NCBI GenBank assembly: GCA_017557535.1 | Contig: JAFYYM010000058.1 | Span: forward strand, 1-39,147 | Direction: 5' to 3' | Length of the DNA stretch: 39,147 nt | From: Bacteroidales bacterium | GTDB lineage: Bacteria > Bacteroidota > Bacteroidia > Bacteroidales > UBA932 | Part shown: in pieces, positions 1 to 39,147 of the stretch | Layout: each line of letters opens with the position of its first letter | Position numbering within the stretch: position 1 is the first letter of the stretch | Notes under the pieces: model-generated | What the model was told of the DNA's origin: nothing | Databases searched by the model: none | Seen by the model: the letters and a program-made list of their open reading frames with translations, nothing else | Position numbers and translations under genes: made by a program

Positions 1-213
1 CTTCGCACGCGCAATCGCGATCCCCAGGTAATAGAACAGCACCGTGGCAATCGCCAGCAGCGGAAGCATCTTCAGGTCTGCGTAGCCGTAGAAGAAGTAG
101 CTCGCCGCCAGGAGAAACACATTCTGCCACTTCGTCCTATCCTTCAGCAGTATGTTATGGACAACGAATACTACCGCAAAGAAAAGAACGAATGCAAATG
201 AGTTGAACAGCAT
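1..213 (-). CDS. MBOAT-family O-acyltransferase (DltB/AlgI-like), N-terminal part only
   Basis: This is the first 71 codons of a gene that runs off the left edge; the ATG is at 213. The visible peptide begins MLFNSFAFVLFF, continues through a hydrophobic stretch, and contains ASYFFYGYADLKMLPLL near residues 37-53. This is the characteristic start of membrane-bound O-acyltransferases of the AlgI/DltB/PatA group, which move acyl or aminoacyl groups across the inner membrane onto polysaccharides. It starts 9 bases after the stop of the AMP-dependent ligase, so the two are surely co-transcribed. The pair resembles the dltA-dltB order, which suggests it finishes the polymer by acylation. The catalytic histidine lies beyond the edge and cannot be checked, and the acyl donor is unknown. 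Confidence 0.85.
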   Translation of the reverse strand, partial: MLFNSFAFVLFFAVVFVVHNILLKDRTKWQNVFLLAASYFFYGYADLKMLPLLAIATVLFYYLGIAIARAK

Positions 214-222
214 ATCAAACGA

Positions 223-1734
223 TTATCCAATCATGGACTTTATGGCCTTCCTGTCAATCTTTCCATTCTGGTTAATCGGGAACGCATCCAGGAAGATATA
301 CCGGGCAGGAATCATGTACTGGGGCATCTTCGACCGCAGATAACGGATTAGTTCATCCGTATCCATCGGCGCCGATTCGATGAACAGCGCGATCTCGTCC
401 AGTTTCTTTTCGTTCTGATAGGCAACGCAAACCACGTTCTTCCCCTCCAAGGAAGTATGCGCATGGAACTCAATCTCACTCAGTTCCACGCGGAAGCCTT
501 GTATCTTGGCCTGATTGTCAATACGGCCGGAATACATGATATCCCCGTCGGCATCCTGATAGCAGAGATCACCCGTATGGTAGATCCGGAGCGGGGCCCC
601 TTCGTATTCAATCTCGGAAAAAGCCTCCTTGTTCTTTTCCTCGTTCTTCCAATACCCAGGCGTCACCTGGGGGCCGGCGATGCAAAGCTCGCCTTTCTCC
701 CCGAGGCCGACCTTGCGGCCGTCCTCGTCCAGGATCATTCCGGTTACGTTTGCCAAAGGCTTCCCGATGGAGATGATGCCGTTGTAGGTCTTGTCGGTCC
801 CATCGTTCTTTACTCGATAGAAAGTCGCATACACAGTTCCCTCTGTCGGGCCATAAAAGTCATATACAGTTGTATTCGGGGCATACTTCAGCCAATCCTG
901 AACCAGGTCCAGGTGACCGGCCTCGGCGGTTATGATGCACTGCCGGAAATCCGAGAAATCCAGTTCCTCGAAATAGGGCTGAAGATAACGGAGCGTGGAA
1001 GGAGCCATCGCTCCGAATGTAATCCTATTTTCATCGATGAGCCCGGCCACACTGAGGAATTTCATCTGCCCATAGGGGACCGTATACACGCAAGCCCCCC
1101 GAGTCAATGCAACCAGATAACTCTGAACCGACACATCGAAAGACAAATCGAAGCATTGGAGGCATCTGTCATCTTCACTGATTGATATTCCGGTTTGCCA
1201 GAAAGAATTCAGGAAAGCGGCGACGTTCTGACGGGAAATCTGGACACCCTTGGGTCTGCCGGTACTGCCAGAAGTGAAAAGGATATAGGACAATTCGGAA
1301 TCCGGGACATCAACGGCATCAACCATGACCATTCTATCATCTGTCATACCGGAAGTTTGAACGAGCGGGATATCAGAATATCTCGACGTAAAAGACGAAT
1401 CAAGGATTAATCTCAATCCAACCTGCTCAACAATATCAAGACATCTTTCAAGTGGCCAATTCGGATGCAAAGGAACATAACTCATCCCCTCAAACCACAG
1501 AGCAAAGATGGAGGCGTAAGTCTGGATATCATTGTTGATGACTAACCCTACCTTGTCACCAACGACTCCTTCTCCCCGGAGGGATCTTCGAATGCCCGAA
1601 ACGTAATGCCCGAATTCTCCGTAAGAATAGAATTCGTCATCAATATAAAAAGCCTTTCTTTCCGAATGCTCTCGAATCTGATACAGAAGCGGAGCGACCA
1701 CTTCGTTAATAAAACTGATAGAATGATGGTTCAT
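223..1734 (-). CDS. AMP-dependent ligase / amino-acid adenylation enzyme (DltA-like)
   Basis: A 503-residue stand-alone adenylation enzyme of the ANL superfamily, the usual length for DltA-type ligases. It would activate a carboxylic or amino acid as an adenylate and load it onto a carrier protein. Visible core motifs are the P-loop TSGSTGRPKG (154-163), FYGPTEGT (A5), YHTGDL (A7), GRIDNQAKIQGFRVE (A8) and a C-terminal NQNGKIDRK whose lysine is the A10 catalytic residue. It starts 8 bases after the GT4 gene and is followed by an MBOAT gene. The order therefore mimics dltAB of Gram-positive teichoic acid D-alanylation. However, the A4-A5 segment (TAEAGH) does not look like classical DltA, so D-alanine is not assured. 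No carrier-protein gene is visible; it may lie past the left edge. Confidence 0.88.
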   Translation of the reverse strand: MNHHSISFINEVVAPLLYQIREHSERKAFYIDDEFYSYGEFGHYVSGIRRSLRGEGVVGDKVGLVINNDIQTYASIFALWFEGMSYVPLHPNWPLERCLDIVEQVGLRLILDSSFTSRYSDIPLVQTSGMTDDRMVMVDAVDVPDSELSYILFTSGSTGRPKGVQISRQNVAAFLNSFWQTGISISEDDRCLQCFDLSFDVSVQSYLVALTRGACVYTVPYGQMKFLSVAGLIDENRITFGAMAPSTLRYLQPYFEELDFSDFRQCIITAEAGHLDLVQDWLKYAPNTTVYDFYGPTEGTVYATFYRVKNDGTDKTYNGIISIGKPLANVTGMILDEDGRKVGLGEKGELCIAGPQVTPGYWKNEEKNKEAFSEIEYEGAPLRIYHTGDLCYQDADGDIMYSGRIDNQAKIQGFRVELSEIEFHAHTSLEGKNVVCVAYQNEKKLDEIALFIESAPMDTDELIRYLRSKMPQYMIPARYIFLDAFPINQNGKIDRKAIKSMIG

Positions 1735-1742
1735 CTGTATTG

Positions 1743-3059
1743 TTAATATCCATTAACCTCTCCAACTCGAGAGGCTTCACCATGATGATTCACTAATTCG
1801 TTATATAGCCGGGAAAACTGCTCTCCCACCAATGCGGGAGAATACCTATCCAGTACCTTCTGCCTTGCATTATGAGATAATCTGTCATCCGAATTGTTTT
1901 CCAAGCACCAAAGGATTCCATCCGCCAAATCCATCGGGTCGTAAGGATCAGCTAAGTAGCCATTCACCTGATGGTCCACCACATCCTGAATCCCCGTACA
2001 CCGGAATGCAACGACGGGAGTTCCACAGGCCAATGCTTCAGAGGCCGTCTGGCCGAAAACTTCGCTCATGGAAGGGACAACGGCTGCACTTGATAGGTTG
2101 TACAAGGAAACCAGTTCTTCCGCCTTTCCGATAAAACCCAGATAATGGACCCGCATCTTGACGTCCATCTGCAAATCCGATTCATTGGCGCCGAAGACCA
2201 ACAGCTCAACGTCAGACATCGAGTCCTCTATCTTCTTCAAGGCAGAAAGCAGAAAAGAAAAACCTTTGTTTCTGTCCTTCACCGCATTCATGGCTCCAAA
2301 GATGAGATATCGTTTCTTTTCAGCTTGGAGCGCCTTCCACCGGGGAGAAATCTCCGATTCCGAGAGAGGACGAAACACGTTCACATCAAGGCAGTTCGGG
2401 ATAACCCGGATGTCATAGCCTTTAAACAAAGCACTCCCGCGTGCGCATTCCGCCAGCCAGTTGCTCGGGGTCACGATATGCAGGTTCAAATCATTGTAGA
2501 GTTTCTGCTTTTTCAACCATACCCGATGACTCAAATCCTGAAGGTCATCCGACCCCAGCTGTGGGCAACAGCCGCATCCCGTCTCGTAACGGTGGCAGTC
2601 CATCGGCACATGACAGACACCGCAGAAAGGCCAGCTGTCGTGAAGTGTCCATACTATGGGCTTGTCTTTGGGCAATTTATCCAAAGGAAGGAAGCGGAGG
2701 TTCACCCAATGGAGGTGAAGGACATCGTAATCAATCTTTTGAAGAGCCTCGCTAATATCCGTAGAACGAAGGTCCGACATAAAATAGGGCCCCTTGTTCG
2801 GGTACTTTCCCCACTGGTAGTGCTGCCACTTGTTCTTCACCTTGTTCCGCACCAAATCAAAGGTACGGTATAAGGCATTGTGGGGTAGGAAATCACTGAC
2901 TGGTAGGACGTTTTCATCCGCCGTTCCCTTGTTCTTGACAAACATCCTGCTGTCGATTCCGCACTTCCGAACGGCCAAATGAATCCGGTAGGCGGCGCGA
3001 GCGGCGCCGCCCGAGGAATCGGATGTACAGACAGATAGAACGCGAATCTTATCGCCCAT
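1743..3059 (-). CDS. Glycosyltransferase family 4 (GT-B fold)
   Basis: A 438-residue cytoplasmic glycosyltransferase. The N-terminal GT-B domain begins IRVLSVCTSDSSGGAARAAYR, with the Gly-rich acceptor loop. The C-terminal domain carries the EX7E motif (EVFGQTASE) inside PSMSEVFGQTASEALACGTPVV, which binds the sugar nucleotide in GT4 retaining enzymes. The N-terminal middle part has a cysteine-rich patch (CGVCHVPMDC then CGCCPQ), as in WcoF-like capsule transferases of Bacteroidetes. It should add one sugar of the repeat unit; donor and acceptor cannot be read from sequence. The start overlaps the upstream gene by 11 bases. Confidence 0.9.
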   Translation of the reverse strand: MGDKIRVLSVCTSDSSGGAARAAYRIHLAVRKCGIDSRMFVKNKGTADENVLPVSDFLPHNALYRTFDLVRNKVKNKWQHYQWGKYPNKGPYFMSDLRSTDISEALQKIDYDVLHLHWVNLRFLPLDKLPKDKPIVWTLHDSWPFCGVCHVPMDCHRYETGCGCCPQLGSDDLQDLSHRVWLKKQKLYNDLNLHIVTPSNWLAECARGSALFKGYDIRVIPNCLDVNVFRPLSESEISPRWKALQAEKKRYLIFGAMNAVKDRNKGFSFLLSALKKIEDSMSDVELLVFGANESDLQMDVKMRVHYLGFIGKAEELVSLYNLSSAAVVPSMSEVFGQTASEALACGTPVVAFRCTGIQDVVDHQVNGYLADPYDPMDLADGILWCLENNSDDRLSHNARQKVLDRYSPALVGEQFSRLYNELVNHHGEASRVGEVNGY

Positions 3060-4014
3060 GCTTCAATCTCTTGTAGGCTTTCAGCGCCCCATTGAGTGCG
3101 CCGCGGTCATACATCATCGACTTATAGATGCGGGAAACGATATCCTTTGTGGAACCTCTCGAATGAGACTTGGCAAAACATACGTAATCCCGGTGAGTAT
3201 CCACCTTCATCGACTCAGGATGTGTCAACGGCAGGATTCCAAAGGTAGGACGGTCTCCCATCCCGGCAACATTACTGAGGGTATGCGTCCCTTCCCCGTC
3301 GAAGCCGATGTTGCTCACCAGGTTCACCCGGGGATGGATGGTCAGGCCGCTGTTCTTGAACAGATGGATCTGCATCTGGTAATCCCAGTAGCTCTTCTTC
3401 TCCTTGTCCCGCTGGATTTCCAGCACCTTGAAGTACCACCAGTCGGCCTCCACCACGCTATACAAGAGTTTCTTGCAATGCCGGCGGAACTTCTTCGCAT
3501 CCAGAGTCAACAGGTCCAGGTCGAAACCCTTCCAGGCCCGTGCCCAGGAAGCCCAGGCGCCGGTAATCATATAATGGGAGAAATCATAGGACGCCTTGCA
3601 CTTCCACTTGTCATCATACAGCGTGCTGCTGATATACATCACTTCCGGATTGTTCCGATATCGGTCCAGCAGCTCCTCACAATAGCCGAAAAAGTCGGGG
3701 TGCGGCAGGCAATCGTCCTCCATCACGATCCCCTCCTCCACCTGGCTGAAGAACCAGCTGATGCCCGTCATCGGGCCGGCACCGCAGCCGTAGTTGACTT
3801 CCGAATAGTTCGTGTGCAGCTCGCAGTCCCAATCAACAAGATCCTTGACAACGGCGCAGACCTCGGCACATTTCTGAACGTCATTTGCATTCCCTTCCCG
3901 AGGGCCGTCACGGAAGACATACAAGGCCACCGGCCGCGCATCGCGGATGGCGGACAGCACACGACGGACGTGGTCGGGACGGTTGAAGGTGATGAGGAGG
4001 ACGGGGGGGGTCAT
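3049..4014 (-). CDS. Nucleotide-diphospho-sugar transferase-like protein (HlpA-like GT-A)
   Basis: A 321-residue GT-A type protein starting MTPPVLLITFNRPDHV. The DXD-like metal site appears to be MEDDCLPHPDFF. It resembles the family often annotated as hemolytic protein HlpA-like, in practice a GT2-related sugar transferase common in Bacteroidetes polysaccharide loci. A longer in-frame start exists 26 codons upstream, but the ATG at 4014 forms an ATGA overlap with the preceding GT2 stop and puts the conserved strand at the N-terminus, so I chose it. The codons after the start contain eight consecutive C (4003-4010), a possible slippage site. The acceptor and sugar are not known. Confidence 0.82.
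   Translation of the reverse strand: MTPPVLLITFNRPDHVRRVLSAIRDARPVALYVFRDGPREGNANDVQKCAEVCAVVKDLVDWDCELHTNYSEVNYGCGAGPMTGISWFFSQVEEGIVMEDDCLPHPDFFGYCEELLDRYRNNPEVMYISSTLYDDKWKCKASYDFSHYMITGAWASWARAWKGFDLDLLTLDAKKFRRHCKKLLYSVVEADWWYFKVLEIQRDKEKKSYWDYQMQIHLFKNSGLTIHPRVNLVSNIGFDGEGTHTLSNVAGMGDRPTFGILPLTHPESMKVDTHRDYVCFAKSHSRGSTKDIVSRIYKSMMYDRGALNGALKAYKRLKHGR
4003..4010 (-). repeat. C8 mononucleotide tract directly after a start codon
   Basis: On the coding strand the sequence reads ATGACCCCCCCCGTC, so codons 2-4 of the HlpA-like transferase contain eight C in a row. Gain or loss of one base would shift the frame at once and remove the protein. Length 8 is at the low end of tracts that vary in other bacteria. 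Variation is not shown here. Confidence 0.6.
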
Positions 4015-4988
4015 TGTCCAAAATACATTTGTAAAGGAGTGCGGGTCTTCCCGGACAACTTCCGATAGGTCTGGTAAATCCAAAACAGGCAAGGCGAAGA
4101 ACAGATCCTTGACAGCCGCTTGATATAGGGTGTACGATGATGGATCCGATCCGCATACTGCTTTGTATAGTTCCGGTCGTTCATATTCAAACCGGCCAAG
4201 TAGCAGATTTTGTAATGGGCATCCTGGATTTCATCCTCCGTCAAGGGCGTCTTGTCGGAATACTTCCGCAGGAAATGGAGACGGACAGCCGTCGTACCTT
4301 CATCAAATTCACAGGCATGGAGGGATACTGTCCTGGCATCCTTGATATAGTCCCGTTCAATCTTATAGGTTATCGTGGGTCTCTTCAGGTGGTAGAACTT
4401 CGTATGGAGACTGAAAGTCAGCCACATCGGATAATCCTCCATGATAAAACCCAGACGGCGGAATTCATCGAAATCGACATAATCCAGCAGGCTCGCCCGG
4501 AAACAGGCGGTGGGTGCCGTGATGAAACAGCCCTTGAGGAGTTGGGTAAAGAGGTCCTTCTGCGGCTCTTTGCACCTTTTCACAGACTTCTCCCCCGTCG
4601 TGACGGAGTCCATATACACATCCGTATAAACCAGCCCGATCTCCGGATCCTTTTCCATGATATCCACCTGCAGTTGCAGTTTCTCCGGGTCGCTCCAGTG
4701 ATCGTCTCCGGCGCAGCCGGATATGTACTTTCCCCGGCACTGCCGCAAGGTGGAAACATAGTTTCCAAGGATACCCAGGTTATGCTCGTTATATATCGGG
4801 CGGATGATTTCCGGATACCGGTCCGCGTAATCCGCCAGTACCGTCCTCGTACCGTCCTTCGAGCAGTCATCCCCCACCACGATTTCGAAAGGGAAGGATG
4901 TCTTCTGGGCAAGCAGGGAGTCCAGCGTCACCGGGAGGGACTTCTCCTGGTTGTAGGTGATGACGACGATGGAGGCCAGCGGCTGCAT
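4011..4988 (-). CDS. Glycosyltransferase family 2
   Basis: A 325-residue GT2 enzyme. It opens with LASIVVITYNQEKSLPVTLDS, then has the nucleotide-binding VVGDDCSKDGT and the GCAGDDHWSDPEKL segment that carries the metal-binding aspartates and is typical of a GT2 subgroup with acceptor loops DDxWxDP. A longer open frame extends 47 codons upstream, but that part is a shadow of the aminotransferase gene. The ATG at 4988 lies 2 bases after the aminotransferase stop and fits the family N-terminus. It is probably cytoplasmic and acts on the lipid-linked intermediate. The donor is unknown; because it follows the amino-sugar enzymes, a 3-acetamido sugar is a reasonable guess but only that. Confidence 0.9.
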   Translation of the reverse strand: MQPLASIVVITYNQEKSLPVTLDSLLAQKTSFPFEIVVGDDCSKDGTRTVLADYADRYPEIIRPIYNEHNLGILGNYVSTLRQCRGKYISGCAGDDHWSDPEKLQLQVDIMEKDPEIGLVYTDVYMDSVTTGEKSVKRCKEPQKDLFTQLLKGCFITAPTACFRASLLDYVDFDEFRRLGFIMEDYPMWLTFSLHTKFYHLKRPTITYKIERDYIKDARTVSLHACEFDEGTTAVRLHFLRKYSDKTPLTEDEIQDAHYKICYLAGLNMNDRNYTKQYADRIHHRTPYIKRLSRICSSPCLFWIYQTYRKLSGKTRTPLQMYFGQ

Positions 4989-4990
4989 CC

Positions 4991-6556
4991 CTACTTCCAT
5001 TCGTTCAGGAGTCTGATGATGGTCTGCACGTCCTCGTCCGGAATGACCTGGCTGATGGGCAGGCTCAGTTCCTCCCGGTGGATCCTTTCCGAAACCGGGA
5101 AAGACCAGTCGTGCCACGCGGCATAGCATTTCTGCTTGTGCGGAGGGATCGGATAATGGATGAGCGTCTGCACGCCATTGTCCTTCAGGTACTGCTGTAA
5201 TTCGTCCCTGCGCTCACACAAAATCGGGAAAATATGGAACACATGGGCGTTCCAGTCCTCGACCTTCGGCAGTACGATCGCCGGATTGTCAATCTCTTCC
5301 AGATACCAGCGGGCTACCCGGCGACGGGCGGCGTTGTCCTGGTCCAGATGCCTCAGTTTCACGGACAGTACGGCGGCCTGGATCTCGTCCAGCCGGCTGT
5401 TCCGGCCGCAATAGTCAAAGACATATTTCTTCGAAGAACCGTAGTTCGCCAGCGTCCGGACAGTCTTCGCCAGCTCCTCGTCATCGGTGGTGACGGCGCC
5501 ACCGTCGCCGAAGGCGCCCAGGTTCTTGCCCGGGTAGAAACTGTGACCGGCGGCGTCACCGAGGGAACCGGTCCTGCGGCCATTGCCGTATAGGCAGCCA
5601 TGGGCCTGGGCGTTGTCCTCGATGAGTTTGAGCCCATATTTCTTGCAAAGGTCTCCGATCTTGTCGGTATACGCGCATTGACCGTACAGATGGACGATCA
5701 TGATGGCCCTGGTCTTCGGAGTGATGGCCGCTTCGATCAGGCGGTCGTCGATTTCGAGCGTGTCGATGTCCGGTTCCACGAGGACGGGCGTCAAGCCGTT
5801 CTCGGTAATCGCCAGGATGGAGGCGATATAGGTGTTCGCCGGGACGATGACCTCGTCCCCCTTCTGCATCACGCCCATCTCCAGATAGGCCCGGAGGATC
5901 CAGATCAGGGCATCGAGGCCATTGGCGCATCCGACGCAGAATTTCGTGCCGATGTAGTCGGCATACTCCTGTTCGAAACGCTTGTTTTCGGCACCCTGCA
6001 GGTACCATCCCGAATCCACCACCCGGTCGACGGCCTGGTGGATTTCATCGGCGTACAACGCCGTGATATCCTTCAAAGGAGAATAAAGTATCATTTTCAA
6101 TGGTTGCAATCTTTTACTCATTTGACAATACCGACCGTCGGAAGCGTCCACGGCGTATCCCATTCTCTCATAGAGGCTCCGCGCACGTTCATTCTCCTTA
6201 ATGACGGTCAGTTTCAGCTTTTCCAGCCCGGCTTTCCGGGCCCGGTCCTCCACCAGTTCCATCATGCGCCGACCGAAGCCGCGCCCCCAACAGTCCTTCT
6301 CGCCGATATACCCGAAATAAACGCCTTCACGCTCTACGATCTGCTTGATGCCGCAGACGCCCACAGGCTGATTGTCCGCCAGAACGCCCCAGACCATGTA
6401 GTCGGGCCGCTCCGGCAATCCTTCGAACCACCGCCGCTGCCCTTCGCGGGTGACGGCGGGAGTATCCGTGAGGAAACGGATTTCCGGATCGTTCAGCCAA
6501 TGGAAGGAACGCTCCAGGAACTCCTCGGTATAGGCCGTCAGGGTGACCGTTTCCAT
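4991..6556 (-). CDS. Fused GNAT acetyltransferase and DegT/DnrJ/EryC1 sugar aminotransferase (FdtB-like)
   Basis: One 521-codon frame holds two enzymes. Residues 1 to about 150 are a GNAT acetyltransferase, with the acetyl-CoA loop WGRGFGRR (90-97) and [14 protein letters not shown] near the end. After a linker of about eight residues, residue 155 (Met, [10 protein letters not shown]) starts a complete PLP sugar aminotransferase with [27 protein letters not shown] and the Schiff-base lysine in FYPGKNLG (Lys344). Its closest known role is FdtB/QdtB, amination of the 3-keto sugar made by the ketoisomerases encoded just upstream; the GNAT part could then N-acetylate the product. In known Fdt/Qdt pathways that step uses a separate left-handed beta-helix enzyme. 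The ATG at 6556 shares one base with the upstream stop (TGATG). Separate internal initiation at Met155 is possible. Confidence 0.9.
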
Positions 6557-7476
6557 CACAGCAGAAAAACCGGTTTCAGGGATACCGTGCAACCGAGGTT
6601 TTCCTTGAAGGAACACAAGCCCGGATTCGGAATCCCCTCCTGGGACGAAGGGCCGATATCCAGGAGACGAAGTCCCTTCTTGTAATAATGCTCGAACAAC
6701 TTGTAGGTAAAGAAGTTCATCGCACGGCAATCCGAATAGCCGGGATGGTCCCCCCAATAGACTACCTGATTGATTCCTTCCGCAACCGGATACACCATGG
6801 CGGCGGCGACATCGGCCTCCTCCAGCGTCATGATGAAGAACTCGGCGGATACGACATCTGACGTGGCGAGGACACTCTCCAGCGACATCCGGAGGGGAAA
6901 GCCCTTCGACGTCCGGTTCTCCTGAATGACCGTGTAGGCCCTGGATATATTCACCGGCGTTCGCTCCAGTTCTTGAAACACAAAGGGATACTGGCGGGCA
7001 TTGTGGAAGTTCTTCCGGGCGCTGCGGTCCAGATAGGCCTCATACTGCCCGAAACGGTCCAGCTCATAGGCATAGTTCAGGTCGCTGTACAGGAGCCTGG
7101 CTCCCCCCCGTGTCAAGGCGCTATAAGACTTGGCGACATAGGAGCCATAAGCCGTTGGAGGAAGGACAATCTTCAATGACAGTCCCAGGGAGGCCAGCCG
7201 GTCTTTCAACAGGACCACGGCTTCATCATAATACTCAATCCGATCCGGCAGATTGGCATCGAAACCACCGAAGGGCGCTGAGAAGGGGGACATCAAGACC
7301 CCATCCTTTTCCCCTGCGGCCAACCCGAGCCGCGCCTTGTTCTCCGAGAAGCAAATATATCGGACCGATGTGCACTTGTCCTTATTCAATTCGATGAAAT
7401 CCACCGAGTTGAACACATGCCGGACATTCGGGAACAACTTCCGGTACTCCTCGGGTCTGACGATGTCTACATTCAT
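6556..7476 (-). CDS. FemAB/GNAT-like acyl or aminoacyl transferase
   Basis: A 306-residue protein with the C-terminal half typical of the GNAT_6 / FemAB-like fold: YRKLFPNV at the start, [12 protein letters not shown] near the middle, then a stretch about substrate display ([12 protein letters not shown]) and the end motif [21 protein letters not shown]. Members transfer acyl or aminoacyl groups; FemA/B use aminoacyl-tRNA to build peptidoglycan bridges, while relatives in polysaccharide loci acylate amino sugars. It sits between the ketoisomerase and the aminotransferase, with ATGA and TGATG overlaps, so it most likely modifies the amino sugar made here. The donor cannot be determined. Confidence 0.72.
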
Positions 7477-7886
7477 TTCACGAGCCTGATGAATTCATCA
7501 TAACTGCGGATATAATCCGCCTCATCATAAGGATCGGAAGCCAGCACCAGGCACACGGCGCCGGAGGAAAACTCCTGTTCGGCCGCCCAGATTCCGGGAG
7601 GGATGTGCAGGCCCATGAAGGGACGGTTCAGATAGACGGTCCGCGTATTGCGACCATCGTCCAAGACCACCTCGAAGCTGCCGCTGGCGGCAATCAGGAA
7701 CTGATGGCACTGCTTATGGGCATGGGCGCCGCGCGCCTCACCCCCGGGAATATCGTACAAGTAGAATACCCGGCGGATGTCGAAAGGGACCGTAATTTCG
7801 GACTGGACGACGGTCAGATTCCCACGGTCATTCTCAATCTTCCCCAGGCCGATGACCGAACAATCATAGACAGTTGGACCTTTCAT
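7473..7886 (-). CDS. dTDP-4-keto-6-deoxyglucose 3,4-ketoisomerase, cupin (FdtA/QdtA-like)
   Basis: A 137-residue single-domain cupin of the WxcM/FdtA/QdtA family, the normal length. It converts dTDP-4-keto-6-deoxyglucose to the 3-keto sugar that a PLP enzyme then aminates. Family features seen are GKIENDRGNLTVV, the active-site block RGAHAHKQCHQF (His55 and His57), GSFEVVLDDG and the terminal SDPYDEADYIRSYDEF. It retains both histidines of the HAH motif that line the active site in characterised FdtA, so this copy is likely catalytic. Whether it yields the galacto or gluco configuration (Fuc3N or Qui3N) cannot be decided here. ATGA overlaps link it to both neighbours. Confidence 0.9.
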   Translation of the reverse strand: MKGPTVYDCSVIGLGKIENDRGNLTVVQSEITVPFDIRRVFYLYDIPGGEARGAHAHKQCHQFLIAASGSFEVVLDDGRNTRTVYLNRPFMGLHIPPGIWAAEQEFSSGAVCLVLASDPYDEADYIRSYDEFIRLVK

Positions 7887-8281
7887 CGCTTGATCTGTTT
7901 GAATTCCTCGTAATCCCGGATATAATCCGCCTCATCATACGGCGTGGACGAAAGCACCAACGCCAAGGAATTGGTGGAGAAATTCACCAGCTCCCGCCAC
8001 ATCAGCTTCGGGACATACAGTCCGTAATAGGACCGGTTCAGGGGAAACACCCGCTTCTCCTTTCCGTCATCGACAATCACGTCGAAACTGCCGGACAAAG
8101 CCACGATGAACTCTTCCGACTTCCGGTAAGCATGTCCGCCCCGCGTCTCTCCACCCGGCACATCATACACCCAGAATACCCGCTCGATCTTGAACGGAAT
8201 CTGGTTCATCTGTTCGATGACCGACAGGTTGCCCCGACGGTCGCCGTTCTTTGGGAGGTTGATAATGCGAGCCTCTTCCAT
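7883..8281 (-). CDS. Second FdtA/QdtA-like cupin ketoisomerase, HAH changed to HAY
   Basis: A 132-residue paralogue of the next gene, sharing the layout GDRRGNLSVIEQ, GSFDVIVDDG, LNRSYYGLYVP and STPYDEADYIRDYEEF. Its active-site block reads RGGHAYRKSEEF, so the first His (His50) is kept but the second is Tyr52. The longer open frame to 8398 is rejected: the ATG at 8281 begins 2 bases after the preceding GT2 stop and matches the family start. FdtA-type cupins act as dimers, so it could be a partner subunit, an enzyme with different stereochemistry, or an enzyme for another nucleotide sugar. Such tandem pairs occur in other Bacteroidetes polysaccharide loci. Confidence 0.87.
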   Translation of the reverse strand: MEEARIINLPKNGDRRGNLSVIEQMNQIPFKIERVFWVYDVPGGETRGGHAYRKSEEFIVALSGSFDVIVDDGKEKRVFPLNRSYYGLYVPKLMWRELVNFSTNSLALVLSSTPYDEADYIRDYEEFKQIKR

Positions 8282-8283
8282 GG

Positions 8284-9288
8284 CTAATCTTTCGTAAAAC
8301 GTTTCGCGAATAAGGCGAAAACTCGTTCTCCCCAGAAACCCGACCGATAAATCAGCCGGTTTCTCCGCGTGAGTTTGGATTTGAACTTCTGGAACCACTC
8401 TCTATCTGAGTGCATGGCCTGGTAATAAGCGGATTTCTCCGTGCCTGGCAGCAGGTTATACCTGCGGGCGAACTGGTTCACTTCATGGCACATATTCCGG
8501 CTGATCTCCCGGACGATGCCGACTGGGACCTTACCGTCAACCGTGTTTTGCAACCTTTCCAGCTCGTACGGAAACTGGAATGACCATACGGCCGCTTTTT
8601 TTGCTGTATTTTTGTTAGCAGTAATCGAACCAGCACTGGAACGATATAGATAGCAATGCTCCGATATAGCCTTCACGCGCTTCGAAAGCAACAATGTTTC
8701 CCAAGCAAAAGGACAATCCTGAGAAATATACAAGTCAGGGAAACGGATTCCATTCTCTTCGATCAGCCCCCGCCTGAAAAGCCGGAGCCATAGGAGCGAC
8801 AGCCTTGTCAAGCGATCGCCAAAACATTCGTGTACGAACATGCCTCCGTCCATGACTTCCGTGTCCTTGAAAATGTCCTTCGCGGGATGAATGTCCTCCG
8901 GATGTTCATCAAGGAACTCGTCATAATTGAACAATAGCAAATCCAGATTGAAGGACAGCGCCATTTCCAGCAGACGTGGGGCGACAGCCGGCTTCACCAA
9001 GTCATCCGAATCCACAAACCAGATATAATCGCCTTGCGCGATATCCAATCCCCGGTTACGGGCAGCACCGGAATACATATTCCGGGGCTGATCCAACAAA
9101 ATGAGGTTGGAATGATTATCCGAGAATGCCGCAATCCGGTCGTGGGTGTCATCCGTGGAACAGTCGTTCACGCATATGACCTCGAACTCATCCTCGGGCA
9201 TCCCCTGGGCATAAAGACTCCGCAGCGTATCGGTTATGAAGCGGCCGACGTTGTAGCAAGGGAGAATAAATGAAAGCCTCACAGACAT
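8284..9288 (-). CDS. Glycosyltransferase family 2
   Basis: A 334-residue GT2 enzyme with the canonical start LSFILPCYNVGRFITDTLRS, the nucleotide site VNDCSTDDT and the metal-binding WFVDSDDLVKP, so the GT-A domain is complete. The C-terminal part is basic (FKSKLTRRNR and RSGFWGERVFALFAKRF), as in many membrane-associated capsule GT2 proteins. Its start overlaps the asparagine-synthase-like gene by 10 bases. It adds one residue of the repeat unit; specificity is unknown. Confidence 0.92.
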   Translation of the reverse strand: MSVRLSFILPCYNVGRFITDTLRSLYAQGMPEDEFEVICVNDCSTDDTHDRIAAFSDNHSNLILLDQPRNMYSGAARNRGLDIAQGDYIWFVDSDDLVKPAVAPRLLEMALSFNLDLLLFNYDEFLDEHPEDIHPAKDIFKDTEVMDGGMFVHECFGDRLTRLSLLWLRLFRRGLIEENGIRFPDLYISQDCPFAWETLLLSKRVKAISEHCYLYRSSAGSITANKNTAKKAAVWSFQFPYELERLQNTVDGKVPVGIVREISRNMCHEVNQFARRYNLLPGTEKSAYYQAMHSDREWFQKFKSKLTRRNRLIYRSGFWGERVFALFAKRFTKD

Positions 9289-11066
9289 AGCTTGATGGCG
9301 GATAATACGGACAAAGCCTGCAACTTGTCATAGGTTGCATCACTGTCTTCATACAAACGGCGCATATCTTCCCGGATGACAGGATCCGAAACCAAAGCGT
9401 TGTTGGCAGCCCAATAACCGTCCATGAAAGACTTCAATTCCGGGTTAGTCGCATACCAATAATCGACCGGATTCATATCATTCTTGGAGGCGATGACGAC
9501 CGTCTGCCCGTTCTTCGGCCGTTTCACTTTCTTCCGCAGACCCAGGCGGCGAAGGATGAATCCCTTCAGATAGTCCCGGAAACCCGGTTCCGAGAAATGA
9601 GGAACCTGATAGCCCAAAACACGCATGCTCCGTTTCTGCACCTCATTGTCAATGCGTTCAATCCGTCGGCCGCTTCCCGTCCAGATATAAGCCGCCGCTC
9701 CGGGATACTTGTCCAGAACCCAGTCGAAATAGATTTTGTGGTTCAATCGGTATTTCAGGGGGATACTGAAACAGAATTCCATGAAATCGACATTGCAGAA
9801 GGGGGACAGGTTCTCCGTAAAGCGATGGTCATAACCCAAAGTACCTTGTCCTACAAAACAGAAGCCCCGGTTGTACATCAAGTACATTTCGGCGTTTTCG
9901 TACGGGTATTTAAATAGATAATCCTTCAACCGGCCTGCCAGGACCGTCGAATACCCCCCATCCACGATAGAAGGAACAGTATCATACGACATGGAAGATT
10001 TCTGATATGAACCGATGATGACATCTCCCAGTTCCCCGGTATGCACAATCCCGTACTCCGAATAATCCAGTTTGTTGAACAGGCTCCATGTGTGCGAAAC
10101 CCCGAAGAAGCAGGCACTTCCGCCGGTCATCGCCGTCACGTCGTCCAATGCATATATGCAATTGCCATTGTCAAGATACTTGAACATGAACTCATTGCGC
10201 AGTTCAGAAGCAACCTTCTGGGCCACCTTGAAATCGGTATAGCCGGATTGACTGAAAGTCAGGTTCAACTGCTGCCAATAGCCGAGTTCATGGGCCACCC
10301 AGACCACCATTCGCGAGTCCAAACCACCGCTTAGGGTTGCCCAATGCTTGTACCCGTACTCGCGGTCTTTCTCGAAATCCAGACGTACAGCTTCCCGGAA
10401 TAACCGGTCGATTCCTTCCACGGCCTCCTCCACACTCATCTCCCTCGGTTTGTTGGTAAAACGGTGATACTGGACCTCCTCCAACCTGCCGTCCGATAAA
10501 GTCCAGTAATGGCCGGCCGGCAATTTGTGGATTTCCGAGAACAGAGTCCTGTCTTCAATAACATAGCCCAAAGTAAGCGCCATATAAACGGAATCACGGT
10601 CCAAGGTCGGCCGTATCCCGTTAGCCTTCATGGTTTCGACGAGATACAGGACTTCCGTGCCCACGACGAAACCATCTCCGATGCGGGCATACAAAACCTG
10701 CTTGTCGCCGATATGATCCGTAAAAAACAGCCAACGACATTCCACTTTATCATAAACGAAACCGCAGAACGATCCACGAAAATCCTTGTAGAAAGTATCC
10801 TTCTGCTCGGAAAGCATCTTCCAGACGCAATCCTTCCAATCCTCTGCCTGATAACTTTCCACCAACTGGTGGTTATTGACGACAACCCCTTCCAACAACA
10901 ACACATATCGGTCATTATCCAGAAGCATCTTGTCGTTCTGGAATTTCCGGCAGGTCCGCCAACTGACCTGGTAACCATCCCCGGTCAATTCGGTTACGGA
11001 AAGGGCGGACTCCTTCTCGGCGGGGATGACGATACCATCTCCGACCGTTACGATGAAACCGGGCAT
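9279..11066 (-). CDS. Asparagine-synthase-like amidotransferase without the glutaminase cysteine
   Basis: A 595-residue protein built like AsnB: an N-terminal Ntn-hydrolase-like domain (about 1-200, with FTDHIGDKQVLYAR and the LPAGHYW hinge) and a C-terminal ATP-pyrophosphatase domain with SGGLDSR at 246-252. In true AsnB residue 2 is the nucleophilic cysteine (MCG); here the start is MPGFI, so glutamine hydrolysis looks impossible. Relatives without this cysteine, such as beta-lactam synthetase, use the adenylating half for other bond-forming reactions. In this setting it may amidate a uronic acid or join an amine to a carboxyl on the polysaccharide, but that is inference. It overlaps the WecF-like gene by 19 bases. 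Confidence 0.88.
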   Translation of the reverse strand: MPGFIVTVGDGIVIPAEKESALSVTELTGDGYQVSWRTCRKFQNDKMLLDNDRYVLLLEGVVVNNHQLVESYQAEDWKDCVWKMLSEQKDTFYKDFRGSFCGFVYDKVECRWLFFTDHIGDKQVLYARIGDGFVVGTEVLYLVETMKANGIRPTLDRDSVYMALTLGYVIEDRTLFSEIHKLPAGHYWTLSDGRLEEVQYHRFTNKPREMSVEEAVEGIDRLFREAVRLDFEKDREYGYKHWATLSGGLDSRMVVWVAHELGYWQQLNLTFSQSGYTDFKVAQKVASELRNEFMFKYLDNGNCIYALDDVTAMTGGSACFFGVSHTWSLFNKLDYSEYGIVHTGELGDVIIGSYQKSSMSYDTVPSIVDGGYSTVLAGRLKDYLFKYPYENAEMYLMYNRGFCFVGQGTLGYDHRFTENLSPFCNVDFMEFCFSIPLKYRLNHKIYFDWVLDKYPGAAAYIWTGSGRRIERIDNEVQKRSMRVLGYQVPHFSEPGFRDYLKGFILRRLGLRKKVKRPKNGQTVVIASKNDMNPVDYWYATNPELKSFMDGYWAANNALVSDPVIREDMRRLYEDSDATYDKLQALSVLSAIKLCL

Positions 11067-12238
11067 AGCAATTCTTTTAAATGATTCATTCTGGACTGGT
11101 CGGAATACTCCGCCTCGATGGCGGCCATTGTCTCATCCCGGTGCGCCTGGGCTTTGATGATGGCTTCCCGCAAATCAGTCTTATGCATTTCCCGGACATC
11201 GTACACCGCATCCACACCCATCCGTTTCAACATATCATATTGCGGATTTCGAGGCTTCATGAACACGGGTTTTCCCAAGGTCAGCGCCGTCATGATGTTA
11301 CCTTCTGCCTGCTGGCGATTATGGAACATCATCACGACGTCCATCTCCTGCATGAACCGGACAAAGGCGAACTTGTCCAGATACTCCGTAATGGGATGGA
11401 ATGCGTCCCCGAACAGTTTCCGCCCACTTTCCAAAGCCCATTCTTTCGCATCAGGATCCCCGTATGACAGGAAGGTATAGACTTCGAACGGAACTTTGAC
11501 CTTATTCTTCAGATAGCGGAAAGCGTCCAGATGATTGCCGTTGGGATCACTGGAGTTGCCGAACAGGATTTTGAGAGGGGCTCCCTCGGCAGGAACAGGC
11601 AACAAAGGCATGGATTTGGCGATATCGAAGTTCTGATCGAACGTCCCAACCATATGCTGCGCTTTGCAACCCGGATATAGTTTTTTCACCAATTCGACTT
11701 CGGGGCCTGAATGCTCCGTTATCACGATGTAATCAATCCGACGAATCGTTGCCAGTTTCCACTCATACTCCTTCTGTACCTCCTTCTTGAATTTCAACCA
11801 ATTCTTGCAGCGGTACCAGAGCCAAGGTTTTCCCTTCGGGAAAAAACGAGGATACAATTTCGTCCGCTTGACCTTACGCTTAGTCAGCGGATCGAACAAC
11901 CATTCCGCATGCCACCAATAGGGCATCGAATAAAACTCTGCACCCATCAGGTACACGTAGACAGGGTTCTTGATTCCCGACCGAAGGATAGCACTCCCTA
12001 TCTTGTCATCATACCAGGAGACGAACAACCGGTCCTCCTGCTTCAGCGATTTCAATCGCTCTACAAAATGGCCGAAGTCTTCACCGATATATTCGACAGG
12101 CCGGTCCGTATGGAAGAAATCGCTCTTCCCTTCCTTCCCGCGCACCCAGATGACATTATCATCCTCTAGGTGAAGACGATAGATATCTTCAATATAGGTG
12201 TTGAAGAACTTCTCCTGGGTAATGATATGATAATTCAT
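11048..12238 (-). CDS. TDP-Fuc4NAc transferase family protein (WecF-like, GT56)
   Basis: A 396-residue protein resembling WecF, the GT56 enzyme that moves N-acetylfucosamine (Fuc4NAc) from dTDP to a lipid-linked acceptor in enterobacterial common antigen. Supporting signs are VYLMGAEFYSM, the block FGNSSDPNGNHLDAFRYL (226-243) that matches the conserved GNSxDxxxxH region, FHNRQQAEGNI, and LGKPVFMKPRNPQY. The strongest context is the WecE-like aminotransferase directly upstream with an ATGA overlap: one makes the amino sugar and the other transfers it. The protein is longer than Escherichia coli WecF, and the acceptor here is presumably a different glycan. No WecG or other common-antigen genes are present. 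Confidence 0.85.
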   Translation of the reverse strand: MNYHIITQEKFFNTYIEDIYRLHLEDDNVIWVRGKEGKSDFFHTDRPVEYIGEDFGHFVERLKSLKQEDRLFVSWYDDKIGSAILRSGIKNPVYVYLMGAEFYSMPYWWHAEWLFDPLTKRKVKRTKLYPRFFPKGKPWLWYRCKNWLKFKKEVQKEYEWKLATIRRIDYIVITEHSGPEVELVKKLYPGCKAQHMVGTFDQNFDIAKSMPLLPVPAEGAPLKILFGNSSDPNGNHLDAFRYLKNKVKVPFEVYTFLSYGDPDAKEWALESGRKLFGDAFHPITEYLDKFAFVRFMQEMDVVMMFHNRQQAEGNIMTALTLGKPVFMKPRNPQYDMLKRMGVDAVYDVREMHKTDLREAIIKAQAHRDETMAAIEAEYSDQSRMNHLKELLCPVSS

Positions 12239-13353
12239 CGGGCGATGATTTCAACGATTTGGCGGACCGTTTCCAACTCTAAGTCGTAGTACATTGGCAG
12301 CCGTACCAGGCAATCCGAGTAACGGTCGCTCTGAGGTAACCGCCGTCCATCATGTTTGTCTGCATAATAGGGACTGCTATGAAGGCTGAGGTAATGGAAT
12401 ACGGCAAGGATATCTTCCTCCCGAAGACGTCGAATCAATTCGGTGCGTTTTTCCAGGCTCGGGAGAACAAGATAAAACATGTGGGCATTGTTGGTTGCGT
12501 ACTCCGGAATGTCCGGCAACGTGAATCTTCCGGCATCGGCAAGCGGCTTGAGCAGATGGGCATACTCATTCCAGAGCATCTTGCGGCGGTCCTGAATCTC
12601 GTCCATCGACTCCAGCTGCGCCCAGAGGAAAGCTGCGGTGAGCTCGCTGGGAAGGAATGAACTCCCAATGTCACACCATCCATATTTGTTGACTTCCCCG
12701 CGGAAGAATTCCGCCCGATTCGTACCTTTCTCCCACAGAATCTCGGACCGGCGGATGAAACGTTCGTCGTTGATGCCAAGCAGACCGCCTTCCCCTGCGA
12801 TTATGTTCTTGGTTTCATGGAAACTGAAGGCCGACAGATGGCCGATGGTTCCCAACGGACGGCCCTTGTAATAGGAATCGATGGCCTGCGCCGCATCCTC
12901 CACCACAATCAGGTTGTACTTCTCTGCAAGGGCCATGATCTTGTCCATGTCGCAGGCAACGCCGGCATAGTGTACAGGGACAATGACTTTTGTGCGAGGT
13001 GTAATCAATGCCTCAATCTGATCCGCGTCTATATTGGGATTCCGGGACATTGAATCGGCAAAAACGATGCGGGCGCCTTCCCGGACGAAAGCCAAAGCTG
13101 ATGACACAAAGGTATAGGACGGAACGATGACTTCGTCACCCGGCTTCAAGTCACAAAGCAAGGCCGCCATCTCCAGCGCATCCGTGCAACTCGTGGTAAG
13201 CAGGCATTTCTTGAAGCCAAACCTTTCTTCAAAGAAACGTTGACAACGTTTGGTAAACTCGCCGTTCCCGGAAAGTTTTCCGTTCTTCAGGACGGCTTCC
13301 GCGATATACTCGGTCTCTTTCCCGGTCAGGTGAGGCTGATTGAAGTGAATCAT
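12235..13353 (-). CDS. wecE: dTDP-4-amino-4,6-dideoxygalactose transaminase (WecE/RffA-like)
   Basis: A 372-residue DegT/DnrJ/EryC1 aminotransferase whose sequence is very close to the WecE/RffA type: IHFNQPHLTGKETEYI, KLSGNGEFTKRCQ, LLTTSCTDALEMAA, VPSYTFVSSALAF, PVHYAGVACDMD and the PLP lysine in FHETKNIIAGEGG (Lys182). It aminates C4 of dTDP-4-keto-6-deoxygalactose/glucose with glutamate to give dTDP-Fuc4N. The acetylation step (WecD in E. coli, a GNAT) could be served by the GNAT half of the fusion at 4991-6556 or the hexapeptide protein at 14264-15100. Four-base overlaps join it to the genes on both sides. Confidence 0.93.
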   Translation of the reverse strand: MIHFNQPHLTGKETEYIAEAVLKNGKLSGNGEFTKRCQRFFEERFGFKKCLLTTSCTDALEMAALLCDLKPGDEVIVPSYTFVSSALAFVREGARIVFADSMSRNPNIDADQIEALITPRTKVIVPVHYAGVACDMDKIMALAEKYNLIVVEDAAQAIDSYYKGRPLGTIGHLSAFSFHETKNIIAGEGGLLGINDERFIRRSEILWEKGTNRAEFFRGEVNKYGWCDIGSSFLPSELTAAFLWAQLESMDEIQDRRKMLWNEYAHLLKPLADAGRFTLPDIPEYATNNAHMFYLVLPSLEKRTELIRRLREEDILAVFHYLSLHSSPYYADKHDGRRLPQSDRYSDCLVRLPMYYDLELETVRQIVEIIAR

Positions 13354-14267
13354 TTCTTTTTCTTGAGAATCTTATGAATGTGGCTGAAAGCGTGCGGGGA
13401 GAAATGCCTTGCTTTCAAATAGTGCCACGTATATTTGACGAACCTCTTCCAACTGAAGAATGATGAGTGACGATAGATGGAGAGCAACGACCGCATATAA
13501 TCCAGATACTCACCCTTATTCTTTCTGTATAAGGGCCCTCCCAATCTCCGGCAGATGGCATCCAGTTGGGAAATCAGGGAATAATGATAGGTCCTGACCT
13601 CCCGCTTTTGGTCACCGATGGAGATGGACGCGGCATTATTGATACGATACAGATAGAGAGGTACCGGTATGTGCAACACGTTTCCGTGTTCTTCCAGCAA
13701 AAGGTACAAATCCCGGTCCACATCGGCTTTCAAGAACGGATTCATTCCTGGCGATGCATCATACGCCTTCTTCTTGAACGAGGTGAAATGACCGACAATC
13801 TTTTGTCGGTAGATGAGCATGTCCTTATCGGAGGGGATTTTGCCCACCAGGTCCCACACGGGCATTTCTTCATTCCTGTCCCCGGAATACCGATAGCATG
13901 TCGAATAAATCAAGCTGCATTCAGGATGCGCGGCATGGGCTTCCACCATCGCCTCCAGGGCGGTTGGCATCAAGGCATCGTCGGGATCCAGGAAACCGCA
14001 CAATTCCCCGTTCGCCAACTCGGCGCAGCGACGCTTCGTGTAACCGCAACCCTGATTCCTATCATTGTAGTAAATATGAAATCGCACGTCTGCAGCATAC
14101 TTCTCGTAGATTTCCGAAGAGTTGTCTAAGGATTTGTCATCTACCAGAATAATCTCCCAATGGGTATAAGACTGTGCCAATACGCTGTCAATGGCCTCCT
14201 GAAGATATCGGCCATTGTTGTAGTTGGCAATCAAGATGGAGAATAGTGGTCTGACTTCTTTACTCAT
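13350..14267 (-). CDS. Glycosyltransferase family 2
   Basis: A 305-residue GT2 protein with FSILIANYNNGRYLQEAIDSV at the N-terminus, LVDDKSLDNS at the nucleotide site, and LDPDDALMP carrying the metal-binding aspartates. The C-terminus is strongly basic (the last 35 residues contain many Lys, Arg and His), suggesting membrane contact. It lies between the hexapeptide acyltransferase and WecE with ATGA overlaps on both sides. Substrate unknown. Confidence 0.92.
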   Translation of the reverse strand: MSKEVRPLFSILIANYNNGRYLQEAIDSVLAQSYTHWEIILVDDKSLDNSSEIYEKYAADVRFHIYYNDRNQGCGYTKRRCAELANGELCGFLDPDDALMPTALEAMVEAHAAHPECSLIYSTCYRYSGDRNEEMPVWDLVGKIPSDKDMLIYRQKIVGHFTSFKKKAYDASPGMNPFLKADVDRDLYLLLEEHGNVLHIPVPLYLYRINNAASISIGDQKREVRTYHYSLISQLDAICRRLGGPLYRKNKGEYLDYMRSLLSIYRHSSFFSWKRFVKYTWHYLKARHFSPHAFSHIHKILKKKK

Positions 14268-15100
14268 ATTGTCTGTCCTTTCGGAGATACGACTATGCCT
14301 CCTTCCTCCACCACCATGTTTGAAACGATTGCCCGTGTGCCGACTGTCACATTGTCTTTCAGGGTCACTCCTTTCAAGACACAGGCGTATTTACCAATCC
14401 AGTTACCATCGCCAATCGTCACCGGAGAGGTTTTAGGGCGATTCCGTTCTTTTCCTATTTGGGGGAAATCTTTCTCAAACGCTTCGATTCTTTCTTCCAA
14501 AGTATATGCGCAATGTGTATTCGTGTCCCAGATATCGCAACTGTATGAAATCATGTTATACGAGCCAATCGTAACGGATTCATCCGCCCGAATTTCTGTC
14601 TGTTCGTTGATGCAGTTATACCGGCCGATCGATGCTTTCCCACCGAAACGAATCCAAAAAGACCCCATGATTCGATTATGGTCTCCCACCTCCAAACTTC
14701 CAGCCATGACGGAAACACAAGGACGGATTATGCTCATGCCAGAATCGAAATGATTCTCCTCCGCAATGTATACCTTCCCTTTTCCGACTGAAAAATCCAC
14801 GTTATGGTAATGTCCGTCTTTTCCGAAAACCACATCCGAGCCATTCCAAGCACAAATGTCCATACCATCCAGACGGACCCCATCTTCAATCCGCACACTA
14901 CTGCCGGAGGCGACTTGAAAAGCAACGTTCCTAACCACAGCGCCAGCGCCAACCCATATGACCGACTTCCCACTCAGTTTGATGACGCTGTCCCTGACCG
15001 TGGCTTGTTTGTCCACCGACCACGATGAGTCACCACTGACTCGGATCTCATTATGGTAGCGAAGCCGATTATACAACCGAATCAATTTCCTGAATCTCAT
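14264..15100 (-). CDS. Left-handed beta-helix (hexapeptide) acyltransferase
   Basis: A 278-residue protein made mostly of imperfect hexapeptide turns, for example SVIKLSGKSVIWVGAGAVV, VTIGSYNMIS, VTIGDGNWIGKYACVLKGV and NVTVGTRAIV. This is the LbH fold of acetyltransferases that acylate sugar hydroxyl or amino groups. The open frame runs 24 codons further upstream, but those codons lie in the Wzt-like gene; I took the ATG at 15100 (MRFRKLIRLYN), which still overlaps that gene by 32 bases. It could N-acetylate one of the amino sugars (FdtC, QdtC and PglD are of this fold) or O-acetylate the polymer. Confidence 0.82.
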   Translation of the reverse strand: MRFRKLIRLYNRLRYHNEIRVSGDSSWSVDKQATVRDSVIKLSGKSVIWVGAGAVVRNVAFQVASGSSVRIEDGVRLDGMDICAWNGSDVVFGKDGHYHNVDFSVGKGKVYIAEENHFDSGMSIIRPCVSVMAGSLEVGDHNRIMGSFWIRFGGKASIGRYNCINEQTEIRADESVTIGSYNMISYSCDIWDTNTHCAYTLEERIEAFEKDFPQIGKERNRPKTSPVTIGDGNWIGKYACVLKGVTLKDNVTVGTRAIVSNMVVEEGGIVVSPKGQTI

Positions 15101-16373
15101 AGTCGGCAATGAAATGGCCCAAACCCTTCCTGTGAATCTTTCCGGTACCGAAGAAATCACCGGCCTCCACATATAGCGTGCAGATATTGTCTATCCAGTC
15201 CACAATATTGTTGAACTTGTCCGACAGATAGAAGGCCAACGTATAGGCTCCCATGGTCAATTGGCAACGAGGGATAATGAAATCTATCCGCTTCTCGTCC
15301 TCCTTCTCCGAAATGTGAATCTCTTTGCCGAGGAACTGGTTATTCATCACCAAGTTCCTTTGTCCGTATTCATCGTTGATACCAATACTCAGTTCTGCAA
15401 TCTGGTCATCACGCGTCCATCCGCAGTTTTTTAGATAGATCGAAACCTTGAAAGCATCACCAATGGAAACTCGGTCAATGATATTGTTATCCATTCCGCG
15501 GAAGATAACATTGCTCAATTTCAACTTTCCGGTTCCTTTTCGGTCCTGCCGATCCTCGATCCGGTTTGTGACATATTGTTGATTGGTCCGCTGATACTCC
15601 AGGACGACTGACTCAATGTCTCCTGTATATTTGATGCTCCCGTTCTCCAGCAAGATGCCGTTGTTGCAAAGTGCCCGGATACTTGCCATATTATGGCTCA
15701 CGAACAATACCGTCCGCCCACCGCCCCGGCTAACATCCTGCATCTTTCCGATAGCTTTTTTCTGAAACTCTGCGTCACCCACTGCCAGCACTTCATCCAC
15801 GACCAGAATCTCCGGCTCCAGGTGGGCCGCGACTGCAAATCCCAGACGGACCGTCATACCGGAAGAATACCTCTTGACCGGGGTGTCGATATACCGCTCG
15901 CAACCAGAGAATGCGACAATCTCATCCAGTTTCCGAGTGACATCATTCTTCGTCATGCCCATGATGGCCCCGTTCATATAGATGTTTTCCCGACCGGTCA
16001 TTTCCGGATGGAAGCCTGTGCCCACTTCCAAAAGGGAGCCAATCCTACCACGGGCTCGAATCGTACCGACCGTTGGCCCAGTCACCTTGGACAAGAGTTT
16101 CAAGAGCGTACTCTTCCCGGCCCCGTTCTTCCCTATGATTCCAACAACATCCCCCTGCTCGACCTTGAAGTCGATGTCCTTAAGAGCCCATACATATTCA
16201 CTGGAACCAGCCACAGACCGGTCATTAGTCTCACTGATTTTCAAGTACGGGTCCTCCTTTCCCAGAACACTCGTCTGCCACCAACGGTTCAGGTCGTGAG
16301 ACAGAGTCTTCGTGGACACCAGTCCCAAACGGTATTGTTTTCCTACGTGATCAAATACAATTGCAGTTGACAT
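15069..16373 (-). CDS. wzt: Polysaccharide ABC transporter ATPase with Wzt-type C-terminal domain
   Basis: A 434-residue ATPase. Residues 1 to about 260 are the nucleotide-binding domain: Walker A GKNGAGKST (81-89), signature YSSGM (170-174), Walker B ILVVDE (190-195) and the switch His228 in FVSHN. Residues about 270-434 form a predicted beta-sandwich like the carbohydrate-binding domain of Wzt, which reads the finished O-polysaccharide before export. It should pair with the permease at 28304-29176, although almost 12 kb separates the two genes. Neighbouring genes are tightly packed (GH43 stop 13 bases upstream). The extra C-terminal domain implies that chain end modification may gate export. 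Confidence 0.92.
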   Translation of the reverse strand: MSTAIVFDHVGKQYRLGLVSTKTLSHDLNRWWQTSVLGKEDPYLKISETNDRSVAGSSEYVWALKDIDFKVEQGDVVGIIGKNGAGKSTLLKLLSKVTGPTVGTIRARGRIGSLLEVGTGFHPEMTGRENIYMNGAIMGMTKNDVTRKLDEIVAFSGCERYIDTPVKRYSSGMTVRLGFAVAAHLEPEILVVDEVLAVGDAEFQKKAIGKMQDVSRGGGRTVLFVSHNMASIRALCNNGILLENGSIKYTGDIESVVLEYQRTNQQYVTNRIEDRQDRKGTGKLKLSNVIFRGMDNNIIDRVSIGDAFKVSIYLKNCGWTRDDQIAELSIGINDEYGQRNLVMNNQFLGKEIHISEKEDEKRIDFIIPRCQLTMGAYTLAFYLSDKFNNIVDWIDNICTLYVEAGDFFGTGKIHRKGLGHFIADYEIQEIDSVV

Positions 16374-16386
16374 ATTCTTTTATCAT

Positions 16387-17475
16387 TTATTCAAAATAAG
16401 GGATTTCAGAAGAAACGGACGGGGCACCCTCCTGCATGATGGGCCAGCCATCTACCCAAATGATTCGATCCAAGAAAGTAAGACGGTTCAGTTCGGGATT
16501 GGAGAGCAAATACCCATGATATAAGAGCCAGTCATCCCCCCGGTCATCCGTAACAATCTCGGCATTGTGACCGGGACCAGCCACAAAGTCATTTCCTTTC
16601 AGAATGACAACCCCAGCATTATCCAACAAAGATTTACCCTGACGGTCAGAATAAGGGCCAAAGAGACTCATTGAGCGGCCTACACGAACATTATAGCTAC
16701 TGGAGACGCCATTACAACACGAACCGTGTGAAAGGAAGAGATAATAAAAACTCCCTCTTTTATGAATATATGTCCCTTCTCCACCGTTCCCGGCAATCCT
16801 TCTCGCTTTCGCCCCTTCCTTCACAGACAATCCGTCATCGGACAGTTGGATGCCATATATGCCATAATGACTTCCCCAAAACAAATAATTCTTTCCATTA
16901 TCTGCTATGAAGAAAGGGTCAATGCTGTTTTGAACATTGATCTCCCGGCTTCCAAACAGTTTTCCCACATCCACGAAAGGGCCTGCAGGATGATTGGCGA
17001 CGGCAACCCCGATACCGCAATCCCATTCTCCTCCCCAACGGGACTTAGAATAATACAGGACATACTTCCCCCCGATATAATTAATATCAGGAGCCCAAAG
17101 ACTGCCTTCAAAAGAAGTCGGCCGGGTCTGGTCATTGAATGCGGTTCCAACAAAATACCAATTGACCAGGTCTATAGACTTATATATTGGGATGTTTGGA
17201 AAGTGACTCGACTCCGTAGAATAAAGATAGAAGATACTATCTTTACGGATAACAGAAGGATCGGGAGCATCGTTACGGATAACAGGATTATCGTATTTCT
17301 TAACATAATTAATTAGGGTATCCGAAACACGGATTGTATCCGTATATATTTTCGTATTCGTGACATAGACGGTATCCACATCACGGACGATTTGCGCTAC
17401 AACCAGTTTTTGTGCACAAGACGAAAGGAAGAATTCCCAAAGCAGGAAAACAAGCAATGATAGTCTCTTGGGCAT
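16387..17475 (-). CDS. Glycoside hydrolase family 43 lipoprotein
   Basis: A 362-residue secreted enzyme. The start MPKRLSLLVFLLWEFFLSSC is a lipoprotein signal with lipid-modified Cys20, followed by a spacer to about residue 60. The rest is a five-bladed beta-propeller of GH43 type, with the expected catalytic trio: Asp72 in APDPS (base), Asp186 in NSIDPFF and Glu233 in GEGTYI (acid). GH43 enzymes usually cleave alpha-L-arabinofuranosides or beta-xylosides; some act on galactofuranose-like furanosides. It is embedded in the biosynthetic operon between glf and wzt, so it may trim or remodel the furanose-containing polymer rather than digest food glycans. It looks AT-richer than several neighbours. 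Confidence 0.9.
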   Translation of the reverse strand: MPKRLSLLVFLLWEFFLSSCAQKLVVAQIVRDVDTVYVTNTKIYTDTIRVSDTLINYVKKYDNPVIRNDAPDPSVIRKDSIFYLYSTESSHFPNIPIYKSIDLVNWYFVGTAFNDQTRPTSFEGSLWAPDINYIGGKYVLYYSKSRWGGEWDCGIGVAVANHPAGPFVDVGKLFGSREINVQNSIDPFFIADNGKNYLFWGSHYGIYGIQLSDDGLSVKEGAKARRIAGNGGEGTYIHKRGSFYYLFLSHGSCCNGVSSSYNVRVGRSMSLFGPYSDRQGKSLLDNAGVVILKGNDFVAGPGHNAEIVTDDRGDDWLLYHGYLLSNPELNRLTFLDRIIWVDGWPIMQEGAPSVSSEIPYFE

Positions 17476-17485
17476 TATTAAGTTA

Positions 17486-18622
17486 TTAAGTATTGTGGGC
17501 GAACAAATCCATCGCCCTTTCCATCACCGGGGCCATATCATAATACTTGTACTCGGCCAGGCGGCCGCCGAAAATGACACGCTCTTCCCGGTCGGCCAGT
17601 TCCTTATACTGCGCATACAACCGGGAATTCCGCTCGTCATTGACCGTATAGAACGGTTCCATCCCTGGTTTCCATTCCGTGCTGAATTCCCGGGAGATTA
17701 CCGTGCGCGGGTTATCATAAACGCGTTGCCCGAAACACTCGAAATGCTTATGCTCAATAATCCGCGTATATGGGACTTCCCGGTCCGTATAATTTACGAC
17801 CGCATTTCCTTGATAGTTAGCAATATCCAATGTCTCCTGCTCAAACCGTACGGTCCGCCACTCCAATTGCCCGAAACGGTAATCATAGAACTCGTCGATG
17901 GCGCCGGAATAAACCACTTTTTCCGCTTGAGCCATCCAATACTCCCGGTCGGCAAAGAAATCGACTCCAGTCCTGCACTCAACGCCCGCCAGAAGGCCGT
18001 CAACCAGTTTGTTATAGCCCCCGATCGGAATCCCTTGGTATGCGTCGTTGAAATAGTTGTTGTCGAAGACCAACCGCACCGGAAGCCGCTTGATGATGAA
18101 CGCCGGGAGCTCGGTACAAGGCCGCCCCCACTGCTTCTCCGTATAGCCCTTGATCAATGTCTCATAGATATCCCGGCCCACCAGTAACAACGCCTGTTCC
18201 TCGAGATTCCGCGGCTCCGTCACCCCGGCACTCCGCATCGCCTCCAATGCCTCTGACTTCTGTTCGGCAATCTTTGCTTCCGCTTCGGCAGGGGTTGTCA
18301 CCCCCCACATCTGGTAGAATGTATTCATATTGAATGGAAGATTGAACAGTCTTCCCCGGTAGTTTGCGACCGGACAGTTCGTATACCGGTTGAACGGGAC
18401 GATGGCATTGACAAAGTCCCAGGTCGCCTTGTTGTTCGTGTGGAAAATGTGCGCGCCATATTTATGCACATGGATCCCCTCCACGTCTTCACAATACACA
18501 TTCCCACCCAACTGAGGGCGCTTGTCGATGACCAGACACCGCTTTCCTTCCCGATTGGCAAGATAGGCGAACGTCGCACCGAAAAGGCCTGAGCCGACAA
18601 TCAGAAAATCGTAATTACGCAT
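17486..18622 (-). CDS. glf: UDP-galactopyranose mutase
   Basis: A 378-residue flavoenzyme of normal family length. It has the N-terminal FAD fold DFLIVGSGLFGATFA, then VIDKRPQLGGNVY, HKYGAHIFHTNN and the flavin/substrate segments TEKQWGRP and GGYNKLVDGLL. It converts UDP-galactopyranose to UDP-galactofuranose in the cytoplasm, so the polymer should contain galactofuranose. Its start overlaps the stop of a GT2 gene by 8 bases; that neighbour may be a galactofuranosyltransferase, though sequence alone does not show it. Confidence 0.96.
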   Translation of the reverse strand: MRNYDFLIVGSGLFGATFAYLANREGKRCLVIDKRPQLGGNVYCEDVEGIHVHKYGAHIFHTNNKATWDFVNAIVPFNRYTNCPVANYRGRLFNLPFNMNTFYQMWGVTTPAEAEAKIAEQKSEALEAMRSAGVTEPRNLEEQALLLVGRDIYETLIKGYTEKQWGRPCTELPAFIIKRLPVRLVFDNNYFNDAYQGIPIGGYNKLVDGLLAGVECRTGVDFFADREYWMAQAEKVVYSGAIDEFYDYRFGQLEWRTVRFEQETLDIANYQGNAVVNYTDREVPYTRIIEHKHFECFGQRVYDNPRTVISREFSTEWKPGMEPFYTVNDERNSRLYAQYKELADREERVIFGGRLAEYKYYDMAPVMERAMDLFAHNT

Positions 18623-19640
18623 GCTTCAACTTCTTGATAACGCGTTTCAATTCCAAGAGACGAGTAGATACTACACACCCAACAAGTCCAATCGTTAGAT
18701 TCCGGTGTTTCAAGCAGAATCTCGTCCACGGAGTCCAACAATAAGCAGGTTCCCTATAGCTCAGATAGTTCTTACGGTCCACATGTTCATCCAGCCTGTC
18801 GTAAAATGCACGAACATCCTGAAACGACTTCAGGCGGAAAAGGGCACGGCAAGACTTCATGATGTTGTAACTCCCTCCTTCAAGAATACTATCGGCATAC
18901 GGAGTATCCCTGCGTTCAAGCCTATGATAGAAATCCAGCATCCGGGTCCCCAACAATGCATAATCACAGACATGCTTGTATGATGTCGTATGTGTCGTAG
19001 ATGAGAGATTCTCATGGATCGTATATCCGCAGTCATCAGAATAGGACATCCTGGTTGCATGATAAAGATGCACATTTACAAAATCACTGTCTTCAAACAA
19101 CACATCTTCCTCGAAAGGATAATCCACAGTCTCCAAAAAGGATTTCAAATAGACATAAAGAACAACTCCTGTACACCAATACGGATGCTCTTGTTGTAGG
19201 ACGGTGCCGCTAAAGACATAATCATTGGGATAACCAAGTTCAAACCAACCCAACACCTTGCCTTCACGATTCCTTCTGACACCACGCATCGCGGTCATCT
19301 CAAGATTGTTCCCACTTGCCAAGTTCAAGGCGGTCAGGAGCCCAGAGTCCACTTCATCATCACTGTCCAGGAAAACGATATACTGACCATTGGCCACAGA
19401 CAAGCCCCTGTTCCTTGCAGCACCCTGACGATGGTTCTGCGGTTGTAGCAATAATGACAAATTGGAATGAATGCGAGCATAGTTCTCGACAGCGCCAACC
19501 GTTCCATCCGTCGAGCAGTCATCGATAACGATGACCTCGAACTCGGTTTCCGAAACGGATAAAGCATATACGCTATCCAAGCATCGGGCAATCGTCGCCT
19601 GAGCATTATACGCCGGAATGATGACAGAAAAGCGTTTCAT
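18615..19640 (-). CDS. Glycosyltransferase family 2
   Basis: A 341-residue GT2 enzyme with FSVIIPAYNAQATIARCLDS, VIDDCSTDGT and FLDSDDEVDSG, so all catalytic segments are present. A GTG lies one codon upstream at 19643, but the ATG at 19640, 2 bases after the preceding stop, is the better start. It precedes glf with an 8-base overlap. Its G+C looks clearly lower than that of the amino-sugar genes further along, suggesting a different origin. Donor unknown; galactofuranose is possible because of glf. Confidence 0.91.
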   Translation of the reverse strand: MKRFSVIIPAYNAQATIARCLDSVYALSVSETEFEVIVIDDCSTDGTVGAVENYARIHSNLSLLLQPQNHRQGAARNRGLSVANGQYIVFLDSDDEVDSGLLTALNLASGNNLEMTAMRGVRRNREGKVLGWFELGYPNDYVFSGTVLQQEHPYWCTGVVLYVYLKSFLETVDYPFEEDVLFEDSDFVNVHLYHATRMSYSDDCGYTIHENLSSTTHTTSYKHVCDYALLGTRMLDFYHRLERRDTPYADSILEGGSYNIMKSCRALFRLKSFQDVRAFYDRLDEHVDRKNYLSYREPAYCWTPWTRFCLKHRNLTIGLVGCVVSTRLLELKRVIKKLKHA

Positions 19641-19642
19641 CA

Positions 19643-20686
19643 CTATCGGTTGCCGTATTTGACAGTTCGATAAAACGATCTAAAAAAGTCAATGGGGAAT
19701 CTCTTGCCGAACCTGCGCCAGAACTTGACATAATGGACAGGTATCCCTTTCAAGACCGATTCGTTTCCAATTATGTCGTAAAGAGGCCGGTCATTGGCAA
19801 ACAGGAAACAATCAAAACCGCGTAATACATCGGAATGGAAGTCACTCTTCGGACTCTTGACAAGAAACGAGTAATAGATTCCTTTGCAAGCATGCTGAAT
19901 AAAAGAGGACAACCGCTTATGCCCCATACCGATTCCGCCTTGGTTCTCAAAAGAGATGGCTGTAGTTATCATCCTTTTCAGAATCGTTATCATGTGGGAA
20001 CTCCTCTTCAATTGAACCTTAGGATCCATCGTCTGACCTTCGCGACCCAACAGATACCTGTACAGGTCGATATCCCAATAGACACAGTTCTTAACATAAA
20101 GTTGTGGATAATATACCCACTCCGTATCAGTATAAGAGATACCTTCCGTCTGATGAAACTGACAGTCAATGAGAAGTCCTGTACGATAGGTAAGTGAATG
20201 ATGGGCGAAGTACTCCATTCCTTCGTAATCTTGGAAACTGAAGAGATTATCGTACGGGATTGTGTATTTGCCTTTCCCCAAGATGCATCCGGTCTCATCA
20301 ATTTTCGTAAAATCCGTCAAGACCAGATCAACCGGGTCCGTGGTCTGTCCCAATCTATGCAAATACTTGACAAACTGGTCCGTATCGAACCAATCATCCG
20401 CATCCAATAACTTGATAAACGCTCCTTTCGCCTCGGACAGCCCCCGATTCACACAAGAACCATAATTCCCGTTTTCCTTATCAATAACTCGAAATGTCTG
20501 AGGATACCGTCTTTCATACTGTTGGGCTATCTCAGAGGAATCATCCTTACTGCCGTCATTGACGACCAACACTTCAAACTTGGCCATCAACTCATCCTCA
20601 ACAATCAAAGAATCCAGGCAACGTTTCAAGTATGCCTGCATATTATATGTCGGGATAATCAGCGTCAGTGTTTTTGTCGAAATCAT
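19643..20686 (-). CDS. Glycosyltransferase family 2
   Basis: A 347-residue GT2 enzyme: LIIPTYNMQAYLKRCLDSL, VVNDGSKDDS, KENGNYGSCVNRGL and LLDADDWFDTD. The GNYGSCVNRGL block places it with a GT2 subgroup that also includes the next upstream gene (GGHGSAWNVGL there), so these two may be old duplicates. It overlaps that gene by ATGA. This part of the operon is AT-rich: 20101-20160 has 24 G or C in 60 bases. Confidence 0.92.
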   Translation of the reverse strand: MISTKTLTLIIPTYNMQAYLKRCLDSLIVEDELMAKFEVLVVNDGSKDDSSEIAQQYERRYPQTFRVIDKENGNYGSCVNRGLSEAKGAFIKLLDADDWFDTDQFVKYLHRLGQTTDPVDLVLTDFTKIDETGCILGKGKYTIPYDNLFSFQDYEGMEYFAHHSLTYRTGLLIDCQFHQTEGISYTDTEWVYYPQLYVKNCVYWDIDLYRYLLGREGQTMDPKVQLKRSSHMITILKRMITTAISFENQGGIGMGHKRLSSFIQHACKGIYYSFLVKSPKSDFHSDVLRGFDCFLFANDRPLYDIIGNESVLKGIPVHYVKFWRRFGKRFPIDFFRSFYRTVKYGNR

Positions 20687-21684
20687 TTCACTAATCTTTT
20701 CAACACCCTAATCCGGAATTGCTCAGTCGCAAAAAACAAAAAGAATGGAAATGCCGCGTATCGTTTTTCCAATTTTGATTTACTTTCGATATTCTTCACG
20801 TATCGGTCCCAGAGATGAGCCATGCGCTTTTTTGCTTCCTCATACGGCAAATACAGCATGTATACAAAAATGAAACGGGCATAAGTGGCGATGGCAACTC
20901 TGATACAGTCCGAAAGGTCTTGTGGAATTGGGTTATCTGCAACCCGATTCCAAACACTCTCATATTGTTCGAAACATTTTGCATAAGAGATGGCCCCTTT
21001 CCTTTGTTGGGTTGCAGACATGGATTGCCCCGGTCTCCCGATCAAATAGTGGTAGACCGGATAATCCAGCGTAGCATATGTCCGTCCGTAAACGAGCGGG
21101 GCCCACGTGAGAATGAAGTCATCATACATCGTTTTCTCTGCGAAAAGCGGATAGAGAGGTTTTAGGATAGCCGTCTTGTACGTTACTCCCCAAAAATTGA
21201 CATTGAAATATCCCCATCGAAAGGTTCCCCACACTGAGGGGTCAATCCTTGTAATACTACTAGGACCAGGAGGCACTGGCACCGTTTCTGTTCGTCCCTC
21301 ATATACCAGTTCTTTAATAAAAGGATTGAAGACAATATCCGCATCGCATCCTTTCAAATCCTCCATCAAACGGTCCAGATCCGTAAACCAGTCATCCGAA
21401 TCCAGGAAACGCAGATACTTCCCCTTCGCCTCCTTCAACCCTACATTCCAGGCAGAACCATGCCCACCGTTCTCCTTATCGATTTGTCGGAATGTCGCCG
21501 GATAGCGCTTGACATACGCGCGACTCATTTCTGCAGAGTTGTCCGGAGTGCCGTCATTGACGATAATCACTTCCAAACGATTCATCAGAGACGGATTCTC
21601 CAGCACCAGCGAAGACAGGCACTTGTCTATGTACGGTTCAACCTTATAGACAGGGACAACGATGGATAACAGTTTCTCTTCCAT
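20683..21684 (-). CDS. Glycosyltransferase family 2
   Basis: A 333-residue GT2 enzyme with LSIVVPVYKVEPYIDKCLSSL, IVNDGTPDNS, KENGGHGSAWNVGLKEAKG and FLDSDDWFTDL. It is complete and looks functional. Its start shares one base with the stop of the upstream gene (TAATG). It appears to be a diverged sister of the gene at 19643-20686, with the same block order and similar length. Specificity unknown. Confidence 0.92.
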   Translation of the reverse strand: MEEKLLSIVVPVYKVEPYIDKCLSSLVLENPSLMNRLEVIIVNDGTPDNSAEMSRAYVKRYPATFRQIDKENGGHGSAWNVGLKEAKGKYLRFLDSDDWFTDLDRLMEDLKGCDADIVFNPFIKELVYEGRTETVPVPPGPSSITRIDPSVWGTFRWGYFNVNFWGVTYKTAILKPLYPLFAEKTMYDDFILTWAPLVYGRTYATLDYPVYHYLIGRPGQSMSATQQRKGAISYAKCFEQYESVWNRVADNPIPQDLSDCIRVAIATYARFIFVYMLYLPYEEAKKRMAHLWDRYVKNIESKSKLEKRYAAFPFFLFFATEQFRIRVLKRLVK

Positions 21685-22643
21685 TAAAAAAACTTACGAA
21701 CGACCTTATTAATTCGATTCTTATTCCTCGCCCAATCAAAACTGAGAAATCGGCCAAGACCTAAACCCTTAATCAATTTGCCTACAATTCCTACCTTCGC
21801 CCACAGATGAGTATCCTTGTATCCTTTCATCCCTGCCATTCGCCGCCAACTTGAATAACAGGCAGAATCCACCAATTCATTTATTCTGTGATTCTCCGGA
21901 TACGTTGCATAAACGACCTTTCGCATTCGGATCATCGCCATCATATCTGTAATGAACTCGGGCCGGAAAGACCGCTCAATCAATCCCATTGCACTATCAG
22001 ACCGCTCATAGTATCCATATACCGGGATAGTCGTGAACCTGATACCAGCATTTGATACACACATGAAACGGGTACAGAACAGACGGTCTTCATTATAACG
22101 AATATCTTCATCAAAAGTAATTCCGGATGAGACAATCACCGACCGACGGAACAACCTTCCCCATACATACCCAAGATATCGATAGTACCTCGGGAGAAAC
22201 AGCATCTCCAGCCCTTCCTCACTTGTCAATGACTCCGAAATCCGGTCGGATATGGCATACGTCCTTTCTCCTCGCTCATTTAAGATTTCATAGCCTCCCC
22301 AAACCATGTCGAACTCCCCGGAAATACAATCGACCAGATGCTGTAAACCATCCTCCATAAGAATGTCATCGGCGTCCACAAAGCAAATCCATTCCCCGGT
22401 CGCTTGGCGCAGTCCCAGATTCCTGGCGGAACTTACACCACCATTCTCCTTTTGAAAAACACGAATTCGAGAATCCTTCTCTGCCAGTTGATTATAAATC
22501 TCATGGCTTCCGTCTATACTCCCATCATCCACAAGCAAGACTTCAAAGTCCGTAAAGCTTTGCGATAGGATACGCTCCATGCAGCGAGGGAGGTAACCGG
22601 CTACATTATAAACAGGGACAATGATGGAAAGAATCGGTATCAT
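21684..22643 (-). CDS. Glycosyltransferase family 2
   Basis: A 319-residue GT2 enzyme: LSIIVPVYNVAGYLPRCMERI, LVDDGSIDGS, QKENGGVSSARNLGL and FVDADDILMED, the classical capsule GT2 pattern. The open frame runs 15 codons further, but the ATG at 22643 (MIPILSI) makes an ATGA overlap with the upstream stop and gives the family N-terminus. The C-terminus is basic, which suggests membrane association. Confidence 0.92.
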   Translation of the reverse strand: MIPILSIIVPVYNVAGYLPRCMERILSQSFTDFEVLLVDDGSIDGSHEIYNQLAEKDSRIRVFQKENGGVSSARNLGLRQATGEWICFVDADDILMEDGLQHLVDCISGEFDMVWGGYEILNERGERTYAISDRISESLTSEEGLEMLFLPRYYRYLGYVWGRLFRRSVIVSSGITFDEDIRYNEDRLFCTRFMCVSNAGIRFTTIPVYGYYERSDSAMGLIERSFRPEFITDMMAMIRMRKVVYATYPENHRINELVDSACYSSWRRMAGMKGYKDTHLWAKVGIVGKLIKGLGLGRFLSFDWARNKNRINKVVRKFF

Positions 22644-23671
22644 CCCTCCCGAAATCCTAAATGCCGCTTTATCTTGGCAAGGAACCATGCATTCAATTTA
22701 GCCGCAAAAGCGAAGAAGAATTTATGCGGGACCGCGCTCCAATAGCCCGATACCTCTTTGAATGCTTTCCCAAAACAATGCCGATTGAGCAAAACCGTAA
22801 CCATTCGGAACAATTCCCGATCCATCCTTGTTATCGCCCGGTCATCTCCCTCGTTTCTGTAAATAGCATAGGCATTCCTGTATCCTAACTTATTCTTCTG
22901 TATATTATCATTTGAAGACCACACTCCTGCATCGTGGACACGATAGACTCCCATGATATCAGACAGCAACGCCCCTTTTCCCTCTTTCAAGACATAGTAG
23001 AAGAAAATGTCATCCCGGAAATTCTCATACAGATGCCTCGGCATCTGATCCAAACAAGCGCAATTCCTATAAACACATGTTAAAGGCTGGTTCCACCACC
23101 TCTCAAAGTAATTATCCAACGAGTAATCCACGTACTCTGGCCTCCCTTCAGCCCATAAATCAGCATAGGTGGACTTTGTTGCCATCATTTGGTCCTGCTG
23201 ATAGAAGGACAGATAATCGTGGGAACAGACTATATACTCTTCATGATTCTCCAGAAATCCAACCTGTTTCCGAAGCTTTGACGAATCCGTCCAATAGTCG
23301 TCCCCTTCGCAAAAGGCTAAAAAGGGCACATTCTCGACCCACCGCTGGATATACGGTGCTTTTGCTTTCTTCCTATAATGGTTATACTTCAGGAACAAAA
23401 CCGCAAAGAAGCAATTGAGATTTGTCTTATGCCGGGTAAAAGTCAACAGATAATCATCTGTTTCCTCATTCCTCGTTACCTCATTCTCTAAATCGAAATG
23501 CTCCGAAAGGTACTGCCTGATGACCTCCTGTTCCCCGTCTGTACTGGCATCATCGACAACGATACAGACATACGGGAAATCTGTCTCCTGCATGCAGAAA
23601 CCATCCATGGCATCCCTAATAAAGGAAGCATGATTATAAGTGAAACACTTGACTGCTATCTTATACACCAT
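22640..23671 (-). CDS. Glycosyltransferase family 2
   Basis: A 343-residue GT2-type protein from the ATG at 23671 (MVYKIAVKCFTYNHASFI). It has VVDDASTDGE and the segment AFCEGDDYWTDSSKLRKQV, which holds the metal-binding aspartates and matches the GDDxWxD subgroup also seen at 4011-4988. A second in-frame ATG at 23701 would add ten residues unlike the family; its position 5 bases after the broken gene makes it a real alternative. The HKTNLNCF stretch and long middle region are typical of Bacteroidetes capsule transferases. Confidence 0.88.
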   Translation of the reverse strand: MVYKIAVKCFTYNHASFIRDAMDGFCMQETDFPYVCIVVDDASTDGEQEVIRQYLSEHFDLENEVTRNEETDDYLLTFTRHKTNLNCFFAVLFLKYNHYRKKAKAPYIQRWVENVPFLAFCEGDDYWTDSSKLRKQVGFLENHEEYIVCSHDYLSFYQQDQMMATKSTYADLWAEGRPEYVDYSLDNYFERWWNQPLTCVYRNCACLDQMPRHLYENFRDDIFFYYVLKEGKGALLSDIMGVYRVHDAGVWSSNDNIQKNKLGYRNAYAIYRNEGDDRAITRMDRELFRMVTVLLNRHCFGKAFKEVSGYWSAVPHKFFFAFAAKLNAWFLAKIKRHLGFREG

Positions 23672-23705
23672 TAACGAGGGTTTCCAGATTGCCGGGGGCA
23701 TCGTT

Positions 23706-23957
23706 TTACGCTTTCTTCCATAACCGGCAAATCCATTTCAGCGGCGTCAGAACAGCCACACCCACCCGATAAGTCTTGGTGGTCTTCACATGCTCGGCAC
23801 CTTTCCTGTATTCTCTCCATAAGGCATCCTCCGTTCCGTCATTAACCACAATCACCTCGAAATCATCCGCGCTGGCACCGGTCGCGAAAACCGGCTCCAG
23901 CATCCGGCCCACATAGGCTTCGACATGATAGACCGGTATGATGATCGAGCGTTTCAT
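23706..23957 (-). pseudogene. Truncated GT2 gene: first 45 codons joined to a GT C-terminal tail
   Basis: An 83-codon frame. Its first 132 bases match the start of the GT2 gene at 27344-28300 at about 115 positions (23826-23957 against 28169-28300), including VEAYVG and ASADDFEVIVVNDGTED. After NDGTED the frame jumps to a basic tail (TYRVGVAVLTPLKWICRLWKKA) that looks like a GT C-terminus. The metal-binding DXD region and most of the fold are missing, so the product cannot be a working transferase. It appears to be an in-frame internal deletion of a former full gene, or a recombination joint. The frame is open, so a short peptide may still be made. Confidence 0.8.
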
Positions 23958-23986
23958 CGCTCATTCAATCCTACCCCTTGCCCATT

Positions 23987-25192
23987 TCATCGATCGGAAG
24001 AAAGCATGTCCTTTACCCGATCGAATAAGAAATCCTTACTGTAATTCTTCTCCACGACCTTCGCGGCATGCTCAGTCAACCTGGTTTGTAACGGGACATT
24101 GCCCAAGGCTTCCTCAATCATGGAGACAAAACTCCGGTCATCTTTCGCCAGCAGGTAATCCACACCCGGGGTAAAGAAATCATCATATCCCCGGATACCT
24201 TTGGGCGTGGTGATGACCAGCCGATGCATCTGCATGGCCTCAAGGACCTTGATGCATGTACCCGCGCCATGATAGATCGGGATGACCACGATTTCCGCAT
24301 CGGCATATTCCCGGACGATATCCGGAACATACCCCATTATCCTGACGCCCTCCATCGCGTTCCATTTCTTTTCCAGATCATCGTCCAACCCTTGACCGCA
24401 GATATGCATTTCCAGGCCCTTCCTTTTTTTCAAGAATGGATACACATGCGTCATGAAATGATCCATACCCAGATGGTTTGCATAATAGGAAAGATTTCCG
24501 ACGAACAAGATATGCCCATTTTGCGCCTTATCCAAGGAAACCTCCGGGGCGGTTACCGTATTGAAAGGGAGATTAGGAAGGAAGCGGGTCCTGTAGCGAA
24601 GCGCTTGTCGATAATCGGAAAGTGCCGTTATCGCCACTTTGTCGATGAACCTCCGGAAAGCGGCCCGGGTCGCGAGCGCCTGGAGCCACAGATACACTTT
24701 ATTCCGTGGGGTGCCGGCCAGTTTCACAAAGTCCATCGCCTTGTCCACGGGACTGTCATCGATATCCACGACCAGCCGGTCGGCATACTTCATCAAGCCC
24801 ATGGTCAAAGCCTCACTCATATACCGGGTCACAATCCAGTCATAATGCTTCTTGCTCACGAAGGCATCCACGACCTGCTCTTTTCTGGGATCGACATGTC
24901 TCTTGCTTCCAATGCTGCAGGCAGAGAAGAGATCCAGCAACTTATGCCAACGGTCGCCTTCCTTTCTCATGGGAGGAATGTGTTGCCAATAGACGATTTG
25001 CGCATCGCATCCTAAACTGGAGTGGGACGACACCTCTGCAAAGCAGATGACGTCCACTTTCCCGCATGACGAGCAGGCCTGCAGCAAAAGATTAGTGCGT
25101 TGAGAACCGCCAGACCTCAACTCGAAAGGGTCCCCCCATCTGGGGGAAACAAACAGAATCTGTAAAATGGGTTTATCTGGAAAACCACTCAT
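23987..25192 (-). CDS. Glycosyltransferase, GT4-like (GT-B fold)
   Basis: A 401-residue GT-B protein. The N-terminal domain begins ILQILFVSPRWGDPFELRSGG, with the Gly-rich loop; the C-terminal domain includes HILFVGNLSYYANHLGMDHF, VRIMGYVPDIVREYADAEIVVIP and the donor site GAGTCIKVLEAMQMHR. This resembles the family of GT4 enzymes with GAGxxxKxxEA in place of the classical EX7E. The gene begins with an ATGA overlap onto a 34-codon scar frame and is followed after 29 bases by the truncated GT2. Its sugar is unknown. Confidence 0.88.
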   Translation of the reverse strand: MSGFPDKPILQILFVSPRWGDPFELRSGGSQRTNLLLQACSSCGKVDVICFAEVSSHSSLGCDAQIVYWQHIPPMRKEGDRWHKLLDLFSACSIGSKRHVDPRKEQVVDAFVSKKHYDWIVTRYMSEALTMGLMKYADRLVVDIDDSPVDKAMDFVKLAGTPRNKVYLWLQALATRAAFRRFIDKVAITALSDYRQALRYRTRFLPNLPFNTVTAPEVSLDKAQNGHILFVGNLSYYANHLGMDHFMTHVYPFLKKRKGLEMHICGQGLDDDLEKKWNAMEGVRIMGYVPDIVREYADAEIVVIPIYHGAGTCIKVLEAMQMHRLVITTPKGIRGYDDFFTPGVDYLLAKDDRSFVSMIEEALGNVPLQTRLTEHAAKVVEKNYSKDFLFDRVKDMLSSDR

Positions 25193-25293
25193 AAGCTCTT
25201 CTGCACATTGTTGAACACCACAATCACCTCGTAATCATCGACGCTCGCTTCGACATTGAAGACGGGAATGAAGACAGATATCTTTAGACTCAC
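25189..25293 (-). pseudogene. 34-codon chimeric scar: GT2 start fused to ABC-permease tail
   Basis: Reading the minus strand from a GTG at 25293 gives a 34-residue frame. Its first part (SLKISVFIPVFNVEA, then SVDDYEVIVV) is a GT2 N-terminus with about 14 residues lost between two alanine codons. The end (FNNVQKSL) matches the permease tail VVFNKVQKSF at 28304-29176; the DNA from 25196 to 25225 is nearly identical to the permease gene near 28319-28348. The joint falls on a shared ATYGTGGT. The frame overlaps the upstream stop as GTGA and the downstream start as ATGA, so it keeps translational coupling. It is too short to be an enzyme. Confidence 0.75.
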
Positions 25294-26288
25294 GCTAAAA
25301 CATTTGGAATCGATTTACCTAACTTTTTAAGGAAAGACGGGACATGTAAAGAGAGCAGCCAACGGATTCTGCGTCGGAACGGCATCTGCTTGCATGAAAG
25401 GAAAGACCGCCATGTATCTTTCTCAATCTCCCGGACTGTTTTGGAAACGGTCTTGAACTGTTCCGTCCCCCGGGCGCTATCCTTCCAAAAAAGCAACCGC
25501 CTGTATAGGTCGATCAGCAGGCCAGGACGCCAAGCGGACAAATGCGAAGGGATGGTCCGGATATGGTCCTGGAAAATCCGGCATCGGCACTCGTTCCTGA
25601 TTTGGAAATCGTCCGGGGTCCGGGAACTCTGCCCGGGCCACTGGACCCAATAGTACAGAACTTCTTTTACATAGACTGCACAATCGATATGGAAGAACAC
25701 ACGAAGGTTGGAGTCATAGTCCTGGCAGCGGCGATACTCCTTTTGAAACGGAATCGGCAAGGATGATTTCCGATACAACTTGTTCCAATTGCCCCCCCAG
25801 AGCGCAGACATGCAGGATGGGTAATTAACGATTTTATCCAACAGTGCGTCATGGTCCATTACCTCGACAACGGAACCTGACTTCTCTCCGCTGTCCGCCT
25901 TGTATTCGTTCACATACTCATAATCACAAATGGCCAACGGATACTCTTTCCCGCTCAAATTGATCGCCTCGTACAGCAATCGGATGTAGTCCCTGTGGAA
26001 ATAATCATCCCCATCCGGGAAGACCAGATACTCCCCTTTTGCTTCCTCTACCCCACGGTTCCGTACCACCCACAGGCCACGGTTCTCCTGATGGATTACC
26101 CGAGCGCGGGAATCTGTCGATGCAAACTCGTCGCAGAGACGACCGGAACCATCGGTCGATCCATCATCGATCAGGAGAATCTCCAGATTCCGGTATGTCT
26201 GCGCCGCGATGGATTCCAGGCATCTGGGCAGATACTTTTCCACATTGAATACCGAAACGACGACGGTGACTAATCCTTCAGGAGTCAT
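25290..26288 (-). CDS. Glycosyltransferase family 2
   Basis: A 332-residue GT2 enzyme with VTVVVSVFNVEKYLPRCLES, LIDDGSTDGS, QENRGLWVVRNRGV and FPDGDDYFHRD. The usual GLSAARN block reads GLWVVRN, and the metal site reads PDGDD rather than the common DSDD; both remain compatible with function. The C-terminus is basic (FRRRIRWLLSLHVPSFLKK), probably membrane-touching. It starts 10 bases after the Stealth gene and ends inside the chimeric scar. A run of seven G on the coding strand occurs at 25792-25798. Confidence 0.91.
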   Translation of the reverse strand: MTPEGLVTVVVSVFNVEKYLPRCLESIAAQTYRNLEILLIDDGSTDGSGRLCDEFASTDSRARVIHQENRGLWVVRNRGVEEAKGEYLVFPDGDDYFHRDYIRLLYEAINLSGKEYPLAICDYEYVNEYKADSGEKSGSVVEVMDHDALLDKIVNYPSCMSALWGGNWNKLYRKSSLPIPFQKEYRRCQDYDSNLRVFFHIDCAVYVKEVLYYWVQWPGQSSRTPDDFQIRNECRCRIFQDHIRTIPSHLSAWRPGLLIDLYRRLLFWKDSARGTEQFKTVSKTVREIEKDTWRSFLSCKQMPFRRRIRWLLSLHVPSFLKKLGKSIPNVLA

Positions 26289-26298
26289 GGCCAGCGAG

Positions 26299-27342
26299 TC
26301 AGTCTTTCTCGAAACTGGATTTATCGGGCAGAATCGTCCCGAATGCCTCCAACAGCACTTGCCGGCTTACTTCCGGATCCACATACTCCTCCGATTCATT
26401 CAGGCAGACCTGAGGTACACTTTGGTTCACGATAAGATCCCTCGCACAACCCAACGTCTTCGGACTGATGCCGATAAACTGTCCCAACGACCTCTCATGG
26501 GCGGGGAAGAACCGTCCTTTCGCCTGTTGCCAGGCACAGATAAGCCAAAGGGAAACCTGGATATCGGAACGGAACTTGGACATGCAAGTCGCATGGAGCG
26601 GACCGGGCCATCGCTCCCAGATCTCCTCCATGACCGACTTGAGAATCGGATGAGCCAAATGGCCATATGGATGGACCGGAATCGTCTTGTTGGCCAGATA
26701 ACACAGGAGATTCTGCCGACACCTCTTCCATCCCAATGCAGCGATGTCGAACCATTTGTTCCGATGCTGCCAGATGGACTGGCGAAAGTTGAAACTGTGG
26801 AGCAACAGGCAATAATCATTGAACAGTGCCCGCGACCAGTTGCTCAGGCAGATATACCTGAAATACCGCAAATCCGCAATCATCACGGGCTCCTTACCGC
26901 GAAAGTAGAATTCCGGAGCTATCGGTTGGAGCAGGAAGATATCGTCATCCCAGTTGACGAAATGTTCCGATAGACCGGGGATGCGATGGATGTTCAAATT
27001 GATCGTCCTTGCATTGAACGTAGGCAGATACGGCTTGGGTATGAAATCCTTGTGATTCACCAGATTCAGCTTGGGATGATTATTATCCAACCAGTCCGGT
27101 TTCTGCCCGCAAGTGACAAAGTGAATCTGACGCACCCAGGGAGCGAACCGTTCAACTGAACGGAACCAATAACGGAGCATTTCGCCATCCCCATCGTATC
27201 TACAGCTTGCATTGGAATTAGACTCGGTCACGTCGACGTTCATCTCCTTCCGATAAGATTGCATCTCTTTCAGCCAAGCCGGATCACTGCCATCGACCCA
27301 AGAGATGACAAAATCAATGTCCAACGGCACTTCTTTCCTCAT
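26299..27342 (-). CDS. Stealth-family sugar-phosphate transferase
   Basis: A 347-residue protein of the Stealth family (hexose-1-phosphoryltransferases such as the SacB type). Conserved regions are visible: CR1 IDFVISWVDGSDPAW (9-23), CR2 GDGEMLRYWFRSVERFAPWV through VTCGQKPDWL, LPTFNARTINLNIHRIPGLSEHFVNWDDDIFL (107-137, the part with catalytic acidic residues), and CR3/CR4-like segments with HPYGHLAHP. Family members build phosphodiester-linked capsules, so this predicts a sugar-phosphate bond in the polymer. A TTG three codons upstream would overlap the previous gene; the ATG at 27342, 1 base after that stop, is preferred. Confidence 0.9.
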   Translation of the reverse strand: MRKEVPLDIDFVISWVDGSDPAWLKEMQSYRKEMNVDVTESNSNASCRYDGDGEMLRYWFRSVERFAPWVRQIHFVTCGQKPDWLDNNHPKLNLVNHKDFIPKPYLPTFNARTINLNIHRIPGLSEHFVNWDDDIFLLQPIAPEFYFRGKEPVMIADLRYFRYICLSNWSRALFNDYCLLLHSFNFRQSIWQHRNKWFDIAALGWKRCRQNLLCYLANKTIPVHPYGHLAHPILKSVMEEIWERWPGPLHATCMSKFRSDIQVSLWLICAWQQAKGRFFPAHERSLGQFIGISPKTLGCARDLIVNQSVPQVCLNESEEYVDPEVSRQVLLEAFGTILPDKSSFEKD

Positions 27343-27343
27343 T

Positions 27344-28300
27344 CTAACCAATCAACCGGGTACGGATCCGGGGCATCAAAAAGAAGAACAACCGCCCCAT
27401 CTTCTTATGCAAGGAACTACCCGGATAAACCTTGTTCCACTGACGCCAGACATAGAGTCCATTGCTGAAAGCAAAACAATCATACCCCCGCTTACCGTAC
27501 AGAGAAGGAAGCCATGTATAATTCCGCTGCAGCCGCTCCCAACAATAAACGCGGAACCATCCCCATTCAGACGGATCAAGCACTGCTTCCATAAACCGCA
27601 TCAGATGCTTATGAATTGATACGCAGTCATATGAGGAGCGAACTGTGATAGAGTTTACGATGGAGCCGGGACGACCGCTACGATACACGTAAACCGCCTC
27701 CGGCATCAGATGAACCACTTCTGCGATGCACGCGATAACCGTCCCGAAAAACGCGTCCTCATGCAACAGCCCGAGGGGGAAATACAACCATTTGTTGTCC
27801 GCCAGTGAACGCTTCCAGACCAACCGCGAAACAGCCCATGGGCGCAAACCCATATCGCGTATCACCTCCTTTCCACACACAACCTTTTCGGAATCAAAGT
27901 GATAATCCTGATGATTCTTCGTTGTATCCTCATAGTTCCACACTATCGGAAACATCAGGACATCCGCACCCGGCCTCTCCTCCAACAACGCCAAGACTCT
28001 CCCTACGCCATCCTCCACCAGCCAGTCATCGCTGTCCACAAACCAAATAAACTCACCCTTTGCTATAGAAAAGCCCTTCGTGCGTGCCGCAGATAAACCT
28101 TGGTTTTCTTGCTCGATGATTGAAATGTTCGGCCTGTCGGCATACCGCCGGACTACATCCATCGACCCATCCTCCGTCCCGTCATTGACCACAATCACCT
28201 CGAAATCATCGGCGCTGGCATCGGTCGCGAAAACCGACTCCAGCGTCTTGCCCACATAAGCCTCGACGTTATAGACAGGGATGATGATCGAAAGCTTCAT
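27344..28300 (-). CDS. Glycosyltransferase family 2
   Basis: A 318-residue GT2 enzyme with LSIIIPVYNVEAYVGKTLESV, VVNDGTEDGS, QENQGLSAARTKGF and FVDSDDWLVED, all intact. It follows the permease gene by 3 bases and is the third gene of the operon. Its first 132 bases recur, diverged, in the truncated copy at 23706-23957, and a related start recurs in the scar at 25189-25293. It is the intact relative of both remnants. Sugar specificity unknown. Confidence 0.93.
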   Translation of the reverse strand: MKLSIIIPVYNVEAYVGKTLESVFATDASADDFEVIVVNDGTEDGSMDVVRRYADRPNISIIEQENQGLSAARTKGFSIAKGEFIWFVDSDDWLVEDGVGRVLALLEERPGADVLMFPIVWNYEDTTKNHQDYHFDSEKVVCGKEVIRDMGLRPWAVSRLVWKRSLADNKWLYFPLGLLHEDAFFGTVIACIAEVVHLMPEAVYVYRSGRPGSIVNSITVRSSYDCVSIHKHLMRFMEAVLDPSEWGWFRVYCWERLQRNYTWLPSLYGKRGYDCFAFSNGLYVWRQWNKVYPGSSLHKKMGRLFFFLMPRIRTRLIG

Positions 28301-28303
28301 CCC

Positions 28304-29176
28304 CTACACCGTATCCATGAAGCTCTTCTGCACCTTGTTGAACACCACGATGCCCAACACCAGGAGGATGCACATAAACACGAAACTATAGATAAGCCAT
28401 CTCCAACCCACGAATTCGCCGGCACCCAGGAAGCCGTACTTGAAGGTTTCGATGACGGGGGTGACGGGATTCAGGCACATCAGGAAATGAACGGAAATAC
28501 CCAGCCAGCGCATGCTGTTGGTCTGGCTGAGCGGATACACAATCGGGGTCGCGTACATCCAGAGCGACACGACAAAGGAGAAGAGTACCTGGAGGTCGCG
28601 GTATTTGGTGGTCATCGAGGAAATGATGGTGCCGAAGCCGAGGGCAAGGCCGGCCATCATCACGATGAGGAGCGGGAGAAGCAGGGCGTACCAGGTCAGA
28701 TGCGCCTGACAGGTCGGGTCCACGATGACATACACGATGTACACGACGACGAAGAACCCGAACTGGATTCCGAGCCGGAGGAGATTGCTGATGATATCCG
28801 CGATGGGCATCACCAGTCTCGGGAAGTAAACCTTGCCGAAAATGCCGGAATTGCTCACGAAGGTATTGGATGTTTTCCCCAGACAGGAGGAGAAATAGGA
28901 CCACATCGCCGTACCGGCCAGGTAGAACAACGGCCTGGGTACTCCGTCCGTCGGGATTCCCGCGATGCCGCCGAACACGATCATGTACATGATGACCGTC
29001 AGGGCCGGCTGGATCACAAACCACACGGGTCCCAGAATGGTCTGTTTGTACTGGGTGATGATATTGCGCTTGACAAACAGGGAACACAGGTCCCGGTAGG
29101 ACCATAACTCCTTGAAATCCACCGAAAACAGATTATCCTTCGGTTTAATGACAATGTCCCACTTTTCTTCTGCCAT
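28304..29176 (-). CDS. wzm: Polysaccharide ABC transporter permease (ABC-2 type, Wzm-like)
   Basis: A 290-residue inner-membrane protein with about six hydrophobic segments. The N-terminal SYRDLCSLFVKRNIITQYKQTILGPVWFVIQP is the hallmark of O-antigen/teichoic-acid export permeases: an amphipathic stretch, then the first membrane span. Also seen are LFYLAGTAMWSYFSSCL, KVYFPRLVMPIADI (the coupling-helix region) and a C-terminal span ending in VVFNKVQKSFMDTV. It should form the exporter with the ATPase at 15069-16373. It is the second gene of the operon, 5 bases after the initiating transferase. Its last codons were copied into the scar at 25189-25293. Confidence 0.94.
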   Translation of the reverse strand: MAEEKWDIVIKPKDNLFSVDFKELWSYRDLCSLFVKRNIITQYKQTILGPVWFVIQPALTVIMYMIVFGGIAGIPTDGVPRPLFYLAGTAMWSYFSSCLGKTSNTFVSNSGIFGKVYFPRLVMPIADIISNLLRLGIQFGFFVVVYIVYVIVDPTCQAHLTWYALLLPLLIVMMAGLALGFGTIISSMTTKYRDLQVLFSFVVSLWMYATPIVYPLSQTNSMRWLGISVHFLMCLNPVTPVIETFKYGFLGAGEFVGWRWLIYSFVFMCILLVLGIVVFNKVQKSFMDTV

Positions 29177-29181
29177 ATTCT

Positions 29182-30366
29182 CTAACGTGATCTTTTATGC
29201 TTGAACAGGATGTTTCTTATCGTTCCCCAGAAATACCGCCAGTCGGTCCGGAAGGGATGCTCATGATAGGCTTCGATATACCGTTTCTCGGACGCCTGGA
29301 CTTCCTCCAGGGTCTCGGGGGTTTTTTCGTCGTAGTAGAAAGGAGGCAGCAGGCCCGGCTTCACGGTAATCCGCAGCTTCTGCATCTCCGGGGTGTACAT
29401 GTTGAAATACTGGCGGCTGAGAGGACGTACACCCACGAGTTTCATCTGCCTCTTGAAAAGGTTGATCACCATGGGCACTTCATCCAGCCAGGATTTCCGG
29501 AGCAAACGCCCCCAGGAGTTCACCCGGTAGTCGTTTGCGAACTTCCCGCCCTTCTGGAGGCCCTCATACTCCAGCATGTACGGCTGGAGATACTCGGAAT
29601 AGGAATACATCGTCCGGAACTTGTACACGCCGATGATGTTCCCCTTGTAGCCCACGCGCGGGAGCTTCACCAGAATCCCCGTACTGGGATCGTCATCCCA
29701 GATGGGTTCCTTGATTTTCTTGCCCATGAGGCAGTATTCTCCGCCGCTGAAACTCTCGTCGATGACCTCGAATCCCGCCCTGTACATCCGGCCAAGCAGT
29801 TCCACGCGGCTATAGGTCCGGTTCGTTCCCTTTGTCACCCACATATAGAACCAGCGGGTCATCCCCAGCTTCGCACAAACGCGATGCCAGACATAGTGCG
29901 AAGCATACACCATCTTCCCCAAAAAGCCCGGCAAGGCCTGCAGGATGACGCGCCGCTTAAGGGCCGACGTCCGCGCGTGGCAGCAGAAATACCCCTCGTC
30001 CACGAGCACATCGCTCGCCTTGTTCAGGAAAGTGTTCAGGTGCCGGATCTTGTTCAACGCCCGCTTGTTAATGATGAGCTCCGGATGCTTCCCGCGCAGG
30101 GAATCGAGCACATTCGCATCGTCGGTATCGAAAAGGTATGTGCTGGGGGAAAAATACGGGGCCTGCTCGTCCAGCCATTTCGAGTACTCGGCAGAAGACA
30201 TATGCAGGCAGGCATTGTGGATCCGCTGCAGGTCCACGTTCCCTGCAATCTGATTCTCAAGTTTGGCCCCCCGCGAAACGCCTACTTCGGAGTAGTTCTT
30301 CGGAATGAACTGCTCCTCATGCTGGAGACGGACCCAGGGGTTGCGGCGGAAATGGAATATTCTCAT
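29182..30366 (-). CDS. Initiating sugar-phosphate transferase with an unusual N-terminal domain
   Basis: A 394-residue protein and the first gene of the operon. Residues about 225-394 are a bacterial sugar transferase (monotopic phosphoglycosyl transferase): YKFRTM (248-253), the Asp-Glu dyad in KSWLDEVP (Asp295, Glu296) and VGVRPLS. Such enzymes start a glycan by moving sugar-1-phosphate to undecaprenyl phosphate. Residues 1-220 lack the multi-span region of WbaP and instead look like a soluble domain related to the C-terminal part of methyltransferase-like proteins (SRVELLGRMYRAGFEVIDE, YCLMGKK). The re-entrant helix usually found before the transferase core is hard to see. This architecture is known from Bacteroidetes exopolysaccharide loci. 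Confidence 0.85.
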   Translation of the reverse strand: MRIFHFRRNPWVRLQHEEQFIPKNYSEVGVSRGAKLENQIAGNVDLQRIHNACLHMSSAEYSKWLDEQAPYFSPSTYLFDTDDANVLDSLRGKHPELIINKRALNKIRHLNTFLNKASDVLVDEGYFCCHARTSALKRRVILQALPGFLGKMVYASHYVWHRVCAKLGMTRWFYMWVTKGTNRTYSRVELLGRMYRAGFEVIDESFSGGEYCLMGKKIKEPIWDDDPSTGILVKLPRVGYKGNIIGVYKFRTMYSYSEYLQPYMLEYEGLQKGGKFANDYRVNSWGRLLRKSWLDEVPMVINLFKRQMKLVGVRPLSRQYFNMYTPEMQKLRITVKPGLLPPFYYDEKTPETLEEVQASEKRYIEAYHEHPFRTDWRYFWGTIRNILFKHKRSR

Positions 30367-30512
30367 TCAATGTATGGCTTCGCCATTGCTCAGCCTATTG
30401 AAAAAGAGAGCAACGCATTGATTATAAGACCCTTACGAATCTATTACCGGCCCGGCTCCAAGGTCCCCCCTGTGAGACGGTTGCAACGACGATACGCGAT
30501 GGAAACCTCCTT

Positions 30513-30536
30513 ACACATGCGTGCGCGCGTACGCGT
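30513..30536. repeat. 24-base alternating purine-pyrimidine tract
   Basis: The bases from 30513 to 30536 alternate purine and pyrimidine without a break and are rich in GC steps (core TGCGTGCGCGCGTACGCG). Such tracts can adopt Z-DNA under negative supercoiling. It sits just downstream of the T6 hairpin and upstream of the operon start. Confidence 0.55.
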
Positions 30537-30539
30537 TAC

Positions 30540-30590
30540 AAAAAAGCGACCCAAGATGGTCACGTTCGTGAACACACCAGGAAGGGTCGC
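30540..30590 (-). terminator. Hairpin with T6 tail: terminator of the OmpA gene or leader attenuator
   Basis: On the minus strand GCGACCC (30590-30584) pairs with GGGTCGC (30552-30546), and inner TGG/CCA and TCAC/GTGA pairs extend the fold around a GAAC loop. Six T follow directly (30545-30540). This is a good intrinsic terminator shape. It lies 134 bases past the OmpA stop and 174 bases before the polysaccharide operon start, so it may end OmpA transcription or act as an attenuator in the operon leader. Confidence 0.65.
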
Positions 30591-30661
30591 CGAAAATGTT
30601 GTACTCTAACCCAACGCCCCCTCGATCGGGACGTTGTTCCGGATCCTCCTGTTTCTTTTCA

Positions 30662-30694
30662 ACTTGGCCGGGCGCAATGAGCCCCCGGCCAAGT
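30662..30694 (-). terminator. Strong hairpin just after the OmpA gene
   Basis: A 14-base-pair stem with one mismatch: ACTTGGCCGGGCGC (30662-30675) against GCCCCCGGCCAAGT (30681-30694), with a 5-base loop. It starts 30 bases after the OmpA stop codon. No T run follows on the minus strand, so it may be a 3' stabilising hairpin rather than a complete intrinsic terminator. Confidence 0.55.
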
Positions 30695-30723
30695 CAAAAA
30701 TCAGCAAATCCGCACCGGATGGA

Positions 30724-32028
30724 TTACTCCTTGATGGAGGTGATCATCGTGCAGCGGCTGAGCTCCTTCATGTTGTAGAACATGTAGTCCACACCGCCCT
30801 TGTAGTCCATCACGAGCTGCTCCGGGTTCACACCGAACTCGTTGACCATGACATTGTACACGGCCTTCGCACGGTTCTCGGACAGCATGAGGTTGTGGGC
30901 CGGAGTGGCCGTCTGCTTGTCGGCGTAACCGCAGATGAGGTACTTGGTGTTCGGAGTGCTCTTGATCAGGTCAGACACAGCGTGGATGTTGATGAGCTCC
31001 TTCTTGGAGATATCCCAGCGGTCGATGATGAAGTTGATGTGGAACCAGACCTCGGGAACCTCGCGGATGATCTGGGGATCCGGAGCGGGAACAACCTCCT
31101 TGATAATCTTCTCCACGGTCTCCTTGTCGTACTGGTACACGCTGGTACGCTCGGCGAGACGCCACTTGCTGTACTCCTTGCCGATGTTCCAGGCCAGGCC
31201 GGCGGTGACGCCGAAGATGCCGTCCAGCTTGTGGTTCAGCAGCCAGTGGTTCCGGGTGGGCTCGTCCAGATAGGACTCACCATCGAAATCGTCACCGACG
31301 AGGGCGCCGCGGACGTTCAGCATGAGGCGGAGCTGCTCGGTGAGACGGAAGGTGTTGATGAGACCGGTGTTGAAGCTCGCGCTCGGAATGTTGCCGGACT
31401 TGCAGAAGCCGTAGATCAGACCACCACCGGCATAGGCATCCAGGTTGTAGAAACGATCCGGCTTGTAACCGCCGAAGATGGTGGTGATGTCGGCATGGGC
31501 CAGGGCGAAGACATCCAGGTAGCTGCCGGACTGCACGGCAAGATGCTCGGAATCATACTTGGAGTCGGCCTTGGTGTAATACTGGATGTTCTTGTCATCA
31601 CGGAAATTGGCATTGGCATCACGGTAATTATTGGAATGTCCGGGAGTAGTCTGGTACAGACCCTTGAACTTGCTCCAGTTGGCGCCGAGACCGACACCGA
31701 AACTCGGGGAAATCCACTTGGTCAGGTACAGGTCGATGGTCGGGAAGGTGAACATCTCGGGGACCTTCTTGGCGACCTTCCAGTCGTTGTCGCCGTAGTA
31801 CATCTGGGTACCGATACCGGCATCCAGCTGCCAGTTGTGCCAGAAACCGTTGGTGAACACGGAGTTCTTCTCCAGGACGGTGGTCGTGACGATGCGGCCG
31901 TTCGCGGTAGGGGTTTCCTCCACCACCGTGATGGTGTTCTCGTCCTCGGTACGGGTGACCTTGGTCTCCTGGGCGAAAGCCGGCGCCATCAGGGCGACCG
32001 CAGCAATCAGAACAAATAATTTCTTCAT
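30724..32028 (-). CDS. OmpA-family outer-membrane protein
   Basis: A 434-residue protein. MKKLFVLIAAVALMAPAFA is a Sec signal peptide with cleavage before QE. The middle part (about 60-290) alternates aromatic and polar residues as in an outer-membrane beta-barrel. The C-terminal 108 residues (327-434) are an OmpA-like peptidoglycan-binding domain, with FHINFIIDRWDISKKEL, CGYADKQT and LSENRAKAVYNVM, the last being the conserved LSxxRA motif. It anchors the outer membrane to peptidoglycan. It is a single-gene unit with a clear Bacteroidetes promoter upstream and hairpins downstream, and its regular codon use suggests strong expression. Confidence 0.93.
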   Translation of the reverse strand: MKKLFVLIAAVALMAPAFAQETKVTRTEDENTITVVEETPTANGRIVTTTVLEKNSVFTNGFWHNWQLDAGIGTQMYYGDNDWKVAKKVPEMFTFPTIDLYLTKWISPSFGVGLGANWSKFKGLYQTTPGHSNNYRDANANFRDDKNIQYYTKADSKYDSEHLAVQSGSYLDVFALAHADITTIFGGYKPDRFYNLDAYAGGGLIYGFCKSGNIPSASFNTGLINTFRLTEQLRLMLNVRGALVGDDFDGESYLDEPTRNHWLLNHKLDGIFGVTAGLAWNIGKEYSKWRLAERTSVYQYDKETVEKIIKEVVPAPDPQIIREVPEVWFHINFIIDRWDISKKELINIHAVSDLIKSTPNTKYLICGYADKQTATPAHNLMLSENRAKAVYNVMVNEFGVNPEQLVMDYKGGVDYMFYNMKELSRCTMITSIKE

Positions 32029-32070
32029 ATCGATAGAATTAAAACTTCACAAATGTGCATTCTCAGCAGG

Positions 32071-32102
32071 CAAAAATACACAACTTTTTTCGATGATGCA
32101 AG
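32071..32102 (-). promoter_or_regulatory. Bacteroidetes-type promoter for the OmpA gene
   Basis: On the minus strand CTTG (32102-32099) is followed after 20 bases by TATTTTTG (32078-32071), an exact fit to TAnnTTTG. The start site is expected near 32065, giving a leader of about 36 bases before the ATG at 32028. Confidence 0.75.
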
Positions 32103-32182
32103 TTTTTATGCAGATAGTCCTCTTATTTTGCCGATTCCCACCTGCCGCAGACCGACAGAAGGGCACCTCGGCAAACAGGAAA

Positions 32183-32229
32183 CATGCACCCATCGGCTCC
32201 GGAAAGAGTCCGGGGCGGATGGATGCATG
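32183..32229 (-). terminator. Terminator hairpin after the adhesin gene
   Basis: CATGCACCCATC (32183-32194) pairs with GATGGATGCATG (32218-32229) with one mismatch, and CCGGA/TCCGG extends the inner stem. On the minus strand a T-rich stretch (TTTCCTGTTT) follows. It sits 22 bases after the adhesin stop codon, so it should end the surface-protein operon. Confidence 0.75.
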
Positions 32230-32250
32230 TCATGTCGATGGTATGAACCA

Positions 32251-35200
32251 CTAATTCGCCTTCAGCTCGTTCACCTTCAGTTCTTCGTCGTGCAGCGGAG
32301 CCGTACCGAGGTCCTTGTGGTCGTTCACGAATTCGTAAATCCGGTTGCCCACACCGTCATTGGTGATGTCCTGCGTCTTGACCAGCGCCGAACTCGTCTT
32401 GTTCGCGTTGTACCATGTCCAGGATATCTCCGTCACTTTATAGGTACCCTTCGGCAGGTACTTGAGCTTGGAGATGTTCCAGGCGTTGCTTCCAATCGTG
32501 GTCTTTTCGGAGTCCTCCGTGCCGAGCACGACGACATACTGCGTGGGACGATTCAGGTCGGAGCCCTGGAATTCCACCTTGTATATCGCATTCTCGCGCG
32601 GCTTCAGGCCGGCGCGCCGGATCTCCATCACACCGTACTCGAAACCAAGCGTCAAGGCGAGATACTTCGTGTAGAACGCCGTCTGCGGGGTAACCTTGTA
32701 GATCGGCTGGTCCGCATCGCGGGACGCGCGGTAACGGCGGATGCCATCAGAGGCAGCCTTCTGCTGTGTGCCCAAGTTATACCGGCTATCATTGACCTGA
32801 TAGTCCTCCCACCATTCCAACGTGGCGCCCGGAAGGGAATAGCCACCCAGGTCCATGTTGTTCACGTTCGGGAAGTTGATGTAGGTTGTGCCCTCGCCGT
32901 CCGCATAGATATCATCCGCGCCCGTGCCGGCTATGTTGTCATAGAAGCCCAGAGAGCTGCTCGTCCCCGTGAAGGTCAACGTGGTCTTCGCGTCAGTAGT
33001 CCCCTGAGCAAGGAAGACACCGCCTCCCCAGGCGCTGGCCTGGTTCCCACGGATATAACCTGTGCTGGAGGTCATCTTGTACGTGAGCTTCGCACCGCTG
33101 GCGAGATACACGCCACCACCATTACGGGCCTTGTTGTTCTCAATACTACCGCTATTGAGCGTGATCTCAGATCCGGTATTCCCATAGAAGGCGCCACCAT
33201 CATTTGATGTTGCCGTATTGTTATCGATGGTTCCGTTCGTAATCGTCACCTTGGCATTTTTGTTCAGATAAAAGGCACCACCATACTTCTTAGCCGTGTT
33301 ACGGAGGATCTTAGTATTTTCGAGGGTGACGTTCGCACCGGTCGCCATGATCGCAACCGCACCGCCGTTACCCGCTGTGGCAACACAATCCGTGATGTTC
33401 TTCTTGATCGTCACGGTGCCGCCCTTCGTATAAATGGCGCCGCCATGACCCGTGGTCGCAGTACAACTCTTGATGCCGCTGCCGCCCGTGATACTGATGG
33501 AACCACCGGAAGTATAGATGGCGCCGCCATTCTGGGCCGTACAGTTCTCGATGCTGCCGCCGGTGATGTTGACAACCGCTCCGGTATCGTCAATCCATAC
33601 GGCGCCGCCATCCTGCTTCACCAACTTATAATCGGTACTGTTGATGCTGCTGTTGTGGATCTTGCCGCCGCTCATCGTGAAAGTGCAAGCCTGGGAGCCA
33701 CCCTTCGCCATGATGAACTGCGCTTGAATATCCGTACTGGCACCGGAAATCGTGGCCTTCGCATAGCCGATCTTTCCACCGTGCGTGCTGTTATTCGAGC
33801 CACCGCCCACGGAACCGGCCATGAGCTTTCCTCCGGACATGGTGAAGGTACAGGTACCTCCGTCGCCGTTCCCGAAACCATGACCACCGTCACCACCGAC
33901 GCCACCGCCGATGGATGAACCATAAGGAATGGTGACACCATTCTGTGAGCCAGAGATACTCTTTGCCTTCACATCAGCACTACCGGAAATCTTTATGACA
34001 GCATTGCCGCCGTCTCCCATGGCACTGCCTCCACCGCCGATGGCAACGCCGCCGACACTTTGCGCATAGACGGTACCGCCGGAAATAGTAACGGTGGTCT
34101 CCTTGCACTTCTTTTCGAACGAACTTCCACCCCCGATGGCAGCTGCGGGGACGAACTTATTGCCTTGACCGACAGGGTAATCCCTGACGATACCGTGGTT
34201 GTAGGCATATACTTCTCCACCCGAGATCGTCACACTGGCCTGCCCGCCATAATCGGTCCATCCGATGCCGCCGCCGATAGCCGTGCCGGTCGATGAGGTC
34301 ACGGCCGTCACACTGCCGCCGGTAATCGTAACAAGGCCATATCCGTTTCCGCCGCCTCCGATAGCCGAACAAACGTCAGTGGGTTCAGCACCGGCGTAAA
34401 TGGTACCACCCGTTATCTTGATACCGCGGGAGTCTTGATACCAGGGATTATCGCTGCCGCCTATGACTGCATCGTAAAAATTGTAGGTAGTCTCGTGACC
34501 GAAATAAGACGCTCCATTCGTCTTTCCGGGAGTGATATTGCCGACTACGAGCGTACCCGACTTGGATCCAGTGGAAGCCGCACTATGGAAAACGCATTGG
34601 GCTGTGGTGAAATCGTACTCAAAATTGGACGGTATGTCTCCCGAGAATTTCTTGTAGCCAACCTTATTGCCGTCCTTGTCCGTAAACGCTTTGTCGATGT
34701 TGATCCACCTGGAGCAATAGAAAACATTGCCGAACCGGTTGTCGCCCACCATATACAGATTAAGGGTCGCACCATCAGACTGGGGATAGAAAGCGAGACC
34801 GCCCGTCATCCTGTCCGGACTCTGATCCTGGTACGTGGACCAGACATTATCGATACAGACAGTATACCTTACATTACAGGCTATGATTATCCTGTAACCC
34901 GAGGAGGGATGGCCTTGAGCCGTAGCCCGGGTCTTCCAGTTGTTCAAGACGGTCGCAACATTCGCACTGCTTTGATTGACAATCGCGACAGTACCGCCGC
35001 TGGGTTTCGTCACCGGCTTTGTGGCATGCGTCAAATGGGTGGGATTGCCGTCAAAGGTGGTACCGTTAGGTACCATGACAATATACTGGAGTTTGTCGGA
35101 AGAACTACCGCCATTCGTTGTATACACCCATGTCTTGGAACTTGAATTCCAAGTGTATCCGATTGATTTGTCGGGCAAAAGAATCACGTCACCCAGGGCC

Positions 35201-35322
35201 ACGTTCCAGAAAACACAGTTGTTGTAGTTCGTCCCAGTGGGCGCCTGCGCGGCAACTCTCATCCCCCCCCCCGCCAGACAAAGCAGGGCAATCATCGCAA
35301 ATGCCGTAATCTTTATTCTCAT
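32251..35322 (-). CDS. Large secreted beta-helix surface protein (adhesin-like)
   Basis: A 1023-residue protein from the ATG at 35322 (MRIKITAFAMIALLCLAGGG, a Sec signal ending near VAAQA). Three parts follow. Residues about 300-560 hold repeats of the type ITGGTIYA...AIGGGG, rich in Gly. Residues about 570-800 hold GGAIYT/GGAFYL repeats like those of polymorphic outer-membrane proteins and parallel beta-helices. Residues about 905-1005 look like a CnaB-type beta-sandwich (LPKGTYKVTEISW). No lipobox, LPXTG or clear type IX secretion signal is seen. It follows the fimbrillin gene by 46 bases. Ten G on the coding strand lie in the signal region, so its frame may be phase-variable. Longer upstream ATGs overlap the fimbrillin gene and were rejected. 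Confidence 0.85.
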   Translation of the reverse strand: MRIKITAFAMIALLCLAGGGMRVAAQAPTGTNYNNCVFWNVALGDVILLPDKSIGYTWNSSSKTWVYTTNGGSSSDKLQYIVMVPNGTTFDGNPTHLTHATKPVTKPSGGTVAIVNQSSANVATVLNNWKTRATAQGHPSSGYRIIIACNVRYTVCIDNVWSTYQDQSPDRMTGGLAFYPQSDGATLNLYMVGDNRFGNVFYCSRWINIDKAFTDKDGNKVGYKKFSGDIPSNFEYDFTTAQCVFHSAASTGSKSGTLVVGNITPGKTNGASYFGHETTYNFYDAVIGGSDNPWYQDSRGIKITGGTIYAGAEPTDVCSAIGGGGNGYGLVTITGGSVTAVTSSTGTAIGGGIGWTDYGGQASVTISGGEVYAYNHGIVRDYPVGQGNKFVPAAAIGGGSSFEKKCKETTVTISGGTVYAQSVGGVAIGGGGSAMGDGGNAVIKISGSADVKAKSISGSQNGVTIPYGSSIGGGVGGDGGHGFGNGDGGTCTFTMSGGKLMAGSVGGGSNNSTHGGKIGYAKATISGASTDIQAQFIMAKGGSQACTFTMSGGKIHNSSINSTDYKLVKQDGGAVWIDDTGAVVNITGGSIENCTAQNGGAIYTSGGSISITGGSGIKSCTATTGHGGAIYTKGGTVTIKKNITDCVATAGNGGAVAIMATGANVTLENTKILRNTAKKYGGAFYLNKNAKVTITNGTIDNNTATSNDGGAFYGNTGSEITLNSGSIENNKARNGGGVYLASGAKLTYKMTSSTGYIRGNQASAWGGGVFLAQGTTDAKTTLTFTGTSSSLGFYDNIAGTGADDIYADGEGTTYINFPNVNNMDLGGYSLPGATLEWWEDYQVNDSRYNLGTQQKAASDGIRRYRASRDADQPIYKVTPQTAFYTKYLALTLGFEYGVMEIRRAGLKPRENAIYKVEFQGSDLNRPTQYVVVLGTEDSEKTTIGSNAWNISKLKYLPKGTYKVTEISWTWYNANKTSSALVKTQDITNDGVGNRIYEFVNDHKDLGTAPLHDEELKVNELKAN
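35263..35272 (-). repeat. G10 mononucleotide tract in the adhesin signal-peptide region
   Basis: The plus strand has ten C in a row, so the coding strand reads GC then G10 then ATG (residues Ala17-Gly20, Met21). The present length keeps the signal peptide and the whole 1023-codon gene in frame; a change of one or two G would cut the product to a short peptide. Poly-G tracts of this length are typical contingency loci in Campylobacter and Neisseria. Confidence 0.8.
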
Positions 35323-35368
35323 CGTTCGTATGATTATCATCCGTAAAGACTCGTTCACACAGGCCCGT

Positions 35369-36976
35369 CTAGTCAACATAGTGGCTAATCGGCCATCCAT
35401 AGGTACTTCCCATCTCCGCCTTCTTGGAGGCGTCGAAACCTTGGACCAGCAGGGTCATCTGCAGGTGGTCGATGTCCGGAATCGTGGACGGAGGGGCAGG
35501 GGACGTAAACTTGGTGAACAAGGTAACCGAGGTGTTGGGCGCCATCTTGTGCTTATAGTAGTAGAAACCATCGCTGTCGTAAACCCAATCGGTATTGACT
35601 CCCTCAAAGTTGGAATCACCCGCGATGTTGTCAACCTCATAAGGATAGATGATGGTACCGTCTGCCTTCACCCAGTTCGCGATGATGGCCACGCGGACAT
35701 AGACCGGATCGCCGTATTTCGTATTGGTGACCTTGGCATTGGTCTTCACCTTACCGCTGACCTGGTCGGTGATTTCCACATCCACCAACTCACCCTGCTT
35801 CACGGAATTCACACTGATGGTGATGATCTTGCCGGCATAGCCGCTCCAGTCCTTCAGCTTGTTGTCGATGGGATTGCCGCTTCCGTCCGTGGTATTGGTC
35901 AGGACCACGGTAAGGGGATGGATACGTTCCTTGACCTTGATCTCAAGGGTGGCGCCGGTAGCAAGGACCTGGGGAATCATCATGAAGGTACGGGAGCCAT
36001 CCGAGGAAGCATCCAGGGAGGCGCCGGTCACGGTATGCTGGGTAGGATCCTGGGAGGCATCGGTGCTCTTCAATTCCTTATTGAAAGACTGGACATAGTC
36101 CTTCGTCGTCCCGCTGGTCGTCCAGGTGAAGTTCAGTTTGTCCCCGTATGTCGTCGCATTCCCGTGCACGGTCGCACCCTCGGTCAGGGTCGCCGTCGCG
36201 CTGCCGGCACCATAGAAACCTTTCAGGGCAATGGTCTCGATGGTACAGTCGTCGATGTTGCCGCGGGTGAAGCGGACAGCCACCAGGGCGTGGTTGAACT
36301 GGATATCCGCATAACGCTTGCCGTCTGAGGCCTTGACTCGGTCATTCTCATTCTGCGGGTCCATCGCGAACAGGATGTCCGGCTGGTTCATCGCATCGGA
36401 GTAATTACCGCTTGCATCGGCTCCGGCAGGAGCGGGAAGCGAATAATTGAAAGACAGGCTCGCTCCGTTATGCCAGTTGATGTTGGTCAGACCCGTGACT
36501 CCGGTAGGGGCATACGAACAGAACGTAATGTCGGAGCCGTCGGACGGCCAGTGATACAAACCATCCACGAGCTCCCAATCACCGCTCGTCTGGTAACGGA
36601 CAGTGACGTTGGCCATGGAAAGGCCGGTCTCGTCGACATACGTAGCACCATCCTTGTAAACCGAGGTCGGGAAACTGCCCAGGCGGGTGCCGATGTTCGC
36701 GTTCGTGATCGCGGCACCGCGGGTTTCCAGCTCGAACTCATCCATGTCGCTGATGAAAGCGTTCACTACCACGGAATCCCCGTTGTCCAGAATGGCAGGC
36801 ACCGAGAACAACAGCTCCTGGGGCGATGCCTCTTCGGCAGAGCGGGTCTGAGAAGATTCATTGACCCGAACAAGAATCACATCGCGGTCGTCGGACGTGG
36901 AAACCTTCTTGTCGCGCTGGCAGGAGGCGATGCACCCAAGTGCAATGACACCTATAATAATATAATTAAGTTTCAT
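35369..36976 (-). CDS. Fimbrillin-family lipoprotein (Mfa-like)
   Basis: A 535-residue lipoprotein. MKLNYIIIGVIALGCIASC is a type II signal with Cys19 as the lipid site. Family marks of the Bacteroidetes fimbrillin/Mfa group are the two beta-sandwich domains, VPAILDNGDSVVVNAFISD near the N-terminus, YHWPSDGSDITFCSYAP (about 125-145; the W-P-x-D block found in most fimbrillins), IQFNHALVAVRF (about 230) and FMMIPQVLATGATLEI (about 330). The ATG at 36976 was chosen over 37006 because only it starts a signal peptide. It follows a 55-codon gene by 10 bases and precedes the adhesin, so the three probably build a surface structure. Confidence 0.88.
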   Translation of the reverse strand: MKLNYIIIGVIALGCIASCQRDKKVSTSDDRDVILVRVNESSQTRSAEEASPQELLFSVPAILDNGDSVVVNAFISDMDEFELETRGAAITNANIGTRLGSFPTSVYKDGATYVDETGLSMANVTVRYQTSGDWELVDGLYHWPSDGSDITFCSYAPTGVTGLTNINWHNGASLSFNYSLPAPAGADASGNYSDAMNQPDILFAMDPQNENDRVKASDGKRYADIQFNHALVAVRFTRGNIDDCTIETIALKGFYGAGSATATLTEGATVHGNATTYGDKLNFTWTTSGTTKDYVQSFNKELKSTDASQDPTQHTVTGASLDASSDGSRTFMMIPQVLATGATLEIKVKERIHPLTVVLTNTTDGSGNPIDNKLKDWSGYAGKIITISVNSVKQGELVDVEITDQVSGKVKTNAKVTNTKYGDPVYVRVAIIANWVKADGTIIYPYEVDNIAGDSNFEGVNTDWVYDSDGFYYYKHKMAPNTSVTLFTKFTSPAPPSTIPDIDHLQMTLLVQGFDASKKAEMGSTYGWPISHYVD

Positions 36977-36986
36977 AAGGCAGAGG

Positions 36987-37154
36987 CTATTTAAAGTCCG
37001 GTTCAAAATAATCGTCGCCGTCGGTAGACTGCACGGGTTCGAAATCGTACACGCCCACCGTCAACGCATCTGAATGAATGGAATTGATAAGCAACGCCTG
37101 TTCGAATTCCACGTCGACCGGCGTCAACCTCGCTTGTTCATAATGCCTTCTCAT
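36987..37154 (-). CDS. 55-residue acidic small protein at the head of the fimbrillin operon
   Basis: A short gene beginning MRRHYEQARLTPVDVEFEQALL and ending DDYFEPDFK, with no signal peptide. It starts 37154 (ATG) and stops at 36987, 10 bases before the fimbrillin ATG. Small proteins with a K/R-x-YEQP-like start and acidic Asp/Glu tail are common next to Bacteroidetes surface-protein genes, but no function is known to me. The promoter at 37281-37311 and the spacing make it the first translated gene of this operon, so it may be real rather than a chance frame. Confidence 0.7.
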   Translation of the reverse strand: MRRHYEQARLTPVDVEFEQALLINSIHSDALTVGVYDFEPVQSTDGDDYFEPDFK

Positions 37155-37280
37155 TATAAGAATCTGTATTACCCGGGTGCCCCTCCCCGGTCTTAAACTG
37201 TTGTTGCCGTGAGGCTTGCGACAACGTTTTTACTATTATATTTCTCTTTTAATCGGCCATGTTACACAATAAACCAACTG

Positions 37281-37311
37281 CAAAAATAGTCAAAAGGGGG
37301 CAAATAACAAA
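37281..37311 (-). promoter_or_regulatory. Bacteroidetes-type promoter for the fimbrillin-adhesin operon
   Basis: On the minus strand TTTG (37311-37308) is followed after 19 bases by TATTTTTG (37288-37281), a full match to the TTTG-N19-TAnnTTTG consensus. The expected start is near 37275, which leaves a leader of about 120 bases before the ATG at 37154. An imperfect stem (GTTGT...ACAAC, about 37200-37228) lies in that leader. Confidence 0.82.
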
Positions 37312-37398
37312 ATTTTTAGAACTTTTTTATACATTATTTCAATCTAAAATCCCCCCCTCCTTCCGGTAACCTTGCTTCCGCGAGGCCATAAAACGACA

Positions 37399-37444
37399 AT
37401 CCCTGCCCGCGAAGGCCATCTTTCAGGCCTTGGCGAACAGGGAT
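37399..37444 (-). terminator. Hairpin terminator after the thioredoxin-like gene
   Basis: ATCCCTG (37399-37405) pairs with CAGGGAT (37438-37444), and AAGGCC/GGCCTT forms an inner stem around an 8-base loop. On the minus strand TTGTCGTTTTA follows. It lies 24 bases after the stop codon at 37468 and before the next promoter, so it should separate the two operons. Confidence 0.68.
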
Positions 37445-37467
37445 CGTGCTGAAATAATCCCGGAAAC

Positions 37468-37986
37468 CTACTTCTCCAATTCCCTTGCTACCGCTCCCGC
37501 AATCGCGTCGCCGCGGAGGTTTCCTGCGACGGTCTTGCCGTCGGGCCCGAGGAGGACGACATAAGGGACGGTGTCGAACTCGAACTGTTCGGCGATCTGG
37601 TCTTCCACGTCCACGATGTGGGGGAACTTGATGCCCCATTCCGCGATCGCGTCCATGGAATCGCTGATTTCGTCATTGTAGGTGACGCCGAGCACGGACA
37701 GGCCTTTCCCGGCATACTGCTGGTAAACAGCCTGGACATTCGCGGCTTCCGCCTGCGCTTCTTCGGACCAGGAGGCCCAGAAGAAGACCAGGGTGTACTT
37801 CCCCTTCCCTACCTGGTCTCTCCAGAGGGTGTAGGTCAATACGACCTTGCCGGATTTGTTCACGGTGAGGTAGGCGTTCTTGAAGCCGCCGGCGGGCGGC
37901 GGATCCTGCGCCTTCAGGGAAGTGCCGGCAAGCAGGCCGGCGGCGGCGAACAACGCCGCCGCAAGCATTTTCACGGTGTGTCTCAT
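37468..37986 (-). CDS. Thioredoxin-fold protein (TlpA/AhpC-like) lacking the CXXC site
   Basis: A 172-residue exported protein: Sec signal to about residue 26 (AAGLLAGTSLKAQ), then a thioredoxin-like fold with LVFFWASWSEEAQAE, VLGVTYNDE and FDTVPYVVLLGPDGKTV (the cis-proline region). In redox-active TlpA/ResA proteins the first block reads WASWCxxC; here both cysteines are replaced (WSEEA), and no other Cys is visible in the mature part. It is therefore unlikely to exchange disulfides and may have a binding or structural role in the periplasm. It follows the 79-residue gene by 2 bases and is the last gene of its operon. Confidence 0.85.
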   Translation of the reverse strand: MRHTVKMLAAALFAAAGLLAGTSLKAQDPPPAGGFKNAYLTVNKSGKVVLTYTLWRDQVGKGKYTLVFFWASWSEEAQAEAANVQAVYQQYAGKGLSVLGVTYNDEISDSMDAIAEWGIKFPHIVDVEDQIAEQFEFDTVPYVVLLGPDGKTVAGNLRGDAIAGAVARELEK

Positions 37987-37988
37987 AG

Positions 37989-38228
37989 CTAGTCCTCCTT
38001 CGGTACGCCGGCCAGGCCCGCGACCGGGCCTTCCACCTGGTTGTTGATCGGTCCGATGCCGGGATCGACGAATTCAAGATTTGCCGGCGCCGTTTCGACG
38101 GCTCCGTTCACCGGCTCGGCCGTGACAGCCGAGCTGGCCCCATTGATGGGAACCCACTGCTCATTGTTGGACCGCGGCGGGCGCGGGACGATGATGACTT
38201 TGGATGGATTTTCTTTCTTGATGTCCAT
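37989..38228 (-). CDS. 79-residue protein of unknown function
   Basis: A small protein with a charged start (MDIKKENPSKVIIVPRPPRS) and a low-complexity Pro/Gly/Ala/Val-rich rest, without signal peptide, membrane segment or known motif. Its place between a membrane-anchored protein (stop 17 bases upstream) and the thioredoxin-like protein (2 bases downstream) indicates co-translation with them. I do not recognise it. Confidence 0.65.
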   Translation of the reverse strand: MDIKKENPSKVIIVPRPPRSNNEQWVPINGASSAVTAEPVNGAVETAPANLEFVDPGIGPINNQVEGPVAGLAGVPKED

Positions 38229-38245
38229 AGCTTTATCGTGTTGGT

Positions 38246-38836
38246 TTACTTTTTTCGGAGGAATACGTTGATGGCCGTGATGGCCTTGCTGATGTCCGAG
38301 TCGTCGGCGTACAGGCGCATATCGTGGACCAGGATCCAGCCGGGCTTGTCTTCGCTGGATTGCGCGTCCCGCGCTTTGATGTGGCTGTCGATGCTGGAGG
38401 TCATCGTCGAGCAGCAGTCGTATGCGCGGATGATCTTCATCGACAAGGCGTTATCCCCGATTTTCTGGAAGAGGGAGGACATTTTCAGGAGTTCCAGCGC
38501 ATCGTGCGGGAAGAGGATGGAGACATCGGCGTCCACGATGCCCAGGTGGTATTTCACGGTCTCCGCGGTAAGACTGTCCAGATGATCCAGGTTTTCCACG
38601 AGGGCGGCGTTCTTTTCCAGATAGCTGGCGGACTCGAGCTCCTGGTCCAGATACTCTTTCAGGAAGGAGACATCTTCCCGGTTGTTCACCAGTTCCGTCC
38701 GCACCAGTTCCAGCGCCTTCCGCACTTCATTGCGGTCGTGGGCCCTGTCGATCATCCCCTGCACCGCGAACGTGATCACGATGCCCAGGACGACCGCCAG
38801 CAGCTCGCTGAAGAAACTCTGGACCGACTCTCTCAT
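38246..38836 (-). CDS. Membrane-anchored protein of unknown function
   Basis: A 196-residue protein with a single N-terminal membrane span ([21 protein letters not shown], about 8-28). A mostly helical, acidic domain follows, with a likely coiled coil (about 35-85: [20 protein letters not shown]). The layout resembles the group of Bacteroidetes proteins with a short N-terminal anchor and an all-helical domain (DUF6090-like), but I cannot confirm the family. It is the first gene of a three-gene operon. A -7 box lies 23 bases upstream. Confidence 0.7.
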
Positions 38837-38858
38837 CCGGAAGACGCAATAAACTCCC

Positions 38859-38866
38859 CAAAGATA
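38859..38866 (-). promoter_or_regulatory. -7 box (TATCTTTG) for the three-gene minus-strand operon
   Basis: The minus strand reads TATCTTTG, an exact TAnnTTTG, with a T-rich stretch about 20 bases upstream where the -33 element belongs. The start site would fall near 38853, giving a leader of only about 17 bases to the ATG at 38836. Confidence 0.6.
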
Positions 38867-38888
38867 GTGATTTTCGCATTAAAAAATG

Positions 38889-38896
38889 TAACTTTG
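38889..38896 (+). promoter_or_regulatory. -7 box (TAACTTTG) for typA
   Basis: TAACTTTG on the plus strand matches TAnnTTTG exactly. The start site would be near 38902 and the leader about 25 bases to the ATG at 38927. The -33 box is weak (no TTTG at the right distance). The two divergent -7 boxes are only 22 bases apart. Confidence 0.65.
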
Positions 38897-38926
38897 CAAG
38901 TTTTTAAGAAGAAGGTTAGTCAGTAT

Positions 38927-39147
<221 letters not shown>

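Follow-up and report, generated by a model that had tools for sequence, protein, structure and literature searches.

A run of ten G residues on the coding strand lies within the signal-peptide region of a gene for an exported repeat protein, here called P0001, in the 39,147-base stretch of Bacteroidales DNA that we analyzed (the window). The tract itself is real; that it works as a phase switch is probable rather than proven. We favor the view that it is a slipped-strand contingency locus, a translational ON/OFF switch for P0001 that would be ON in the sequenced copy. A slippage switch is the probable reading because comparable G runs occur in the export signals of nutrient receptors in some relatives of the host. 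Below, G-, L- and C-numbers denote genomes, fetched loci and contigs, respectively, with G000 being the window's own genome, a 3.38-Mb assembly.

Read on the + strand, the tract is a C10 and the sole G/C run of at least nine in the window, where the next-longest runs are one G8 (4003-4010) and three C7. In context it reads GC[G GGG GGG GGG] ATG, which is the last base of codon 23 plus codons 24-26 of MIIIRTMRIKITAFAMIALLCLAGGGMRVAAQA. Both the run and its placement in a signal peptide had been foreseen in the original prediction and are borne out. The gene, at 35340-32251 on the - strand, encodes 1029 aa from the first ATG; the 1023 codons given earlier hold for the second in-frame ATG. Judged by eye, the N-terminus, MRIKITAFAMIALLCLA-GGG-MRVAAQA, has a charged start, a hydrophobic core, the tract and an AQA cleavage site, and the predicted model of P0001 has a low-confidence helix at residues 4-22. 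GGG makes up only 8 of the 155 other Gly codons of P0001 (11 of 158 with the tract), so three consecutive GGG codons are not a habit of this gene.

Translation of the gene with the tract set to 8, 9, 10, 11 and 12 G gave products of 49, 26, 1029, 50 and 27 residues. A tract of 10 G leaves all 1029 codons readable, so that the exported protein could be made. With 9 or 12 G, translation would end at the TGA beside the tract, still inside the signal peptide, and with 8 or 11 G it would end 23-24 codons later. Gain or loss of one G thus abolishes the full product in the translated sequences, and the G10 is a long mononucleotide tract within a reading frame, as expected of a translational contingency locus. 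In such a switch the tract would gain or lose G during replication and cells would form an ON/OFF mixture for the P0001 surface protein, with a presumed benefit from varying that protein. We infer slippage, and its keeping by selection, because G8-G9 runs in sister species are kept near the 5´ ends of exported-protein genes, some of them frame-broken.

Table 1. Features of the P0001 locus, with positions in the window, and run-bearing exported-protein genes of sister species, with their loci
Feature	Position or locus	Strand	Remark
P0001, 1029-aa exported protein with GGAI-type repeats and a beta-rich centre, without a known family	32251..35340	-	
Signal-peptide region with AQA site, 33 codons counted from the first of two ATGs (the second at 35322)	35242..35340	-	read by eye
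G10 tract (C10 on the + strand)	35263..35272	-	last base of codon 23 to codon 26
TGA immediately after the tract; the frame meets it at 9 or 12 G but not at 10 G	35259..35261	-	by translation: 26 and 27 residues
P0002, 535-aa lipoprotein-like gene, 28 bases upstream, same direction	35369..36976	-	fimbrillin-like via its ortholog
Small open frame of 55 codons before P0002	36987..37154	-	read by eye
Candidate Bacteroidales-type promoter: TTTTG, 19 bases, TATTTTTG	37281..37312	-	by eye against the general motif
SusC-type genes, run in or just after the signal peptide, in frame	L221, L227, L230, L243 (G031)		
SusC-type genes, run in or just after the signal peptide, in frame	L083, L091, L264, L274, L277, L280 (G091)		
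SusC-type genes, run in or just after the signal peptide, in frame	L191, L197 (G101)		
SusC-type genes, frame-broken at the run	L076, L265 (G091); L146 (G076)		L146: run in the CarbopepD domain
Lipoprotein genes with a run (G091)	L085, L266, L270; L078, L082		first three in frame, last two broken

P0001 gave no match in Pfam (E 0.1), NCBIfam (E 0.01) or the PDB sequences (E <0.05). Its AlphaFold model, built from three sequences, has a mean pLDDT of 51, with blocks in residues 581-750 that score 71-87 and form beta strands. The gene had been called a giant beta-helix adhesin. Adhesion is a guess, as P0001 matches no Pfam or NCBIfam family; the beta-helix part agrees with the GGAI-type repeats, which we take to resemble the GGAI-like motifs of chlamydial Pmp proteins, and with the modest AlphaFold model, whose support is confined to residues 581-750. 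The upstream neighbor P0002 itself matches 0 Pfam families. It is 57% identical to a protein at L156 that matches Mfa_like_1 at 1e-7, and Mfa_like_1 is also matched, at 1e-22, by the lipoproteins that open related clusters in L049 and L158. A neighbor that is fimbrillin-like via its ortholog fits a surface role for P0001, which we read as a surface repeat protein encoded in a fimbria-like operon. Bacteroidales promoters carry TTTG at -33 and TAnnTTTG at -7, the motif against which the candidate promoter in Table 1 was picked by eye; a sigma-70 scan of 32000-37400 gave 4 sites vs 4.2 in shuffles.

How surprising the tract is depends on the frame of reference. The window is expected to hold 0.056 G/C runs of at least 10 with equal base use, in agreement with the ~0.06 of the original prediction, or 0.097 with its own base use. 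By the same formula, 4.8 such runs are expected in the whole assembly and 3 are present, namely that of the window and those on contigs C127 and C139. With about five expected and three seen, it is unsurprising that the genome has a G10 at all and the count proves nothing; the window-only figure was therefore set aside as a deciding test. The place of the tract is somewhat more surprising than its count, with 0.04 runs expected inside any signal peptide at the genome's own density, if 600 signal peptides are assumed. Base composition is also a poor null, since G000 has 29 runs of at least 7 vs ~310 from the formula (worked by hand). Its runs of exactly 6 to 11 number 274, 17, 6, 3, 2 and 1, a steep drop followed by a heavy tail, without a mode at 8-9; an excess of long runs is customary, though not required, in genomes with slipped-strand contingency loci. 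Five of the 29 runs of at least 7 fall in the window, which holds 1.2% of the genome's bases, and such a local habit of G/C runs could explain the tract, a point that counts against a switch.

The other long runs of G000 are variously placed. Those of at least 9 include one at about codon 315 of a helicase-like frame (C105, kind by eye), two between genes (C47 and C139), one 110 bases before a 135-codon frame (C102) and a G10 located 136 bases before a SusC-like frame (C127, kind by eye). Runs of 8 lie in frame in genes with Peptidase_M64/LRR_5 and PD40 domains (C68:1926 and C95:51704), while no convincing gene was found for those on C22 and C59. Another G8 (C95:63083; L250 3001-3008) falls midway along an HsdS gene (Methylase_S, E 6.5e-49), near codon 190. 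HsdS is a sort of gene that shows poly-G switching elsewhere, and this one is a possible phase-variable restriction system; its G8 stands just after a TAEL repeat. From these placements, the window's own genome offers few, suggestive cases. In the window itself, the run at 4003-4010 is a C8 on the - strand, in codons 2-4 of a frame (4014-3049, -) that begins MTPPVLLITFNRPD and by eye resembles a glycosyltransferase, with no Pfam or NCBIfam match. Slippage there would likewise break the frame.

Run lengths were counted across 101 genomes of the genus; G017 was excluded since one of its contigs begins with poly-G, and runs at other contig ends were kept. These genomes contain 1473 runs of at least 7, 680 of at least 8 and 282 of at least 9. 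Many of them have few long runs or none, with G9 present in 80 of the 101, which counts against a switch. Runs of exactly 8 outnumber those of exactly 7 in 12 of the 31 genomes having at least 8 runs of at least 8. The distribution is bimodal in G091 (93, 3, 26 and 16 G/C runs of exactly 6, 7, 8 and 9) and in G031 (55, 1, 21 and 6). An index, defined as G8 words divided by runs of at least 7, has a median of 0.67 in 63 genus genomes vs 0.37 in 164 genomes of the order's other genera (p=2e-6) and is at least 1 in 17 of the former and 20 of the latter; G000 scores 22/29=0.76. The trait is therefore neither confined to the genus nor universal within it. Runs of at least 8 are likewise in excess over runs of 7 in G518, G572, G581, G439 and G541, which belong to other genera. 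Poly-G at or near contig ends (G017:C57, G004:C61, G121:C38 and G010:C4) probably reflects sequencing artefacts, and such runs may swell the tail of the counts.

In the sister species, long runs were found in signal-peptide regions of SusC-type receptors and lipoproteins (Table 1). For 20 exported-protein genes picked by eye, the frame is intact in 15 and broken at the run in 5; G101 and G076 are represented in part, by 8 and 3 loci for 12 and 22 runs of at least 8. The broken frames count against a switch to the extent that, in unfinished assemblies, they may be errors or decay. In Pfam, both CarbopepD_reg_2 and Plug were matched in 13 of the 15 receptors, the remaining two being L274, cut short by the end of its contig (CarbopepD only), and L146, read from the 3´ frame (Plug and barrel). 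Runs in the first 45 codons of SusC-type receptors account for 4 of 27 in G031 and 8 of 43 in G091, with 0.14 and 0.2 expected on the assumption of 100 receptors per genome. Outside the 20, two genes carry runs in frame (L108 of G033 and L095 of G076), two genes of other kinds are broken (L273 of G091 and L253 of G075), three SusC-like genes have the run deeper in the gene (L234, L263 and L209), and a sigma-factor gene (L222, with a copy at L228) has a G8 at codon 14. We also noted two similar lipoprotein genes in G072 whose starts closely follow a G9 and a G10 (L124 1930 and L126 3001), as well as C9 runs near the 5´ ends of similar-looking lipoprotein genes of ~500 codons, at different positions (L017 1436-1444 in G005 and L147 3001-3009 in G080).

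The position of long runs relative to genes was scored in the fetched loci of G091 and G031 for runs with a coding frame 3´, with duplicates and runs <300 bases from a locus end excluded. Of 35 runs of at least 8, 18 began no more than 45 codons after the in-frame stop that precedes them, compared to 9 of 65 runs of 5 (Fisher p=1e-4). The figure of 18 is inflated, as a run-broken gene counts as 5´-proximal regardless of where it is broken (for example L273). By the same test, runs of 7 were early in 2 of 2 cases and runs of 6 in 0 of 3; G075, which was not pooled, gave 1/2 vs 1/9. Long runs without a coding frame 3´ made up 19 of 38 in G091, 9 of 25 in G031 and 9 of 11 in G075. A wider survey of the genus agrees in direction: among the matches listed, 34 of 112 runs of at least 9 were in called genes, 14 of these 34 within the first 40 codons, and 34 of 44 runs of 6 were in genes, 5 of these 34 early. 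We prefer the test in G091 and G031 because the survey takes the longest start for each gene and includes two runs in duplicate (L035/L118).

Some runs outside genes stand close to promoter-like words. Among 308 run sides, 17 TAnnTTTG words were found within 60 bases 3´ of the run, a raw count without a shuffled control. Four of these start 20-23 bases from the run (L090, L094, L152 and L268), one more at 20-23 bases and two others come from the probable artefact L139, and 10 are scattered. A gap of 20-23 bases would put the run at about the place of a -33 element. The intergenic runs concerned are at 3001-3009 in L090 and L152, 7002-7010 in L094 and 3001-3008 in L268, and in L241 a run at 3001-3009 lies between TTG and a TAnnTTTG word. 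All five are possible promoter-type switches.

P0001 has a match in 34 of 400 genus genomes, G000 included, and one close, near full-length relative, in G396. This ortholog is 53% identical to P0001, the gene next to it is 57% identical to P0002, and the gene order is the same. Where the window reads LCLAGGGMRVAAQ, G396 reads LFLAAGLRLSAQ, and it has no run of at least 6 near the start; the signal peptide of P0001 5´ of the tract aligns in frame with that of the ortholog. The tract is thus not conserved in the nearest ortholog and is either young or lost in G396. For the distant relatives, we found no run of at least 7 in the stretch fetched from G031 and no run of at least 6 in G227; L049 has a G6 far from the start and G206 a G6 ~45 codons from it. 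Among named genomes there were two relatives at 37% and none of the same species, a search from which near-identical records were possibly excluded, and among the viral contigs searched there were none. No second genome of the species came up in these searches or among the genus genomes.

The main rival to a switch is chance, whereby a G10 arose where Gly codons are tolerated and may slip occasionally, with functionless switching that is not kept. This we hold to be unlikely, though it deserves serious weight: the genome has no more runs of at least 10 than base composition predicts, its length spectrum has no mode at 8-9, the nearest ortholog lacks the tract and the window is locally rich in G/C runs. 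The first of these points, however, leans on a null that misses the number of runs of at least 7 roughly as 29 to 310, and chance fits poorly with a tract inside a signal peptide (0.04 expected with the assumed 600) and with the same architecture in sister species. The slippage proposed in the original prediction is partly supported. In its favor stand the run itself, its position within the signal peptide, the neat ON/OFF outcome of the translations and the G8-G9 runs in export signals of sister species; it is weakened by the ortholog without a tract and by runs of at least 10 that are not in excess by count in G000.

The G10 could instead act at a fixed length in RNA or translation, for example by tuning initiation or by marking an internal start at the ATG directly 3´. 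That ATG does immediately follow the tract, and base pairing between a G run and the 3´ end of 16S rRNA is conceivable. An internal start would, however, drop the signal peptide, and the portion of it 5´ of the tract is the one that aligns in frame with the ortholog's, making such a role very improbable. We give even less credence to an assembly or sequencing artefact that hides a different true run length. Runs do touch or nearly touch contig ends in the four genomes noted above, but the tract lies 3.9 kb inside its contig, and 10 G keeps the 1029-codon frame open across it, matching the ortholog.

A slippage switch at P0001 would have parallels in other phyla. The TonB-dependent haemoglobin receptors HmbR and HpuAB of Neisseria meningitidis are described as phase variable through poly-G (PMC3786947). 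As in the window, the poly-G is in frame and a frameshift sets ON or OFF, and TonB-dependent receptors are also targets in the sister species; in Neisseria, however, variation and phenotype have been shown, whereas the window gene is not a receptor and its host is a gut Bacteroidales bacterium. Poly-G switching is likewise reported for Campylobacter jejuni, for example at cgtB (PMC6437147), with runs of 8-9 G, a frameshift, a surface phenotype and several runs per genome, but in another phylum, mainly in glycan genes and, as described there, with switching shown by experiment. Chlamydial Pmp proteins, for which switching is hypothesized in C. pneumoniae (PMC4514472), similarly combine a repeat-rich surface protein with a G run. 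Unlike these, P0001 has no Pfam match to Pmp (0 families up to E 0.1), and an autotransporter domain was not found in it.

Within the order, the mechanism described is a different one. A review (PMC11868660) assigns repeat-driven switching to Neisseria, Campylobacter, Helicobacter and Treponema and inversion to Bacteroides, and presents gut Bacteroidales as a standard example of phase variation by DNA inversion. The SusC/SusD genes of Bacteroides fragilis, whose invertase-driven phase variation is cited in the same review, belong to the same order and the same target family as the receptors of the sister species here, yet they switch by recombinase-mediated DNA inversion as opposed to tract length. 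Slippage or poly-G switching in Bacteroidales was not found among the matches listed in the open-access literature, subscription papers and preprints being outside the scope of the search.

Collectively, these data suggest that a branch of gut Bacteroidales probably runs genome-wide slippage switches, with some tens of kept G8-G10 runs in some species, besides or instead of invertases. Such runs would sit in the export signals of lipoproteins and SusC-type receptors, within genes for sigma factors and HsdS and, between genes, near position -33, with the P0001 locus as a recent member. If this is true of outer-membrane receptors, surveys limited to invertible DNA would miss an ON/OFF layer in nutrient uptake, phage receptors and surface antigens.
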